Assembly (NCBI RefSeq): GCF_002222615.2
Contig: NZ_CP022412.2
Location: 2,790,001-2,854,000, forward strand
Source of the DNA: Bacteroides caccae
Lineage (GTDB): Bacteria; Bacteroidota; Bacteroidia; Bacteroidales; Bacteroidaceae
Length of the DNA stretch: 64,000 nucleotides
Direction: 5' to 3'
The notes under the pieces are model-generated. The model made no database searches and was not told the origin of the DNA. It worked only from the letters and a program-made list of their open reading frames with translations. Position 1 is the stretch's first letter; each line of letters opens with the position of its first letter. Position numbers and translations under genes: made by a program. Shown piece after piece: positions 1 to 64,000 of this stretch.

Positions 1-131
1 AGAATTATGCAACAACAAAGATTGATTTATTAAATACGAGGGGTAGAAATGTGTTAACTCGGACTTAGTTTATAACCGTTGTCTTACTCTGATATAGGGC
101 TATACTCTATATATCAAGGTTATTCCTTTAC

Positions 132-1181
132 TTATTTCTTATAAATCAACTTACTCGGCACCCCGTCTCCAAACAGGTTATCGCCCAATGTTGTGATCTT
201 ATTTCCCGTAGCCAATACATAGCGGAGATTGTCACATCCCATAAATGCGCCGAACTCGATAGCAGTCACGCTGGCCGGAAGTTCGAGTGTACCGCAAAGA
301 CGTCCGCAGTTACTGAATACACGCTGTCCGATCGATTTGAGATTATGAGGTAACTTCATTCTCAATAAATATTTTTTTTGTGAGAAAGTAAAGTCAGGGA
401 TAGCTGTTGCGTTTGTTCTGGAAATATCCACTGAAACAAGGTTCGGCATATAGTCGCGGATAAGTTTGAAGTCGGCGTTGTCCAGTTTGCCTTCTATGGT
501 GAGGAAGTTGATGTCTCTGGGTTGCAGACCGGATTTCAGGATTTCTTCTTCCAGTTTGCCCATTGCTCCCACTTGCAAAGTGGTTTCTACCGGTTCTCCC
601 TCTATGAAAGCAAACTTTTCCCACCTATTCTTATAACGGTATTCATCGCTGCTGCCCAGCGGAACGAAAATAGCGGTAATGCTGTCCGCCAATGCCTCCG
701 GCAACAGGTTAGGAGCTGTCTTTTTCCGGATCTGGCAGATTTTCAGGTTCTCGCACCCTTTGAAGGCGGCGTCTTCGATGTTCTTGATTTTCTCGGAGAG
801 AATTATTTTCTCCAGGGTGGCTTTACCTTTAGTCACTCCGTCTACGATGTTCGAGAAAGCGTAAGTAGGGATGAAGTTCGGCATATAAACGCAAAGTTTT
901 CCGTTGGGATAGGTACCGGCTTTCCCGGTGTACATCTTGATGTCTGCATTCGAAATGTCCAATACTTTCAGGTTGGGAAATTCATCACGCAGATGTCTGA
1001 AGTCCTCGGCATTTATTTTACCGGTCAAAGTGAGGTGGGTGATACTGTTGGCCTCATCCTCCGTCATCATGGAAATCAGCGTTCCGGGTTTACTTACAAA
1101 ATAAGTCTTGCTCACTTGGGCGACTGCTCCTAATGCATTGGCAGCCAATATGAAACTAATCAATAGTAGTTTAATTTTCAT
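132..1181 (-). CDS. Secreted BspA-like leucine-rich repeat protein
   Basis: A predicted secreted protein of about 349 residues built from BspA/LRR_5-type repeats. The start is set at 1181, where the protein opens with a clear signal peptide (MKIKLLLISFILAANALGAVAQ, roughly 22 residues); an in-frame ATG eight codons upstream would put charged residues before it. Two longer internal repeats are visible, each with an LTLTGKI- or LTIEGKL-like strand followed by a PNLxxxDIS strand, plus several short units of the form F-x-x-C-x-x-L-x-x-x-x-L-P. Proteins of this family often sit at the cell surface and bind host or matrix proteins, but the ligand here is unknown. A TATATTTG promoter box lies on this strand at 1203-1210, diverging from the CPBP gene. 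No sorting tail or lipobox is seen. Confidence 0.8.
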   Translation of the reverse strand: MKIKLLLISFILAANALGAVAQVSKTYFVSKPGTLISMMTEDEANSITHLTLTGKINAEDFRHLRDEFPNLKVLDISNADIKMYTGKAGTYPNGKLCVYMPNFIPTYAFSNIVDGVTKGKATLEKIILSEKIKNIEDAAFKGCENLKICQIRKKTAPNLLPEALADSITAIFVPLGSSDEYRYKNRWEKFAFIEGEPVETTLQVGAMGKLEEEILKSGLQPRDINFLTIEGKLDNADFKLIRDYMPNLVSVDISRTNATAIPDFTFSQKKYLLRMKLPHNLKSIGQRVFSNCGRLCGTLELPASVTAIEFGAFMGCDNLRYVLATGNKITTLGDNLFGDGVPSKLIYKK

Positions 1182-1284
1182 AATTTTGCAGATTTGTTCA
1201 GGCAAATATAGGAAAAATAGGTAAGAGATAGTGTTTTTTTATGTTTTATATCTAATTTTGTAGCCGGATTAACAAATTGTAAAA

Positions 1285-2181
1285 ATGGAGGCAGAAAACA
1301 TTGTGGATAAAAAAGAACTGAAGGGACTTCCTATATGGGCGTGTATTTTGCTGTTTATAGTGGTGTTTTTTGTGTTTATGTTGTTGTATAGTGCATTGAT
1401 ACAAGGATTCCTTTCATTGGTTCTTGGAGTGGAGGCCCGTCACCCCGGAATAGTGGGGTATATTCTGCAAGAGACGGGTATGCTTTTGACCGCTTTGACT
1501 TCTGCTGTTATCATGCTTCGTTTTGAACGGCGTCCGTTCTCAGACTTGGGCTTGTCTGTCAAAGGACATGCGCGAGGATTGTGGTACGGATTGCTGATAG
1601 CTGTTCTGTTTTATCTGGTTGGCTTCGGACTGTCTCTGCTTTTGGGAGAAATAGAAGTGACCGGTTTTAAGTTTGAACCGGTGAATTTGCTCGGTTCGTG
1701 GGTCTTTTTTCTGTTGGTGGCGTTGTTTGAAGAGATTCTGATGCGCGGCTATATTCTCGGACGACTGCTTCATACACGTATGAATAAATTCCTGTCGTTA
1801 TTTATATCATCGGCATTGTTTGCCTTGTTACATATCTTCAATCCGGAAATAGATTTCTTGCCTATGCTCAATCTGCTACTTGCTGGCATGCTGCTGGGAG
1901 CTTCTTACTTGTATACAAAGAATCTTTGTTTCCCTATCTCCCTTCATCTTTTCTGGAACTGGATTCAGGGACCGGTGTTGGGCTACGAAGTGAGTGGTAA
2001 CAATTTCATATCTTCTATGCTGACTTTGCATCTGCCCGAGGACAATGTACTGAATGGCGGAGCCTTCGGGTTTGAAGGCTCGCTCATTTGCACAGTACTT
2101 ATGATTGTATTGACGATTCTGATTGTTTGGTGGGGGGAAAAGAGAGAGGCGATCAGTCTTGCGGTACCCCAATCATGCTAA
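1285..2181 (+). CDS. CPBP family intramembrane metalloprotease
   Basis: A polytopic membrane protein of 298 residues in the CPBP (CAAX protease and bacteriocin-processing) family. The three family motifs are visible in order: a glutamate pair in FEEILMRGYILGR near residue 149, a histidine in LLHIFNP near 183, and HLFWNW near 220. These supply the metal ligands and catalytic residues of the family. About eight hydrophobic segments can be counted. Known relatives cleave prenylated or peptide substrates within the membrane; the substrate here cannot be told. A TAATTTTG box at 1253-1260 is a plausible promoter. The 3' end overlaps the 3' end of the convergent tex gene by 29 bp, so the two mRNAs are complementary there. 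Confidence 0.88.
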   Translation: MEAENIVDKKELKGLPIWACILLFIVVFFVFMLLYSALIQGFLSLVLGVEARHPGIVGYILQETGMLLTALTSAVIMLRFERRPFSDLGLSVKGHARGLWYGLLIAVLFYLVGFGLSLLLGEIEVTGFKFEPVNLLGSWVFFLLVALFEEILMRGYILGRLLHTRMNKFLSLFISSALFALLHIFNPEIDFLPMLNLLLAGMLLGASYLYTKNLCFPISLHLFWNWIQGPVLGYEVSGNNFISSMLTLHLPEDNVLNGGAFGFEGSLICTVLMIVLTILIVWWGEKREAISLAVPQSC

Positions 2182-4285
2182 GTTGGATTCGTTTGCGGTC
2201 GGTATCCACATTTATAATCTTGACCATAACTTGCTGGTGAATGGATACGATTTCCGTAGGGTCGGAAATATATCGTTCGGCCAGTTGGGAGAGGTGTACA
2301 AGGCCATTCTCCTTGATACCTATATCGACGAAGGCACCGAAATTAGTGATGTTGCCTACAATGCCCGGAAGTATCATTCCTTCGCGCAAGTCGTTGATCG
2401 TACGTACGTTCTTATCAAATTCGAATACCTTAATGGTTTTACGAGGGTCACGTCCCGGTTTGTCGAGTTCTTGTAGGATGTCCTGTAAGGTAGGCAGTCC
2501 GACGGTGGGAGTGAGATAGTCGGAGATATTGATTTTCTGCCGGAGTTCCTTGTTAGCTATCAGTTCGTCGACGGTACATTTCAGGTCTTTGGCCATTTGC
2601 TCTACGATGTGGTAGCTTTCCGGATGTACGGCAGTGTTGTCCAACGGATTTTTGGCTCCGGGGATACGGAGAAAGCCGGCACATTGCTCAAAGGCTTTGG
2701 CACCCATGCGTGGGACTTTCATCAGTTCTTTCCGTGAGTTGAAGGCTCCGTTTTCTACACGATAGTTTACGATGTTCTGTGCCAGTTGAGGTCCCAGGCC
2801 GGAGATATACGTCAACAAATGGCTACTGGCTGTGTTCAGGTTGACACCAACGAGGTTGACACAGTTTTCTACTGTCTGGTCGAGTGCTTTCTTTAGCTTT
2901 GTCTGGTCCACATCGTGTTGGTATTGACCTACGCCGATAGATTTGGGATCGATTTTAACCAGTTCCGCCAATGGGTCCATGAGACGGCGGCCGATAGAGA
3001 CTGCTCCCCGTACTGTAACGTCATAGTCGGGAAACTCATCGCGAGCGATCTTGGAAGCTGAATAGATAGAAGCTCCTTGTTCACTGACCATGAATACGGG
3101 AATTTGGCGGTCAAACGTTTGACGGTTGATAAAGTCTTCCGTCTCGCGGCTGGCCGTTCCGTTGCCGATAGAGATTGCTTCTATCTGGTAGGCTTCTATC
3201 ATCTTGCGGAGTTTGGAAGCGGCTTCGCCGGGTTTGTTGACCGGGGGATGCGGATAGATATTTTCATTATGTATCAGGTTACCTTGTGCGTCTAGGCAGA
3301 CTACTTTGCATCCGGTACGGAATCCGGGATCAATTGCGAGCACCCGTTTCTGTCCCAATGGAGCGGTAAGCAGTAGCTGGCGGAGGTTTTCCGTGAACAC
3401 GCGTATGGCTTCTTCGTCCGCTTTTTCTTTGGATTGGGCGGCAAATTCCGTTTCAATGGAGGGTTTGAGCAGACGTTTGTAGGCATCGGCAGTGGCTTCG
3501 CTTACCTGATGGCTGCATTCGTTATTGCCTCGTACGAATTGGCGTTCCAAACGTTCGATACACGTCTCATCATCCGGAGTGATAGAGACTTTCAGCAGTC
3601 CTTCCGATTCTGCACGGCGGATAGCCAGCAAACGGTGGGAGGTGCAGCGTTTCAGAGACTCGGAGAAGTCGAAGTAATCCCGGTATTTGGCAGCTTCATC
3701 CTCTTTGCCTTTTACTACTTTGGCGATGATCTCCGCCTGTCGTCCGAACTGGTTACGCACTGCGTTGCGGGCATGTTCGTCTTCGTTCACTTGTTCGGCG
3801 ATGATGTCACGGGCACCTTTTAGGGCATCGTCTATGTCTTTCACGTCACCTTTGACGAAGGAGGAGGCGCGGACGGCAAGATTATTCTCCCGTTGTAGCA
3901 AGAGGATTGTGGCAAGCGGTTCGAGTCCTTTTTGGCGGGCGGCTTCCGCACGGGTTTTCCGTTTGGGTTTGTAGGGGAGATAGACATCTTCCAGTTCCGT
4001 AGGGTTCCAGGTGTCGTTGATGCGCTTCTCGAGCTCGGCGGTCAGTTTACCTTGTTCGGTGATAGTGCCGAGAATCGTTTCCTTGCGTTTGGCTATGTCG
4101 CACAGCTTATCGTGTTGCTCCTTGATCTGCTCTATTTGAACTTCATCCAGTCCACCCGTAGCTTCTTTACGGTAACGGCTGATGAATGGTATAGTGGCAC
4201 CTTCACCCAAAAGATGAAGGGTGCTGGCGATTTGTCTTTCCGGTATGCCTAATGATCCGGAAATCATCTTGTGAAATAATTCCAT
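2153..4285 (-). CDS. tex: Tex family RNA-binding transcription accessory protein
   Basis: A cytoplasmic nucleic-acid-binding protein of about 710 residues, the normal Tex length. The start at 4285 (MELFHKMISGSLGI) matches the family; an upstream in-frame ATG adds a non-homologous stretch. Domain order seen: helical N-terminal Tex domain to about residue 190, a YqgF/RNase H-like fold around residue 315 (VLAIDPGFRTGCKVV), helix-hairpin-helix around residue 495 (ISGLGPQLAQNIVNYR), and an S1 RNA-binding domain at about 632-700 (GIVGNITNFGAFVDIG). Family members act in transcription and RNA metabolism; the exact role in Bacteroides is not known. A minus-strand TATTTTTG box at 4314-4321 is the likely promoter, in the divergent gap shared with the sensor kinase. 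Confidence 0.95.
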   Translation of the reverse strand: MELFHKMISGSLGIPERQIASTLHLLGEGATIPFISRYRKEATGGLDEVQIEQIKEQHDKLCDIAKRKETILGTITEQGKLTAELEKRINDTWNPTELEDVYLPYKPKRKTRAEAARQKGLEPLATILLLQRENNLAVRASSFVKGDVKDIDDALKGARDIIAEQVNEDEHARNAVRNQFGRQAEIIAKVVKGKEDEAAKYRDYFDFSESLKRCTSHRLLAIRRAESEGLLKVSITPDDETCIERLERQFVRGNNECSHQVSEATADAYKRLLKPSIETEFAAQSKEKADEEAIRVFTENLRQLLLTAPLGQKRVLAIDPGFRTGCKVVCLDAQGNLIHNENIYPHPPVNKPGEAASKLRKMIEAYQIEAISIGNGTASRETEDFINRQTFDRQIPVFMVSEQGASIYSASKIARDEFPDYDVTVRGAVSIGRRLMDPLAELVKIDPKSIGVGQYQHDVDQTKLKKALDQTVENCVNLVGVNLNTASSHLLTYISGLGPQLAQNIVNYRVENGAFNSRKELMKVPRMGAKAFEQCAGFLRIPGAKNPLDNTAVHPESYHIVEQMAKDLKCTVDELIANKELRQKINISDYLTPTVGLPTLQDILQELDKPGRDPRKTIKVFEFDKNVRTINDLREGMILPGIVGNITNFGAFVDIGIKENGLVHLSQLAERYISDPTEIVSIHQQVMVKIINVDTDRKRIQLSMIGVPQD

Positions 4286-4402
4286 AAACAGTTTTTTGAA
4301 AATGAATGAGCGACAAAAATACATATAAATCTGTTATACCCGACAAGTTTTGTTATATTTGCATGCAAAATAAAAAAGGTCGCAGATTAAAACAACACAA
4401 TT

Positions 4403-6328
4403 ATGTCGAGATATGTAGGATACCTGTTCGTCTGTATTCTTTGGCTGTTCGTGCCTATGGGGGCATGGGCTGTCTCTAAAGATAAGAATCCCATTCTGAT
4501 TATCTGCTCCTATAATCCGGCAGCGCACCAGACTTCGGTCACCATTTCCGATTATATGGAAGAATATGGCAAACTGGGAGGGCAGCGTGACATTATCATT
4601 GAAAACATGAACTGCAAAAGTTTCTCGGAAGCTCCGCTCTGGAGTGATATGATGACGCAGATTCTTTCTAAATACCAGGGAGAGAAGCATCCGGGACAAA
4701 TTATTTTATTGGGTCAGGAAGCATGGGCGGCTTATTTGTCACAAAGGGATTCGATGCAGATAAAAGTGCCGGTCATGTGTAGCCTCGCGAGTAGTAATAT
4801 CGTAATATTACCGAAGGATACCGTGAAGAATCTTGATAGCTGGATGCCCGAATCCGTAGATATTTTTGTTGACCACATGGATATTCCGGAACTCGAATCG
4901 GGCTTTATCAATCAGTATGATATAGAGGGGAATATACGTATGCTCCGGGCGTTTTATCCAAAAACGGAGCATATCGCTTTTATATCGGATAATACGTATG
5001 GCGGTGTGACTATGCAGGCATTGGTACGGAAGGAAATGGAAAAGTTCCCCGATTTGGATTTGATTCTTATGGACGGGCGTAAGCATACTATCTACACGAT
5101 TGTGGAGGAGTTGAGACATTTGCCGGAAAATACGGTTATTATGGTGGGGACTTGGCGTGTGGATATGAATGAGGGGTATTTCATGCGGAATGCCACTTAT
5201 GCCATGATGGAGGCGACTCCCGCTATTCCGGCTTTTACACCTTCTTCGGTGAGCTTGGGGTCTTGGGCAATTGGCGGCGTGCTTCCTGACTATCGGAAAG
5301 TGGGAAAGGAAATGGCACAGGAATCTGTACGAATGGATAGTCAGCCGGGAGATACGGCGAAACATCTTTCCGTGATTGGTTGTAAGGCTGTATTGGATAG
5401 CCGAAAGGTGAAGGAATGGGGATTGAATCCGAAAGTCTTGCCTTTTGATGTGCAGCTTATTAATCAGCCGGTTTCTTTCTATCAGCAGTATACGTATCAG
5501 ATTTGGTCCGCTTGTGCGCTGTTTGTGATATTGGTGCTCGGATTATGTATTTCGCTGTTTTATTATTTCCGCACGAAACGTTTGAGGGATGAATTGTTGA
5601 AATCGGAGAAGGATCTGCGTGTAGCGAAGGATAGGGCGGAAGAATCGAATCGTCTGAAAAGTGCTTTTCTAGCTAATATGAGCCATGAGATACGAACGCC
5701 GTTGAATTCTATTGTCGGCTTTTCGGATGTACTGGCGGTAGGCGGCAGCACAGAGGAGGAACAACAGTCCTATTATCAGATTATTAAGACGAACTCAGAT
5801 TTGTTACTTCGCCTGATTAACGATATTCTTGATCTTTCACGTCTGGAGGCGAACCGGGTGACGCTGACTTGGGAGGAGTGTGATGTGGTGCAGTTATGCA
5901 ACCAGGTGGTGGCTTCTGTCAGTTTCTCGCGACGGTCGGATAATCAGTTTCTATTCAATACATCTTTCGAGAGTTTCCGAATGGAGACGGACGTGCAGCG
6001 TATGCAGCAGGTGATTATCAATTTGATGTCCAATGCCGATAAGTTTACAAAACAGGGAAAGATAACATTGGATTTTTCGGTGAATGAGGAGACGCAAATG
6101 GCTGTCTTTTCGGTGACGGACACGGGATGCGGTATTCCGAAGGAGAAACAGGCGTTGGTGTTCGAGCGTTTTGAAAAACTGAATGAATATGCGCAGGGGA
6201 CAGGTTTGGGACTGTCTATCTGTAAATTGATTGTGTATAAATGGAAAGGAGAGATATGGATTGATCCTGATTACACAGGAGGGGCACGGTTTGTTTTCTC
6301 TCACCCGCTAAATATAGAAAAAGAATGA
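4403..6328 (+). CDS. Sensor histidine kinase with ABC-binding-protein-like periplasmic domain
   Basis: A membrane histidine kinase of 641 residues. Residues 1-23 form a signal peptide or first membrane anchor. Residues 25-360 resemble an ABC-transporter substrate-binding protein (opening PILIICSYNPAAHQT) and should face the periplasm. A membrane segment lies near 368-390, followed by a short coiled linker and a HisKA domain with the phosphoacceptor at His428 in NMSHEIRTPLNS. The ATPase lobe has its N box near 542 and DTGCGIP and GTGLGLSI motifs after 570. No receiver or output domain is attached and no response regulator is adjacent. The stop codon overlaps the start of the next gene (ATGA), so the kinase and the secreted 5'-nucleotidase are probably translated together. 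A TATATTTG box at 4354-4361 is a likely promoter. Confidence 0.9.
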   Translation: MSRYVGYLFVCILWLFVPMGAWAVSKDKNPILIICSYNPAAHQTSVTISDYMEEYGKLGGQRDIIIENMNCKSFSEAPLWSDMMTQILSKYQGEKHPGQIILLGQEAWAAYLSQRDSMQIKVPVMCSLASSNIVILPKDTVKNLDSWMPESVDIFVDHMDIPELESGFINQYDIEGNIRMLRAFYPKTEHIAFISDNTYGGVTMQALVRKEMEKFPDLDLILMDGRKHTIYTIVEELRHLPENTVIMVGTWRVDMNEGYFMRNATYAMMEATPAIPAFTPSSVSLGSWAIGGVLPDYRKVGKEMAQESVRMDSQPGDTAKHLSVIGCKAVLDSRKVKEWGLNPKVLPFDVQLINQPVSFYQQYTYQIWSACALFVILVLGLCISLFYYFRTKRLRDELLKSEKDLRVAKDRAEESNRLKSAFLANMSHEIRTPLNSIVGFSDVLAVGGSTEEEQQSYYQIIKTNSDLLLRLINDILDLSRLEANRVTLTWEECDVVQLCNQVVASVSFSRRSDNQFLFNTSFESFRMETDVQRMQQVIINLMSNADKFTKQGKITLDFSVNEETQMAVFSVTDTGCGIPKEKQALVFERFEKLNEYAQGTGLGLSICKLIVYKWKGEIWIDPDYTGGARFVFSHPLNIEKE

Positions 6329-8070
6329 AACGATTTACATTGATTTATGTTTGGCTTCTTTTCCTCGTGCTGTCCGTTGTGGCGCAGGAAAAAGTGGTGA
6401 AGCTGAAGATTGTACAAACAAGTGATGTGCACGGCAACTATTATCCTTATAACTTTATAACCCGTCAGGAATGGAAAGGCAGCTTGGCGCGAATCTATTC
6501 TTTTGTACAGAAAGAGCGCCGGGAGTATAAAGAGAATCTTATTTTACTCGATAATGGTGATATCTTGCAGGGACAACCTACAGCTTATTACTATAATTAT
6601 ATAGATACGGTATCTCCTCATCTTTGTGCGGAGATGATGAACTATATGAAATATGATGCCGGCAATATGGGTAATCATGATGTGGAAACCGGACGCAGTG
6701 TGTTCGACCGTTGGATCGGGACTTGTGATTTCCCTATATTGGGAGCGAACATCATAGATACGTCTACCGGAGAAACGTATCTGCCACCGTACAAGGTACT
6801 GAGGCGTGACGGTGTGAAAATAGTTATCTTGGGAATGATTACCCCGGCTATTCCTGCATGGCTTTCCGAAAATTTGTGGAAGGGATTGCATTTTGACGAT
6901 ATGGAGGAGACGGCTCGTAAATGGATGAAGATTATTCGTGAAAAAGAGAATCCGGACTTAGTGATTGGCTTGTTCCATGCGGGGCAGGAAGCGTTTAAAA
7001 TGTCCGGCAAATATAATGAGAACGCATCTCTGAATGTGGCGAAGAATGTACCGGGATTTGATATGGTATTAATGGGGCATGATCATGCCCGTGAATGTAA
7101 GAAGGTGGTGAATATTGTCGGAGATTCGGTCTTGATTATTGACCCAGCCAGCAACGGGGTGGTGCTCTCTAATGTGGATGTCACTCTGAAATTGAAAGAC
7201 GGGAAATTGGTGGATAAAGATATCAGGGGGAGACTTACTGAAACGAAAGATTATGGAGTCAGCGAGGACTTTATGAAACATTTCGCTTCTCAGTATGAGA
7301 CCGTGAAGAGGTTTGTATCCAAAAAGATAGGTACATTTACTGAAAGTATCTCTACTCATCCTTCTTTCTTCGGGCCTTCTGCTTTCATTGATTTGATACA
7401 TACGTTGCAGCTTGATATTACGGGGGCGGATGTTTCTTTCGCTGCTCCGCTTTCATTTGATGCGGAAATAAAGGAAGGGGATGTATCTGTCAGTGATATG
7501 TTCAACCTGTATAAGTACGAGAATATGCTTTACGTGATGACATTGTCGGGAAAAGAAATTAAAGATTTTTTGGAAATGTCTTATTATATGTGGACAAATC
7601 GGATGAAATCGCCGGACGATCATTTGCTCTGGTTCAAGGAGAAGCGTCGCGAAGGTGCGGAGGACAGGGCCTCTTTCCAGAATTACAGTTTTAACTTTGA
7701 TTCGGCATCAGGCATTATTTATACGGTGGATGTCACCAAACCACAAGGAGAGAAGGTGACGATTGCCAGTATGGCCGATGGCTCTCCTTTCCTTATGAAC
7801 AAGGTATATAAGGTGGCTCTGAACTCTTATCGCGGTAACGGTGGTGGCGAGTTACTGACTAAAGGCTCCGGGATTCCACAGGAGAAATTGAAAGACCGTA
7901 TTATTTTCTCTACGGACAAGGACCTTCGCTTCTATCTGATGAATTATATCGAGAAGAAAGGGATAATGGACCCGAAGGCGTTGAACCAGTGGAAATTTAT
8001 TCCTGAAGAGTGGACAGTCCCTGCCGCCAAACATGATTATGAGTATTTATTCGGGGTGGTCAATAAGTAA
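6325..8070 (+). CDS. Secreted 5'-nucleotidase / metallophosphoesterase (UshA/CpdB type)
   Basis: An exported two-domain phosphoesterase of 581 residues. A signal peptide covers about residues 1-20. The N-terminal calcineurin-like metal-binding fold shows the full set of motifs: QTSDVHGN (Asp34, His36), DNGD at 76-79, GNHD at 116-119 and GHDH at 251-254. The C-terminal half (about 330-540) matches the 5'-nucleotidase substrate-binding domain. Enzymes of this type hydrolyse nucleotides, 2',3'-cyclic nucleotides or UDP-sugars in the periplasm; which is preferred here cannot be read from sequence. The gene begins inside the stop codon of the upstream sensor kinase, implying translational coupling and perhaps a shared signal, for example nucleotide or phosphate supply. 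That link is inference. Confidence 0.92.
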   Translation: MKRFTLIYVWLLFLVLSVVAQEKVVKLKIVQTSDVHGNYYPYNFITRQEWKGSLARIYSFVQKERREYKENLILLDNGDILQGQPTAYYYNYIDTVSPHLCAEMMNYMKYDAGNMGNHDVETGRSVFDRWIGTCDFPILGANIIDTSTGETYLPPYKVLRRDGVKIVILGMITPAIPAWLSENLWKGLHFDDMEETARKWMKIIREKENPDLVIGLFHAGQEAFKMSGKYNENASLNVAKNVPGFDMVLMGHDHARECKKVVNIVGDSVLIIDPASNGVVLSNVDVTLKLKDGKLVDKDIRGRLTETKDYGVSEDFMKHFASQYETVKRFVSKKIGTFTESISTHPSFFGPSAFIDLIHTLQLDITGADVSFAAPLSFDAEIKEGDVSVSDMFNLYKYENMLYVMTLSGKEIKDFLEMSYYMWTNRMKSPDDHLLWFKEKRREGAEDRASFQNYSFNFDSASGIIYTVDVTKPQGEKVTIASMADGSPFLMNKVYKVALNSYRGNGGGELLTKGSGIPQEKLKDRIIFSTDKDLRFYLMNYIEKKGIMDPKALNQWKFIPEEWTVPAAKHDYEYLFGVVNK

Positions 8071-8161
8071 CTAATTTTGTTCATTTTGTCAGATAATCTT
8101 TTTGTTTGGTTGTATATCTGATTAATAGCTGGTATATTTGTCGCTAAAAAAGAGAGAGAGT

Positions 8162-9064
8162 ATGGAGATTCAAGGTGTTCCGAAAATAGGTATTTCTTCG
8201 GTAGTTCATTCCAAGCATATAGATCCTGACTGCATTGATGTGGTTGACAATGATATAGCGCTCTTCGATACGGAGAGCGTTGTTTCCTTGTATAGCGGAC
8301 CTAGTAAGCTGGAGGTAGTTACAGTGGGCCTCTGTTTGGGAGGTGGTAGTAAATTTAATATTAGTTTACGCGAGTATGAAATAGTTCCGGGACGAATGGT
8401 GATTGTCTTGCCGAATCAGATTATCGAGCATAGGTGGTTTAGTCCTGATTTCAAGGCTATTTTCTTTGCGGTATCAAAGAATTTGCTGGAAGCATTGCCT
8501 AAAGTGGGGAATGTACTTTCTCTGTTCTTTTATTTGAAAGATTATCCTTGTTTTGACCTTACGCCGCATGAACAGGATATTATCCGGGAATATTATAGCT
8601 TTATCAGGAAAAGATTGAAGAATAAGGAGGACTTGTATCGTAGAGAAGTCGTAATGGGACTGATGCAAGGTTTTTTCTTCGAACTTTGCAATATCTTTAA
8701 TAGCCATGCTCCGACTGCCGCCGCTACGGTGAAGAATAAAAGTCGGAAAGAGTATATATTCGAGCGTTTCTATGAATCTCTGATAGAATCTTATCAATCG
8801 GAACGTAGTGTGAAATTTTATGCCGACCAGTTGTGTCTGACACCGAAACATCTCTCAGGTGTGGTGAAAGAAGTCAGTGGTAAAACGGTGGGGGAGTGGA
8901 TTGATGAGCTGGTGATTCTGGAGGCAAAAGCGCTTCTGAATTCTTCGAGTATGAATATACAAGAGATTGCCGACCGGCTCAATTTTGCAAACCAGTCTTT
9001 CTTCGGGAAATATTTTAAGCATTATACCGGTATGTCTCCTAAAGAATACCGCAAAAGCCGATAA
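8162..9064 (+). CDS. AraC family transcriptional regulator
   Basis: A DNA-binding regulator of 300 residues. The ATG at 8162 is preferred because a purine-rich ribosome-binding region (agagagagag) sits directly in front; an upstream TTG at 8138 would extend the frame by eight codons. The N-terminal half looks like a cupin-like sensing domain. The C-terminal part, from about residue 205 to the end, contains the two helix-turn-helix units of the AraC family, including YADQLCLTPKHLSGVVKE and the closing NFANQSFFGKYFKHYTGMSP, which matches the family signature. It follows the nucleotidase by about 90 bp on the same strand and may be co-transcribed or separate. Its target is unknown. Confidence 0.92.
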   Translation: MEIQGVPKIGISSVVHSKHIDPDCIDVVDNDIALFDTESVVSLYSGPSKLEVVTVGLCLGGGSKFNISLREYEIVPGRMVIVLPNQIIEHRWFSPDFKAIFFAVSKNLLEALPKVGNVLSLFFYLKDYPCFDLTPHEQDIIREYYSFIRKRLKNKEDLYRREVVMGLMQGFFFELCNIFNSHAPTAAATVKNKSRKEYIFERFYESLIESYQSERSVKFYADQLCLTPKHLSGVVKEVSGKTVGEWIDELVILEAKALLNSSSMNIQEIADRLNFANQSFFGKYFKHYTGMSPKEYRKSR

Positions 9065-9116
9065 CGGAATATTCTGTTATCATATATGTTTTGTCTTCAT
9101 TGTGCGTTGTTTTTTA

Positions 9117-9701
9117 CTATAAGACGCCGGAACGTACCCGGCTTAGTGTTTCCGGCGTCATCAGCAGGTAAGAGGCGATATGTGCCAATGGAGCTCGTTT
9201 GATGATTTCCGGATGCGTTTCGAGCAGGAGGTTATAACGTTCACGTGCCGATTCGAAGCGCCATGAGTCCGCTTTGATTTGGGATACGATTAAAGAGTAT
9301 TCCAGTATTTTTTGATAAAACATATTGATTTCCCAATTTTCTTTGGCTAACTTAAATAGCATATCCCGCGGAAACATGTAAAGAACAACAGGCTCTAATG
9401 TTTCTACAATTAGTTTTGTCGGTACTTGTTTCAGGAAACTTTCAATACACATCACGATACATCCTTCGTAAGAGAAATGTTCGGTAACATCTTTTCCGTT
9501 TTTATAGTAATACTGCCTAAGCATTCCTTTGCCGACAAAAACAATTTCATGGGCTACTTCTCCTTCATTCAGTGCTATGGCTCCTTTCGGATATTCTTCA
9601 CGAATGAGAATGTTTTCGATCTGCCTTCTTCCCTCTATACTCATCTCCGGAAAGCGGGAGTTTACAACGGCGTTTACTGTCTCTCTTAATAGTGTGTCCA
9701 T
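9117..9701 (-). CDS. Crp/Fnr family transcriptional regulator
   Basis: A regulator of 194 residues with a cyclic-nucleotide-binding-like beta roll at about residues 25-115 (GEVAHEIVFVGKGMLRQYYY and following) and a C-terminal helix-turn-helix ending LAHIASYLLMTPETLSRVRS, the recognition helix pattern common in Bacteroidetes Crp/Fnr proteins. There is no cysteine cluster of the FNR type, so oxygen sensing through an iron-sulphur centre is unlikely; the effector is unknown. The gene diverges from the lipoprotein gene at 9806. A minus-strand TATTTTTG box lies at 9724-9731 in front of the start. Confidence 0.9.
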   Translation of the reverse strand: MDTLLRETVNAVVNSRFPEMSIEGRRQIENILIREEYPKGAIALNEGEVAHEIVFVGKGMLRQYYYKNGKDVTEHFSYEGCIVMCIESFLKQVPTKLIVETLEPVVLYMFPRDMLFKLAKENWEINMFYQKILEYSLIVSQIKADSWRFESARERYNLLLETHPEIIKRAPLAHIASYLLMTPETLSRVRSGVL

Positions 9702-9805
9702 TTCTTTTTTGTCTTGATGTGTGCAAAAATACTAAAAACGGTTGACATAAATCAAGTGTGGCACAAAAAAGATGTATCTTTGTACTTAAAATCAAGATGT
9801 AGGCG

Positions 9806-10540
9806 ATGATGAATAAAATTATAGGAGCGGCTGTATTGCTGCTTTGTTTTTGCAGTTGTGTGAAGGATAATGATGCGATATATTATCCTGTGGGTAATGT
9901 GGATATTGAAAAAGGCGGTCCGGCTCTGGAAGTAGGATCTAATAGTATTTTGGTGGCTGAGAGCTATAATGAAGAGGATTATGTATTGGATACGCTTGCG
10001 CAGTATCCGGGTGATCCGACTCTTGGCAAGCTGACGTTTATGATTAATCTGAAAAATCAGTCGGGAACCCGGGAGGTTGCAGAGTTCAATGGTGTAGGTA
10101 AATCCGTATTGACTATGAGCCTCGGTTACAAAGACGGTAATTATCCGGTAGAAAGCCAGATTCCTGTTTATACTTCCGCAGATGCTACTGCTAGTTATGC
10201 CATTAAACTTCGTTTAAAGGGAGAGTTAACTTTAACCGACGATGAATGGATGATTGATTATGTTTATGCTCAACTGGCCGGTTTATTCCAGCCTTATCCG
10301 CCAGCGTCTTTCCCGGAAGTCTTTATGTGTAAAGGAGGGGAACAGTCTTTTGCTACTTTTGATTCATTTCGCAGGACCTGGACATTTGATATAACTTATG
10401 ATCATTCCGAGCTTTCTTTTAGTCAATTATACTTTAACTTATTTGTTAATCTGGCTGGGCAAAAGCGGGAAGACAGAATCCGGCTGAGGATAGATAAAGA
10501 TTCCTACTTTAAGATATATAAAATAAAAGAGGAAATGTAG
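9806..10540 (+). CDS. Hypothetical lipoprotein
   Basis: A predicted lipoprotein of 244 residues that I do not recognise as a named family. It begins with a hydrophobic signal and a lipobox ending in Cys (AVLLLCFCSC), so it should be lipid-anchored at the cell envelope. The mature part is rich in beta-strand-like stretches and aromatic residues. A TATCTTTG promoter box is present at 9775-9782. The stop codon lies inside a long inverted repeat (10521-10565) that serves as terminator for both this gene and the tRNA genes on the opposite strand. A second ATG three bases downstream is an equally possible start. Isolated beta-rich lipoproteins of this kind are frequent in Bacteroides, often as surface or adhesion components, but no function is claimed. 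Confidence 0.7.
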   Translation: MMNKIIGAAVLLLCFCSCVKDNDAIYYPVGNVDIEKGGPALEVGSNSILVAESYNEEDYVLDTLAQYPGDPTLGKLTFMINLKNQSGTREVAEFNGVGKSVLTMSLGYKDGNYPVESQIPVYTSADATASYAIKLRLKGELTLTDDEWMIDYVYAQLAGLFQPYPPASFPEVFMCKGGEQSFATFDSFRRTWTFDITYDHSELSFSQLYFNLFVNLAGQKREDRIRLRIDKDSYFKIYKIKEEM

Positions 10541-10565
10541 TTTAACTACATTTCCTCTTTTATTT
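10521..10565. terminator. Perfect 22-bp inverted repeat, bidirectional terminator
   Basis: Two perfect 22-nt arms (10521-10542 and 10544-10565) with a single base between them. The arms carry A-tracts outside, so each strand ends in a U-rich run after the stem. It overlaps the last codons of the lipoprotein gene and stands four bases from the 3' end of tRNA-Glu, fitting a shared terminator for convergent units. Confidence 0.85.
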
Positions 10566-10567
10566 AG

Positions 10568-10639
10568 TAGTGGGTACGAGAATCGAACTCGTATTACATG
10601 CGTGAGAGGCATGTGTCCTAACCGTTAGACGAACCCACC
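10568..10639 (-). tRNA. tRNA-Glu (anticodon CTC)
   Basis: A 72-nt cloverleaf on the minus strand. The acceptor stem pairs GGTGGGT with ACCCACT (one G-T pair at the end), the anticodon loop is CTCTCAC giving anticodon CTC for codon GAG, and the T-loop reads TTCGATT. The discriminator base is A and CCA is not encoded. It lies downstream of tRNA-Ser on the same strand and probably in the same transcript. Confidence 0.93.
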
Positions 10640-10652
10640 GGCATTTTATGGA

Positions 10653-10692
10653 TTTAAAAAGAGCCAAGTCTTATAAACTTAGCTCTTTTTCT
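10653..10692. terminator. Hairpin between the two tRNA genes
   Basis: Arms AAAAAGAGCCAAGT and ACTTAGCTCTTTTT pair with one mismatch across a short loop. It may be a weak terminator or a processing signal between tRNA-Ser and tRNA-Glu. Confidence 0.5.
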
Positions 10693-10707
10693 CTTGAGAT
10701 TTGTTTG

Positions 10708-10794
10708 CGGAAGCTGGGGGATTCGAACCCCCGGTACCCTTGCGAGTACGTCAGTTTAGCAAACTGGTGGTTTCAGCCACTCACCCAAACTTCC
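10708..10794 (-). tRNA. tRNA-Ser (anticodon GCT)
   Basis: An 87-nt class II tRNA on the minus strand with a long variable arm. The acceptor stem pairs GGAAGTT with AGCTTCC, the anticodon stem-loop is CAGTTTGCTAAACTG with anticodon GCT (codons AGC/AGU), the T-arm is GGGGGTTCGAATCCCCC, and the discriminator is G as usual for serine. CCA is not encoded. Confidence 0.95.
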
Positions 10795-10824
10795 TTGAAC
10801 CCGCATTCTCTCTCAAATGCGGTG

Positions 10825-10856
10825 CAAATATAGGGGGAACTTTTGGACTACGCAAA
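10825..10856 (-). promoter_or_regulatory. Promoter of the tRNA-Ser/tRNA-Glu unit
   Basis: Reading the minus strand, TTTG (10853-10856) is followed after 20 nt by TATATTTG (10825-10832), the Bacteroides -33/-7 pattern, about 30 nt upstream of the tRNA-Ser 5' end. Confidence 0.75.
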
Positions 10857-10983
10857 TCTTTTAGCAAGATTTTTTTAGTCTGTTTTTTGAAAAATCAGAT
10901 AACTTGCTATGTTTCAAATGTTAAACGAATGATTTTTTTTTCGATATCTTTTATTTTTTGTTACGAAGGAAAGAACTTGAAAC

Positions 10984-11020
10984 ATATTGACGGTATCTGC
11001 TTGCGATATTGACGGTATCT
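10984..11020. repeat. Two direct copies of a 15-bp sequence, 22 bp apart
   Basis: ATATTGACGGTATCT occurs at 10984-10998 and again at 11006-11020, so the period is 22 bp. The copies lie in a roughly 440-bp gene-free stretch (10795-11233) that also holds the tRNA promoter and a candidate small RNA. No protein frame explains the repeat. Confidence 0.7.
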
Positions 11021-11073
11021 TAGTGAGATAGGGTAACTATGTCGACCGGACAGTGACGCTATATTTCAGAGCA

Positions 11074-11140
11074 TAAAAAAAGGCTATCTATCCCAGACAG
11101 CCAATCTTTTGTTAACCTTAAATCTAATACTATGAAAAAC
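11074..11140 (-). ncRNA. Candidate small RNA of about 65 nt
   Basis: On the minus strand a promoter-like CTTG-N19-TATCTTTG (boxes at 11174-11177 and 11147-11154) is followed by about 40 nt of AU-rich sequence. A terminator hairpin comes next (GGCTGTCT/AGATAGCC arms with one G-U pair, 11082-11102) and ends in a run of seven T. No ORF of useful size fits between them; on the plus strand there is only a 13-codon open frame. A short transcript that starts near 11140 and ends near 11074 is the simplest reading. The architecture recalls short ncRNAs described in Bacteroidales, but I cannot assign a family. Confidence 0.5.
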
Positions 11141-11233
11141 ACATTACAAAGATACGGACTTCTGTTAAATTAGCAAGTAAAGCAAGAAAAAACAGATGTT
11201 TTATAACATTGATTAAATAATTCATTCTACTAT

Positions 11234-11575
11234 TCAATCTTTATTAAGATTTTTACTGCTTTGAATGCTATATTCCCAATATTTATCACATAGTTGCAGG
11301 TAACTTGTCTCGGCACTCTTACCTCCCAAGGAGATAGCATACATCTTTGTTTGTTTTGCTTTTGCATGTTCTATGCTTCGAGCTAACATATAATCAACGG
11401 GACGCATCTCAAAGTCGGATACGGTGATGATATCTGTTTCCATATATTGGTAATCGGAGGCAAAGATACGAGATTTCTTTGAGATAGGTTTATTGGGTAC
11501 AGAGGGATTTACCTCCATAATTAGGCAATTTCCTCCGTACAAGTAGGACTTTTCAGTTTCATAAGGAAAATTCAT
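11234..11575 (-). CDS. Hypothetical protein, start uncertain
   Basis: A small cytoplasmic protein that I do not recognise. The longest frame gives 113 residues from 11575. A TATCTTTG box on the same strand at 11461-11468 lies inside that frame and would fit a later start at the ATG at 11443 (METDIITVSDFE), giving 69 residues. The C-terminal part is hydrophilic, with a helical stretch MLARSIEHAKAKQTKMYA. There is no signal peptide or membrane segment. It stands alone, diverging from the lipoprotein gene at 11638, with the candidate small RNA downstream. Whether it is expressed at all is uncertain. Confidence 0.45.
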   Translation of the reverse strand: MNFPYETEKSYLYGGNCLIMEVNPSVPNKPISKKSRIFASDYQYMETDIITVSDFEMRPVDYMLARSIEHAKAKQTKMYAISLGGKSAETSYLQLCDKYWEYSIQSSKNLNKD

Positions 11576-11637
11576 TCTATACTTTTGTCATATCGAAAGA
11601 TAAATGATATAAATAAGGACCATAAAAATAAAGGATT

Positions 11638-12084
11638 ATGAAAACGAACGCATTCAAATACTTAGGTATAGCTTTAATGGCATTGATGATGATTAGCCTT
11701 ACTTCTTGCGAAGTAGAAATTGATAGCTTTTATGATGATGATAATATCGGTGGCGGGTATTATTCCCGTTCGTCGGAATTGTGCAGTCGCACATGGATCA
11801 GTTATTACCGTGACGCAGACGGGAACCGTTGTTGTCAAGAACTGGATTTTTATTTAGACCGTACAGGGGTTGATTACATACGAGTGGAATACCGTAACGG
11901 AGATGTGGAAGTTTTTGAATATAATTTCCGGTGGAACTGGGAAAACTATGCACAAACATCTATCAGGATGTCCTACGGTCCGGGTGATGTTTCCTATCTG
12001 GATGATGTGTACCTTGGTGGAAACAGATTAAGCGGTTATCTGGACGGAAGGGATAACTTTGTGGAATATCAGGGAAGCAGGTAA
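11638..12084 (+). CDS. Hypothetical small lipoprotein
   Basis: A predicted lipoprotein of 148 residues without a family I can name. The N-terminus is a classic lipoprotein signal with lipobox LTSC near residue 24. The mature part is short, acidic at its start (DSFYDDDN), and rich in Tyr, Trp and Arg. It includes WISYYRDADGNRCCQELDFY and alternating aromatic strands that suggest a small beta-sandwich or barrel-like fold, as in lipocalin-like lipoproteins. That fold suggestion is inference. The gene is monocistronic; the 237 bp after it are purine-rich with no further frame. Confidence 0.7.
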   Translation: MKTNAFKYLGIALMALMMISLTSCEVEIDSFYDDDNIGGGYYSRSSELCSRTWISYYRDADGNRCCQELDFYLDRTGVDYIRVEYRNGDVEVFEYNFRWNWENYAQTSIRMSYGPGDVSYLDDVYLGGNRLSGYLDGRDNFVEYQGSR

Positions 12085-12267
12085 AAAAAACAATAGGTAT
12101 CGGAGATAACAAGATGCAGGTAGAAAGACGAGGACAAAGAAGGATAAGATAAAAATGTGTCAGGGGTTAATGACAGAATGATAGGTAGGAGAGGTAAAAG
12201 GTTGCCAATAGGATTTCAGGAATAAGGGTTAGAGTATAAATAGGGCGCGAAATGAAAGCATAAAAGT

Positions 12268-12298
12268 TTTGAACGGGACTAAATAGTTTTTATCTTTG
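12268..12298 (+). promoter_or_regulatory. Promoter of the YidE-type transporter gene
   Basis: TTTG at 12268-12271 and TATCTTTG at 12291-12298 are separated by exactly 19 nt, an excellent match to the Bacteroides -33/-7 consensus, about 24 bp before the start codon. Confidence 0.8.
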
Positions 12299-12321
12299 CG
12301 CCCTATTAGTTTTATATATAC

Positions 12322-13986
12322 ATGGAGTGGTTATCTAGTCTATTTCTCGAACATTCTGCCTTACAGGCTGTTGTGGTACTTTCACTGATTTCTGCGATAG
12401 GTCTGGGCTTGGGAAGAGTGCATTTCTGGGGTATATCCCTGGGAGTCACTTTTGTTTTTTTTGCCGGTATACTTGCCGGGCATTTCGGGCTTTCGGTTGA
12501 CCCGCAGATGTTGAATTACGCAGAAAGTTTCGGTCTGGTTATCTTTGTTTATTCTCTCGGTCTACAAGTGGGGCCCGGTTTTTTCAGTTCTTTCCGGAAA
12601 GGAGGAGTGACGTTGAATATGTTGGCGTTGGGAGTTGTTCTTCTGGGTACTTTATTAACGGTGGTAGCCAGTTATGCTACAGGTATATCACTTCCCGATA
12701 TGGTTGGTATTCTTTGCGGAGCAACGACAAACACTCCGGCGTTGGGAGCGGCGCAGCAGACATTGAAACAAATGGGCATGGATAGTAGTACGCCTGCTCT
12801 GGGATGTGCCGTGGCCTATCCAATGGGAGTAGTCGGTGTGATTCTTGCCGTTTTGTTAATTCGTAAAGTATTGGTTCGCAAGGAAGACTTGGAAATAAAG
12901 GAGAAGGATGATGCGAACAAAACCTATATTGCAGCGTTTCAAGTACATAATCCTGCTATTTTCAATAAAAGCATAAAGGATATAGCTCATTTGAGTTATC
13001 CTAAGTTTGTTATTTCCCGTTTGTGGCGTGACGGACATGTCAGTATTCCGACTTCTGATAAAGTGTTGAAGGAAGGTGATCGCTTGCTGGTGATTACGGC
13101 TGAAAAAGATGCGCTGGCTCTGACTGTGCTTTTCGGCGAACAGGAAAATACGGATTGGAACAAAGAGGACATTGACTGGAATGCGATTGACAGTGAACTG
13201 GTCTCCCAGCGCATTGTTGTCACTCGCCCTGAACTGAACGGGAAGAAATTGGGAGCGCTCCGGTTGAGAAATCATTATGGAATCAATATCAGCCGTGTCT
13301 ATCGTTCGGGTGTACAACTGCTCGCCACTCCGGGATTGATACTTCAGTTGGGTGACCGACTGACGGTAGTAGGGGAAAAGGCAGCCATTCAAAACGTGGA
13401 AAAAGTGCTAGGTAATGCTGTCAAGAGTTTGAAAGAACCTAATTTAGTTGTTATATTTATTGGTATCGTGTTGGGATTGGCGTTAGGTGCTATTCCTTTT
13501 TCTATTCCGGGTATCAGTACTCCTGTAAAACTAGGCTTGGCAGGTGGTCCTATTATTGTCGGTATCCTTTTAGGTACGTTTGGACCACGGATACACATGA
13601 TTACCTACACTACTCGTAGTGCCAATTTGATGTTACGTGCCTTGGGACTCTCAATGTATCTAGCCTGTCTGGGACTAGATGCTGGGGCACATTTCTTCGA
13701 TACGGTATTCCGTTCGGAAGGGCTACTGTGGATCGGTTTAGGAGCCGGACTGACAATCATCCCAACTGTTTTAGTGGGCTTTGTAGCCTTCAAGATGATG
13801 AAGATCGATTTTGGCACAGTGTCCGGTATGCTATGCGGAAGTATGGCGAATCCTATGGCATTAAATTATGCAAATGATACAATTCCCGGTGATAACCCGT
13901 CTGTAGCCTATGCGACAGTATATCCATTGTGTATGTTTCTACGGGTGATTATTGCACAAGTACTGTTGATGTTCTTATTAGGTTGA
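12322..13986 (+). CDS. Putative transporter, YidE/YbjL-AspT (AAEx) family
   Basis: An inner-membrane transporter of 554 residues. Two hydrophobic halves of about five membrane segments each flank a soluble middle containing two RCK_C (TrkA-C) domains at about residues 198-280 and 298-368. Both halves carry the duplicated GxxxGxxxTNTPALGAA-like and GxxxGSMANPMALNYA motifs, which is the hallmark of the aspartate:alanine exchanger family. Characterised members exchange dicarboxylates or amino acids; in Bacteroides the substrate is unknown, and the RCK_C domains suggest nucleotide or ion control. The gene has its own strong promoter and stands upstream of the fructose-bisphosphatase gene, with 134 bp between. 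Confidence 0.88.
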   Translation: MEWLSSLFLEHSALQAVVVLSLISAIGLGLGRVHFWGISLGVTFVFFAGILAGHFGLSVDPQMLNYAESFGLVIFVYSLGLQVGPGFFSSFRKGGVTLNMLALGVVLLGTLLTVVASYATGISLPDMVGILCGATTNTPALGAAQQTLKQMGMDSSTPALGCAVAYPMGVVGVILAVLLIRKVLVRKEDLEIKEKDDANKTYIAAFQVHNPAIFNKSIKDIAHLSYPKFVISRLWRDGHVSIPTSDKVLKEGDRLLVITAEKDALALTVLFGEQENTDWNKEDIDWNAIDSELVSQRIVVTRPELNGKKLGALRLRNHYGINISRVYRSGVQLLATPGLILQLGDRLTVVGEKAAIQNVEKVLGNAVKSLKEPNLVVIFIGIVLGLALGAIPFSIPGISTPVKLGLAGGPIIVGILLGTFGPRIHMITYTTRSANLMLRALGLSMYLACLGLDAGAHFFDTVFRSEGLLWIGLGAGLTIIPTVLVGFVAFKMMKIDFGTVSGMLCGSMANPMALNYANDTIPGDNPSVAYATVYPLCMFLRVIIAQVLLMFLLG

Positions 13987-14120
13987 AAATAAATTTTATA
14001 TGAAAATTGTAAACGAGTAAATAAAAAATATATTTATCACGGATAACTGAATGGAATGATTCCGAACAACGAACATAGGAAGCAAAGTAATTGTTAATTA
14101 GTAAATTGTAATAAAATAGA

Positions 14121-16115
14121 ATGACTGCTCAAAGTAATATAACTCCTGAAAGTATTGTGGGCGATCTCCGCTACCTTCAATTGCTTTCCCGTAGTTTTCC
14201 TACTATTGCCGATGCTAGTACGGAAATTATCAATCTGGAGGCTATCTTGAATCTGCCTAAGGGGACAGAACATTTCCTGACAGATATACACGGTGAATAT
14301 GAAGCATTCCAACATGTACTGAAAAATGCTTCAGGTGCGGTAAAGCGTAAAGTGAATGAAATATTCGGCAATACTCTCCGTGAAGCGGAAAAGAAAGAAC
14401 TCTGTACGCTGATTTACTATCCCGAAGAAAAACTTCAACTGGTGAAAGCTCGTGAGAAGGACTTGGACGATTGGTATCTGATTACTCTGAACCAACTGGT
14501 GAAGGTCTGTCAGAATGTGTCTTCCAAGTATACGCGTTCTAAAGTGCGTAAATCGTTACCTGCCGAGTTCTCCTATATTATTCAGGAATTATTGCATGAA
14601 TCGTCTATCGAACCGAATAAACATGCTTATATCAATGTAATTATCAGTACGATTATTACAACAAAGCGGGCAGATGACTTCATCATTGCTATGTGTAACC
14701 TGATTCAACGGCTGACTATTGACTCCCTGCATATTGTCGGTGACATCTACGACCGTGGTCCTGGTGCGCATATCATCATGGATACTTTATGTAATTATCA
14801 TAATTTTGATATTCAATGGGGAAACCATGATATTCTTTGGATGGGTGCTGCTTCGGGCAATGACAGTTGCATCGCTAATGTGATCCGTATGTCTATGCGT
14901 TACGGTAATTTGGGCACATTGGAAGATGGTTATGGTATTAATCTGCTGCCATTGGCTACCTTTGCTATGGATACTTATGCTGATGATCCCTGTACTATCT
15001 TCATGCCGAAGATGAATTTTGCCGACGCTCACTATAATGAGAAAACCCTGCGTTTGATTACCCAGATGCATAAAGCGATTACTATCATCCAGTTTAAGTT
15101 GGAGGCTGAAATCATCGACCGTCGTCCTGAATTCGGCATGGAGAACCGGAAACTTTTAGAGAAGATAGACTTCGACCGTGGTGTCTTTGTGTACGAGGGA
15201 AAAGAATATGTCCTGCGTGATACCAACTTTCCGACAGTAGACCCAGCCAATCCTTATCGGCTGACAGAAGAGGAACGTGAACTGGTAGAAAAGATTCATT
15301 ATTCATTTATGAATAGTGAGAAGTTGAAGAAACATATGCGCTGTCTGTTTACGTATGGCGGGATGTATTTGGTTTCCAACTCGAATCTTCTTTATCATGC
15401 TTCCGTACCTTTAAATGAAGATGGCAGTTTCAAGCGTGTCAAAATCCGGGGAAAGGAATACTGGGGACGCAAGCTACTGGATAAGGCCGACCAGTTGATT
15501 CGTACCGCTTACTTTGATGAAGAAGGAGAGGAGGATAAGGAATTTGCTATGGACTATATCTGGTATATGTGGTGCGGTCCTGAAGCTCCTCTGTTTGATA
15601 AAGATAAAATGGCTACTTTTGAGCGCTACTTTGTAGAAGATAAAGAACTGCACAAAGAGAAGAAAGGGCATTATTATACATTGCGTAATCGTGAGGATAT
15701 TTGTGACCGGATTCTGGAAGAATTTGGTGCTTCGGGTCCTCATTCGCATATCATCAATGGTCATGTGCCGGTAAAGACTATTCAGGGCGAACAGCCGATG
15801 AAAGCTAACGGCAAACTTTTTGTGATTGACGGTGGATTTTCAAAGGCTTATCAGCCGGAAACAGGGATTGCAGGATATACGCTTGTTTACCATTCTCACG
15901 GTATGCAGCTTGTACAGCATGAACCATTCCAGTCGCGGCAGAAAGCAATTGAGGAAGGGCTGGATATTAAGTCTACCAATTTTGTACTGGAATTCAATTC
16001 ACAACGAATGATGGTGAAAGATACTGATAAAGGAAAAGAGCTGGTAACGCAGATTCAGGATTTAAAAAAGCTACTTGTTGCTTATCGTACCGGATTGATA
16101 AAAGAGAAGATATAA
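14121..16115 (+). CDS. fbp: Fructose-1,6-bisphosphatase, class III
   Basis: A cytoplasmic gluconeogenic enzyme of 664 residues, the usual length for the class III (Firmicutes-type) family. It removes the 1-phosphate from fructose 1,6-bisphosphate. Metallophosphatase motifs are visible: GDIYDRGPG near residue 207, GNHD near 234, and NGHVPVK near 545. The gene is monocistronic. It is followed by an inverted repeat (16141-16189) that resembles the one after cydB. Together with the oxidative pentose phosphate operon further along, it places central sugar metabolism in this part of the chromosome. Confidence 0.96.
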   Translation: MTAQSNITPESIVGDLRYLQLLSRSFPTIADASTEIINLEAILNLPKGTEHFLTDIHGEYEAFQHVLKNASGAVKRKVNEIFGNTLREAEKKELCTLIYYPEEKLQLVKAREKDLDDWYLITLNQLVKVCQNVSSKYTRSKVRKSLPAEFSYIIQELLHESSIEPNKHAYINVIISTIITTKRADDFIIAMCNLIQRLTIDSLHIVGDIYDRGPGAHIIMDTLCNYHNFDIQWGNHDILWMGAASGNDSCIANVIRMSMRYGNLGTLEDGYGINLLPLATFAMDTYADDPCTIFMPKMNFADAHYNEKTLRLITQMHKAITIIQFKLEAEIIDRRPEFGMENRKLLEKIDFDRGVFVYEGKEYVLRDTNFPTVDPANPYRLTEEERELVEKIHYSFMNSEKLKKHMRCLFTYGGMYLVSNSNLLYHASVPLNEDGSFKRVKIRGKEYWGRKLLDKADQLIRTAYFDEEGEEDKEFAMDYIWYMWCGPEAPLFDKDKMATFERYFVEDKELHKEKKGHYYTLRNREDICDRILEEFGASGPHSHIINGHVPVKTIQGEQPMKANGKLFVIDGGFSKAYQPETGIAGYTLVYHSHGMQLVQHEPFQSRQKAIEEGLDIKSTNFVLEFNSQRMMVKDTDKGKELVTQIQDLKKLLVAYRTGLIKEKI

Positions 16116-16140
16116 AAGAATAGTAAGTAGTGATTAACAA

Positions 16141-16189
16141 TGAACGGTGAATAAGTTGCAACGTAATAAAGCAACTTGTTCACCGTTCA
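16141..16189. terminator. Imperfect 19-bp inverted repeat after fbp
   Basis: Arms 16141-16159 and 16171-16189 pair with a single mismatch around an 11-nt loop. The core ACGGTGAA...TTCACCGT recurs in the hairpin after cydB (37738-37781). It lies between convergent genes and probably acts as a terminator. Confidence 0.65.
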
Positions 16190-16226
16190 CTATTTTGTAT
16201 ACTGTTTGCTATACATACATTCTTTT

Positions 16227-17375
16227 TTAGAAAAGAACAATGCCTGCTTCAATGATAACACCTTTATCGTAATTGCTTGATTTATTATAGAACCGGGTAA
16301 GTCCGTAACCACCCGTTGCAAAAATACCGAATTTTGGAGTAAACTGATATTCCAGATTGGCACGGGCTTGCAGTGCATATAGGCGTTTTGGAATTACTTC
16401 ATCCTTATTGTCGAATGCTTCAATGTGTTGATAACCAAGATCTCCGCTGATAGATAGTCCTTTATAAACAGGGAAGGAAATACCAGCACGATAGGAGGCG
16501 CTGGCTGAGAACTTGTCATTTAAGTCCTGATACATGGAACCGACTCCCAGAATTGTATAGAACAGCTGGTTCTTGAAACGCACACCGATGTTGGCAGCTG
16601 TAGAATTGCCACCATACAGCATCATTTGCACTTTCGTATCAGGATTGGCATTGACCAGACCCAGTTGCAATCCTTTCATATCTTCCCTATAATAATTGAC
16701 CAGACCAATTTGTAAACCACGGGCTTTTGTTGCATAGTTGCATAAAGCGATCTGTAAGCCATTCAGTTTTCGGGCAGTAATATTGGCAATACCTGCAATC
16801 TGCAAACCATTCATATCTTCGCCCACCACATTCAGTAGTCCGGAAGTTACCATACCGTTATAACTCTGTCCGGTGATATTGGCTGCGCCGGAGAACTGAA
16901 AGCCCGAAGCCATGTTTCCTGTCACATTCATAAAACCGCTCATCATCACTCCCGAAGTATTATCTCCTCCGATGCTGGTAAGACCGGCAATAATTACCCC
17001 TTTTGTACCGTCTCCGGTAATATTTACTAATCCGGCAGTAGAAAGTCCTATGGTATTGTCACCGCTGATATTGCTGACACCCGCTATCTGAACACCGCGC
17101 ATTGTTCCACCTGCCAAGTTAGCCAAACCTGTGATTTGCACTCCATTCATGTCGCCATGCACTACGCTTCCCAATGCATTGATACCGACACCATTCAGGC
17201 GGTTCAACGTAGAAAGCAGACCGATATTGACATAGGTCGTCTGCGTACTGTCATGCGGCTGCGTACATATATCTTTCCAAATGGAAATATTGATACCCGC
17301 ACTCTTATTCTGTGCCGGCAAACAAACGGCAGCCATGAGAATAGCTGCCGTGAGGATTGTTTTTCTTATCTTCAT
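16227..17375 (-). CDS. Exported surface-repeat protein (LA_2272-like repeats)
   Basis: An exported protein of 382 residues. A signal peptide (about 1-21, ending LPAQ) is followed by at least nine degenerate repeats of roughly 20-24 residues with the pattern G-V/L-Q-I-A/S-G-L-x-N-I-x-G, between about residues 60 and 240. These match the LA_2272-type surface repeat and suggest a stacked beta-solenoid. The C-terminal third, with alternating aromatic strands and the ending GVIIEAGIVLF, resembles an outer-membrane beta-barrel. Function is unknown. It is co-directional with the upstream acyl-CoA ligase gene, 68 bp away, and could share its transcript. Confidence 0.75.
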   Translation of the reverse strand: MKIRKTILTAAILMAAVCLPAQNKSAGINISIWKDICTQPHDSTQTTYVNIGLLSTLNRLNGVGINALGSVVHGDMNGVQITGLANLAGGTMRGVQIAGVSNISGDNTIGLSTAGLVNITGDGTKGVIIAGLTSIGGDNTSGVMMSGFMNVTGNMASGFQFSGAANITGQSYNGMVTSGLLNVVGEDMNGLQIAGIANITARKLNGLQIALCNYATKARGLQIGLVNYYREDMKGLQLGLVNANPDTKVQMMLYGGNSTAANIGVRFKNQLFYTILGVGSMYQDLNDKFSASASYRAGISFPVYKGLSISGDLGYQHIEAFDNKDEVIPKRLYALQARANLEYQFTPKFGIFATGGYGLTRFYNKSSNYDKGVIIEAGIVLF

Positions 17376-17443
17376 TTTTAATATATTTCTCTTTCTCTTG
17401 ATTTCTTTTTTCTCGGTTCAGGTGGAAATGCATGGGAGGATAA

Positions 17444-19102
17444 TTATCCTTTCGCTTCCTGATACAGATAACGCTTAATACTCTTTTTCGGCGTCTTTTC
17501 AAATTCTTCCGGATAAATCTTCATTTTTGAGATCTGACTATATGCCGGCAACATAGCATTCAACGCCACTCGGTTTTCTTCCATAACCCGTTCAATGTCC
17601 TCGTTCTTCAAACCGTGGGCAAAAGCATCATCAAAGTCCGGATAAACAAGTCCGACGAGCTTTTCGTTCTGCTGGACAATAATACTTTCGGCCACATAGG
17701 GCAGGTTGTTCAACTTGTCTTCTATTTCTTCCGGATAAATATTCTGTCCGCTGGCACTGAGCAATAAGTTTTTGCTGCGTCCCTTGATTGTAATATTTCC
17801 TTCCGCATCTTTCAACGCCAGGTCTCCTGTGTGCAGCCAGCCGTCTTTATCTATAACTTCTTTTGTAGCTTCTTCATTTTTGTAATATCCCAGCATAACA
17901 TTCGGTCCTTTACAAACTATTTCTCCTACGATATTTTCCGGGTCGGAAGATAGAACCTGTACATCCATACGTGGTACAGCTTTTCCGCAAGAGCCGGGTT
18001 TGAACCTTCTCCAATCTTCATAGCAGATAATCGGACCACATTCTGTCATTCCATAACCTACTGTATAAGGAAAATCAATCATTTTCAGGAATTGCTCAAC
18101 TTCCTGATTGAAAGCTGCACCCCCTACGATAACTGCTTTGAAGTTTCCGCCGAACGCCTTAATCATTTCTTCGCGTACCGTTGCTTTAATCTTATCGTTG
18201 ATAATAGGTACTTTCAGTAATATTTTCATGGCCGGAGTCTCCAACTTCGGAAGTACACTCTTTTTGATAATCTTTTCGATAATCAGTGGGACGGCAACGA
18301 TCAAACTGGGTTTTACTTCTTCAAATGCCTGGAAAATGATTTTCGGACTTGGCATACGGGTCAGGAAGTAGATGTGACATCCTACGGAGAACTCATAAAG
18401 AAATTCGAAAGCCAGTCCGTACATGTGCGCCATAGGAAGCATGGATACAATCTTGTCTCCGGCTTCCAACTCCAATACTTCAAATGCAAATTTAGTATTC
18501 GACCACAAACTACGATAGGGGAGCATTACTCCTTTTGAATAACTGGTCGTTCCGGAAGTATAATTGATAACGGCTAATTCTTCGGGTTCGTCTTTGTGGT
18601 ATTCGATATGTTCTCTACGGAAATTTTTCGGATATTTTTTGCCGAACATTTCATTCAAATGTTCGCGTGCGTGAGTTAACCGTTCACTACGGGATACCAG
18701 CAGGGTGAAGTCATTCATCATCAGGATACCTTCGAGTAGTGGCATTGCCGATTCGTTCAGGTTTTCCCATACCATATCTCCTACAAACAGCAGTTTGGCT
18801 TCGGAATGGTTGACGATATTGTGTACATTGTCTGCTTTAAACTCGTGGAGAATAGGAACGATTACTGCTCCGTACGTCAGTGTAGCAAGGAAAGTTACTC
18901 CCCAATGGGAGCTGTTTCTTCCGCATACGGCAATCTTATCTCCTTTGCGGATTCCACTTTCCTCAAAAATTATATGGAGTTTTTCGATTTTGCGGGCTAC
19001 ATCTTTATACTGAAGGGTGGCTCCCTTGTAATCTGTCAGGGCATCCAAATCCCAATTGTTCTTGATACTATTCTCAATGTAAGCTATAAAACTTTGTTCC
19101 AT
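17444..19102 (-). CDS. AMP-binding acyl-CoA ligase (FadD-like)
   Basis: A cytoplasmic or membrane-associated adenylating enzyme of 552 residues that should activate a fatty or aromatic acid to its CoA thioester through an acyl-AMP. The P-loop-like NYTSGTTSYSKGVM lies near residue 180, YGMTECGP near 350, HTGDLAL near 421 and the hinge GRSKNLLLSASGQN near 437. These are the ANL superfamily motifs in the right order. It is somewhat shorter than the long-chain ligases of about 600 residues, so the chain-length preference is uncertain. A minus-strand TATATTTG box at 19132-19139 is a likely promoter. Confidence 0.9.
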   Translation of the reverse strand: MEQSFIAYIENSIKNNWDLDALTDYKGATLQYKDVARKIEKLHIIFEESGIRKGDKIAVCGRNSSHWGVTFLATLTYGAVIVPILHEFKADNVHNIVNHSEAKLLFVGDMVWENLNESAMPLLEGILMMNDFTLLVSRSERLTHAREHLNEMFGKKYPKNFRREHIEYHKDEPEELAVINYTSGTTSYSKGVMLPYRSLWSNTKFAFEVLELEAGDKIVSMLPMAHMYGLAFEFLYEFSVGCHIYFLTRMPSPKIIFQAFEEVKPSLIVAVPLIIEKIIKKSVLPKLETPAMKILLKVPIINDKIKATVREEMIKAFGGNFKAVIVGGAAFNQEVEQFLKMIDFPYTVGYGMTECGPIICYEDWRRFKPGSCGKAVPRMDVQVLSSDPENIVGEIVCKGPNVMLGYYKNEEATKEVIDKDGWLHTGDLALKDAEGNITIKGRSKNLLLSASGQNIYPEEIEDKLNNLPYVAESIIVQQNEKLVGLVYPDFDDAFAHGLKNEDIERVMEENRVALNAMLPAYSQISKMKIYPEEFEKTPKKSIKRYLYQEAKG

Positions 19103-19209
19103 TGTTTTTGCACATTTGGTATTAAATTGTGCAAATATAGCAATTAAATTAAGAATGGAAAATTAACTATGAAGAATTTTTGGAGAGGGTGGAGAGAAGA
19201 GTGAGTCTG

Positions 19210-19256
19210 TGATATGCTATAAGCTAAAATAATTATACTGATAGCATATCAACAGA
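19210..19256. terminator. Inverted repeat downstream of fcl
   Basis: GATATGCTAT and ATAGCATATC form a perfect 10-bp stem, extended by CTGT/ACAG, around an AT-rich loop just after the end of the fcl gene. There is no strong T-run, so terminator function is only likely. Confidence 0.45.
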
Positions 19257-19268
19257 TTGTTTGATTTT

Positions 19269-20339
19269 TTATTTCAAGTACCATTCATACATCTTTCGCA
19301 CACCTTCCTCGATTTCGATTTTGTGATGCCAACCCAGTGCGTGCAGTTTCGAAGGATCGGTTAGCTTACGCATCGTGCCGTCCGGTTTACTGCTGTCGAA
19401 AGTCAGTTTGCCTTGATAGCCTACTGTCTCTACGATCCGCTCGGCAAGTTGTCGAATAGTGATTTCCTTACCTGTTCCGATGTTGATATGACAGTTACGG
19501 ATATCCTTGCTACCTTCTTTATATGTATCTTTGAAGTCAACGTGTTCCATGACGAATACACTGGCGTCTGCCATTTCTTCACTCCAAAGGAACTCGCGGA
19601 GAGGAGTTCCCGTACCCCACAATGTCACTTCCGTTTCACTGATACCATATTTGCTTAGGATAGCCAGAATTTCTTCTTTCGGACTGTCTCCGTTGATACC
19701 TTCTACCGGGCGCAGGTTCATATCCTTTCGGACAGCCTCCCAGTTGCCTTCTTTCAGGCAATGGGCCAGATGAATCTTGCGGATCATAGCAGGCAGTACA
19801 TGGCTGCGTTCCAAATCGAAGTTATCATTCGGACCATATAAGTTGGTCGGCATCACAGCGATGTAGTTTGTTCCATATTGCAGGTTGAAACTTTCACACA
19901 TCTTCAGACCGGCAATCTTGGCGATGGCATACGGCTCGTTGGTATATTCCAACGGAGAAGTAAGTAATACATCCTCTTTCATCGGCTGCTTGGCGTCACG
20001 TGGATAAATACAGGTACTTCCGAGAAAGAGTAGCTTTTTTATGTTGTGGCGGAAACTTTCCCCGATGACATTCTGTTGGATTTGCAGATTTTTGTAGATA
20101 AAGTCGGCGCGGTAGATACTGTTTGCCATGATGCCGCCAACGAAGGCAGCAGCAAGGAATACATATTCCGGCTGTTCTTCATCGAAAAACTGGCGGACAG
20201 ATACACTGTCGAGCAGGTCAAGCTCCTTGTGAGTGCGACCTACCAGATTCGTGTATCCTTTATTCTGCAAATTTTTCCAGATAGCAGAACCCACGAGACC
20301 GTGGTGTCCTGCTACATATATTTTTGCATTCTTTTCCAT
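19269..20339 (-). CDS. fcl: GDP-L-fucose synthase
   Basis: A cytoplasmic SDR-family enzyme of 356 residues that epimerises and reduces GDP-4-keto-6-deoxymannose to GDP-L-fucose using NADPH. The nucleotide-binding [11 protein letters not shown] starts at residue 11, the SDR serine lies in LGSTCIYP, and the catalytic YxxxK pair appears in [10 protein letters not shown] near residue 135. The gene follows gmd with an 8-bp gap and ends the pathway begun by it. In Bacteroides GDP-fucose decorates capsule and surface glycoproteins, a known role of the family in this group. Transcription is presumably from the gmd promoter. Confidence 0.96.
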
Positions 20340-20347
20340 TCTTCCGT

Positions 20348-21418
20348 TTAATGTTTGTTCGCGATCATGCGTTTCACCTTTTCCATGTCGTGGCGTACCA
20401 TGATACGGACCAGTTCTTCAAATGAAGTCTTGCACGGATTCCAACCCAGCAATGTTCTTGCTTTGGTCGGGTCGCCTAACAACTGTTCAACTTCCGATGG
20501 ACGGAAATATTTGGGGTCAACTTCTACCAATGGCTTGCCGGTGTCTACGTCAATTCCCTTTTCATTTATGCCCTCGCCTTCCCAGCGGAGTTCGATGCCT
20601 GCTTCCTTGAAAGCTAGCGTAGCAAATTCGCGTACCGTATGCATTTCTCCAGTAGCGATTACGAAATCTTCTGGAACGTCATGCTGCAGAATCAGCCACA
20701 TACATTCTACGTAATCTTTGGCGTATCCCCAGTCTCGGCGTGCATCCAGATTACCTAGATACAGCTTGTCCTGTTCGCCCTGTGCGATGCGGGCGGCAGC
20801 CAGAGATATTTTGCGGGTAACAAAAGTCTCGCCACGGCGTTCGCTCTCGTGGTTGAACAAGATACCGTTTACGGCAAACATACCGTAGCTTTCGCGATAG
20901 TTTTTGGTAATCCAGAAACCATATTGTTTGGCTACCCCGTACGGAGAACGGGGATAGAACGGAGTTGTCTCTTTCTGTGGAACTTCCTGCACTTTACCGA
21001 ACAACTCGGAAGTGGAAGCCTGATAGATACGGGTTTTCTTTTCCAGTCCCAGAATCCGTACCGCTTCGAGCATACGGAGCGTACCGATAGCGTCCGCTTC
21101 GGCAGTATATTCCGGAACATCAAATGATACCTTTACGTGGCTTTGGGCAGCCAGGTTGTAAATTTCATCAGGTTGCACTTGTTGAATGATACGGATTAAC
21201 GAACTGGAATCTGTCATATCCCCATAATGCAGATTGATCGTACGTTTCTGTTTCATGTCGCGCACCCATTCATCAAAATATAAATGTTCGATACGTCCCG
21301 TATTGAACGACGAAGAACGACGAAGGATACCGTGAACTTCGTAACCTTTTTGCAAAAGTAATTCGGCAAGATACGAACCGTCTTGTCCGGTAATGCCTGA
21401 TATTAGGGCTTTTTTCAT
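20348..21418 (-). CDS. gmd: GDP-mannose 4,6-dehydratase
   Basis: A cytoplasmic SDR enzyme of 356 residues that converts GDP-mannose to GDP-4-keto-6-deoxy-D-mannose. The NADP-binding motif [10 protein letters not shown] opens at residue 8, STSELFG (near 134) carries the catalytic Thr/Ser-Glu region, and the YGVAK motif lies near 158. It is the first gene of the two-gene GDP-fucose unit. A promoter-like TTTG-N20-GACATTTG lies on this strand at 21481-21484 and 21453-21460, close to the Bacteroides consensus apart from one base of the -7 box. Confidence 0.97.
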
Positions 21419-21502
21419 ACGTTATAATTGTTTATTTGGAATAATACGGGCGCAAATGTCGACATTTTTTGCAGTATATGCAAACCTCTTTCAATTTATT
21501 TT

Positions 21503-22681
21503 TCAGCACAGTCGTTCAGCACGGTTTTTGCCCATTATTTTGTCGATAATCAAAGCAATAGCTCCATCTCCGGTTACGTTGCAAGCTGTTCCGAAACTGT
21601 CCATGGCAATGTAAAGAGCAATCATCAATGCTTGTGCTGATTCATCGAAGCCGAGCATGGACTGCAAGATACCTAGTGCCGCCATGATTGCTCCTCCAGG
21701 AACACCCGGTGCAGCTACCATTGTAATCCCCAGCATAAAGATAAACCCGGCAAATAGGGGAAAGTCGAACGGTATTCCCTGCATCATCATCAATGCCAGT
21801 GCACAGGCTACGATTTTCAGAGTACTGCCCGACAGGTGAATCGTGGCGCATAGTGGAATAACGAAGCCGGCAATGTCTGAGGATACTCCGTTCTTCTTCG
21901 TCTGCTCCAGTGTGACGGGGATAGTGGCTGCTGAAGATTGTGTGCCTAAAGCCGTGAAATATGCCGGCATCATCTTTCCGAGCAGTTTAAACGGATTTTT
22001 GCGCACGAATAATGCTGCAATGGAATATTGGAAAACCAGCAGGAAGATATGAAGAATGAAAATTACTCCGATAATTTTGATAAATACCATTAAGATAGCG
22101 TATACTTGTCCGGAGTGCGTCATGTTTAGAAAAATACCGAAGATATAAAGCGGAAGCAACGGCAGAATGACAGCACTAATCATGCGGACGATGATCTCCT
22201 GGAAGTCCCTTGCCACGTTTTTTAGCGCATCGCTGTTCAGGGAGGCGAGCCCCAACCCCAGCGTAAAAGCGAAAATTAACGCGGTCATTACATTCATCAG
22301 CGGAGGAATGGAGACGGAGAAGTAGGGAAGAATTCCTTGTGCTTCGCTTACTTCTTCGAGCGGCACGCCCGGTTCGATGAGTGATGGGAATACTGTGACT
22401 CCTGTGAAATAGGAGAGAAAACCTGAAAACAACGTAGCACCGTATGCAATGAGTGCGGTGACAAGCAACATCTTTCCCGCACCTTTACCAATGTCGGCAA
22501 TAGCCACAGTGACCAGTCCGACGATAATCAGTGGAATGGAAAAGTTGAGAAACTCACTGAAAATACCGTTGAATGTAACAAATATCCGTACCAGTGGTGC
22601 CGGGAAAACTGTACCGATAGCAATACCTAGTATGATAGCGATAATGATACGCGGCAATAAGCCGATTTTAATCTTCTTCAT
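21503..22681 (-). CDS. Dicarboxylate/amino acid:cation symporter (DAACS family)
   Basis: An inner-membrane secondary transporter of about 392 residues. The start at 22681 (MKKIKIGLLPRIIIAII) fits the family; the longer frame to 22738 adds residues without homology. Eight or so hydrophobic segments are present together with the serine-rich re-entrant loop motif GTQSSAATIPVTLEQ, characteristic of GltP/SstT/DctA-type carriers. Transport of glutamate, serine/threonine or C4-dicarboxylates with Na+ or H+ is expected; the exact substrate cannot be told. It diverges from gnd. A minus-strand TATTTTTG box at 22704-22711 is a possible promoter. Confidence 0.92.
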   Translation of the reverse strand: MKKIKIGLLPRIIIAIILGIAIGTVFPAPLVRIFVTFNGIFSEFLNFSIPLIIVGLVTVAIADIGKGAGKMLLVTALIAYGATLFSGFLSYFTGVTVFPSLIEPGVPLEEVSEAQGILPYFSVSIPPLMNVMTALIFAFTLGLGLASLNSDALKNVARDFQEIIVRMISAVILPLLPLYIFGIFLNMTHSGQVYAILMVFIKIIGVIFILHIFLLVFQYSIAALFVRKNPFKLLGKMMPAYFTALGTQSSAATIPVTLEQTKKNGVSSDIAGFVIPLCATIHLSGSTLKIVACALALMMMQGIPFDFPLFAGFIFMLGITMVAAPGVPGGAIMAALGILQSMLGFDESAQALMIALYIAMDSFGTACNVTGDGAIALIIDKIMGKNRAERLC

Positions 22682-22790
22682 CCTTGTTTTTATTTGTAGA
22701 CCACAAAAATAATGTTTTAATCTAAATATTGCGAACAAATGTTCTTTTCAAGTGTTACTATGATAAACATTATATCAAAATATACAAGTT

Positions 22791-24266
22791 ATGACAAATC
22801 AGAATAAAACAGATATCGGGCTAATCGGCTTGGCTGTAATGGGCGAGAATTTAGCATTAAATATGGAGAGTAAAGGCTGGTATGTATCAGTTTACAACCG
22901 TACTGTTCCCGGAGTGGAAGAAGGAGTCGTAGACCGCTTTATGAATAGCCGTGCAAAAGGTAAAAATATTGAAGGATTCACAGATATAAAAGCATTCGTT
23001 GATTCGATAGCTACCCCTCGTAAAATAATGATGATGGTTCGTGCCGGAAATCCGGTAGACGAATTGATGGAACAACTTTTTCCGTTGCTTTCGCCCGGAG
23101 ATATTCTTATCGACGGTGGTAACTCCAATTATGAAGATACCAACCGGCGTGTCAAACTGGCCGAATCGAAAGGTTTTCTTTTCGTCGGTAGTGGTGTGTC
23201 CGGAGGGGAAGAAGGAGCATTGAACGGTGCGTCTATCATGCCCGGTGGTTCGGAAAAAGCATGGTCGGAAGTGAAGCCGATTCTTCAGAGTATTGCAGCA
23301 AAAGCACCGGATGGTACACCGTGTTGCCAATGGGTAGGCCCTGCCGGTTCGGGACATTTTGTGAAGATGATTCACAATGGTATTGAGTACGGTGATATGC
23401 AGTTGATCGCCGAAGCTTATTGGGTGATGAAGAATCTGATTGATTTGAATAATGAAGAAATGGCGGATGTGTTCGCCCGTTGGAATGAAGGAAAGCTGCG
23501 CAGCTATCTGATTGAAATCACTGCCAACATTCTCCGTCATAAAGACAAAACCGGGGGATATCTTATTGATAAGATTCTGGATGCAGCAGGACAGAAAGGA
23601 ACCGGTAAATGGTCGGTTATTAATGCTATGGAACTAGGTATGCCGTTGGGGCTGATTGCCACGGCAGTATTCGAACGCAGCCTTTCCGCACAAAAAGACC
23701 TGCGTCGTCTGGCTTCCAAACAATTCCAGTGTCAACATACACAACCTATATATAATAAGGCGGAACTTGTAAAGAATATCTTTTCCGCCCTTTATGCTTC
23801 TAAACTAGTCTCTTATGCACAGGGATTCGCCGTGTTGCAACGTGCTTCCGATGCTTTCGACTGGCATCTTGATCTGGCCTCCATTGCTCGTATGTGGCGT
23901 GGCGGATGTATCATTCGTAGTATATTCCTCAACGATATTGCTGCCGCTTTCGAAGCACCCGATAAACCTAAGCACTTGTTACTGGCTCCTTATTTCCGAG
24001 AAGAAATCAAGACGTTGCTTTCCGGTTGGAAGAGTCTCGTTGCAGAAGCGATGAAAGAAGAACTGCCCGTTCCGGCTTTTTCTTCTGCTTTGAATTATTT
24101 CTATTCACTCACTTCTGCCGATTTGCCCGCTAACCTTGTGCAAGCGCAGCGCGACTACTTCGGCGCGCATACATTCGAACGAAAAGATGAGTTGCGCGGA
24201 CAGTTCTTCCATGAAAACTGGACAGGACACGGAGGCGATACGAAATCTGGAACATATAATGTATAA
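22791..24266 (+). CDS. gnd: 6-phosphogluconate dehydrogenase, decarboxylating
   Basis: A cytoplasmic enzyme of 491 residues that oxidises and decarboxylates 6-phosphogluconate to ribulose-5-phosphate. The dinucleotide fold GLAVMGENLALNM lies near residue 12, GVSGGEEGALNGASIMPGG carries substrate-binding residues, and KMIHNGIEYGDMQL holds the catalytic Lys near residue 192. It is the first gene of a three-gene operon with zwf (about 57 bp downstream) and pgl, covering the oxidative branch of the pentose phosphate pathway. Confidence 0.97.
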   Translation: MTNQNKTDIGLIGLAVMGENLALNMESKGWYVSVYNRTVPGVEEGVVDRFMNSRAKGKNIEGFTDIKAFVDSIATPRKIMMMVRAGNPVDELMEQLFPLLSPGDILIDGGNSNYEDTNRRVKLAESKGFLFVGSGVSGGEEGALNGASIMPGGSEKAWSEVKPILQSIAAKAPDGTPCCQWVGPAGSGHFVKMIHNGIEYGDMQLIAEAYWVMKNLIDLNNEEMADVFARWNEGKLRSYLIEITANILRHKDKTGGYLIDKILDAAGQKGTGKWSVINAMELGMPLGLIATAVFERSLSAQKDLRRLASKQFQCQHTQPIYNKAELVKNIFSALYASKLVSYAQGFAVLQRASDAFDWHLDLASIARMWRGGCIIRSIFLNDIAAAFEAPDKPKHLLLAPYFREEIKTLLSGWKSLVAEAMKEELPVPAFSSALNYFYSLTSADLPANLVQAQRDYFGAHTFERKDELRGQFFHENWTGHGGDTKSGTYNV

Positions 24267-24323
24267 TAAATAGGTATTTTCAAGTAACAAGATTGTTTGA
24301 TAAGTAGAAATAAAAAAGCGACA

Positions 24324-25820
24324 ATGGATAAATTTGCAATGATTATTTTCGGTGCGTCGGGTGACCTGACCAAGCGTAAACTGATGCCTGCACTCTACTC
24401 CTTATACCGCGACAAGCGGCTTACAGGAGATTTCTCTATACTCGGCATCGGGCGTACGATATACTCCGACGAGAACTATCGTTCTTATATATTGGAAGAA
24501 CTGCAACAATTCGTCAAGGCAGACGAACAGGATACTATTCTTATGTCTTCTTTTGTCTCTCACCTATATTACTTGCCGCTGGACCCTGCAAAGGAAGAAG
24601 GTTACCCCTTACTCCGCCAACGTCTGGTGGAATTAACTAACGAGGTAGATCCGGATAATTTGTTGTTTTACCTTGCCACTCCGCCTTCGCTTTACGGTGT
24701 AGTTCCTCTGCATCTGAAGGCTGCCGGACTAAATACTCCTCATTCGCGTATCATCGTCGAGAAACCTTTCGGTTACGATCTCGAATCGGCACGTGAGTTG
24801 AACCGTATCTATGCTTCTGTCTTCAACGAGCACCAGATTTACCGTATCGACCATTTTCTTGGCAAGGAAACTGCACAAAACGTGCTTGCGTTCCGTTTTG
24901 CCAACGGTATCTTCGAACCTCTCTGGAATCGTAACTATATCGACTACGTAGAAATTACAGCTGTCGAGAACCTCGGTATCGAGCAACGCGGCGGGTTCTA
25001 CGAAACGGCGGGTGCCTTGCGCGACATGGTACAGAATCATCTTATCCAGCTTGTAGCTCTTACAGCTATGGAACCACCTGCTGTCTTTAATGCGGACAAT
25101 TTCCGGAATGAAGTGGTGAAAGTCTACGAGTCTCTCACGCCGCTTACTGAAGAAGATTTGAACGAGCACATCGTTCGTGGACAATATACGGCTTCCGGTA
25201 ACAAGAAAGGTTATCGTGAAGAAAAGGGAGTAGATTCCGAATCACGTACGGAAACTTACATTGCCATGAAGCTGGGTATCAGTAACTGGCGTTGGAGCGG
25301 TGTCCCGTTCTACATTCGTACCGGCAAGCAAATGCCGACGAAGGTGACGGAAATCGTCGTTCATTTCCGTGAAACACCTCATCAAATGTTTCGCTGCTCC
25401 GGCGGTAACTGTCCGCGAGCTAATAAATTGATTCTTCGTTTGCAACCCAACGAAGGAATAGTGCTTAAGATTGGAATGAAAGTGCCCGGTGCAGGTTTCG
25501 AAGTCCGTCAGGTGACAATGGATTTCAGTTATGCACAGTTAGGCGGAGTGCCGAGCGGCGACGCTTACGCACGCCTGATAGACGACTGTATTCAGGGCGA
25601 CCCGACCTTATTTACTCGCAGCGATGCAGTAGAAGCCTCATGGAAATTCTTTGACCCGGTTCTCCGCTATTGGAAAGAAAACCCTGACGCACCTTTGTAC
25701 GGCTATCCGGCAGGCACGTGGGGACCTCTAGAAAGTGAAGCAATGATGCACGATCATGGGGCCGACTGGACGAATCCTTGTAAGAATTTGACGAACACAG
25801 ATCAATATTGTGAATTATGA
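24324..25820 (+). CDS. zwf: Glucose-6-phosphate 1-dehydrogenase
   Basis: A cytoplasmic enzyme of 498 residues that oxidises glucose-6-phosphate to 6-phosphogluconolactone. The start is placed at the ATG at 24324 (MDKFAMIIFGASGDLT), where the coenzyme-binding motif GASGDLTKRK begins about nine residues in; an upstream TTG extension has no homology. The substrate-binding and catalytic motif RIDHFLGKE lies at about residues 174-182. Its stop codon overlaps the start of pgl by four bases (ATGA), so the two are translationally coupled. Confidence 0.97.
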   Translation: MDKFAMIIFGASGDLTKRKLMPALYSLYRDKRLTGDFSILGIGRTIYSDENYRSYILEELQQFVKADEQDTILMSSFVSHLYYLPLDPAKEEGYPLLRQRLVELTNEVDPDNLLFYLATPPSLYGVVPLHLKAAGLNTPHSRIIVEKPFGYDLESARELNRIYASVFNEHQIYRIDHFLGKETAQNVLAFRFANGIFEPLWNRNYIDYVEITAVENLGIEQRGGFYETAGALRDMVQNHLIQLVALTAMEPPAVFNADNFRNEVVKVYESLTPLTEEDLNEHIVRGQYTASGNKKGYREEKGVDSESRTETYIAMKLGISNWRWSGVPFYIRTGKQMPTKVTEIVVHFRETPHQMFRCSGGNCPRANKLILRLQPNEGIVLKIGMKVPGAGFEVRQVTMDFSYAQLGGVPSGDAYARLIDDCIQGDPTLFTRSDAVEASWKFFDPVLRYWKENPDAPLYGYPAGTWGPLESEAMMHDHGADWTNPCKNLTNTDQYCEL

Positions 25821-26548
25821 AATTAGCAGTTTTTCCCTCGTCGATTGAAACCTCACGCGCGTTGATACTTCGTCTGGTGGAACTCATGAATGAGGAGCCG
25901 GACAGAATATTCAACATCGCAGTCAGTGGAGGTAATACCCCCGCTTTGATGTTCGATTTATGGGCGAATGAATATCTGGATATCACTCCTTGGAACCGTA
26001 TGAAAATCTATTGGGTGGACGAACGTTGTGTGCCTCCCGAAGACTCTGACAGTAATTATGGAATGATGCGTAATCTCCTTCTTGGGATAGCCCCCATTCC
26101 TTATGAAAACGTATTCCGCATCCGTGGCGAAGCTAAGCCGGTGAAAGAGGCGGTTCGTTACTCCGAATTGGTGAAACAGCAACTGCCATACAGATTGGGC
26201 TGGCCTGAGTTTGACATTGTACTGCTTGGAGCGGGAGACGACGGGCATACTTCCTCTATTTTTCCAGGACAGGAGAATCTCTTGACTTCCACTTCCAGTT
26301 ATGTAGTCAGTATTCATCCCTGCAACGGACAGAAGCGTATTGCAATGACCGGATATCCTATTCTGAATGCCCGTCATGTTATTTTTCTGATTACCGGAAA
26401 GAATAAGGCGGATGTGGTGGAGGAAATCTGTAATTCGGGAGATACGGGTCCTGCGGCTTATATCGCTCATCATGCACAGAATGTAGAACTGTTTATAGAT
26501 AAAGGGGCTGCATCGTATATTGGGGATGCGAGTAAAGAGATACATTAA
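25817..26548 (+). CDS. pgl: 6-phosphogluconolactonase
   Basis: A cytoplasmic hydrolase of 243 residues of the DevB/SOL family, which opens 6-phosphogluconolactone. Family motifs are visible: AVSGGNTP near residue 35, YWVDERCVPPEDSDSNYGMM near 70, and GAGDDGHTSSIFPG near 138. It completes the oxidative pentose phosphate operon. The order gnd-zwf-pgl, with the last two genes overlapping, points to a single mRNA from upstream of gnd. Confidence 0.95.
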   Translation: MKLAVFPSSIETSRALILRLVELMNEEPDRIFNIAVSGGNTPALMFDLWANEYLDITPWNRMKIYWVDERCVPPEDSDSNYGMMRNLLLGIAPIPYENVFRIRGEAKPVKEAVRYSELVKQQLPYRLGWPEFDIVLLGAGDDGHTSSIFPGQENLLTSTSSYVVSIHPCNGQKRIAMTGYPILNARHVIFLITGKNKADVVEEICNSGDTGPAAYIAHHAQNVELFIDKGAASYIGDASKEIH

Positions 26549-26647
26549 TTCAAAACAGAGCTACTAAAACAACAACTAACATGAATCCTTATCTGCAAGA
26601 ACAACGATTTGCTTAGCGGACTACTTGCTGAGTAAAACATAAAAGAC

Positions 26648-26680
26648 TGGAGGAGAGTTACGTTTTCGTGATCTCCTCCA
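26648..26680. terminator. Hairpin between convergent pgl and small gene
   Basis: TGGAGGAGA (26648-26656) pairs with TCTCCTCCA (26672-26680). It overlaps the end of the small minus-strand gene. No strong T-run follows, so its role is uncertain. Confidence 0.4.
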
Positions 26681-26870
26681 CTATATATTTGTCTTCCACC
26701 TTCTTACAAGTACACACAAGGTATTCCGGATGTTTCAAAGCTCCTTGTAGTGTATCGGGAAGAATAACTTCTTTCGTACGTCGGTCTATCGCAACCATTG
26801 CATACAGTATACCTTCACTCTCGCACTTCTCTATTAGTGCTTTCTTTAGTTCTTCTACGTCGAATTCCAT
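26658..26870 (-). CDS. Small hypothetical protein
   Basis: A small acidic cytoplasmic protein of about 70 residues (start MEFDVEELKKALIEKCE at 26870). A longer frame to 26924 would add a hydrophobic stretch that overlaps promoter-like boxes (minus-strand TAACTTTG at 26890-26897 and TATATTTG at 26922-26929), so the shorter start is preferred. It contains several short strands ending YIVEEITK. I know no function for it. A hairpin at 26648-26680 covers its 3' end, where it meets the pgl operon. Confidence 0.6.
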   Translation of the reverse strand: MEFDVEELKKALIEKCESEGILYAMVAIDRRTKEVILPDTLQGALKHPEYLVCTCKKVEDKYIVEEITKT

Positions 26871-27127
26871 TTTGGTGAGATTTGTCACTGCAAAGTTAGG
26901 GAAAATAATGAATATTTTCTGCAAATATATTTGTATTCCGCTAAATTAAGGACAATAAATAAAAACCAAGTATATTCAAATACTGAACATTTAGTATAAT
27001 ATTGATTAATATTTAATGTAGTGGAAATATTTTTTTGAATTAAGGGATTAAATGTGTATAATTGTAAATCCGTCGTAAAGGGTTTAGAACTAGTATGGAG
27101 ATATTTTAATAATTAAATTCAAATCAT

Positions 27128-27361
27128 ATGAGACCTTTAATATCTAAGAAATCTTTCAGCTGTATAATTATAGGATCTGCTGTTATGAGCTATATAATTA
27201 AATATGTTATTGAAAAGCTGGGTGATCCTATTGAGAATATCGTTTGTGGAGCAGCCATAATGATTTCAATAACATCTCTAGTCTTTTTGTTTAAGTTGAA
27301 AAAATATATAGATAATAGTATTAATCAATCAAGTACTGATAACAAAGAAAAAGTGGAATAA
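27128..27361 (+). CDS. Small hypothetical membrane protein
   Basis: A 77-residue protein with two predicted membrane segments (about residues 12-30 and 38-58) and a charged C-terminal tail ending DNKEKVE. It resembles no family that I can name. The surrounding DNA (26940-27125) is strongly AT-rich with no clear promoter match, and codon use is also AT-rich compared with neighbours. That would fit a recently acquired or weakly expressed gene, or a small toxin-like membrane peptide; the last is speculation. Confidence 0.5.
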   Translation: MRPLISKKSFSCIIIGSAVMSYIIKYVIEKLGDPIENIVCGAAIMISITSLVFLFKLKKYIDNSINQSSTDNKEKVE

Positions 27362-27419
27362 AAGGGGTGGATTACTATTTAAAAGAAGTTCGAAACGATA
27401 TATAAATAGTTAGTATATA

Positions 27420-27535
27420 TACATAAAATGGCTTCCTTGTTCGTCCGCCGACGAGGAAGCCATTTCAACACAAAAACTAAACTAGACTTAACTAAACTAT
27501 TCTATTCTTGGAATTTCACAATCCCTTTTCTGTTC
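27420..27535 (-). ncRNA. Candidate small RNA of about 115 nt
   Basis: On the minus strand a textbook promoter, TTTG (27567-27570), 19 nt, TACATTTG (27540-27547), precedes an AU-rich leader without an ORF. A long hairpin follows, with outer arms AATGGCTTCCT/AGGAAGCCATT and an inner CGTC/GACG stem (27427-27465), ending in a short T-run. The next minus-strand gene lies more than 500 bp away and a plus-strand gene intervenes, so this is not a 5' leader. It has the same layout as the candidate at 11074-11140. Confidence 0.6.
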
Positions 27536-27539
27536 GGTG

Positions 27540-27570
27540 CAAATGTACGCATAAATCATATTCTGACAAA
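27540..27570 (-). promoter_or_regulatory. Consensus Bacteroides promoter of the small RNA
   Basis: TTTG and TACATTTG on the minus strand are spaced by exactly 19 nt, the group's housekeeping sigma consensus. It points away from the LytR-type regulator gene and into an ORF-free region. Confidence 0.75.
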
Positions 27571-27616
27571 CTATAATCGACAAAATTCTCTTTTTTACCG
27601 ATAAAACAGCTAAACA

Positions 27617-28315
27617 TTAGCTCCTCTCGTCGAGGAAAGTTTGGAAGACCTGCTTGTAGCTGTCGCTGATAGGGATATAGGTCTTGTCGAATACAATACG
27701 GCCACGGTCAATCACACGTATTTTGTCTTTTTGTACAATGAACGAACGGTGTACACGTATAAAGCGGCTGGACGGCAGAAGTTCTTCCATAGCTTTCATA
27801 CTCATCAATGAAAGAATAGGTTTGGGAGCGTCTTCTGTATAAATTTTAATATAATCTTTCAGTCCTTCGATATACATAATTTTCTTCAAGTCTACTTGTA
27901 CCAGTTTGTAGTCACTTTTTACAAAAATGCTGTCTATTTCTTCCGGTTTCTGAACCAGTTCGAACCATTGAAGTGCCTTATTGGCAGCTTGCAGGAAATC
28001 GACATACGAAATAGGTTTCAGCAGATAATCGAGCGCATTGACACGGTAGCCGTCAATGGCATACTGACCGAAGGCGGTGGTAAACACAATACGGGTACGA
28101 GAATCCACCATTTTAGAAAACTCCAGTCCGTTAAGCTCCGGCATTTGAATATCCAGGAAAAGAAGATCGACTTCCTCATCCGGCAACTCTTTCATGGCCT
28201 GAACCGCACTGGAATATTTCCCGGCTAGTTGCAGAAACGGAGTCTTGTTCACGTAACTCTCCAACAGACCGAGAGCCAGAGGCTCATCATCAACGATTGC
28301 ACAACGTAACATCAT
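27617..28315 (-). CDS. LytTR-type response regulator
   Basis: A cytoplasmic regulator of 232 residues. The receiver domain carries the acidic pair in AIVDDEP and the phosphoacceptor Asp near residue 57 in LLFLDIQMPE. A LytTR DNA-binding domain covers about 135-230 (FIRVHRSFIVQKDKIRVID). It follows the LytS-like kinase gene by about 40 bp and closes the six-gene efflux operon. Regulators of this type usually bind direct repeats upstream of their targets, and autoregulation of the efflux operon is a reasonable guess. The second codon is also ATG. Confidence 0.95.
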   Translation of the reverse strand: MMLRCAIVDDEPLALGLLESYVNKTPFLQLAGKYSSAVQAMKELPDEEVDLLFLDIQMPELNGLEFSKMVDSRTRIVFTTAFGQYAIDGYRVNALDYLLKPISYVDFLQAANKALQWFELVQKPEEIDSIFVKSDYKLVQVDLKKIMYIEGLKDYIKIYTEDAPKPILSLMSMKAMEELLPSSRFIRVHRSFIVQKDKIRVIDRGRIVFDKTYIPISDSYKQVFQTFLDERS

Positions 28316-28355
28316 AATTCTCTATATCTATTGTTTAATACTTAACGTTTTATTC

Positions 28356-29411
28356 TCAAATCCTGATACTCAGTCGAGATTCGTACACTTCTCCCTCCTT
28401 CGAAATGCCTTTCGACCAGGTGTAATCCCCTGGATAAAGTATCTCCAGCCGTCGGCTGACTTGTTCCAATCCCACGCCTGAACCACTCTTGTCCTCCATT
28501 GTCTTAGGATGATTACTGTTACGGATCTCACAAATTACCTCTTTGTTGCTTTCCGAGATACGAATGCTGATGAAACTCGTTTCGGTGGGGGAGATGCCAT
28601 GTTTGAAAGCGTTCTCAATCAAGGAAATGAAGATAAGTGGGGCAATAAGTGTCTGGCTGTCCGGCTGGATATCGAATTGAGTAGTCATTTTTACGTTCGA
28701 CGATAATCGGATACGCATCAGTTCAATGTAATTGCGGATGAAGTCCACTTCCTTACAGAGAGGGACATACGTCTGCTGATTGTCGTACAGAACATAACGG
28801 AGTAATTTACTCAATTCCTGTACCGCCTGTTGTGCCTTGTCCGAGTCGAACGCAATCAGTGCATAAATATTGTTCAGGGTGTTCAGCAGGAAGTGCGGAT
28901 TCAGCTGATTGCGCAGATTTTTCAGTTCGGCTTCCGCACGGCTTTTTTCTGCTTCCTTACGGGCAGCTTCGTTCTGTGTCCAACGGGCACTCATGCGGAT
29001 AGCGGCACTTAGCCCGATAGTAAAGACAAGGCTCAGCATATCTCTAAGGAAAAACAGCCAGCCCGGAGGCATACCCGCCCGTTTGGGTTTTGGAGCAAAT
29101 GACGGGTCGAATGTCAGGCTCTGCCAGAGATGAAGTAAAACTCCAATGGCACATAATAGGATGATGTTGTAAACAACATATCTCTTAGCCTGATTCTGAA
29201 AAAGGTAGCGGGGAACCAACAGGAAATAATTGGCGTAGAACACGATCATAAAAGAAAGTGGTACGGCGGCATGGCGTACGTAAGCCCACCAGTTGATGTT
29301 TCCGTTCCCACGTTCGACGAAAAAGAACGGGAAACCGAACATAATCCCCCAGCCGATAATGTGTATCAGTATCTCCAGGGGACGACGTGCGGATGTAAAG
29401 GTTTGTTTCAT
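28356..29411 (-). CDS. LytS/YehU-like sensor histidine kinase
   Basis: An inner-membrane kinase of 351 residues with four membrane segments in the first 140 residues. A short coiled stretch (ARKEAEKSRAEAELKNLR) leads into the His_kinase domain with the phosphoacceptor His near 177 in NQLNPHFLLNTLNNIY. The C-terminal ATPase lobe includes a GSGVGLEQV glycine box. There is no large periplasmic sensor, as usual for this class, which reads signals within the membrane. It lies 18 bp after the ABC permease gene and pairs with the LytTR regulator that follows. Confidence 0.94.
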   Translation of the reverse strand: MKQTFTSARRPLEILIHIIGWGIMFGFPFFFVERGNGNINWWAYVRHAAVPLSFMIVFYANYFLLVPRYLFQNQAKRYVVYNIILLCAIGVLLHLWQSLTFDPSFAPKPKRAGMPPGWLFFLRDMLSLVFTIGLSAAIRMSARWTQNEAARKEAEKSRAEAELKNLRNQLNPHFLLNTLNNIYALIAFDSDKAQQAVQELSKLLRYVLYDNQQTYVPLCKEVDFIRNYIELMRIRLSSNVKMTTQFDIQPDSQTLIAPLIFISLIENAFKHGISPTETSFISIRISESNKEVICEIRNSNHPKTMEDKSGSGVGLEQVSRRLEILYPGDYTWSKGISKEGEVYESRLSIRI

Positions 29412-29429
29412 AAAGACAAAGATAGTTTT

Positions 29430-30650
29430 TTATTCGTATCTGATTGCCTCAATCGGATCTAAATCTGCAGCTTTTTTTGCAGGATACCAACCGAAGAAGA
29501 CTCCGGTGACGGTACAGACAGCGAAAGAAAGGAAAACGCTCCACGGCTGAATATAGATAGGCCAGTGGGCCACGCTTTTCACTATCCAACTGGCTCCGCA
29601 GCCGATAATGACTCCGATGATACCTCCGGTGATACTGATCATGATCGCTTCGATAAGAAATTGGCTCAGAATATCGACGCCTCGTGCTCCGACGGACATA
29701 CGCAGACCGATTTCACGGGTACGTTCCGTGACGGATACATACATGATATTCATGATTCCGATACCGCCCACTACCAATGAAATGCCGGCGATACAGGCAA
29801 GCAGGGTTGTCATCAAGTCGGTGGTAGAGTTCAGCATTGTACTCAATTCTTGTTGGGTACGGATCGTGAAGTCATCGTCGTCCGAGGTTTTTAGCTTATG
29901 ATTGCGGCGAAGAATTTCGGTGATTTCCTCCGTGGCATAGTCCGTCATATCTTCAGTGAGGGCAGAAGCAAAGACGCCTTGCAGGTAAGTGACGGCGAGC
30001 AGGCGTTTCATCACTGTGGTGTAAGGCGCAAGCACGACGGCGTCCTGATCCTGTCCCATAGAGTTGTAACCTTTCGATTTGAGCACACCTACCACGCGAA
30101 GCGGTATTTTGCTGAAACGGATAATCTTTCCCACGGGATCACTACCGTCCGGGAAAAGGTTATCTACGATTGTCTTTCCGATAACGCATACTTTGGCGGA
30201 GCTTTGTATATCGGCTTCGGTAAACATCTGTCCATTTTCGACAGTGAGCTGACGGATGTCGAGATATTCTGTTCCTACTCCGTTGACGGAGGCAGGGTAG
30301 TTATTGTTTCCGGCGATGAGCTGTCCGGACGAAGATACGTTAGGACTAATGGCAGACAGGAAATTTGTCTCATCGCGTAAGGCTTCGTAGTCCGCCAGTT
30401 TCAAGGTCTGCATCGCAGAGGGATCTTGCCGGACACCTCCACGCATATCAGCTCCCGGGTGAATCATTATCATGTTCGAGCCCATTTCGGATATCTGCTG
30501 TTGGATACTTTTCTTCGAGCCTTGTCCAATGGCAAGCATCGTGATGACGGATGCGACACCGATAATGATGCCAAGCATGGTAAGGAAAGCGCGTAGCTTG
30601 TTGTTCGCCAACGCCCGGAGAGCTATTTTAAATAAATTGGTTCCATTCAT
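29430..30650 (-). CDS. MacB-like ABC transporter permease
   Basis: An inner-membrane protein of 406 residues of the MacB/FtsX-type. An N-terminal membrane segment (NNKLRAFLTMLGIIIGVASV), a periplasmic MacB_PCD domain of about 230 residues, and three C-terminal membrane segments are seen. It includes the conserved ending YPAKKAADLDPIEAIRYE. Type VII ABC permeases of this kind drive substrate across the outer membrane by a mechanical link to an adaptor and a TolC channel, both encoded upstream. The ATPase is a separate protein here rather than fused as in E. coli MacB. The gene starts 22 bp after the ATPase gene. Confidence 0.93.
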   Translation of the reverse strand: MNGTNLFKIALRALANNKLRAFLTMLGIIIGVASVITMLAIGQGSKKSIQQQISEMGSNMIMIHPGADMRGGVRQDPSAMQTLKLADYEALRDETNFLSAISPNVSSSGQLIAGNNNYPASVNGVGTEYLDIRQLTVENGQMFTEADIQSSAKVCVIGKTIVDNLFPDGSDPVGKIIRFSKIPLRVVGVLKSKGYNSMGQDQDAVVLAPYTTVMKRLLAVTYLQGVFASALTEDMTDYATEEITEILRRNHKLKTSDDDDFTIRTQQELSTMLNSTTDLMTTLLACIAGISLVVGGIGIMNIMYVSVTERTREIGLRMSVGARGVDILSQFLIEAIMISITGGIIGVIIGCGASWIVKSVAHWPIYIQPWSVFLSFAVCTVTGVFFGWYPAKKAADLDPIEAIRYE

Positions 30651-30672
30651 GTTTAAAAGCTTATAACTTTAA

Positions 30673-31416
30673 TTAGTCTTCCTCATTTTTCGGCAATGCA
30701 GCCAGCGCTTCGGCGGCAGACAGAATCTTCGTATTGACCGTATCTTCCGTTATATGACCGTCGCGCAACCGTATATTCCGGCTACTGTATTGTGCGATTT
30801 CGGGATTATGCGTTACGAATATAATTGTACGTCCTTCCGCGTGAAGTTTCTGAAATAGGACAAGTATCTCAAAAGAGGTACGGGTGTCGAGATTTCCGGT
30901 GGCTTCGTCGGCAAGGATAACGGCAGGATTGTTCACCAGTGCGCGGGCGATGGCAACACGTTGCATCTGTCCGCCGGACATTTGGTTCGACTTATGTTCG
31001 AGACGGTCGCCCAGTCCCACCGCTTGTAGAGACTCGATAGCACGGCGGCGACGTTCGGAGGCACTGACGGCGGAGTTGTACATCAGCGGCAACTCCACGT
31101 TTTCTACTGCCGTTGTTTTGGGGAGGAGGTTGTAGCTCTGGAACACAAAACCGATTTTCCGGTTTCTGAGTACCGCCCGTTGAGGTTTGCTCATTGTGCG
31201 GACGGAGATTCCGTCGAGCAGATACTCTCCGCTGGTTGGGGTATCCAGACAGCCCAATGTGTTGAGCAGCGTGGATTTTCCCGAACCGGAAGTTCCCATG
31301 ATAGTAACAAACTCTCCTTCGTTGATAGTGAAAGAAACGCCTCGTAACGCATGGACGGTTTCTTCTCCTACCTGAAAGTCACGTTTGATATTTTGAAGTT
31401 CAATTACTTTTTTCAT
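30673..31416 (-). CDS. MacB/LolD-like ABC transporter ATP-binding protein
   Basis: A cytoplasmic ATPase of 247 residues. The Walker A motif GTSGSGKST lies at residues 41-49, the Q-loop in FVFQSYNLLP, the signature MSGGQMQRVAIARAL near 145 and Walker B VILADEATGNLD near 166. It is the energy-coupling subunit for the permease gene that follows 22 bp downstream. Between it and the adaptor gene upstream lie 372 bp that contain a 220-bp inverted-repeat element (31515-31734). This is unusual inside an otherwise compact operon. Confidence 0.94.
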   Translation of the reverse strand: MKKVIELQNIKRDFQVGEETVHALRGVSFTINEGEFVTIMGTSGSGKSTLLNTLGCLDTPTSGEYLLDGISVRTMSKPQRAVLRNRKIGFVFQSYNLLPKTTAVENVELPLMYNSAVSASERRRRAIESLQAVGLGDRLEHKSNQMSGGQMQRVAIARALVNNPAVILADEATGNLDTRTSFEILVLFQKLHAEGRTIIFVTHNPEIAQYSSRNIRLRDGHITEDTVNTKILSAAEALAALPKNEED

Positions 31417-31514
31417 CTTTTATTCTTTATTTCTCATTTGCAAAATGTCTGCTGGTTTTCAGAATCGATTTTGCATACTTCTCGGATTTGCGCAAAGTTT
31501 ATTTTAGCCTGTTT

Positions 31515-31734
31515 TAATGTGAGTTCGATATAACAGCTATCATCCGCATGTTTTCCCCTCTGGGAAGGAGGGGAAAACAAAGGGCGGGGTGGTAGGTGCG
31601 GCCATTTGCTTTTAATCGTAAGACAGTATATTTCATATACCTATATATTCACCTACCACCTCCCCCTACGGGTACTCCTCCTTCCCGAAGGAGGAGAGTT
31701 GTGAATAGTATAGACTTATATCGAACTCACATTA
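31515..31734. repeat. 220-bp inverted-repeat element (MITE/BIME-like) within the efflux operon
   Basis: Perfect 18-bp terminal inverted repeats (31515-31532 and 31717-31734) enclose two head-to-head units, at 31551-31598 and 31650-31696. Each unit consists of CACCTACCACC (or its complement) and its own 10-bp GC-rich hairpin. The two halves align imperfectly over most of their length, so the whole element could fold as one long stem. T-runs of three to four bases flank both ends and might be a short target duplication. There is no protein frame of note inside. The element lies between the adaptor and ATPase genes. Confidence 0.75.
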
Positions 31735-31788
31735 TTTTAATTTTAGGAAATCAGCTCTATCCTCTTAGACTGATTTCTTAAAATGGAT

Positions 31789-33009
31789 TCATTTTTTCTT
31801 TTTGCTTCCCGGAGGGCCCGGCATGAACGGACTTCTTTCTCCGCCTTCCTGACCTGTCGGGGCTTCCATGCTTTCGCCCGGCATGCCACCTATGGTAGCT
31901 TCTGTCACTACTCTTGTTCCTTCGGCGACACCGCTGATGATCTCTGTGGAGATTCCGTTTGTAATTCCTATTTCTACCGGATGAGCAGTGAATGTGGTGC
32001 CTTCGCGTGTCCAGACTTTATGTTCGCTTTCGCAATCCTTCACAATATCGTTTTTACCGATCAGAGGTTCTTCCGGTGTAAAGCGCAAAGCCTTGTTAGG
32101 AACAGACAGTACATCTTTCTTGTCGAGAATATAGATTGTGATATTGGCAGTCAGACGTGGTTTCAGTTTCAGATCCGGATTATGGGCGGAGATTACCACC
32201 TCATAAGTAACCACCGTGCTGGTGCTGGAACTTGTACTGCTGGTACTGCTCGCATCTCCCAGGCGAATCTGTGTCACTACTCCTTCGAATGTGTCGTTCG
32301 GATAAGCGTCTACCGTGAAGCTGGCACGTTGACCTTCTTCGATACCGCCTATATCAGCTTCGTCCACGTCGGCCACTACCTGCATCTTTGTCAAGTCCGC
32401 AGCAATGGTGAACAAGGTCGGAGTTTCGAATCCGGAAGCAACAGTCTGTCCGGCTTCCACATCACGGCTGATAACTACACCGTCAATCGGTGAGGTAATC
32501 GTGGCGTAGGACAGGTTACGCTCTGCTTTTGCCAGAGAGGCTTTGCTGCTGTCGTAGTTACTTTTGGCTTTCTGGTAGTTATAGAGGGCCTGTTCGTAGT
32601 CCGTATCACTGATTAATGATTTCTCGTGCAGACCTTTGCTGCGTTGGAAGTTCTTTTCCTGATATTCGTATTCGGCTTTCGCACCGTCATAGGTTGCTTT
32701 CTGTGAAGCCAGTTCGCTTTGCAGGGTGACGCGGTCCATTTCGGCTATCAACTGTCCTTTGGTTACTACCGAGTTATAGTCCACATAGATTTTGTCGATG
32801 ATACCGGATACCTGTGTACCGACTTCTACTTCCGTTACCGGTTCGATCGTTCCGGTAGCAGTCACCGAATTTGAAATATCGCCTTTGCTGACAGTAGTGG
32901 TGGCATACGTAACCTTGTGTTTGGCGGGTGAACCTGCAAAGAACCAGATTCCTGCTCCCACAACCACAACGACTGCCACAGCGATTAGAATAATCTTTTT
33001 CGTTTTCAT
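31789..33009 (-). CDS. MacA-like periplasmic adaptor (membrane fusion protein)
   Basis: A periplasmic adaptor of 406 residues anchored by one N-terminal membrane segment (about 5-27). The lipoyl-like half-motif EVGTQVSGIIDKIYVDYNS lies near residue 60, a long coiled-coil hairpin at about 95-170, the second lipoyl half at SYATITSPIDGVVISRDVE, then a beta-barrel and membrane-proximal domain. The tail is rich in Gly, Pro and Lys. It bridges the inner-membrane ABC permease and the outer-membrane TolC-type channel encoded just upstream (47 bp). Substrates of such pumps include peptides, macrolides and siderophores; the one here is unknown. Confidence 0.93.
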   Translation of the reverse strand: MKTKKIILIAVAVVVVVGAGIWFFAGSPAKHKVTYATTTVSKGDISNSVTATGTIEPVTEVEVGTQVSGIIDKIYVDYNSVVTKGQLIAEMDRVTLQSELASQKATYDGAKAEYEYQEKNFQRSKGLHEKSLISDTDYEQALYNYQKAKSNYDSSKASLAKAERNLSYATITSPIDGVVISRDVEAGQTVASGFETPTLFTIAADLTKMQVVADVDEADIGGIEEGQRASFTVDAYPNDTFEGVVTQIRLGDASSTSSTSSSTSTVVTYEVVISAHNPDLKLKPRLTANITIYILDKKDVLSVPNKALRFTPEEPLIGKNDIVKDCESEHKVWTREGTTFTAHPVEIGITNGISTEIISGVAEGTRVVTEATIGGMPGESMEAPTGQEGGERSPFMPGPPGSKKKK

Positions 33010-33055
33010 TCGTTTATTATGCTTTTACTTATTTATAATGCTGATATTCGATTCC

Positions 33056-34453
33056 TTACAAAGCTAGTTTGTCGCCTTGATAGAACTTCAACAACTGTGT
33101 ATTCAGTATTGCCATATATTTGGCTTGAAGCTGTTCTTGCTGTGCTTGCAGCAAGTTGTTCTTTTCAGTGAGAAGTTCTACTGTATTTTTCATTCCCAGA
33201 TTGAATTGCTCGCTAATCAGGTTGTAGCTGATTTGCGTACTTTTCAGTTTCTCGTTGGCTGCTGCATAGCGTTGCTGTGCACTGTTGGCGTCGAGCCAAA
33301 GTCCTTCAATCGTTTTGTATAAGGCTTTCTGTTCGTCGAGCAATGACAGCATACTCGTTTCATATTGTAACTTGGCTTTCTGTACGGCACTCTTTGTCTG
33401 TCGATTATTAAAAATAGGCACGCTGACAGACAATCCGATGGAATTGTTCCAGCCATTTTTTACTTGTTCGCCGAAAGTGAAATCACTACCACTGGTATGA
33501 TTCGTTCCGATTCCCGCGCTGAGGCTGACGGTAGGAAGGTAGCCGGACTTGGCAATGTCGATTCCCAATTCGGAAGCGTTCACATTGAGTTTGCTCGCTT
33601 CGATTTCGGGACGAAGGGCAAGGGCACTCACATACACATCTCTTTTGGCGGGCAACGGAGACAGTACATTCTCGTCGGACAGAGCGGGGAGATAGATGTT
33701 CATTTCATTCTCCCCGTCGAGTTCGAGCAGTTGTTTCAGTTGTAATTTGTAATCTTGCAGAGTGGCTTGCGCTGTGACAAGTTGGTAACGGTCGGTACTG
33801 ACCTGCGCTTCCAATTGTGCGAAATCGCTTTTGGCAATGCTTCCGGCATTCAGAAGTTCCTGACCGCGGTCGCGCTGTGCAATGGAGACTTGCAGCGTAT
33901 TTTCATTTACTCTGACAGACTCTGCTGCATAAAGTATCTGAATATATATTTGTGCAATAGACTCCTGAATACTGTTCTCCGAAGTCGCTACATCCAGTTC
34001 GGCTACCTGATTGTTCAGTTTCTCCTGTTGGATTGTCTTCAGCCGTTTGCTACCATTATAAAGAGTCCACGAGGCATTTAGTCCGTAGTTTCCATTGTAA
34101 CTGGTTTTACTGTTGGTACTGATAATCTCACTGCCACTGACTCTGCTACTTGATTCCTGATACGGTCGGTTCACAACCTGCTGGCTGGTAGAGAAAGAGA
34201 GGCTGGGGAACAAGGCAGCCTTGGCTGTCTTCACATCAATCTGCGTGCTTGCCGCAGTAACCCGATTTTTACGAATCGTAATATTCTGCTCAAGGGCATA
34301 GTCGATACACGATTGCAAGTCCCATTGAGCGGGAAGCTTTGTTTCGTTCAGTGTATCGACTTGCAGAGAAGAATTTTGGGCAGATATGCCGGGCAGCATA
34401 CCTGCACCTAAAAATGCTATCACTGTCAATCTTCTTACGTTTATCATATTCAT
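33056..34453 (-). CDS. TolC family outer-membrane efflux protein
   Basis: An outer-membrane channel protein of about 465 residues. The start is placed at 34453 (or two codons later), where a signal peptide MINVRRLTVIAFLGAGMLPG begins; the longer frame to 34684 runs through promoter DNA. Two homologous OEP repeats are visible, each with a long helical stretch, for example QSCIDYALEQNITIRKNR in the first and ASELGIDIAKSGYLPTVSLS in the second. It is the first gene of the six-gene efflux and two-component operon. A promoter-like TTTG-N20-TACCTTCG lies at 34504-34507 and 34476-34483 on this strand, which supports the later start. Confidence 0.92.
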   Translation of the reverse strand: MNMINVRRLTVIAFLGAGMLPGISAQNSSLQVDTLNETKLPAQWDLQSCIDYALEQNITIRKNRVTAASTQIDVKTAKAALFPSLSFSTSQQVVNRPYQESSSRVSGSEIISTNSKTSYNGNYGLNASWTLYNGSKRLKTIQQEKLNNQVAELDVATSENSIQESIAQIYIQILYAAESVRVNENTLQVSIAQRDRGQELLNAGSIAKSDFAQLEAQVSTDRYQLVTAQATLQDYKLQLKQLLELDGENEMNIYLPALSDENVLSPLPAKRDVYVSALALRPEIEASKLNVNASELGIDIAKSGYLPTVSLSAGIGTNHTSGSDFTFGEQVKNGWNNSIGLSVSVPIFNNRQTKSAVQKAKLQYETSMLSLLDEQKALYKTIEGLWLDANSAQQRYAAANEKLKSTQISYNLISEQFNLGMKNTVELLTEKNNLLQAQQEQLQAKYMAILNTQLLKFYQGDKLAL

Positions 34454-34613
34454 TCTTCTATTAATTAACCGGAAACGAAGGTACGTACATATTATAATAG
34501 CAGCAAAAGTGATAGACGGATTGCGGAATTTCGCCGTTAAATGATTTTTTTCTGTCGATAGGCAGGTTTTTTTAGAAAAACACGACAAATTCTGCAACAA
34601 TTCAAGGGATTTG

Positions 34614-34643
34614 TTTGTTTTAATTATAAAAATTGTATATTTG
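34614..34643 (+). promoter_or_regulatory. Promoter of the cytochrome bd operon
   Basis: TTTG at 34614-34617 and TATATTTG at 34636-34643 are separated by 18 nt, close to the Bacteroides consensus, about 28 bp before the DUF4492 gene. Confidence 0.7.
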
Positions 34644-34671
34644 TACTCATTACAAATCTTGACGTAGAAAT

Positions 34672-34908
34672 ATGAAGAATACACTACTTTCCGTCTGGAA
34701 CTTCTACCTGGAAGGCTTTCGAAGTATGACTTTGGGGCGTACTCTGTGGATTATTATCCTTTTGAAATTATTCATCATGTTCTTTATTCTGAAGTTGTTC
34801 TTCTTCCCCGACTTTCTTGGCGACCACCCTACGGATGCCGACAAGGGAACGTATGTGGGAAATGAACTGATACAACGTGCTCTTCCCGAGAAATCTACTG
34901 ATTTTTAA
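34672..34908 (+). CDS. DUF4492 small membrane protein, cyd operon
   Basis: A 78-residue protein with one strong membrane segment at about 22-44 (LWIIILLKLFIMFFILKLFF) and a short polar tail. It matches the DUF4492 family, which in Bacteroidales is found directly upstream of cydA. The family function is not established; position suggests an assembly factor or accessory subunit of cytochrome bd, comparable in size and placement to the small Cyd subunits of other bacteria but not homologous as far as I can see. It is separated from cydA by about 20 bp and should be co-transcribed. Confidence 0.88.
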   Translation: MKNTLLSVWNFYLEGFRSMTLGRTLWIIILLKLFIMFFILKLFFFPDFLGDHPTDADKGTYVGNELIQRALPEKSTDF

Positions 34909-34928
34909 CTTTTAAACTACATAAGATT

Positions 34929-36476
34929 ATGATTGAAAGTATTGACACCTCGCTGATCGATTGGTCGAGAGCCCAATTTGCGATGACAGCTATGTACCAC
35001 TGGATTTTTGTTCCCCTTACGCTCGGACTGGCGGTGGTAATGGGAATAATGGAGACGCTGTATTATAAAACAGGCAATGAATTCTGGAAACGGACAGCCA
35101 AATTCTGGATGAAACTTTTCGGTATTAACTTTGCCATTGGTGTGGCAACCGGTTTGATTTTGGAATTTGAATTTGGTACGAATTGGAGTAATTATTCGTG
35201 GTTCGTAGGCGATATCTTCGGTGCGCCGTTGGCTATTGAAGGGATTTTGGCCTTCTTCATGGAAGCTACGTTTATAGCGGTGATGTTCTTCGGCTGGGAG
35301 AAAGTGAGCAAGCGTTTTCATTTGGCTTCTACCTGGCTGACAGGTCTGGGAGCTACAATTTCCGCCTGGTGGATTCTTGTTGCCAATGCTTGGATGCAAC
35401 ATCCGGTGGGCATGGAGTTCAATCCTGATACGGTTCGTAATGAAATGGTGGACTTTTGGGCGGTGGCTACTTCGCCTGTGGCCGTCAATAAATTCTTTCA
35501 TACGGTGTTGTCCGGCTGGGTGCTGGGTGGCGTGTTTGTAGTAGGCATTGGTTGCTGGTATTTGTTGAAGAAGCGCAATCGTGAGTTTGCACTTGCCAGC
35601 ATAAAGATTGGTGCTATCTTCGGATTGGTGGCATCACTGCTTTCCGTTTGGACAGGAGACGGCTCCGGTTATCAGATTGCGCAGACGCAGCCGATGAAAC
35701 TTGCCGCTGTGGAAGGATTGTATGAGGGTGGTACGAATGTGGGTTTGGTGGGAATCGGCATGCTGAATCCCGAAAAGAAGACTTATAATGACGGAAAAGA
35801 ACCTTTCCTGTTCCGTATTGAGATACCGAGTATGCTTTCTTTCCTTGCCGAGCGTGACGCCAATGCTTATGTTCCGGGAATTACGAATATTATCGAAGGT
35901 GGCTATCAACAGAAAGACGGTACGATTGCTCTTTCGGCTGCCGAAAAGATTGAACGGGGTAAAACGGCTATCGGTGCGCTGGCTGCTTACCGTGCTGCGA
36001 AGAGTGCCGGGAACGAGGAGGATGCGCAAGTGGCATACAAAGTGTTGCAGGAGAATATTCCTTATTTCGGATACGGATATATTAAGGATGTGAATCAGTT
36101 GGTTCCGAATGTTCCTCTGAACTTTTATGCCTTCCGTGTCATGGTGATTCTGGGTGGATATTTCATTCTGTTCTTTATTGTTGTACTGTTCTTTATCTAT
36201 AAAAAGGATTTAAGCAAAATGCGCTGGATGCATTGGGTGGCTTTACTGACGATTCCTCTGGCTTACATTGCCGGACAAGCCGGTTGGGTGGTTGCCGAAT
36301 GTGGCCGTCAACCGTGGGCTATCCGGGATCTGCTTCCTACATCGGCGGCTATCTCCAAGTTGGATGTCGGCTCTGTTCAGACTACTTTCTTTATCTTCCT
36401 GTTTTTATTTACCGTAATGCTGATTGCGGAAATAGGAATCATGATAAGGGCTATCAAGAAGGGGCCGGAGGTTTAA
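34929..36476 (+). CDS. cydA: Cytochrome bd ubiquinol oxidase subunit I
   Basis: An inner-membrane subunit of 515 residues that binds the haems and oxidises quinol. Likely haem ligands are His24 (MTAMYHWIFVPLTLG), His191 (FFHTVLSGWVLGG) and Met405 (FRVMVILGGYF). The quinol-site motif GRQPW is at 459-463. About nine membrane segments are present. With CydB it reduces oxygen to water at low oxygen tension, and in Bacteroides it is known to permit growth at nanomolar oxygen. Confidence 0.97.
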   Translation: MIESIDTSLIDWSRAQFAMTAMYHWIFVPLTLGLAVVMGIMETLYYKTGNEFWKRTAKFWMKLFGINFAIGVATGLILEFEFGTNWSNYSWFVGDIFGAPLAIEGILAFFMEATFIAVMFFGWEKVSKRFHLASTWLTGLGATISAWWILVANAWMQHPVGMEFNPDTVRNEMVDFWAVATSPVAVNKFFHTVLSGWVLGGVFVVGIGCWYLLKKRNREFALASIKIGAIFGLVASLLSVWTGDGSGYQIAQTQPMKLAAVEGLYEGGTNVGLVGIGMLNPEKKTYNDGKEPFLFRIEIPSMLSFLAERDANAYVPGITNIIEGGYQQKDGTIALSAAEKIERGKTAIGALAAYRAAKSAGNEEDAQVAYKVLQENIPYFGYGYIKDVNQLVPNVPLNFYAFRVMVILGGYFILFFIVVLFFIYKKDLSKMRWMHWVALLTIPLAYIAGQAGWVVAECGRQPWAIRDLLPTSAAISKLDVGSVQTTFFIFLFLFTVMLIAEIGIMIRAIKKGPEV

Positions 36477-36536
36477 TACCTGGAATCTGATATCAGAGCG
36501 TCATACATAATACTTAAAACTTAATACTTAAAATAT

Positions 36537-37679
36537 ATGTATATATTTCTACAACAATATTGGTGGCTGATCGTTTCCTTGCTGGGAGCCATACTTGTGT
36601 TCTTATTGTTTGTGCAAGGAGGTAATTCGTTATTGTTCTGTCTGGGCAAGACGGAAGAACATCGCAAGATGTTGGTAAATTCTACCGGTCGCAAATGGGA
36701 GTTTACGTTTACTACATTGGTAACGTTCGGAGGTGCTTTCTTTGCTTCATTTCCTTTATTTTATAGTACCAGTTTCGGCGGAGCTTATTGGCTTTGGATG
36801 ATTATTCTTTTCAGTTTTGTGTTGCAGGCTGTCAGCTATGAATTTCAGAGTAAGGCAGGCAATCTGTTAGGTAAAAAGACATACCGGACGTTTTTGGTGA
36901 TTAACGGGGTAGTGGGGCCTTTGTTGCTTGGCGGGGCAGTTGCTACTTTTTTCACCGGTTCTGATTTTTATATCAATAAGGCGAATATGACGGATACCAT
37001 TATGCCGGTTATCAGTCATTGGGGCAATGGGTGGCATGGACTTGATGCATTGACCAATATCTGGAATGTGATTCTGGGGCTGGCTGTATTTTTCCTCGCT
37101 CGTGTGTTGGGCGCACTTTATTTCATTAATAATATAGATGATAAAGAATTGACCGATAAATGCCGTCGTGCCGTACTGAATAATACGGTTTTATTCTTAT
37201 TATTCTTTCTGGCTTTCGTCATCCGTACATTGGTATCCGACGGTTTTGCCGTAAATCCTGATACGCAGGAGGTTTATATGCAGCCATTCAAGTACTTTAC
37301 TAACTTTATCGAAATGCCGGTTGTATTAATCCTTTTCCTTATCGGAGTGGTATTGGTTCTCTTTGGAATCGGAAAGACGGTTCTTAAAAAGACTTTTGAT
37401 AAGGGAATCTGGTTTACGGGCATTGGCACTGTGCTGACGGTTTTATCCCTGTTATTGGTAGCCGGATACAACAATACTGCTTATTATCCGTCTTATACGG
37501 ATTTGCAAAGTTCATTGACTCTGGCCAATAGCTGTTCCAGCGAATTTACGCTTAAAACAATGGCGTATGTTTCTATTCTTGTTCCGTTCGTTCTTGCCTA
37601 TATATTCTATGCATGGCGCAGCATCGACCGTCATAAGATTACAGAGAAAGAAATGGATGAGGGAGGGCATTCTTACTAA
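36537..37679 (+). CDS. cydB: Cytochrome bd ubiquinol oxidase subunit II
   Basis: An inner-membrane subunit of 380 residues with about eight to nine membrane segments, pairing with CydA. The N-terminal LQQYWWLIVSLLGAILVFL and the histidine-containing central region fit the family. It is the last gene of the DUF4492-cydA-cydB operon, separated from cydA by 60 bp. The stop is followed by an inverted-repeat terminator (37738-37781). No CydX-like ORF or CydDC exporter is adjacent. Confidence 0.96.
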   Translation: MYIFLQQYWWLIVSLLGAILVFLLFVQGGNSLLFCLGKTEEHRKMLVNSTGRKWEFTFTTLVTFGGAFFASFPLFYSTSFGGAYWLWMIILFSFVLQAVSYEFQSKAGNLLGKKTYRTFLVINGVVGPLLLGGAVATFFTGSDFYINKANMTDTIMPVISHWGNGWHGLDALTNIWNVILGLAVFFLARVLGALYFINNIDDKELTDKCRRAVLNNTVLFLLFFLAFVIRTLVSDGFAVNPDTQEVYMQPFKYFTNFIEMPVVLILFLIGVVLVLFGIGKTVLKKTFDKGIWFTGIGTVLTVLSLLLVAGYNNTAYYPSYTDLQSSLTLANSCSSEFTLKTMAYVSILVPFVLAYIFYAWRSIDRHKITEKEMDEGGHSY

Positions 37680-37737
37680 ATGATACGGGTCGGACGTTGA
37701 TAATGAATCAGGAACGATAATTTTGATTAAAACGATA

Positions 37738-37781
37738 AACGGTGAACAAGCCTGCGATAGATGCGTAACTTGTTCACCGTT
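37738..37781. terminator. Inverted-repeat terminator after cydB
   Basis: Perfect 13-nt arms AACGGTGAACAAG (37738-37750) and CTTGTTCACCGTT (37769-37781), extended imperfectly outward by ACGAT/ATCGT, with a T-run on the plus strand. It serves convergent genes. The arm core is shared with the hairpin after fbp. Confidence 0.75.
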
Positions 37782-37804
37782 CATTTTTATCGTTCTCCGT
37801 CGTT

Positions 37805-38761
37805 TTATTTATTCACAACGTTTTCCGGTGTTCCGGCAATGTATGCTTGGAGGTTACTGATCGCCATATTCATCAGGCGTTCGCGAGCTTCGGTTGTAGC
37901 CCATGCGATATGCGGGGTGATGTAGCAGTTCTTTGCAGTCAGTAACGGATTGTCGGCACGAGGAGGTTCGGTAGAAAGCACGTCTACTCCGGCAGCATAA
38001 ATCTTCCCGCTGTTCAGTGCGTCTGCCAAGTCTTGTTCGTTGATGAGCGGACCACGGCCTGTATTGATAAGAATAGCGTTCGGCTTCATCATAGCGAGAC
38101 GGCGGGCGTTCACCAGTTCGTGAGTTTCTGGGGTAAGCGGGCAGTGAAGGCTGACAATATCACATTCGCTGAACAGTTGGTCTAAGTCCATTTTCTTGAT
38201 TTCCGGCGGCAACTGGAAGTGTGACTTGGAAGTCAGTGCATAAACCTGCATACCGAAACCGATAGCAACACGAGCAGTTGTGTAACCTGTATTTCCCAGT
38301 CCGACCAAACCGATTTTCTTGTCTCTCAGTTCCATTAAAGGAGTATCCCAAAAACAGAAATCCTTGCTGTTTGTCCAACGACCTTTGTGGACTTCTTCCG
38401 AATGGCGCTGTACTTGTTGGGAGATATTCAGGATATGTGCAAATACCATTTGAGCTACGGAAGCGGTGCTGTATGCGGGAATATTGGTAACAATGATACC
38501 GCGTTCTTTGGCAGCAGCCGTATCGACAACGTTGTATCCGGTAGCCAATACACCGATATATTTCAGTTCGGGCAAGGCAGCCATGTGGTCTGCATTGATG
38601 ATTACCTTGTTAGTCAGAATTACTTCTGCACCGGCTGAACGTTCTAATACTTCTTCGGGGGCGGTACGGTCGTAAATCGTACATTCTCCGAGAGCCTTTA
38701 AACCTTCCCAGGATATATCTCCGGGATTGGCGGCAAAGCCGTCTAAAATAACAATTTTCAT
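37805..38761 (-). CDS. D-2-hydroxyacid dehydrogenase
   Basis: A cytoplasmic NAD-dependent dehydrogenase of 318 residues. The nucleotide-binding motif GLVGLGNTGYTTARVAIGFG lies in the middle, and the catalytic trio is visible: Arg in INTGRGPLIN, Glu in LSTEPP and His in ITPHIAWAT. The sequence looks most like the glycerate dehydrogenase/hydroxypyruvate reductase branch, but the substrate cannot be decided from sequence. The gene stands about 70 bp downstream of rarA on the same strand. Confidence 0.92.
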   Translation of the reverse strand: MKIVILDGFAANPGDISWEGLKALGECTIYDRTAPEEVLERSAGAEVILTNKVIINADHMAALPELKYIGVLATGYNVVDTAAAKERGIIVTNIPAYSTASVAQMVFAHILNISQQVQRHSEEVHKGRWTNSKDFCFWDTPLMELRDKKIGLVGLGNTGYTTARVAIGFGMQVYALTSKSHFQLPPEIKKMDLDQLFSECDIVSLHCPLTPETHELVNARRLAMMKPNAILINTGRGPLINEQDLADALNSGKIYAAGVDVLSTEPPRADNPLLTAKNCYITPHIAWATTEARERLMNMAISNLQAYIAGTPENVVNK

Positions 38762-38827
38762 TTTCTATTTTAGTATTAATAATATGTTATACGTTTCTTG
38801 TTGTTTTATTTTGTTTCTGCCATTAGC

Positions 38828-40099
38828 CTACTTCTTGAATTTGTCTCCCCAGAGCTGTATCATCCGTTCGGCATGTTTCTGTTCGGCAGGATTGTTCTGC
38901 GGTTGCCATATCCGTTTGTCTTTCAGTTCATCCGGCAGGAATTGCTGTTTGACGAAATTGCCTTCGTAGCTGTGGGCATATTTATATTCCTGTCCGTACC
39001 CTAATTGCTTCATCAGCTTTGTCGGTGCATTGCGCAAGTGCAGGGGGACAGGCAGATTACCCGTAGAACGGACTAATTCCAATGCGTCATTAATAGCGCT
39101 ATAAGCAGAATTACTTTTGGGACTGGTGGCCAGATAAATGGTCGTTTCGGCCAGAGGAATTCTTCCTTCGGGCCAACCGATTTTCATCAATGTCTCAAAA
39201 CAGGCGTTGGCAAGAAGTAATGCATTCGGATTAGCCAAACCGATGTCTTCGGCAGCAGAAATAACAAGTCTGCGGGCAATGAAAGCAGGATCTTCACCTC
39301 CTTCAACCATACGGGCAAGCCAGTAGATAGCACCGTCGGGATCGCTGCCGCGGATAGACTTGATGAAAGCGGAGATGATGTCATAATGCATTTCCCCGTC
39401 TTTGTCATAAGCAAGCGGATTCTGTTGCAGTCGTTCTGTCACCATATCGTCAGTGATGACAACAGTATCGTCAGTGTCCGACTCTACAACGAGTTCCAGT
39501 ATATTAAGCAACTTGCGTGCGTCTCCACCGGAGAAGCGCAACATAGCTGTGGTTTCTTTCAGTTCAATCTTACGTTCTTTCAGCACCGTGTCTGTACTAA
39601 TGGCACGTTCCAGAAGTTCCAGTAGATCTTCTTTCTCCAGAGATTTCAGCACATAAAGCTGGCAGCGGGACAAGAGAGGACGAATCACTTCGAACGACGG
39701 GTTCTCCGTGGTGGCACCGATGAGTGTCACCGTACCGTTTTCCACTGCTCCCAACAAAGAGTCCTGCTGCGACTTGCTAAACCGATGAATTTCATCGATA
39801 AACAGAATCGGGCTGGATTGGGAGAAAAATCGGTTGCTCTTGGCACGGTCTATCACTTCGCGGACATCTTTCACGCCGGAAGTTACTGCACTTAAAGTAT
39901 AAAACGGAGTTTCCAGTTTGTTGGCGATAATCTGTGCCAGTGTCGTTTTTCCCACTCCGGGAGGTCCCCAAAGAATAAACGAAGAAATGCGTCCTGCGTC
40001 AATCATCTTCCGCAGGATAGCGCCCGGTCCCACTAAGTGTTTCTGACCGATATATTCATCCAGAGTTTTTGGCCGTAACCGTTCTGCTAAAGGTTGCAT
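38828..40099 (-). CDS. rarA: Replication-associated recombination protein A (AAA ATPase)
   Basis: A cytoplasmic ATPase of 423 residues (RarA/MgsA/WRNIP1 family) that acts at stalled replication forks. Walker A GPPGVGKTT is at 45-53, Walker B ILFIDEIHRF near 95, and sensor region GATTENPSFE near 125. The C-terminal MgsA domain includes GSDPDGAIYWLARMVEGGEDP. The opening AERLRPKTLDEYIGQKHLVG is typical. It starts four bases after the stop of the DUF5686 gene, so the two are translated from one mRNA. Confidence 0.96.
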   Translation of the reverse strand: MQPLAERLRPKTLDEYIGQKHLVGPGAILRKMIDAGRISSFILWGPPGVGKTTLAQIIANKLETPFYTLSAVTSGVKDVREVIDRAKSNRFFSQSSPILFIDEIHRFSKSQQDSLLGAVENGTVTLIGATTENPSFEVIRPLLSRCQLYVLKSLEKEDLLELLERAISTDTVLKERKIELKETTAMLRFSGGDARKLLNILELVVESDTDDTVVITDDMVTERLQQNPLAYDKDGEMHYDIISAFIKSIRGSDPDGAIYWLARMVEGGEDPAFIARRLVISAAEDIGLANPNALLLANACFETLMKIGWPEGRIPLAETTIYLATSPKSNSAYSAINDALELVRSTGNLPVPLHLRNAPTKLMKQLGYGQEYKYAHSYEGNFVKQQFLPDELKDKRIWQPQNNPAEQKHAERMIQLWGDKFKK

Positions 40100-40103
40100 A
40101 AGT

Positions 40104-42680
40104 TTAGAATACCATTAATACCATGAAACGAATACCGTTTTTGTTGATACCCGGATTATCACGGTAAGTGAAACGATGTACATATTCAACGTGCAGCAAC
40201 TTGAAAATGTTGTAAATGCCGACGCTTGCTTCTACGTAAGGTACTTTCGGGTCCATTACGAAACTGGTGAATTTACCGTCGCGCGTCGGGAAACGGAACA
40301 AGTCGGGATTGCTGCTTTTAAACGGATTGTTCTTGTCTGTCAACGTACCCCACAATGCGCGGACACGGAACATTTCTCTCCATTTCAAGTTTTTGAGTAA
40401 AGGAATGCGGTTGAACAACTTTCCATTCATATCGTAGGATATGGACATGGAAGCGAAGCGGTCGTTCAGGAATTCCATATTGTTAATCAAACAGAACGTT
40501 TCGCGCTGGGTGATATATGACAAGTTGGCTTCCGGCAAAATCAACAGTGGGAAAGGAACGGTATTCCACTCTGCGCCTGCCTTCACGCTGCAATCAATCT
40601 TGCCCCATGAGGCGGGAAGCCAGAAACGTTTCCAGATACTTGCTTCCGTACGGTTGAAATTATATTCTCCTCCCAGCACTCCTTTGAATCCCATGGCATG
40701 AGTCAGCGTAAAGACCGGAGCGTCTAAAGATACGGGGACACGGCGTTGTTTTGAGTTGACGAACGACTCTCCCGGTGCATAACGCAATGTCATGCTGGCT
40801 TCGGAGGTTGTGACGTCGTGTACGCGTGTCTGCGCAGCGTCATTCCGCAGATATTCCAGTTTCCCGGTCGGCTCGTCGTTACGGTGACGGAGCATGGCTT
40901 TTACACCGAATCCGGTAGGCGTTTCCAGTTCATAATTGATAGTCGCGTCGCGCATGTATGACATCTGGTCTACGGTGGTCGTTTTCAGTGACAGGAAGAT
41001 ATTATCCTTGTCAGTAAACAGAAACTTGTCCATTGGAGACATTACATCATAACTATAAGTGGCGGAGATGTAATGTTTGGGAAATTCCCATACCACATAA
41101 TCACGTTTGTTGAACGAATAAGTCAGCGTTCCGCTATATTTCCAGCGCTTGTCTTTCAGACCGTATGCTCCGTAACCGCTAAGGAACCAGTGTGGATTGA
41201 GGTTTGCGGTCGTCATACCACTCAACCGGAAACGGGTTCCGTCGATGTAGTTGCTCGAAATCATGGTGTTGATAGGGCCGATGTCGAACTTGTTCGGGCG
41301 GCCTTTGCCGGATGTTTCCACAAAGTTCTCAATCAGGGCTTTTGCACCGAAGATGATGTATTTGAATCCCGGAATCTGTTCGAGACGATTAACGAAAAGG
41401 TCCATAGTGCTTTCTTTTTTAGTCAGCGGCACCTGGCGCACGCTTGCCCAGTATTCGTCACTTTTCGAAAGCATATCCGCCTCTTTTATCACCTCTCCTT
41501 TCAATCGGAAGAGTCGCGGCTCTATCGGGTCGAACTGATAATTCGTATATTTCGTGGTACGTTCTACTTGTAGTCCTCCTGCCGTTTTGTTGGAACTCCA
41601 TGAAAGGTCTACGGTCATGTTGTCATCCGACAATACCCAGTTTCCGTTGGGGAGTTGTTCGTATTGTTGCACGATATCCATGCGGTTGACGAAGTTGACT
41701 CCGGTCTTTTTTGGCAGGTTCATGGTACATTTCTGAACGGCATATGTAGAATCGTTCAGCACGTATAGATGTCCGGTAAAACCGAAATCCTGTGAGTTTT
41801 GCGGAACGAAAGTAAGATGTACACATTCGCGTTTGTCAACCATTAATGTATCCATTAGGTAGTATTTATAAAATGAAATGGCACTACTGCCGATAGGGCT
41901 GACAAAGCGTTGTTGCAACAAACGGATATCGTCCTCGTAGATGTTAATATCGGCAAAAACATCCTTTAATACGGTGCCGAGCATATCTCCGGTGTTGAAG
42001 AACTCTTCGATACCGTTAGAGTTTTTTCCTTTAATAATGGTCTTTTTGTTCTGAGGGTCTTTGCGGAAGATAGTTTGCGAAGCTGTTTCTTGCACGGAGA
42101 TAGGAAGAATCAGTTTGTTGGTAGTTTCCGAAACTTCCACCTGATCTTTCAGGAAAGAATATTTCTTATAAATCCCTTTTTCCAGTTTTTCCGGTGTGAG
42201 ATCGTTGATCGACATTTTCATCTTCTCGTATTTGTCGTACTGGTAGTAATCGTTCACTTCGAGGACTTGTGCCTTTTTGTGTTCGATGACTTTCTTCATA
42301 AATTCGACTGCCGGGTTATTCTTGCGGGAGTACTTTTCCTTTTTGGGCTTTACTACTACTTCGTTCAATACGACATTGTCCGGGGCCAGTTGTATGTTGA
42401 TTGTCTGGTTGCCTGAACCGACTTTCACCGTTTTACTGATATACCCCACTGCGGAGAACACGAGTGTCCCCCCGTTTCTGCGGGTTTCAAGCTTATATTC
42501 TCCGTCGATATTGGTGATAGTTCCCATGTCTCTTTTTTCCTGATAGTAGACAGAGATATACATCAATGGCTCATGGGTTACGGAATCTGTAACCACCCCT
42601 TTAATTTGCTGCGCAAAAGCATTTGAACCTGCCAATACGAGTAAGAACAGTATAAGTATTTTGCTATATCGTTGTTTCAT
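40104..42680 (-). CDS. DUF5686 outer-membrane protein with carboxypeptidase-like N-terminal domain
   Basis: A large exported protein of 858 residues. A signal peptide ends near residue 23 (AGSNAFA). Residues 24-105 form a CarboxypepD_reg-like beta-sandwich (IKGVVTDSVTHEPLMYISVY) as seen at the N-terminus of many TonB-linked proteins. The remainder matches DUF5686 and its end is a series of alternating aromatic strands closing with the residues KNGIRFMVLMVF. That is an outer-membrane barrel signature with terminal Phe. Function is not established. It is the first gene of a unit with rarA. A minus-strand TAACTTTG box lies at 42700-42707, and the 22-bp-period palindrome array begins about 140 bp upstream of the start codon. 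Confidence 0.9.
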   Translation of the reverse strand: MKQRYSKILILFLLVLAGSNAFAQQIKGVVTDSVTHEPLMYISVYYQEKRDMGTITNIDGEYKLETRRNGGTLVFSAVGYISKTVKVGSGNQTINIQLAPDNVVLNEVVVKPKKEKYSRKNNPAVEFMKKVIEHKKAQVLEVNDYYQYDKYEKMKMSINDLTPEKLEKGIYKKYSFLKDQVEVSETTNKLILPISVQETASQTIFRKDPQNKKTIIKGKNSNGIEEFFNTGDMLGTVLKDVFADINIYEDDIRLLQQRFVSPIGSSAISFYKYYLMDTLMVDKRECVHLTFVPQNSQDFGFTGHLYVLNDSTYAVQKCTMNLPKKTGVNFVNRMDIVQQYEQLPNGNWVLSDDNMTVDLSWSSNKTAGGLQVERTTKYTNYQFDPIEPRLFRLKGEVIKEADMLSKSDEYWASVRQVPLTKKESTMDLFVNRLEQIPGFKYIIFGAKALIENFVETSGKGRPNKFDIGPINTMISSNYIDGTRFRLSGMTTANLNPHWFLSGYGAYGLKDKRWKYSGTLTYSFNKRDYVVWEFPKHYISATYSYDVMSPMDKFLFTDKDNIFLSLKTTTVDQMSYMRDATINYELETPTGFGVKAMLRHRNDEPTGKLEYLRNDAAQTRVHDVTTSEASMTLRYAPGESFVNSKQRRVPVSLDAPVFTLTHAMGFKGVLGGEYNFNRTEASIWKRFWLPASWGKIDCSVKAGAEWNTVPFPLLILPEANLSYITQRETFCLINNMEFLNDRFASMSISYDMNGKLFNRIPLLKNLKWREMFRVRALWGTLTDKNNPFKSSNPDLFRFPTRDGKFTSFVMDPKVPYVEASVGIYNIFKLLHVEYVHRFTYRDNPGINKNGIRFMVLMVF

Positions 42681-42818
42681 AACGTTCGTAGTAGGGCTGC
42701 AAAGTTAACAAATAACTCGGATGTTAACAGAATATATAACTTTTTTTACCCATAGTTTTTTGTTATTTGCAAGCTGTTATCGTTTGACAATGAAAGGAAT
42801 TAGTGGGTGATTCGCCTT

Positions 42819-43053
42819 TCTATAAATGAGTATCCCGCTTGTTACATTGGGTTCCCTTGCTTGTTACATTTGGTTTCCCGGCTTGAAACACTTTGTTCCC
42901 TCATGAGAAATCTTTGGTTTCGCTATATGAAACCCAAAGTTTCAAGCGTCTGAAACTAAAGTTTCTCCGTGATGAAACTAAAGTTTCCCATTGATGAAAC
43001 TATGGTTTCTCATAAGGAAACTTTTAGTTTCCCGGCACGAAACTAAAATTGGT
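42819..43053. repeat. Tandem array of 22-bp units containing a GAAACTnnAGTTTC palindrome
   Basis: Ten recognisable units start at 42841, 42863, 42885, 42907, 42929, 42952, 42974, 42996, 43017 and 43039, so the period is 22 bp (21-23). A more eroded unit lies at 42819. The best units (42952-42965, 42974-42987) are perfect 14-bp palindromes GAAACTAAAGTTTC up to the centre; others diverge outward from the array middle. Spacers of about 8 nt differ between units. The period is not a multiple of three and no ORF is supported. The array fills most of the 408-bp gap between wecB and the DUF5686 gene. Confidence 0.85.
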
Positions 43054-43088
43054 ATGCCGGGAAATGATAAAAGGTATATAGGGCGATA

Positions 43089-44174
43089 TTATTTGCCGGT
43101 AAGGATTTGTACAATGCGTTCGGCTGTACGTCCGTCCCAGCGTTCGGGAAGCTCACCTCGTTTCCATTCACCTTTCATCAGTGTATCCATTGCCTTGGCA
43201 AGTTCGGCAGGGTCTTCACCGACTAATTCGTTAGTCCCCATTCGCCAAGTTTCCGGGTGTTCGGCATACGTATTCAGCGTGATGCAGGGAATGCCCAGGA
43301 AAGTAGCTTCTTCGGCCACATTGCCGGAATCTGTGATGATTCCTTTTGCTTTGTTGATGAGATATCCGAAGAAGAGGTAGTTCTGCGGTGGCATGATATG
43401 AAGATTCGGGGCTTCGATGCCTAACTCTTTGATCGCGTTGCGTACATAAGTATGTAAAGGTGCAACGATAGGCGTTCCTGCTGATTTTTCAATGATTGTA
43501 TTCAAAAGCTGGCGCAGGTTCTCTTTGTCGTTGAGGAGTACGCGGCGGTTGAGAGTGAGCAGGAGATAGTTACCTTCTTTCAGTCCCAATACGGAAAACC
43601 AAATCGGTTTGAGTAACCGGTTCCGGTTATAGCGAATCGTATCAATCAAGATATTACCGACATAATATACATTTTCGCTTTCTGTTCCTGTTTGGTTCAG
43701 GTTACGGTTGGCAACCATTCCGGCTGTGAACAGATAGTCGGACAATCCGTCCGTAATCATGCGGTTCACTTCTTTCGGCATTTTCATATCGAAAGAACGG
43801 GTACCGGCTACGAGGTGGGCAACTTTGATTCCTTGTTTCTTGGCAACGATAGCGCAGCTCATGGTGGCAGTGAGGTCGTCTACCACGAGAACAACGTGTG
43901 CCGGGTTTTCAGTCAATTCCTGCTCGAAGGCTACCATGATTCCGGCTGTCAAACTTGTTGGATTACTGCTTTCTACTCCCAAATACACATCGGGAGCCTT
44001 CATGTCGAGGTCTGAAAACAGTGAAGCATCCAAACTGGTATCATCTTTTCTACCTGTATATACCAGGCGGTAAGAGATACTTTTACCCAGCGCCCGTGCG
44101 GCTTCAATAGCCCGTGTAATGGGTGCTATCTTCATGAAATTGGGGCGTGCCCCGGCAACAATTGTTATTTTCAT
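43089..44174 (-). CDS. wecB: UDP-N-acetylglucosamine 2-epimerase (non-hydrolysing)
   Basis: A cytoplasmic enzyme of 361 residues that interconverts UDP-GlcNAc and UDP-ManNAc. The opening MKITIVAGARPNFMKIAPI and the nucleotide-binding KGIITDSGNVAEEATFLGIP are characteristic. UDP-ManNAc feeds surface polysaccharide synthesis, but no glycosyltransferase is adjacent, so this is a supply gene outside a cluster. A minus-strand TACTTTTG box at 44209-44216 is a likely promoter, in the divergent gap with the TRIC gene. Downstream lies the 22-bp-period array. Confidence 0.93.
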   Translation of the reverse strand: MKITIVAGARPNFMKIAPITRAIEAARALGKSISYRLVYTGRKDDTSLDASLFSDLDMKAPDVYLGVESSNPTSLTAGIMVAFEQELTENPAHVVLVVDDLTATMSCAIVAKKQGIKVAHLVAGTRSFDMKMPKEVNRMITDGLSDYLFTAGMVANRNLNQTGTESENVYYVGNILIDTIRYNRNRLLKPIWFSVLGLKEGNYLLLTLNRRVLLNDKENLRQLLNTIIEKSAGTPIVAPLHTYVRNAIKELGIEAPNLHIMPPQNYLFFGYLINKAKGIITDSGNVAEEATFLGIPCITLNTYAEHPETWRMGTNELVGEDPAELAKAMDTLMKGEWKRGELPERWDGRTAERIVQILTGK

Positions 44175-44266
44175 ACTGTTTCTATCAAATTCAGTTTAAT
44201 TCTTGAAGCAAAAGTACATTTTCTTACGGAATTTATTTGTTACTTTGCAAACAAAATAACAAATAT

Positions 44267-44908
44267 ATGCCCACATTCGTTCAAATTCTTGATTTTATAG
44301 GCACATTTGCCTTTGCTATTAGTGGTATCCGGCTAGCTTCGGCAAAGCGATTCGACTGGTTCGGAGCTTACGTCGTAGGTCTTGCTACGGCTATTGGTGG
44401 TGGTACAATCCGTGATGTTCTGCTCGATGTTACTCCCGGGTGGATGACAGACCCTATTTATTTAATTTGTACAGGCGTAGCATTGCTTTGGGTGATTTGT
44501 TTCGGACGCTGGCTGATCCGCCTCAATAATACTTTCTTTATTTTCGACTCGATCGGTCTGGCACTGTTTACTGTTGTAGGTGTAGGCAAGAGCATTGCTT
44601 TGGGCTATCCTTTCTGGGTGGCTATCATCATGGGTAGCATTACGGGAGCGGCAGGCGGTGTGATTCGTGATGTCTTTATCAACGAAATCCCGCTAATTTT
44701 CAGAAAAGAGATTTATGCAATGGCGTGCGTAGTAGGCGGCATCACTTACTGGCTTTGTCATGTCGCAGGCATGGAGTCGTACGGATGTCAATTGGTTGGC
44801 GGTTCGACAGTTTTTCTTGCCCGTATTCTCGCCGTGAAATACCACATCTGCCTGCCTATATTAAAAGGTAGTGACGAAGTGGAGGCAAACGAGAACAAAG
44901 AGCAATGA
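44267..44908 (+). CDS. TRIC family cation channel (YadS/UPF0126)
   Basis: An inner-membrane protein of 213 residues with two internal repeats of three membrane segments and a seventh segment. Conserved glycine-rich pairs ATAIGGGTIRDVLLD and GSITGAAGGVIRDVF mark the duplication of the bacterial trimeric intracellular cation channel family. The start is set at 44267 (MPTFVQILDFIGTFAF); the ten residues upstream in the frame are not family-like. Homologues conduct potassium or other monovalent cations; its role here is unknown. Confidence 0.9.
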   Translation: MPTFVQILDFIGTFAFAISGIRLASAKRFDWFGAYVVGLATAIGGGTIRDVLLDVTPGWMTDPIYLICTGVALLWVICFGRWLIRLNNTFFIFDSIGLALFTVVGVGKSIALGYPFWVAIIMGSITGAAGGVIRDVFINEIPLIFRKEIYAMACVVGGITYWLCHVAGMESYGCQLVGGSTVFLARILAVKYHICLPILKGSDEVEANENKEQ

Positions 44909-44923
44909 CGGAAGGAAGTTGGT

Positions 44924-45418
44924 TTATTCTTCCTTCACGTCCAGTTCCCCCTGGAAGCTTATGGATTGACGGTTTTGCATATTGACGTCAATACTTGTCG
45001 AACCATTTGAATATACTTTCACTCTGAAATCAAACTTATCTTCCGGGTTGCGGGCGGTGAATGTGATTACTGAATTGCCTTTCTTGTCCAGTTTCATGTT
45101 ATACTCTTTAAGAGGGGCTTTGAAATTGAGTCCATTGCCTCCTCCGTAAGGGATACTGTAAGCCCGACCATAATAAGGTAAATAGGAGATTACCGAATCG
45201 TTTCTGATTTCCAGTGAGTATAAACTGGTCAATGGAATAGACCGGCCGCGCATAGGCATGGCGGTATTGACGTCTATCTTATAATTCTCTGAAACAATCA
45301 GTTCTTTCACAGCTTCTTTCTTCTGTTCCTTTTTCTCTTTCTTGCTTTGAGCCGAAAGAGTAGGAAGACCAACTAGCAAAGCTAGCAACAGCATAAGGAT
45401 TTGTTTTTTCATTTTCAT
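44924..45418 (-). CDS. DUF4251 domain exported protein
   Basis: An exported protein of about 164 residues. The start MKMKKQILMLLLALLVGLPT is preferred (45418, or two codons later); the longer frame to 45460 lacks a signal. The mature part begins with a Lys/Glu-rich segment (SKKEKKEQKKEAVKE) and continues into the DUF4251 beta domain with motifs GRSIPLTSLYSLEIRND and SYLPYYGRAYSIPYGGG. The family is common in Bacteroides and its function is not known. Convergent with the TRIC gene. Confidence 0.85.
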   Translation of the reverse strand: MKMKKQILMLLLALLVGLPTLSAQSKKEKKEQKKEAVKELIVSENYKIDVNTAMPMRGRSIPLTSLYSLEIRNDSVISYLPYYGRAYSIPYGGGNGLNFKAPLKEYNMKLDKKGNSVITFTARNPEDKFDFRVKVYSNGSTSIDVNMQNRQSISFQGELDVKEE

Positions 45419-45546
45419 GTCAGTTGCATTTAGGTTGATATATATATGTATAACAATCAAATATACTAAAAAGTCAGGAACTCCTCTCTTTTCTTTAATG
45501 AAAATTAAACAGAAATCCTGACCTTTATCTTATATTTCAGAAGAAC

Positions 45547-46509
45547 TTAGAACTGTTCCAATATCTCAATCCGCTTTTCAATGGGAGGGTGCGTAGCAAA
45601 CAAACCGCTGAATTTGCTATATAAGCCTTTGGTTTTCTTTTTAGGATTTTGAATAAATAATTGTGCTATGTCTTTCCGTTGCACTGCTTCTATTGCCGGA
45701 TCGGCGGATATTTTACGCAAGGCACTGGCGAGTGCCAGCGGATTCTTCGTCATTTCCGCCGACCCTGCGTCTGCCATATATTCGCGTTTGCGTGAAATGG
45801 CAAAACGCATCAGGCTGGCAAAAAGGAAACCGATAGCAGCTATCAGTAAAGCGATAAATATGAAGATGAAAATTCCTCCGCTACCTTTACTATTGCTACG
45901 TACACGTATATGTGTAATCGCATAGAACGTGATTTCCGTCAGCATGGAGAAGATGCCGACAAACACGATAGAGATTATCAGCAAACGTACATCCCGATTG
46001 CGGATATGAGTAAGCTCATGCCCGATTACTGCTTCCAGTTCCTCGTCATTCAGCTTCTGGATGATGCCTCTTGAAAGAGTAATAGTGTATGTGCGGTCAT
46101 TGATACCGCTTGCAAATGCATTCAGTGAATCATCATAAATGATATTTATTTTCGGCATGCTCATGCCTTGAGACATACAGAGGTTTTCTACTAAATTATA
46201 AACGCGTTTGTTCTCTTTGCGGTCTAGTGGTTTGGAACATGTGGCAGAATTAATGATACTTGTATTGGCCCAATAGGCAATGAGAAACCAAATTACCACC
46301 ACTCCTAAAGTATACGGTAGAGAAGAGAGAAAGAAATGATTGACCATAGGCATCATTTCAATCTCCATACTCTTTCCGTATCCAAAGAGAACGAGTAAGT
46401 AACAGGACAGATAAAGGAGTGCTGTTACCAAACAAGGAAAAAGTAGTAATAGGAATCCGGAACGTAAGTTGTTCCGGTTCTGTTGTGTTTGGATTCCGAC
46501 GTATTGCAT
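45547..46509 (-). CDS. M48 family metallopeptidase (HtpX-like)
   Basis: An inner-membrane zinc protease of 320 residues. Two membrane segments lie near residues 18-42 and 58-78, the HExxH zinc motif GHELTHIRNRD near 160, followed by two further hydrophobic segments, and the third ligand region SRKREYMADAGSAEM near 240. The layout fits HtpX-type quality-control proteases, which cleave damaged membrane proteins. It follows lemA by about 45 bp, a pairing frequent in bacteria. Confidence 0.92.
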   Translation of the reverse strand: MQYVGIQTQQNRNNLRSGFLLLLFPCLVTALLYLSCYLLVLFGYGKSMEIEMMPMVNHFFLSSLPYTLGVVVIWFLIAYWANTSIINSATCSKPLDRKENKRVYNLVENLCMSQGMSMPKINIIYDDSLNAFASGINDRTYTITLSRGIIQKLNDEELEAVIGHELTHIRNRDVRLLIISIVFVGIFSMLTEITFYAITHIRVRSNSKGSGGIFIFIFIALLIAAIGFLFASLMRFAISRKREYMADAGSAEMTKNPLALASALRKISADPAIEAVQRKDIAQLFIQNPKKKTKGLYSKFSGLFATHPPIEKRIEILEQF

Positions 46510-46553
46510 CGCGTGTTTATTTTTTGCAGTTGGGTGGGACGGTGGTGTTCGGA

Positions 46554-47114
46554 TTAGAAACTAATTTTGGGTGCCTGTTCCAGATTAGCACGTTCGTTCT
46601 TTCCCAAATCGAACATAATTTCTCTTTGGAATCCGGTCATTCCCGCAATAATGTTTGAAGGGAATGTCTGAACGGCATTATTATATTCTTTGGTTGCCGA
46701 GTTGAAATAACGGCGGACAGCAGCTAACTTATTCTCTACATCGGCAATTTCTTCCTGTAATTGCAGGAAATTCTGGTTTGCTTTCAGGTCGGGATAGGCT
46801 TCCAATGTAATTTTCAGTCCTGACAGGGCCGAGGATAGTTGGTTTTCGGCGGCTATCTTTTCATCGATAGTTCTGGCACTGACCGCACCGTTGCGTGCCT
46901 GAATCACCCGGTCGAGAGTTTCTTTCTCGTGTGCGGCATATCCTTTCACAGTGTCTACTAGTTGAGGGATAAGGTCGTGACGTTGTTTCAGTTGCACGTC
47001 AATGTCGGCAAATGCGTTTTCACGATTGTTTCTGAGTTTCACCAGGGAGTTGTACATGGATGCGAAAATAATTCCCAATAGTACAATAATACCTACAATA
47101 ATAAGTATAGTCAT
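46554..47114 (-). CDS. lemA: LemA family protein
   Basis: A membrane-anchored protein of 186 residues: one N-terminal membrane segment (about 2-20) and a long helical bundle outside, with the typical LVKLRNNRENAFADIDVQLK and RHDLIPQLVDTVKGYAAHE motifs. Function of LemA is poorly defined; the association with an M48 protease downstream is a known pattern. A good promoter, TTTG-N20-TACTTTTG on the minus strand (47172-47175, 47144-47151), precedes it. Confidence 0.93.
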   Translation of the reverse strand: MTILIIVGIIVLLGIIFASMYNSLVKLRNNRENAFADIDVQLKQRHDLIPQLVDTVKGYAAHEKETLDRVIQARNGAVSARTIDEKIAAENQLSSALSGLKITLEAYPDLKANQNFLQLQEEIADVENKLAAVRRYFNSATKEYNNAVQTFPSNIIAGMTGFQREIMFDLGKNERANLEQAPKISF

Positions 47115-47143
47115 AGCCTTTCATTTTATTTAAATATATTAAT

Positions 47144-47175
47144 CAAAAGTAGGCTATTTGTTTTTTTCTGCCAAA
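47144..47175 (-). promoter_or_regulatory. Promoter of the lemA-protease unit
   Basis: Minus-strand TTTG (47172-47175) and TACTTTTG (47144-47151) are 20 nt apart, about 30 bp before lemA. Confidence 0.65.
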
Positions 47176-47353
47176 CAGAACAGAATAAAAATCATTAATT
47201 ACCACCTGAAATCTATCCAAATGCACCCGAAAACTGTCATTTGATAGAATTAACCCCTAAGAAATGACGAATTTCCCCCTGTCTGGTATTCAAAATACCT
47301 TTAAACTTGCATCATCGAGAAAAACGAAATATTAACCATAAAACCCTTAAAGT

Positions 47354-47857
47354 ATGAAAAGTTTAAGTTTCAGAAAAGATTTAATTGGAGTTCAGGAGGA
47401 ATTGCTTCGTTTTGCGTATAAGTTGACTGCCGATCGTGAAGAGGCGAATGATTTATTGCAAGAAACATCATTAAAAGCATTAGATAATGAGGAAAAATAT
47501 GTTCCGGACACAAATTTCAAAGGATGGATGTACACAATCATGCGTAACATCTTTATTAATAACTACCGAAAAATAGTACGTGACCAGACTTTCGTCGATC
47601 AGACTGATAATTATTATCACTTGAATTTACCGCAGGACTCGGGATTCATAAGTACGGAAGGTGCCTATGACTTGAAAGAAATGCATCGTATTGTCAACGC
47701 ATTGCCTAAGGAGTATAAGGTGCCTTTTTCTATGCATGTATCCGGATTTAAATACCGTGAGATTGCAGACAAATTGGGCCTTCCTTTGGGAACTGTGAAG
47801 AGCCGCATATTTTTTACACGACAACGTTTACAACAGGAATTGAAGGATTTTGTATAA
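47354..47857 (+). CDS. ECF-type RNA polymerase sigma factor
   Basis: A sigma factor of 167 residues with only regions 2 and 4. Region 2 is seen in EELLRFAYKLTADREEANDLLQ and FKGWMYTIMRNIFINNYRK, and region 4 in LPKEYKVPFSMHVSGFKYREIADKLGLPLGTVKSRIF. No anti-sigma gene follows; instead a terminator hairpin and a convergent gene come next, so control must act through another locus or at its own promoter. In other Bacteroides, short orphan ECF factors respond to oxygen or envelope stress, but assignment here is only a possibility. Confidence 0.93.
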   Translation: MKSLSFRKDLIGVQEELLRFAYKLTADREEANDLLQETSLKALDNEEKYVPDTNFKGWMYTIMRNIFINNYRKIVRDQTFVDQTDNYYHLNLPQDSGFISTEGAYDLKEMHRIVNALPKEYKVPFSMHVSGFKYREIADKLGLPLGTVKSRIFFTRQRLQQELKDFV

Positions 47858-47895
47858 ATGGGGATAATACATTCAAACAAGCTTATTGATAATGC

Positions 47896-47936
47896 AAGGA
47901 GCAACGAAGTAGACTTCGGTTGCTCCTTTATTTTTT
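47896..47936. terminator. Terminator between the sigma factor and mtgA
   Basis: AAGGAGCAACGAAG (47896-47909) pairs with CTTCGGTTGCTCCTT (47914-47928) with one bulged base, then a run of T on the plus strand. It reaches the stop codon of the convergent mtgA gene. Confidence 0.8.
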
Positions 47937-48668
47937 CTTCTTCTTCTTTATCTCTTTCTTTGCGGCTTTTCCCTCCGGTGGAAACTTGGGGACGAGATTC
48001 ATAAGCCGTAATATTTGCTTCTGCCGTTTTAATATATAAGCCGAAGGTTTCGCCGAGTTAAACCGTATCGGATTCGGGAGAGTGGCGGCGATTAGTGCAC
48101 ATTGACCTTTGGTCAGCTTGGCAGCTGTAGTGTTGAACTTATATTTTGCAGCAGCCTGTGCGCCATAAATCCCTTTACCCATTTCGATTGAGTTGAGATA
48201 AACTTCCATAATCCGTTCTTTCGGCCAGAACAGTTCTATGAGAAAAGTGAAATATACTTCCAGGCCTTTCCGCACCCATGAAGATTGTGGCCATAGGAAT
48301 ACATTTTTTGCTGTCTGCTGGCTGATAGTGCTTGCTCCACGTTTCCGTTTCCTTGTTTCATTTTCTTTCATCGCTTTTTTGATTTCCACGAAATCGAATC
48401 CGTTGTGTTCGGCAAAACGGTTGTCTTCGGAAGCTATCACTGCCATTGGCAGGCTAGGAGATATCTTATCAAAAGAAACCCACGTGTGCTTCCACGTGGG
48501 TTTATCTCCTGAAATGATCTGTTGAACACTTCGAATGACCATTAACGGAGTAATATAAACCGGCATGAACCGATAAATAATGACCGTCAGTAAGGTCGAT
48601 GTAAAAAAGAGAATCAACAGATTGCGTGTATAACGCAGAATTTTTTTAATTAGAAGCTGCCTGTGCAT
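47928..48668 (-). CDS. mtgA: Monofunctional peptidoglycan transglycosylase
   Basis: An inner-membrane glycosyltransferase of 246 residues that polymerises lipid II into glycan strands. One membrane segment lies at about 16-36. The GT51 motif with catalytic Glu is [20 protein letters not shown] near residue 80, followed by [19 protein letters not shown], typical of the family. The tail is a run of lysines. The start codon lies 23 bp inside the 3' end of the OmpA-like gene upstream, so it may depend on translational coupling. An intragenic hairpin lies at 48476-48503. Confidence 0.94.
48476..48503 (-). terminator. Intragenic terminator-like hairpin in mtgA
   Basis: Perfect 11-bp arms AAACCCACGTG and CACGTGGGTTT with a 6-nt loop, inside mtgA. 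On the mRNA strand the stem is followed by CTTTTG. It may be chance, or may attenuate mtgA transcription. Confidence 0.35.
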
Positions 48669-49362
48669 CTTTAATCATTTGCTCACTTGCGTACATGTAC
48701 ACTTCTACACGACGGTTCTGTTCACGACCTGCGGCTGTATCGTTGCTGGCAACGGGATCGCTTTCACCCATACCTTGCACGCCTTTAATCTGGTTGGTAG
48801 AAACACCGCAACTTAATAAGTAACTGGATACACTCTGTGCACGTTCTTGTGACAGGTTCAGGTTCTTTTGCTGGCTTTGTGCGGCAGTACTGTTCTTCCA
48901 GCCCTGATTGTCGGTGTATCCATAGATAGATACATCCATATCTCTGTTCTGGTTGAGCACATTGTTGGCGAATTTGCTTAATGCAGATTTAGCAGCAGCA
49001 CTCAGATTAGCATTACCTGTTGTGAAAAGGATTCCTGAATCGAATGTCACTTTCACGGCTTGCAATCCGTTGTTGTCTGTTATCTGTTCTACTTGTGCGC
49101 CTTCAATTTGTTTTGCTTCTGCTGCGGCCTTATCCATTTTTTTACCAATGAGAGCACCTGTTCCTGCACCTACCGCCGTACCGATAGCAGCACCGATAGC
49201 AGCGCCTTTACCTTTACCGATAACACCACCTAGGATAGCACCCAATGCAGCACCCGAACCGCCACCAATAGCAGCACCTTTACCAGTGTTATTCATACTT
49301 GCACATCCACTGAATATCATGGTTATACTCATAAAGAGAACCATAAATTTCATCTTGTTCAT
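48646..49362 (-). CDS. OmpA-like lipoprotein with glycine zipper
   Basis: A lipid-anchored outer-membrane protein of 238 residues. The lipobox IFSGC ends at about residue 20. It is followed by a glycine-zipper region at about 27-75 ([18 protein letters not shown] and repeats) and a C-terminal OmpA domain at about 110-225. The peptidoglycan-binding motif is YGYTDNQG ... [19 protein letters not shown]. It should tether the outer membrane to the cell wall, which suits its pairing with the transglycosylase. A minus-strand TATCTTTG box is at 49420-49427. Confidence 0.92.
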
Positions 49363-49510
49363 AATGTTGATGTTTTAATTGTTTAATAATAATCTGTTTT
49401 TATATTTTAAATAACAACGCAAAGATACATATTATTTGCCAAGGTGATACTTTTTAAGTTAAAATAACTCGCACACTCTTGGCAGAGTGCTGAAAAATGT
49501 CGATAAACTG

Positions 49511-50866
49511 TTACTTTCCGACTACGGACGGGAGGTTCAGGCATTTCTTCCTAATGATGATAAACCAGCTTAGGAGGATAAGTCCTTTGGCAACAGTTGT
49601 GACGCTGACTGCCCACCAGATACCTTCTACTCCCATGCCCATTCGTACAAATAGAATGGCAAGCGGGATACGCATATAATTACATCCGATACTGATAATA
49701 GCAGGAGGTACGGTACGCCCGATACCATAGAATACTCCTTGCATGGTGATTTCGAGCATCATGAAAAGCTGGGAATACCCGTCAATGCGTAGAAATACAC
49801 CTCCGGCCTCATAGGCTGCCTGCTCGGGTACGAATATTGAAAAGACTTCGTTTCCGAAGAAGATGAATAGCAGTGTACAGAAAGTTCCGAAGATTCCTGT
49901 CATCCATAAGGTGGTATACCATGCTTTGAGCACTCGTTCGGTTCGTCCGGCAGCATAGTTTTGGGCGATAAAAGCACTGAGTGCGGTTGAGAATCCTTGT
50001 GAAGTGTTCCAGGTAATTGCTTCGATTTGTCCTCCGGTCGTGAAAGTCATTAAGCCGATGTGGCCGCCTTGCTCAGAGGCGGTACGGCAGAGGAACATAT
50101 TGACAAATGCAAACAGGGTATTCAATGTGGCTACGGGTAATCCTAGTTTTAGGATACGTCGTGTGTATCTCTTCTTTAATTGAGTGAAGAAAGGAAATCC
50201 ACCGAGCAGTGAGTCTTTTCGGAAACGTAGTTGGTAGATGAAGATAGAGAAAACAGTAGCTTGTGAAATCCAGGTTGCATAAGCGGCGCCATTGGTCTCC
50301 AAACCGAAACCGAAGATGAACAGAGGATCAAGAATGATATTCAAAAGAAGTCCGGTACCACTGATATAGAACGGGATTTTACTTCGTCCTGCGGCATTGT
50401 AGATACCTGTAAAGGCGGCGGAAAGGAAAATAAACGGCATTCCGGTAGAGATAATCCGTAGATATTCTATTGCATTGGCGGTAATGTGTACCTCAAGTTC
50501 GTAGATACAGATGATGGGTTCTGCAAGGATGAAAAGTAATCCGCCCCAACAGAGAGAAATGATAAGTGCAATCGTAATGTTATGGGAGGCAAAGTGACGG
50601 GCATCTTCTTGATTTTGTGCGCCGATAGATTGTCCTACACTGACTTCGGAACCTACCTTATTTAATAGGGAGATAGAACCGGACATCCATGTCAGGATTC
50701 CGACAGAACCAATGGCTGCTACGGCTTCACTACCCAGCCGTCCTACCCATGCCATATCCGTGAGACTGTATGCCATTTGGATAAATGACGTAGCCATGAT
50801 AGGCATTGCTAAATTGAATAGTTGACGATTGATTGGCCCGTGTGTCAGGTTTTTAATTCCTTGCAT
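49511..50866 (-). CDS. MATE family efflux transporter
   Basis: An inner-membrane exporter of 451 residues with about twelve membrane segments in two pseudo-symmetric halves. Recognisable MATE features include the opening PINRQLFNLAMPIMATSFIQ and MAWVGRLGSEAVAAIG. It should extrude cationic drugs or metabolites in exchange for Na+ or H+. The gene diverges from the esterase gene at 50957. A minus-strand TATCTTTG box at 50892-50899 precedes it; a weak hairpin near 49471-49491 may end it. Confidence 0.93.
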   Translation of the reverse strand: MQGIKNLTHGPINRQLFNLAMPIMATSFIQMAYSLTDMAWVGRLGSEAVAAIGSVGILTWMSGSISLLNKVGSEVSVGQSIGAQNQEDARHFASHNITIALIISLCWGGLLFILAEPIICIYELEVHITANAIEYLRIISTGMPFIFLSAAFTGIYNAAGRSKIPFYISGTGLLLNIILDPLFIFGFGLETNGAAYATWISQATVFSIFIYQLRFRKDSLLGGFPFFTQLKKRYTRRILKLGLPVATLNTLFAFVNMFLCRTASEQGGHIGLMTFTTGGQIEAITWNTSQGFSTALSAFIAQNYAAGRTERVLKAWYTTLWMTGIFGTFCTLLFIFFGNEVFSIFVPEQAAYEAGGVFLRIDGYSQLFMMLEITMQGVFYGIGRTVPPAIISIGCNYMRIPLAILFVRMGMGVEGIWWAVSVTTVAKGLILLSWFIIIRKKCLNLPSVVGK

Positions 50867-50956
50867 TTCTTTTTCTATTTAAAAGGAGGCGCAAAGATAC
50901 ATAAATTTACTATCTTCGCACATTAAATCATTCATTAATCAAAGTATACAGATACT

Positions 50957-52341
50957 ATGAAACAGAAATTTTCTATTCTTTTATTCCTGTTGCTTTTATG
51001 GTTCACAGGTTCTCAGGCGGTAGCTCAGAATGCTCCGAACCCTTTTGATATTGAACAACCTTCGCTTCGCGTATTTCTTCCGGCGCCGGATTTGGCTACA
51101 GGTCGTGCTGTAGTGGCGTGCCCGGGTGGTGGATATTCGCACTTGGCTGTAGACCACGAAGGATATGATTGGGCACCGTATTTCAACAAACAAGGTATCG
51201 CATTGATCGTTCTGAAATATCGTATGCCGAATGGTGACCGTACACTTCCTATTTCGGATGCCGAGGCTGCCATGAAGATAGTGCGGGACAGTGCTGATGT
51301 ATGGAATCTGAATCCGAGAGATATCGGTATCATGGGATCTTCTGCCGGCGGACATCTTGCATCGACAATCGCGACTCATGCCAAACCGGAACTTCGTCCT
51401 GATTTCCAGATTCTTTTCTATCCGGTAATTACAATGGATAAGTCGTATACTCACATGGGTTCCCATAACAGCCTTTTGGGTAAGGATGCTTCTGCTGAGT
51501 TGGAAAAGGAGTATTCTAATGAGAAGCAAGTGACAAAAGAAACACCGCGTGCTTTTATCGTTTATAGTGATGATGATAAGGCTGTTCCGCCCGCTAATGG
51601 AGTGAATTATTATCTGGCTCTGAATAAGAATGGTGTTCCTGCTGTTCTGCATATTTACCCTTCCGGTGGTCATGGTTGGGGAATTCGTGAAGGTTTCCTT
51701 TATAAGGATGAGATGTTGAACGAACTGACTTCATGGTTACGTAGTTTCAAAGCTCCCCGTAAGGATGCCGTTCGTGTAGCTTGTATTGGCAATAGTATTA
51801 CGTATGGAGCACGGATTAAGAATCGTGATCGTGATAGTTATCCTTCTGTTTTAAGTCGTATGCTGGGTGACGGTTATTGGGTAAAGAATTTCGGAGTAAG
51901 TGCCCGCACGTTGCTGAATAAGGGTGATCGTCCTTATATGAATGAAAAGGCTTATCAGGATGCATTAGCTTTCAATCCTAATGTTGTGGTTATCAAACTG
52001 GGAACAAACGACAGTAAATCGTTTAATTGGAAACATAAAGCCGACTTCACGAAAGATATGCAGACTATGATTGATGCTTTCAAGGCATTGCCTGCCCAAC
52101 CGAAAATCTATCTCTGTTCCCTTCTAAGGCATACCAAGCTAATGAAAGTATCAACGATGATATTATTTCTAAAGAAATTATTCCGATGATTAAAAAAGTT
52201 GCCAAGAAAAACAAGTTGGATATAATTGATCTTCATACGGCAATGGATGGAATACCACAACTCTTTCCGGACAAAATTCATCCGAATGAAGAAGGTGCCA
52301 AAATAATGGCAAAAACTGTTTACGAATCAATTAGAAAATAG
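50957..52341 (+). pseudogene. Secreted two-domain esterase, frameshifted (alpha/beta hydrolase plus SGNH)
   Basis: A signal peptide (1-24) precedes an alpha/beta hydrolase domain with nucleophile motif GSSAGG (Ser129), acid in YSDDDKAVP and catalytic His in GGHGWG. A GDSL/SGNH hydrolase domain follows with block I GNSITYG near 278 and block III GTND near 349. The reading frame breaks at about 52118-52122: the first frame stops at 52189 after 410 residues. The second frame carries on from there (tail AYQANESINDDIISKEIIPM), includes the SGNH block V motif DKIHPNEEG at about 52270, and ends at 52341. One missing base in a short C-run would explain this. The hydrolase half may still be active; the SGNH half as read lacks its Asp-His pair. 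Relatives are sugar or xylan acetylesterases. A TATCTTCG box is at 50911-50918. Confidence 0.85.
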
Positions 52342-52428
52342 AAGCATATCTTTTTACTTTGATTATTTAGCCTTCTAAAATGCTGGTAATCATACGAAAA
52401 ACTATTTAAGCAAATATTTGTAAATGTT

Positions 52429-52468
52429 ATAGCCACTAATACTATAGAAAGTAGGTATTAGTGGCTAT
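52429..52468. terminator. Terminator after the esterase gene
   Basis: Perfect 14-nt arms ATAGCCACTAATAC (52429-52442) and GTATTAGTGGCTAT (52455-52468), then TCTTCTT on the plus strand. Confidence 0.75.
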
Positions 52469-52560
52469 TCTTCTTATAATATGCTAAAAAAGTGTCATTT
52501 TGAAAGAATGGGAAGCCTGTAATATCTAATTTTGTGCTCGTAAATGTGTTGAAATGATTA

Positions 52561-54462
52561 ATGGATAATGTCTTTACTTCATCAATTATGAGCAAACAAC
52601 AAGATTTTGTGTTCTTATCAAAGTTAATGGCTAATGCCAATATGGGGTGGTGGGAAGCTAATTTGGCAACGGAATGTTATACCTGTTCCGAATATATATC
52701 TGAGATTCTGAATTTGGATGAAACAGGGACTATTAGTTTTGAGGATTTCAATAAACGTATTTTGAATGAAGAACAAGGTCCGACAACGGTTCGCTCTTTC
52801 GATGTACAGTCGATGTCGGAAGTCGTTTATTTATTAAAAACCCCAAAAGGGTCAGTTTGGATGCGTAGTAAGATTTGTTTTCGAGAAGTAGATGATAAGG
52901 GAAATACGATTGTGTATGGCATTGCAGAAATGCAGGACGGACCGGATACTGCAATAGCTTGTCAGGCTTTACAACGTAGCGAACGGCTTTTACATAATAT
53001 TTATAAGAATTTGCCTGTTGGTATTGAGTTGTATAATAAGGAGGGAGTATTGGTCGACCTCAATGATAAAGAATTGGATTTGTTTCATGTAGATAGTAAG
53101 GAGGAACTTCTAGGCATCAATATTTTCGAGAATCCAGTTTTCCCGGAAGAGATGAAGGAGAGGTTGAGGAATAATGAGGATGCGGACTTTACCTTTCGCT
53201 ATGATTTCTCAAAGTTAGGAGAATATTATTCGAATAATAAGGCGGAAGGTACAATCGATCTTGTGACTAAAGTAACTACTTTGTATGATGAGAATCATAA
53301 TCCGGTTAATTATCTACTGATTAATGCTGATAAAACGGAGACTACGGTTGCTTATAATAAGATTCAGGAATTTGAGGAATTTTTTGAGTTAATAGGTGAC
53401 TATGCGAAAGTGGGTTATGCTCATTTTAATATTCTAAGCAAGCAGGGACATGCACAGAAAAGTTGGTATAAAAATATAGGAGAAGAGTCTGGAACTCCTT
53501 TATCCGAGATTATTGGTACATATAAATCTTTTCATCCTGATGACCGTGATTTGATTCTTCAGTTTTTTGAGGAGGTACAAAAAGGAAATGCTGATAAGTT
53601 AAGTCATAAAATACGTGTCTTTAGGGAGAATGGAGAGTGTACATGGACGCATGTTAATCTCTTTGTCAGAAAATATGCACCCCAAGATAAAGTCATAGAA
53701 TTGATTAGTATTAATTATGATATTACAGATTTGAAACAGATAGAAGAAATGCTCGTTAATGAACGTGATAGAGCTGAAGCTTCAGATCGTTTAAAGTCAG
53801 CTTTCTTGGCTAATATGAGTCATGAAATCCGTACTCCGTTGAATGCTATTGTTGGTTTTTCAAGTCTGTTGGCCAGTGCGGAAAATGTAGTGGAAAAGGA
53901 GCTTTATAATTCTTTAATTAGTCATAATAACGAACTTTTGCTTAATCTGATCAATGATATCATTGATTTGTCTAAAATTGAAGCCGGATATTTGGAGTTA
54001 CATCAGAATTGGTTTAATCTTACGGAGCTTCTTGATGAGTGTGTGGCAGAATATGCTCGTCTTCTTCCTTCTGGTGTGGAACTTCTGACCAGTTATCCGG
54101 AACATGATGCTTTGGTGGAACTTGATAAGTTGCGTATCAAGCAGATATTGAATAATTTTCTTTCAAATGCTTTGAAGAATACGATTCGTGGATATGTGGA
54201 AGTGTTTTATGAAATAGATAAGCATTGCGTTAGAATTGGGGTAAAAGATACCGGTTGTGGTATTCCTCAGAATATGTTGGAGAAGATATTTGAAAGATTT
54301 GAAAAAGTGGACTCTTTTGCACAAGGTGTGGGGTTGGGGTTATCTATTTGTAAATCTATTGTCGATAAAATGAACGGACGAATACAAGTATACTCTCAGC
54401 TAGGATTGGGCACTACTTTTATTGCAGAGCTACCTTGTCATTCCATATTAGTCAATGAATAA
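52561..54462 (+). CDS. Cytoplasmic PAS-domain sensor histidine kinase
   Basis: A soluble kinase of 633 residues without membrane segments. Two or three PAS domains cover about residues 20-390, with PAS-like openings at LQRSERLLHNIYKNLPVGIE and an FHPDDRDLI motif. The HisKA phosphoacceptor is His421 in NMSHEIRTPLNAIVGF, and the ATPase lobe has DTGCGIP and GVGLGLSICKS motifs. No receiver or response regulator is adjacent, so the partner is unknown. A TAATTTTG box is at 52527-52534. A second ATG at 52588 is a possible start. Confidence 0.92.
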   Translation: MDNVFTSSIMSKQQDFVFLSKLMANANMGWWEANLATECYTCSEYISEILNLDETGTISFEDFNKRILNEEQGPTTVRSFDVQSMSEVVYLLKTPKGSVWMRSKICFREVDDKGNTIVYGIAEMQDGPDTAIACQALQRSERLLHNIYKNLPVGIELYNKEGVLVDLNDKELDLFHVDSKEELLGINIFENPVFPEEMKERLRNNEDADFTFRYDFSKLGEYYSNNKAEGTIDLVTKVTTLYDENHNPVNYLLINADKTETTVAYNKIQEFEEFFELIGDYAKVGYAHFNILSKQGHAQKSWYKNIGEESGTPLSEIIGTYKSFHPDDRDLILQFFEEVQKGNADKLSHKIRVFRENGECTWTHVNLFVRKYAPQDKVIELISINYDITDLKQIEEMLVNERDRAEASDRLKSAFLANMSHEIRTPLNAIVGFSSLLASAENVVEKELYNSLISHNNELLLNLINDIIDLSKIEAGYLELHQNWFNLTELLDECVAEYARLLPSGVELLTSYPEHDALVELDKLRIKQILNNFLSNALKNTIRGYVEVFYEIDKHCVRIGVKDTGCGIPQNMLEKIFERFEKVDSFAQGVGLGLSICKSIVDKMNGRIQVYSQLGLGTTFIAELPCHSILVNE

Positions 54463-54506
54463 AAAACAATTGATGTTTCTGTGGTTTTATACCTGTTTGC
54501 ATTTAT

Positions 54507-54782
54507 TCATTCGGATATCTCATTATATAAATTAGCCAGTTCGTTATATGTTCCTCTGTGCAGGCATGATACTACTTTTCGGGCAGGAATTACCCGAAGA
54601 GTAATATCATCTTTCCTCTGTAATAATTTTGCTGATTTAAATCCGATAACCATTCTAATATTTTCTTCAGTCAGATTTTCATAATCAGGATACTTAACAA
54701 AAGGAATATCTGTTGTAGCTGCATCTTGTTCTTCAAACAAAGAACTTATTTTCATAAAACTTTCTCTAATAGCCTGTGACAT
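54507..54782 (-). pseudogene. Fragment of a GyrI-like effector-binding regulator
   Basis: A 91-residue frame that resembles the middle and later part of a GyrI-like effector-binding domain (AraC/MerR partner domain): PFVKYPDYENLTEENIRMVIGF, then RVIPARKVVSCLHRGTYNELANLY. The usual first half of the domain, any helix-turn-helix and the final strands are missing. It is therefore probably a remnant of a larger regulator, though a standalone short binding protein cannot be ruled out. No promoter match was found for it. Confidence 0.5.
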
Positions 54783-54949
54783 TCTTAGTATATCCGTTTG
54801 TTATTCAATAATTAAGGTCGGTTGTTCGGCTTGTGGTATTGGCTACACTGAATTTGGGCTAATAGATAATACCTATTTTCCTGAATATCCTAAAAGTACG
54901 ACTTATCAACGACGACTTCTACCGCTTGTAATGATGAAATCAAGAGAAA

Positions 54950-55002
54950 GACAAAGAATAAATCCCTGATAATCAATGATTATCAGGGATTTATTCTTTG
55001 TC
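54950..55002. terminator. Perfect 26-bp inverted repeat, terminator next to tRNA-Lys
   Basis: Arms 54950-54975 and 54977-55002 are perfect complements around a single base. It lies 3 nt from the 3' end of tRNA-Lys on the minus strand and has AT-rich outer arms, much like the repeat beside tRNA-Glu. Confidence 0.85.
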
Positions 55003-55005
55003 TAG

Positions 55006-55078
55006 TGATCCGCCTGGGGCTCGAACCCAGGACCCCAACATTAAAAGTGTTGTGCTCTACCTGCTGAGCTAGCGAATC
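55006..55078 (-). tRNA. tRNA-Lys (anticodon TTT)
   Basis: A 73-nt cloverleaf on the minus strand: acceptor GATTCGC pairs with GCGGATC (one T-G pair), the anticodon loop CTTTTAA gives TTT, and the T-arm is CTGGGTTCGAGCCCCAG. The discriminator is A and CCA is not encoded. Confidence 0.95.
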
Positions 55079-55110
55079 AATCCTTGTTACTTTCTTTCGA
55101 AATGCGGGTG

Positions 55111-55141
55111 CAAAGGTAGAACATTTTTTTATAACTCCAAA
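55111..55141 (-). promoter_or_regulatory. Promoter of tRNA-Lys
   Basis: Minus-strand TTTG (55138-55141) and TACCTTTG (55111-55118) are separated by exactly 19 nt, about 32 nt upstream of the tRNA. Confidence 0.8.
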
Positions 55142-55199
55142 GGATTTCAAACATTTTTCTTATCTTTGTGCCATTATCAACAATATACATTATTAATAT

Positions 55200-56891
55200 A
55201 TGGCTGCTGACGATAAAAAAATTATCTTCTCAATGGTAGGGGTGAGCAAAGCATTCACTCCAAATAAAAATGTGTTGAAAGACATTTACCTGTCATTCTT
55301 TTATGGAGCGAAAATCGGTATTATTGGTCTGAATGGTTCCGGTAAGTCAACGTTAATGAAGATTATCGCAGGTTTAGAGAAATCCTATCAGGGAGAAGTG
55401 GTCTTCTCTCCGGGGTATTCCGTAGGTTATTTGGCGCAGGAACCCTATCTTGACAACACGAAGACAGTAAAAGAAGTAGTAATGGAAGGTGTGCAACCCA
55501 TTGTTGACGCACTGACAGAATACGAAGAAATCAATCAAAAATTCGGTTTGCCGGAGTATTACGAAGACCAGGATAAAATGGATGCTCTTTTTACTCGTCA
55601 AGGCGAATTGCAAGATATTATTGATGCAACAGATGCATGGAATCTGGATAGTAAACTGGAACGTGCAATGGACGCACTTCGTTGTCCGCCTGAAAATCAG
55701 TCTGTGGCAAATCTTTCCGGAGGTGAACGTCGACGGGTAGCTCTTTGTCGTTTGCTGTTGCAGAAACCGGATGTGTTGTTGCTGGACGAGCCTACCAACC
55801 ATTTGGATGCAGAATCTATCGATTGGTTGGAACAACATCTTCAACAATATGAAGGGACTGTTATTGCTGTAACCCACGACCGTTACTTCCTTGACCACGT
55901 TGCCGGCTGGATTCTCGAACTAGATCGTGGTGAAGGTATTCCATGGAAAGGAAACTACTCTTCCTGGCTGGAACAGAAGACGAAACGCATGGAAATGGAG
56001 GAAAAAACTGCGAGCAAACGTCGTAAGACGCTGGAGCGCGAGTTGGAATGGGTTCGTATGGCTCCGAAAGCTCGTCAGGCAAAAGGGAAAGCCCGCCTTA
56101 ATTCATACGACAAGTTGTTGAATGAAGACGTGAAAGAGAAGGAGGAAAAACTGGAAATCTTTATTCCGAATGGTCCTCGTTTAGGTAATAGAGTTATCGA
56201 AGCTAAACATGTGGCTAAAGCATACGGTGATAAACTGCTGTTTGACGATTTGAATTTTGTGCTTCCCCCGAATGGCATTGTCGGCGTAATCGGTCCGAAT
56301 GGTGCAGGAAAAACTACACTTTTCCGTTTGATTATGGGACTGGAAACCGTAGATAAGGGGGAATTTGAAGTAGGAGAAACTGTAAAAGTAGCCTATGTCG
56401 ACCAGCAGCATAAAGACATTGACCCGAACAAGAGTGTTTATCAGGTAATTTCCGGTGGTAATGATTTGCTTCGTATGGGCGGACGTGATATTAATGCACG
56501 TGCTTATCTTTCTCGTTTCAATTTCTCCGGAGCCGATCAGGAAAAACTTTGTGGTGTGCTCTCCGGTGGTGAGAGAAATCGTTTGCACCTAGCAATGGCT
56601 TTGAAAGAAGAAGGTAACGTGTTGTTGCTCGATGAGCCTACCAATGATATCGACGTAAATACACTGCGTGCTTTGGAAGAAGGTCTGGAAGACTTTGCTG
56701 GTTGTGCAGTTGTCATTTCACACGACCGTTGGTTCCTCGATCGTATTTGTACACACATTCTGGCTTTTGAAGGAGACTCCAATGTGTTCTACTTTGAAGG
56801 TTCCTATTCGGAGTACGAAGAAAATAAATTGAAGCGTTTAGGGAATGAAGAACCGAAGCGTGTTCGTTATAGAAAGTTAATGACCGACTAG
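55200..56891 (+). CDS. ettA: Energy-dependent translational throttle protein EttA (ABC-F)
   Basis: A cytoplasmic ABC-F protein of 563 residues that binds the ribosomal E site and gates the start of elongation by energy state. Two ATPase cassettes are visible: GLNGSGKSTLMK, LSGGERRRVALCRLLL and LLLDEPTNHLD in the first; GPNGAGKTTLFR, LSGGERNRLHLAMALK and LLLDEPTNDID in the second. The linker between them and the tail AFEGDSNVFYFEGSYSEYE fit EttA rather than UvrA or Uup. A TATCTTTG box is at 55161-55168 and a terminator follows at 56940-56968. Confidence 0.95.
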   Translation: MAADDKKIIFSMVGVSKAFTPNKNVLKDIYLSFFYGAKIGIIGLNGSGKSTLMKIIAGLEKSYQGEVVFSPGYSVGYLAQEPYLDNTKTVKEVVMEGVQPIVDALTEYEEINQKFGLPEYYEDQDKMDALFTRQGELQDIIDATDAWNLDSKLERAMDALRCPPENQSVANLSGGERRRVALCRLLLQKPDVLLLDEPTNHLDAESIDWLEQHLQQYEGTVIAVTHDRYFLDHVAGWILELDRGEGIPWKGNYSSWLEQKTKRMEMEEKTASKRRKTLERELEWVRMAPKARQAKGKARLNSYDKLLNEDVKEKEEKLEIFIPNGPRLGNRVIEAKHVAKAYGDKLLFDDLNFVLPPNGIVGVIGPNGAGKTTLFRLIMGLETVDKGEFEVGETVKVAYVDQQHKDIDPNKSVYQVISGGNDLLRMGGRDINARAYLSRFNFSGADQEKLCGVLSGGERNRLHLAMALKEEGNVLLLDEPTNDIDVNTLRALEEGLEDFAGCAVVISHDRWFLDRICTHILAFEGDSNVFYFEGSYSEYEENKLKRLGNEEPKRVRYRKLMTD

Positions 56892-56939
56892 TGTAAAATA
56901 ATAGATTGAAGCATTTCTAATGCTTTCTGTTTCAAAATA

Positions 56940-56968
56940 AAAGGCTCTGCAAGTTATGTAGAGCCTTT
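56940..56968. terminator. Terminator after ettA
   Basis: AAAGGCTCT (56940-56948) pairs with AGAGCCTTT (56960-56968), followed by CTTGTTTT. Confidence 0.85.
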
Positions 56969-57106
56969 CTTGTTTTATAACGCAATAAAACGTTTATCTC
57001 TCTTAAAATTTTGTAGTATAATTGTAACGTAAGTCTAAATAATATTAATTATATTTGTGCGCAGTTTTTAAAAGCAAACAATTAGTATAAACTAATCAAT
57101 TACATT

Positions 57107-60100
57107 ATGTTAAAAAGAACGCGGTCTTTTTTGGTGCTAGTAATGTTGCTAATGACAGTCACAATGAGTGCACAGGTTACCACAGCCACTATGAGTGGTA
57201 AAGTGACAGCACAAGATGAACCGATTATCGGAGCAACTATTGTTGCCATTCACGAGCCTTCAGGAACTCGGTATGGAACTGTGACTAATGTTAGTGGTCA
57301 ATTCAATTTGCAAGGTATGCGTACTGGTGGACCATACAAGGTAGAAATTTCTTATGTCGGTTATCAGACAGCTATTTACAAAGGAATCAATCTTTTATTA
57401 GGAGAGAATTATGTTTTAAATGTTTCTTTAAAAGAGAGTTCTGAACTGTTGGACGAAGTGGTGGTGACTGCTTCTAAAGAAAGTAACATGAAGTCTGATA
57501 GGGCAGGTGCTATTATGAATGCTAATCGTGATATGATTAGTAACACCCCAACTATTTCCCGTAGTATTAGCGATATTATGCGTCTTTCTCCACAAGGTGC
57601 TGATGTTGGTAATGGTTTTGCAGTCGGTGGTGGTAATTATCGCCAATCATTTGTGACAGTTGACGGTGCTGCTTTCAACAATACATTCGGGTTGGGAGGT
57701 AATCTTCCGGCTAACGGCTCTCCAATTTCTTTGGATGCTTTGGAACAGGTTACAGTAGCTGTAACCCCGTTTGATGTTCGTCAGAGCGGTTTTACAGGAG
57801 GTGCAATTAATGCAGTAACTCGTTCGGGAGATAACCAATTTCGTGGAACTGCTTATATGTATTTTAATAATGAGAATCTAAAAGGAAGTAAAGTTGATGA
57901 TTATGAACTTTTACGTTCCAAAGCTCAATATTATACTTATGGTGCAAGCTTCGGTGGTCCGATTATAAAAGATAAATTATTCTTCTTTGTAAATGGAGAA
58001 TATGAAGATAATGTAACAGCGGGATCAAACTATCGTCCTCGTACTGCACTTGGAGAAAGCTATAGTGGTGGTAATATACATCGCCCTCTCCAAAGTGACA
58101 TGGATGATATGCGTGGTTTCTTACTAAACAAATATAATTTTGATCCGGGAAAGTATAATGACTATTCAACGGATACCCCTGCTTATCGTGTTATGGCACG
58201 TGTTGACTGGAATGCTAATCAAAACAATAAAGTTAGTTTCCGTTTTACCAAGACACATACCAAAGATTCTAACTTCCCTACCAGTTCAGTCAGTCCATTA
58301 TCTACATCAGCTCTTTATCCGGGAGGAACATCCACTGAAGTCATAGATGGTAAACCTGTTGGTACCATTGCTCCTGGACAGGGACGTACTTCTAAATATG
58401 CGCTTAGCTTTTCGAATTCCAACTATTATCAAGTGCGTGATTTTACTTCTGTTGCAGGTGAATGGAACTCTCGTATGGCTCAAGGAGCAATGAATAATAT
58501 GCTACGTTTTGCATATTCTTATCAAGATGAGCCTCGTTCGTTTGATGGTCCTCTTTTCCCAACAGTTGATATTTTGCAGGATGGTGCTGTATATGCCAAT
58601 TTTGGTGCAGACCTTTTTACTGCGGGCAATCTGCGTCAGACAAAAGTATTCACCATTACAGATGAGTTTAACTGGAACGTAGGTATTAATAAGTTCATGG
58701 CCGGTTTCCAATATGAGCATACAAAGGCTATTAATGGTTATATGCTGGGAGGTGCTGGTTACTATGTTTATTCAAGTTGGAGTGATTTTGTAAATGATGA
58801 GACTCCGAAGGCCTTTGCTATAACCCATTCAAATTCACCTGATATGTCTCAATTCCTTGCAGAATTGAAATTCCAACAATATTCTTTATATTTGCAAGAT
58901 GAGGTTTCTGTTTCAGAAAACTTTAAAGTAACAGGTGGACTTCGTTTTGAACTACCGACTTACCCTTCTTTAAAGAATAATTATAATGAAGAATTTGCCA
59001 AATTAGATTTTGGAGGTCAGCATTATTCAACAGACCAACTTCCGGGTGCAAAAGTATCAGTATCTCCACGTGTTGGTTTTAATTGGGATATAACAGGAGA
59101 TCGTAAGTATGTACTTCGTGGTGGTACAGGTTTGTTTGTTGGACGTATGCCTTTCGTTTGGTTGATTTCTGCTGTCGGAAATTCAGGCGTGGGACAAACT
59201 ACCTATTATTATACGGATGCTGCTACTGCCCAATATAAACCTCATTTCCATGCAAATCGTGATGAGATTTTGAAGGACTTGTATGGTGGTCAGACGCATT
59301 CAAAAGTAGAGCTTCCTAAAGATCCGACAATTATTGATAAAGATTTGAAGATGCCTTCTACTTGGAAGACCTCATTAGCTCTTGATATGAGATTGCCGGG
59401 AGATGTTAACTTTACTTTGGAAGGAATTTATAGCCGTGATTATAATCCGGTTGTGATAACTAACCGCGGTTATGAATTGCAAGAGGCAAAATTGACTCTT
59501 TCTCCCAATGATGTTCGTGATACTTATAAGATATATAACAGCGGTCGGAATGTTTATCTTTTAGAGAACTGGAAAAAGGGTGCTTATTACTATTCTATTT
59601 CAGCGCAATTGCGTAAGAACTTTGATTTTGGTTTAGATTTATCATTTGCTTATACACATTCAAAATCTCGTTCATATAGTGATGGTATTGGTGACCAGGT
59701 AACTTCTGCCTATAAGACTAATACTTATTCGGTAAATGGTATCAATGAACATGAATTGGGTTATGGTACCTATGTAGCTCCTGATCGTATCTTGGCTACA
59801 ATCGGTTATAAAAAGGAATATGGAAAGCATTTTGCTACTAGCGTTTCTTTGTTGTATGAAGGAATGCAGATGGGATATTCCGGGTCATGGGGATATAGCC
59901 GCTACTCGTATACTTTCTCTAGTAATGTTGTTGGTGATGCAGGCGCTAATAGTTTATTGTATATTCCTGCAACACGTGAAGAATTGGATAGCTGGAAGTT
60001 TAGTGATGCTGCTTCTTATCCGGCTAAGGAGCAAAGAGATGATTTCTGGAATTATATTAACCAAGATAAATACCTGAAGAATCGCAAAGGTAAGTATGCC

Positions 60101-60412
60101 GAGAGAGGTGGAGCTGTTATGCCATGGCATCATCAAGTTGATTTTAAATTGAATCAAGATTTCTATTTGAATGTTGGTGGAAAGCGTAACTTGCTGCAAG
60201 TAGGAGTTGATATTAAAAACCTTCCTAACTTATTGAACAACAGTTGGGGACTTTATAAGCAGGTAATCAATTCGAGCTTGTTGCAATATAAAAACGGAGA
60301 ATTTACTATGAATAAGAATGCAGGTGAGACATTGACAAGCACTTATCGTGATTTCCAAAGTTTTAAATCTACTTATTCAGTACAGTTTAGTGTACGTTAT
60401 ATTTTCAATTAA
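57107..60412 (+). CDS. Oar-like TonB-dependent outer-membrane receptor
   Basis: An outer-membrane receptor of 1101 residues. A signal peptide ends near residue 22 (TVTMSAQ). It is followed by a CarboxypepD_reg-like domain at about 28-110 (MSGKVTAQDEPIIGATIVAI), a TonB plug at about 120-240 (DEVVVTASKESNMKSDRAG opening) and a barrel that ends with Phe-Asn (SVRYIFN). The length and plug match Oar-type receptors rather than SusC, and no SusD follows. The substrate is unknown; related proteins are implicated in protein or peptide uptake and adhesion. A TATATTTG box is at 57050-57057; a hairpin at 60438-60475 ends the unit. Confidence 0.92.
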   Translation: MLKRTRSFLVLVMLLMTVTMSAQVTTATMSGKVTAQDEPIIGATIVAIHEPSGTRYGTVTNVSGQFNLQGMRTGGPYKVEISYVGYQTAIYKGINLLLGENYVLNVSLKESSELLDEVVVTASKESNMKSDRAGAIMNANRDMISNTPTISRSISDIMRLSPQGADVGNGFAVGGGNYRQSFVTVDGAAFNNTFGLGGNLPANGSPISLDALEQVTVAVTPFDVRQSGFTGGAINAVTRSGDNQFRGTAYMYFNNENLKGSKVDDYELLRSKAQYYTYGASFGGPIIKDKLFFFVNGEYEDNVTAGSNYRPRTALGESYSGGNIHRPLQSDMDDMRGFLLNKYNFDPGKYNDYSTDTPAYRVMARVDWNANQNNKVSFRFTKTHTKDSNFPTSSVSPLSTSALYPGGTSTEVIDGKPVGTIAPGQGRTSKYALSFSNSNYYQVRDFTSVAGEWNSRMAQGAMNNMLRFAYSYQDEPRSFDGPLFPTVDILQDGAVYANFGADLFTAGNLRQTKVFTITDEFNWNVGINKFMAGFQYEHTKAINGYMLGGAGYYVYSSWSDFVNDETPKAFAITHSNSPDMSQFLAELKFQQYSLYLQDEVSVSENFKVTGGLRFELPTYPSLKNNYNEEFAKLDFGGQHYSTDQLPGAKVSVSPRVGFNWDITGDRKYVLRGGTGLFVGRMPFVWLISAVGNSGVGQTTYYYTDAATAQYKPHFHANRDEILKDLYGGQTHSKVELPKDPTIIDKDLKMPSTWKTSLALDMRLPGDVNFTLEGIYSRDYNPVVITNRGYELQEAKLTLSPNDVRDTYKIYNSGRNVYLLENWKKGAYYYSISAQLRKNFDFGLDLSFAYTHSKSRSYSDGIGDQVTSAYKTNTYSVNGINEHELGYGTYVAPDRILATIGYKKEYGKHFATSVSLLYEGMQMGYSGSWGYSRYSYTFSSNVVGDAGANSLLYIPATREELDSWKFSDAASYPAKEQRDDFWNYINQDKYLKNRKGKYAERGGAVMPWHHQVDFKLNQDFYLNVGGKRNLLQVGVDIKNLPNLLNNSWGLYKQVINSSLLQYKNGEFTMNKNAGETLTSTYRDFQSFKSTYSVQFSVRYIFN

Positions 60413-60437
60413 GACAATATAGTATAACTGAAAATTA

Positions 60438-60475
60438 AAAGCAACTAATTCATAACGATTTAGTTGCTTTTTTGT
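60438..60475 (+). terminator. Terminator after the TonB receptor
   Basis: AAAAGCAACTAA pairs with TTTAGTTGCTTTT across a roughly 10-nt loop, then a T-run on the plus strand. Confidence 0.8.
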
Positions 60476-60521
60476 TTTTATTGCTGAATATCCAGTTGAG
60501 TCCCATTACAAAGAACACCTT

Positions 60522-61622
60522 TTATAGCTTCATCCTCATCACCACCGGATTATGATCACTATATTCCCAGTCCGGTGAGAAATAATCCAAACCTTTCAGT
60601 TCGGGCGAGTGAAGAATATAGTCAATTCTCAACAGGTGCTTAAAATATTTGAAAGTATACATATATCCGTGTCCGCCGGTCTGAAAGCCGTCTAGCAATT
60701 TATCACCTTTCACGGTGTGGTAAACGTAAGAAGAAGGGAGTGAGTTGAAGTCACCGCAGACAAGAGTAGGATAGGGGGAGGCAGACACCAGTTGATTGAT
60801 AAAATTAGCTTGTACTGCACGTTTCCGGAAGTTCTCATGCAGGCCGTCGGCGAGCGTAAGGGCGGCACGTTTGGCTCTTTGAGAGTTGTCTTGGCGAAGT
60901 TCTTTTTCCAGTTTGCGCTTATTGCGGCTCACTTCCGTAGTTTGCAGGTGATTATTAAACAGACGGATCATACGACCGTTGACTTCAATATCACACCAGA
61001 GACTACAATTACCGGAGTTGGGATAAATAATCAGATGCTCCTTTTTGATAGAATAACGGCTGAAAACAGCAAGTTGTAAAAGATGTTGTCTTTCGGGAGA
61101 AGAAGGAATATAATGATAAGGCCAGTCAGACAACGCAGTACATAGACTGTCGACGCCAAACTCATCATCAATACCGAACTCTTGAAAACAGAGAATGTCC
61201 GCTTTCAGATTTCTCATCTGTGCAGCGATCTCCTTACATGAATACCCGGTGTGTTCGCGGTTGAATCCGTCAACGTTGTAAGTGGCTACGGTCAACACTC
61301 CGGGAGTATATGCGTTAACTTTGACTGTCGGTTTAGAAGCCGGATCGAGAAGCGGGAATTGGAGAACACAGTTGATGTAACCCCAATTACTGAATATGGC
61401 AATTAGCGGAATGAAAACCCAGCATCGCCAACGAATCGTCCAATAAACAGCAGACGCCAGATTGACCAACAAAAGTATCGGTAGTCCCAAACCGATAAAA
61501 GGCATAAACTTGAAACTGTCCGGTGAAGCAGTACCGCTAAATGCTCCTGCTATTGTGACACCCGCCAGGATACACGATAAAAGAATAGAGATGTAGTAAA
61601 ATAGTCTATAAAAGGCTTTCAT
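60522..61622 (-). CDS. Membrane-anchored endonuclease/exonuclease/phosphatase family protein
   Basis: A 366-residue protein with three N-terminal membrane segments (to about residue 90) and a soluble EEP domain. Catalytic features are visible: Glu in ILCFQEFG near residue 146, GDFNSLPSS near 288, and the final SDHNPVVM near 358. Substrates of the family range from nucleic acids to phosphoinositides and sphingolipids; the membrane anchor suggests a lipid or envelope substrate, but this is inference. It lies 21 bp downstream of the hybrid sensor kinase and is probably in the same transcript. Confidence 0.9.
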   Translation of the reverse strand: MKAFYRLFYYISILLSCILAGVTIAGAFSGTASPDSFKFMPFIGLGLPILLLVNLASAVYWTIRWRCWVFIPLIAIFSNWGYINCVLQFPLLDPASKPTVKVNAYTPGVLTVATYNVDGFNREHTGYSCKEIAAQMRNLKADILCFQEFGIDDEFGVDSLCTALSDWPYHYIPSSPERQHLLQLAVFSRYSIKKEHLIIYPNSGNCSLWCDIEVNGRMIRLFNNHLQTTEVSRNKRKLEKELRQDNSQRAKRAALTLADGLHENFRKRAVQANFINQLVSASPYPTLVCGDFNSLPSSYVYHTVKGDKLLDGFQTGGHGYMYTFKYFKHLLRIDYILHSPELKGLDYFSPDWEYSDHNPVVMRMKL

Positions 61623-61643
61623 CTTTTCTTGGTTATGTTTATA

Positions 61644-64000
61644 TCACTCTTGTATTTTATTATTTAATTCTGGAGACAGCCATTTATTGAGCATTTTTTT
61701 CAATTCCGACTGCACGATCGGCTTGGATATGAAATCACTACATCCCGCTTCTTTGGCAGCTTTCTGGTCTTGCGGATAAGCGTATGCACTTTGAACAACA
61801 ATAGGAACGGTGGCAGACAGTTCGCGAATGATTTTCGTAGCTTCCAGTCCGTCCAGATTCGGCATTTTGATATCCATTAAGATGAGGTCAGGTTTCACTT
61901 CATCATACATTATGACGGCTTCCATACCGTCGTGTGCATGAACCAACCGATAATTCTTGCCAAGGATAGCATTCAGCAAATCATAGTTACTGTCCGTGTC
62001 TTCGGCAATCAAGATGCAGGCTTGTTTCTCAGGAATTTGTTCCTGTGGTGTTTCATTGGAGGGTTGTTCAGTCAGGTCAGAAGGTTGAGAAGACTGCGAA
62101 AGTTGTGAGGACTGCGAAGACAGTGAAGATTGCATACCTTCTGTTGTGTCCGCAGCCTTCTTTATAATATTATAAGGCAACGTAAAATTAAACGTCGTTC
62201 CTACTCCAAATTCAGAGTTGACAGTAATCTTTCCACCCAGTCGTTCAACGATCGACTTACAGATAGACAATCCCAATCCCGTGCCCTGCGCATGATTATT
62301 CAGCTTGGCAAAACGTTCGAACACACGTCCCACCTTTTCCGGTTCGATGCCTGTGCCCGTGTCGGTCACATGAAAAACGATTTGGTCGCCGACCCGTTTG
62401 TATCCATAACTAATGCTCCCTTCTTTCGTGAATTTGGCGGCATTGCCAATCAAATTAGAAATCACCTGGAACACCCGATTCTTGTCCGTTTCAATCATCA
62501 GACTTTCGTCCGAAGGCTCGTGAACGAGGCTCACGCCTACCGGCATACGGAAAATATGAGCGTCGTGCACTTCCCTGCATAAGTTGTGCAGGCTTGTAGG
62601 TCCTATGGTAAATTCGATAATTCCCGATTCAATTTTCGAAAGATCAAGAATCTCGTTGATAAGCTCCAGCAGGCGACCATTATTGGACTCAACGATACCA
62701 TAATACGTCTTTCTTTCCTCCTCATCATTACTTTCGGCGATAAGTTGCGAGAAGCCGACAATGGCGTTCAAAGGAGTACGAATCTCGTGACTCATGTTGG
62801 CGAGGAAAGCCGATTTTAGCTTGTCGGACATTTCCGCTTTCTCTTTTGACGATTGAAGTTCACGTTTGATCATCTCCAGTTCCGTGATATCCCATTCGAT
62901 GCTGACGATGATAGGAGAGGACAATTCATCCCCGTCCACCCGGATTTTCCGTTTGTCGAGGATAATCCGGTTACCGTTTTTATCCCTCCCTTCGGTCGTC
63001 CAATGCAATCCCTTTCCGGTGGTTGCCACTTGTATATCCTCCTGTCTCTTTTTATCGGCCACTATGGGCGGATAATAGTCAAAGTCATTCTTTCCGAACG
63101 ACTCACCGACGCAGAGATCACGGTTGTACGACTCACGGTTACGGTAGAGATACCGGAAATCATTATTGATCTCCTTCACCACAATTCCCGCAGGCAGATT
63201 ATTGATAGTAGTATCCATAATCAAGTTGAGTCGCTTGATTTGCGCCTCATACCGGATTCGTTCGGAAATATCATGTGCAAACGACCAGTAACTTTCTTCT
63301 CCGGAATCATTGGTCACATTATACATTGTGCCTTCGTATGCCAGAATATCCCTGTTGATTTTCGAAGGATGATGAGCGATAAAATTGCTGCTTCCGCCGT
63401 GCATGATGTCCTTACAACGTTCGTTCCACGCTTTCTGCGTAGGCATATCTGCGGCAATATCATAAATTTTCAGTTTACAGATATCCACATTCTCGCAAAT
63501 CCCGTGATTGTGGAGAAAACGCCGGTTGGCAAAGATGATCGTACCGTCCTCTCTGGCGGCAAAGATACTCTCCTTGGCGTTGTTGATAGCGTGCGTCAGC
63601 GTATTGATATCGTTTCTGCGGCGCTGGATATCGGTGATATTCTGGATATATCCCTCGATCGTAAGGCTGCCGTCCGGGAGTTCCTCACGCAGATAAGCCT
63701 GGATACGCATATAATATATCTCTCCGTTCACCTGTACGCGGTAGCTGATACTGTCCGTATTGAACCTCTCCAGATTTCTAAGTTTCCAGTTGATAAACGT
63801 CTGCCGGTCTTCTTCAACGATATACTCCCTGTATTTCTCGAAAGAAATGCTTCGTACCGTTTCTTCGCACAACACGCCGGTATGTCCCAGATAATGAAAA
63901 ACGTTTTCATTCGTATTGTACACCCACTGACCGATTTGCGCCACTTTCTGGATCTCCCGCAGCGTTCGGTTCGTTTGTTCCAGTTGGCGTTTCACGTTGC
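61644..64000 (-). CDS. Hybrid PAS sensor histidine kinase/response regulator (partial)
   Basis: The 5' end lies beyond the window: the frame is open to base 64000, and the first in-window start candidate (GTG at 63995) is inside a helical linker (EQTNRTLREIQKVAQIGQWV). Visible: three or so PAS domains to about residue 370, HisKA with phosphoacceptor near 401 (NMSHEIRTPLNAIVGF), the ATPase lobe with DTGTGIEPE and GTGLGLSICKS, then a Ser/Gln-rich linker. A C-terminal receiver follows with Asp near 703 (LILMDIKMPN) and no DNA-binding domain. It could be a phosphorelay protein. The EEP gene follows closely. Confidence 0.9.
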   Translation of the reverse strand, partial: NVKRQLEQTNRTLREIQKVAQIGQWVYNTNENVFHYLGHTGVLCEETVRSISFEKYREYIVEEDRQTFINWKLRNLERFNTDSISYRVQVNGEIYYMRIQAYLREELPDGSLTIEGYIQNITDIQRRRNDINTLTHAINNAKESIFAAREDGTIIFANRRFLHNHGICENVDICKLKIYDIAADMPTQKAWNERCKDIMHGGSSNFIAHHPSKINRDILAYEGTMYNVTNDSGEESYWSFAHDISERIRYEAQIKRLNLIMDTTINNLPAGIVVKEINNDFRYLYRNRESYNRDLCVGESFGKNDFDYYPPIVADKKRQEDIQVATTGKGLHWTTEGRDKNGNRIILDKRKIRVDGDELSSPIIVSIEWDITELEMIKRELQSSKEKAEMSDKLKSAFLANMSHEIRTPLNAIVGFSQLIAESNDEEERKTYYGIVESNNGRLLELINEILDLSKIESGIIEFTIGPTSLHNLCREVHDAHIFRMPVGVSLVHEPSDESLMIETDKNRVFQVISNLIGNAAKFTKEGSISYGYKRVGDQIVFHVTDTGTGIEPEKVGRVFERFAKLNNHAQGTGLGLSICKSIVERLGGKITVNSEFGVGTTFNFTLPYNIIKKAADTTEGMQSSLSSQSSQLSQSSQPSDLTEQPSNETPQEQIPEKQACILIAEDTDSNYDLLNAILGKNYRLVHAHDGMEAVIMYDEVKPDLILMDIKMPNLDGLEATKIIRELSATVPIVVQSAYAYPQDQKAAKEAGCSDFISKPIVQSELKKMLNKWLSPELNNKIQE

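What the first reader, a model, noticed from the sequence alone, without database searches (positions are those of the whole stretch)
42819..43053. A 22-bp-period array of palindromes between wecB and the DUF5686 gene
Ten units, plus one eroded, repeat every 22 bp with a 14-bp palindrome GAAACTnnAGTTTC and variable 8-nt spacers. Two helical turns per unit would place every palindrome on the same DNA face, fitting a cooperative protein-binding array. Alternatively the RNA could fold as a string of small hairpins. It is not coding (period not divisible by 3), and it is unlike CRISPR (repeat too short and imperfect). It lies about 140 bp upstream of an outer-membrane protein gene co-transcribed with rarA, so it may regulate it. 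Units in the middle are cleanest and decay outwards, as in a locally expanding repeat.
Basis: partly seen in the sequence, partly recalled or inferred. Interest (0 to 1): 0.75.

Follow-up and report, generated by a model that had tools for sequence, protein, structure and literature searches.

The report
Palindrome arrays scattered through Bacteroidales genomes
The tidy array of small palindromes is real, but it is one copy of a scattered family of non-coding repeats in gut bacteria and their relatives, carried in one relative by a small transposon-like element, and probably not a switch belonging to the neighbouring gene.

Summary
In detail: ten units, spacing 21-23 bp (mostly 22), at 42841-43052, arms GAAAC...GTTTC, cleanest in the middle. 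The reading as a DUF5686/rarA operator array is unlikely. The same genome holds at least 18 such arrays beside different genes. Of 60 genomes sampled in the genus 42 match the two-unit pattern: 17 with 18 or more hits, 13 at chance level. At orthologous sites arrays come and go, and their units and spacers are mostly replaced while period and arms stay. Arrays at distant loci share stretches at 89-95% identity. In Porphyromonas uenonis the same 22-bp array is the core of a miniature transposable element: 17 TIR-bounded elements, 12 with arrays, 11 with exact 10-bp target duplications. In Bacteroides arrays often adjoin a GTGAYAG inverted-repeat module (8 of 18 here); the window's array has neither module nor TIR. 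It works like BrickBuilt of P. gingivalis (a minisatellite inside a MITE) with a different repeat. Kept period and absence of wobble bias favour a DNA-level site over RNA hairpins; a binding protein is inferred only.

The parts
42819..43062 (.). 22-bp-period palindrome array, intergenic; its last unit ends 36 bp from the epimerase (wecB-like) ORF and its first unit starts 160 bp from the DUF5686 start codon
   Evidence: 0 arrays in 3 block shuffles of the 464 kb examined
42841..42855 (+). unit 1, eroded (GTTACATTGGGTTCC)
   Evidence: read
42863..42877 (+). unit 2 (2 arm mismatches)
42885..42899 (+). unit 3 (1 mismatch)
42907..42921 (+). unit 4 (1 mismatch)
42929..42943 (+). unit 5, perfect arms, 15 bp
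42952..42965 (+). unit 6, GAAACTAAAGTTTC
42974..42987 (+). unit 7, GAAACTAAAGTTTC
42996..43009 (+). unit 8, perfect arms
43017..43031 (+). unit 9, perfect arms, 15 bp
43039..43052 (+). unit 10, right arm eroded
   Evidence: read
42681..42780 (-). conserved 100 bp before the DUF5686 start codon, outside the array (88-96% identical in five species)

Best explanation
The array is one copy of a dispersed, non-coding repeat family, found nearly only in Bacteroidales: a minisatellite of dyad-symmetric 22-bp units, of the kind carried by MITE-like elements. Shown: many copies per genome, nearly all intergenic; in Porphyromonas uenonis the same array lies between a constant leader (about 129 bp) and tail (about 108 bp) ending in 18-bp terminal inverted repeats, with 10-bp target duplications, so there it moved by transposition; unit number differs between those copies; arrays at distant places of one genome share stretches, mostly without sharing flanks; at orthologous sites units and spacers are mostly replaced while period and arm symmetry stay. 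Inferred: in Bacteroides the arrays are old MITE-like or composite remnants (often beside a GTGAYAG inverted-repeat module), growing and shrinking by slippage or unequal recombination and homogenised by ectopic gene conversion. Inferred with less certainty: the unit is kept because a dimeric DNA-binding protein reads each palindrome on one face of the helix; any effect on the DUF5686 or epimerase gene is incidental.
For: At least 18 arrays of four or more units in the own genome; 40 of 42 exact GAAACTNNAGTTTC sites lie in them. Genus: 42 of 60 genomes match, 17 with 18 to 127 hits on the forward strand, reversed control at most 1 per strand. P. uenonis MITE: 8 arrays with both TIRs, 7 with exact 10-bp TSD; wider set 17 distinct TIR-TIR elements (16 P. 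uenonis, 1 Porphyromonas MAG), 12 with arrays of 4, 5 or 7 units, 11 with exact 10-bp TSD, 9 of these 11 among the 12 with arrays. Shared array sequence: L173/L174/L178 89-94% over 128-173 bp with unrelated flanks, window/L173 93% over 74 bp, window/L174 95% over 75 bp; G034 copies alike over about the array only. Turnover: among five orthologous wecB-site arrays, of 10 species pairs 3 share one unit and 1 shares one spacer, period 22 in 24 of 26 steps. Gain and loss: radC site array in 3 of 18 genomes; guaA site a weak one in 1 of 17 loci read. Period: same-length neighbours of 14 bp have 8-nt spacers 49 of 52 times in G000 and 18 of 20 in G021; of 15 bp 7-nt spacers 9 of 10 and 35 of 36. Inner pair of 15-bp units covaries: G021 10 of 23 Watson-Crick, 7 of 2000 shuffles as high; G000 6 of 11, 39 of 2000. 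No wobble bias.
Against: The window's own array shows no TIR: the inverted-repeat search finds only the palindromes and the P. uenonis TIR is absent from the window. Common descent of Bacteroides and Porphyromonas arrays is not shown: flanks differ, and of 45 and 36 distinct 8-nt spacers only one (ATCGGTGA) is shared. No autonomous transposase was found. L166 and L175 do share about 60 bp of flank besides the array. Gapped alignment of the orthologous wecB-site arrays gives 71-89% identity over aligned columns, not clearly lower than the genes beside them at 76-87%. In 14-bp units the inner pair shows no covariation beyond shuffles, nor does pair 7 of 15-bp units. At 21 mixed-length neighbours in G000 the spacing is not held at 22 on both arms, and length compensation could date from one event per unit type. 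One scored array lies on a 10-kb contig titled uncultured Treponema (L162), a mis-binned contig or a transfer outside the order.
Confidence: 0.75

Rival explanations
1. Selfish or neutral satellite: units persist only through slippage, gene conversion and template-switch correction of imperfect palindromes, with no binding protein and no function. (This differs from the best explanation only in its last step.)
For: Fast turnover of units and positions; outward decay; great differences in number among relatives; arrays share sequence.
Against: The 22-bp period is kept when palindrome length changes, and the same arms and period recur in several genera in different flanking elements.
Confidence: 0.35
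2. RNA-level element: the transcribed array folds into hairpins at mRNA 3' ends and acts like REP/BIME in stability or termination.
For: Strong predicted folds on both strands (z -5.1 and -6.3); in the own genome 7 of 17 arrays lie between convergent genes against 25 of 154 background gaps (p 0.02); no terminator-like site found at 42600-43200.
Against: No G-U over A-C bias on the sense strand, 62 against 54; in named loci 12 of 74 arrays convergent, same as background; tandem arrays nearer to the upstream 3' end in only 30 of 55; any palindrome array folds well, and as single-stranded DNA the z-score is as extreme (-6.3); in 14-bp units T-A is the commonest inner pair although pairing it would leave a 2-nt loop.
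Confidence: 0.15
3. Cooperative operator array that regulates the DUF5686-rarA operon.
For: Position 138-160 bp upstream of the start codon; two helical turns per unit; an array at the same site in four close relatives.
Against: Arrays occur beside many different genes; the array lies outside the conserved 100 bp before the start codon; L027 and L028 have the gene without an array; unit number and sequence differ between orthologs.
Confidence: 0.06
4. Degenerate CRISPR or other spacer-acquiring array.
For: Regular repeats with variable spacers.
Against: 14-15-bp repeats with 7-8-nt spacers, too short for known CRISPR (recalled); spacers recur between arrays and between species; many dispersed copies.
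Confidence: 0.01

Closest known systems
BrickBuilt MITE of Porphyromonas gingivalis (Klein et al. 2015, PMC4596501; outline, abstract, passages and section 8 seen)
   Same: Tandem minisatellite between leader and tail with terminal inverted repeats, 19 intergenic copies in strain ATCC 33277, repeat number differing between strains, long predicted stem-loops; same order of bacteria.
   Different: BrickBuilt unit is 23 nt with consensus AGAYCATARTATCCTCTCRTRTG, without the GAAAC..GTTTC dyad; the TIR rows seen read CCGAAAGGTCTC; the paper reports no BLASTn match outside P. gingivalis. Here the unit is 22 bp, palindromic, and found in several genera in more than one flanking setting.
REP/BIME with RAYT transposases (PMC3733652, search listing only; otherwise recalled)
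   Same: Short intergenic palindromes, many copies, clusters.
   Different: Strict 22-bp tandem period, no GTAG or CGTC tag seen in the unit, and PF01797 not found in the own genome.
Iteron arrays of plasmid origins (recalled, not tested)
   Same: Protein-binding sites repeated at about 22 bp, two helical turns.
   Different: Many chromosomal copies; no replication gene among the six neighbours scanned beside the window's array.

Membership tests
MITE (P. uenonis copies) | terminal inverted repeats at both ends | tested here: met
   17 distinct TIR-TIR elements in the loci held, 12 with arrays; only 12 of 106 arrays of the named set have a TIR on at least one side, 8 on both
MITE (P. uenonis copies) | target-site duplication | tested here: met
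   exact 10 bp in 11 of 17 and 7 of 8 in the first set
MITE (P. uenonis copies) | related autonomous transposase | tested here: inconclusive
   TIR search of two P. uenonis assemblies: no pair of ends at the spacing of an insertion sequence noticed in the list; not exhaustive
MITE (window copy) | terminal inverted repeats | tested here: not met
   only the array's own palindromes; P. uenonis TIR absent
MITE (window copy) | target-site duplication | not tested
   no element ends could be defined; the array-less relative L027 is too diverged to read an empty site
BrickBuilt | 23-nt repeat of the published consensus | tested here: not met
   unit is 22 bp and palindromic; consensus read differs
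REP/RAYT | RAYT (Y1_Tnp) transposase in the genome | tested here: not met
   0 matches in G000; 5 of 32 genomes in all, 3 of 16 array-rich and 2 of 16 array-poor
CRISPR | unique spacers of ordinary length and cas genes | tested here: not met
   7-8-nt spacers, some shared between arrays and species; no cas gene among six neighbouring proteins
Operator array of DUF5686 | array tied to this gene across species | tested here: not met
   at least 18 loci with different genes; absent at L027 and L028
Known Rfam RNA | match at gathering score | tested here: not met
   three matches up to E 5, all far below gathering score; none at gathering in eight loci with arrays or modules

The most novel reading that the evidence does not exclude
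The 22-bp dyad array is a DNA docking module for an as yet unknown conserved Bacteroidales protein (nucleoid, silencing or segregation factor, or a shared transposase). Different mobile and resident elements (a TIR-bounded MITE in Porphyromonas, GTGAYAG composite elements in Bacteroides) have each kept or captured it, so that it forms a scattered, evolving set of protein-loading sites on the chromosome.
Probability: 0.25. Interest if true: 0.75.

Novelty: new variant of a known kind. Interest (0 to 1): 0.5.

Why it matters
If right, common gut bacteria carry a so far unnamed repeat family whose unit length and symmetry are kept while sequence and position turn over. It offers possible strain markers, gives a defined MITE with clear target duplications in P. 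uenonis, and hands a short bait for finding the protein that reads it. The searches made turned up no paper describing it; they cover only open-licence PMC papers, and most listed papers were seen as listings only.

Tried and rejected
RAYT/REP: Pfam PF01797 search of 32 genomes, rejected. CRISPR: rejected on unit sizes and recurring spacers. RNA hairpin: wobble test negative. Lone transcription-factor sites: 40 of 42 exact motif sites lie in the arrays; the other two gave no scored array. BrickBuilt membership: rejected on consensus. TIR/TSD in Bacteroides arrays: looked for by eye in double-module loci and in G034 and G061 copies, and by inverted-repeat search in the window; none established. 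Rfam: nothing. Viral contigs: 0 matches to a three-unit pattern; plasmid collection 5 partial matches, phage collection 2 small unannotated records. Phylum sample: of 247 genomes 15 match, the 12 outside the own genus with one hit each, like the reversed control; no genome of the sample is labelled as another genus of the same order. Clustering of arrays at 1.0-2.3 Mb (13 of 18) is post hoc. Orthologous positions of 18 own arrays against the G021 arrays fetched: clear for 2 (window, L225), plausible for 2 more (L169, L167); for L174 the G021 array lies 4 kb from the matching flank. Against named species both flanks match with the array between for L169/L097, L171/L086 and L177/L135. In one search the group 'other named' still held P. 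uenonis loci, so its sharing counts are not used. Rows dropped: of 115 loci the 9 without a scored array (one search lists them, among them Ignavibacteriae L092 and Segatella L157, two units each), 31 named arrays at contig edges and 1 inside an ORF left out of context counts; in the Fisher test one 9-nt spacer in each genome; G032 not read for guaA. My ORF calls are mechanical: at a 90-aa cut one own array (L177) overlaps a 96-aa ORF and contexts read 8 convergent, 8 tandem, 1 divergent, at 100 aa 7, 8 and 2. 'Different genes' rests on reading the flanking proteins, not on family searches except in the window. One search's listing was cut, so 18 is a lower bound.

Full report
Observation. The region 42819-43062 holds ten units at 21-23-bp spacing (mostly 22), each with arms close to GAAAC and GTTTC. 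Five have perfect arms. Tandem Repeats Finder sees pieces of it with period 22. The same scoring found 17 arrays in 464 kb of this genome, stretches mostly chosen around pattern hits, and none in three block shuffles. The array lies between an epimerase gene (PF02350) and a DUF5686 gene, which is followed 4 bp later by rarA/MgsA.

Not a local feature. A two-unit pattern hits the own 4.57-Mb genome 57 times per strand, reversed control 1 and 0 (listing cut). With the one found beside a GTGAYAG module there are at least 18 arrays of four or more units. By mechanical ORF calls they are intergenic, apart from one overlap with a 96-aa ORF, and lie beside different genes. Of 42 exact GAAACTNNAGTTTC sites, 40 are in these arrays.

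Spread. In 60 genomes of the genus, 42 match: 17 have 18 to 127 forward hits, 13 no more than 2 on either strand; the control has at most 1 per strand. Most are Porphyromonas uenonis, a Porphyromonas MAG and Bacteroides species; Parabacteroides, Phocaeicola coprophilus, Prevotella jejuni and Porphyromonas somerae are there too, and one contig titled uncultured Treponema. Among 247 genomes of the phylum, 15 match, with more than one hit only in three of the own genus.

How it moves in P. uenonis. Array flanks there fall into a leader and a tail that end in the inverted repeat CAGGGCTGACGCATTATA; of 8 arrays with both ends, 7 have an exact 10-bp target duplication. A wider set gives 17 distinct TIR-TIR elements (one of them from the MAG), 12 with arrays of 4, 5 or 7 units, 11 with exact 10-bp duplications, 9 of those among the array-bearing ones; leader and tail stay near 129 and 108 bp, so length (317-387 bp) changes in the array. 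Two assemblies hold 53 and 21 such ends at up to one mismatch. This is a MITE with a minisatellite core. Most Porphyromonas arrays of the named set lack recognisable ends (12 of all 106 arrays have at least one).

Bacteroides. Many arrays adjoin a module of direct and inverted GTGAYAG repeats, in two sequence families A and B, in the same orientation relative to the array in the 24 copies aligned, sometimes on both sides. In the own genome the doublet GTGAYAGNTGAYAG occurs 10 times, 9 of them within 300 bp of an array (8 of 18 arrays; the exception is at 766015), although such places make up 0.3% of the genome. In named loci 19 of 20 module clusters lie within 300 bp of the array, but those loci were chosen for arrays. 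The window's array has no module and no TIR. I could not establish target duplications for Bacteroides arrays.

Turnover. Arrays L173, L174 and L178 share 128-173 bp at 89-94% with unrelated flanks, L178 lacking one 22-bp unit; the window's array shares 74-75 bp at 93-95% with L173 and L174; L166 and L175 share 193 bp at 91%, about 60 bp of it flank. At the wecB-DUF5686 site four close relatives carry arrays with 2-5 perfect units each; the other 25 loci read have no perfect unit, some because the downstream gene differs. Among the five arrays, of 10 pairs 3 share one unit and 1 one spacer, while 24 of 26 steps are 22 bp. Gapped alignment of these arrays still gives 71-89% over aligned columns, as repeats will. 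At the radC site 3 of 18 genomes have an array, with other interior letters but the same 22-bp period. At the guaA site 1 of 17 loci has a weak one, about 470 bp past the gene. In three named relatives the array sits between matching flanks on both sides. Thus position is inherited for a while, units are replaced, and sites are gained and lost.

DNA or RNA. Both strands fold far better than shuffles as RNA, but so does the DNA, as any palindrome array must. On the sense strand of 55 arrays in tandem-gene context G-U and A-C mispairs are about equal, 62 and 54. Among same-length neighbours 14-bp palindromes go with 8-nt spacers and 15-bp ones with 7-nt spacers (Fisher p 3e-8 in G000, 2e-12 in G021), so 22 bp is kept although the loop changes; at mixed neighbours it is 22 on one arm only, and the pattern may rest on few ancestral events. 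Inner-pair covariation is seen in 15-bp units of G021 and G000, not in 14-bp units nor at the next pair inwards. Together this favours a double-stranded, helically phased site; no reader protein was identified.

Known relatives. The closest described thing is BrickBuilt of P. gingivalis, a MITE with a 23-nt minisatellite, leader, tail and TIRs (PMC4596501: outline, abstract, passages, section 8). Its repeat and TIRs differ. PMC5771137 and PMC10969869 were read in passages only, and those passages do not describe this family. Sequence-word and topic searches found no description.

Verdict. A real repeat family for which I found no name; a new variant of the MITE-with-minisatellite kind, with the added point that one palindromic 22-bp unit recurs in several genera and settings. 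The proposed regulation of DUF5686 is unlikely.

Noticed in passing
L167, L168, L171, L172, L174, L176, L180, L224, L225 (own genome); L086, L136, L138 and others: GTGAYAG modules A and B: about 110-bp non-coding elements of direct and inverted GTGACAG or GGTGATAGG repeats ending in a T-rich tract; no Rfam match at gathering score in eight loci searched.
   Followed up: partly
L230 and L234, upstream of radC: Another palindromic repeat (GACACCCGGGTGTC-like) sits where the array lies in other species.
   Followed up: no
L060, L274, L278, L280, L286: TIR pairs of 103-175 bp or 356-357 bp without a scored array: possible deletion or diverged derivatives of the Porphyromonas MITE.
   Followed up: no
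L162, contig titled uncultured Treponema: A four-unit array (score 8.5) outside Bacteroidota by title: mis-binned contig or transfer.
   Followed up: no
NZ_OY725915.1 and other records of B. finegoldii and P. distasonis in the plasmid collection: Partial matches to the array on records listed as non-mobilizable plasmids; they may be chromosomal contigs filed as plasmids.
   Followed up: no
G000:C1 1.0-2.3 Mb: 13 of 18 arrays lie in 28% of the chromosome; GC skew of the fetched stretches changes sign between 0.45 and 1.0 Mb and between 3.3 and 3.8 Mb. Post hoc.
   Followed up: no
window 10984-11030 and 62080-62118: Two short two-copy tandem repeats (periods 22 and 18) with other consensus units than the array.
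   Followed up: no
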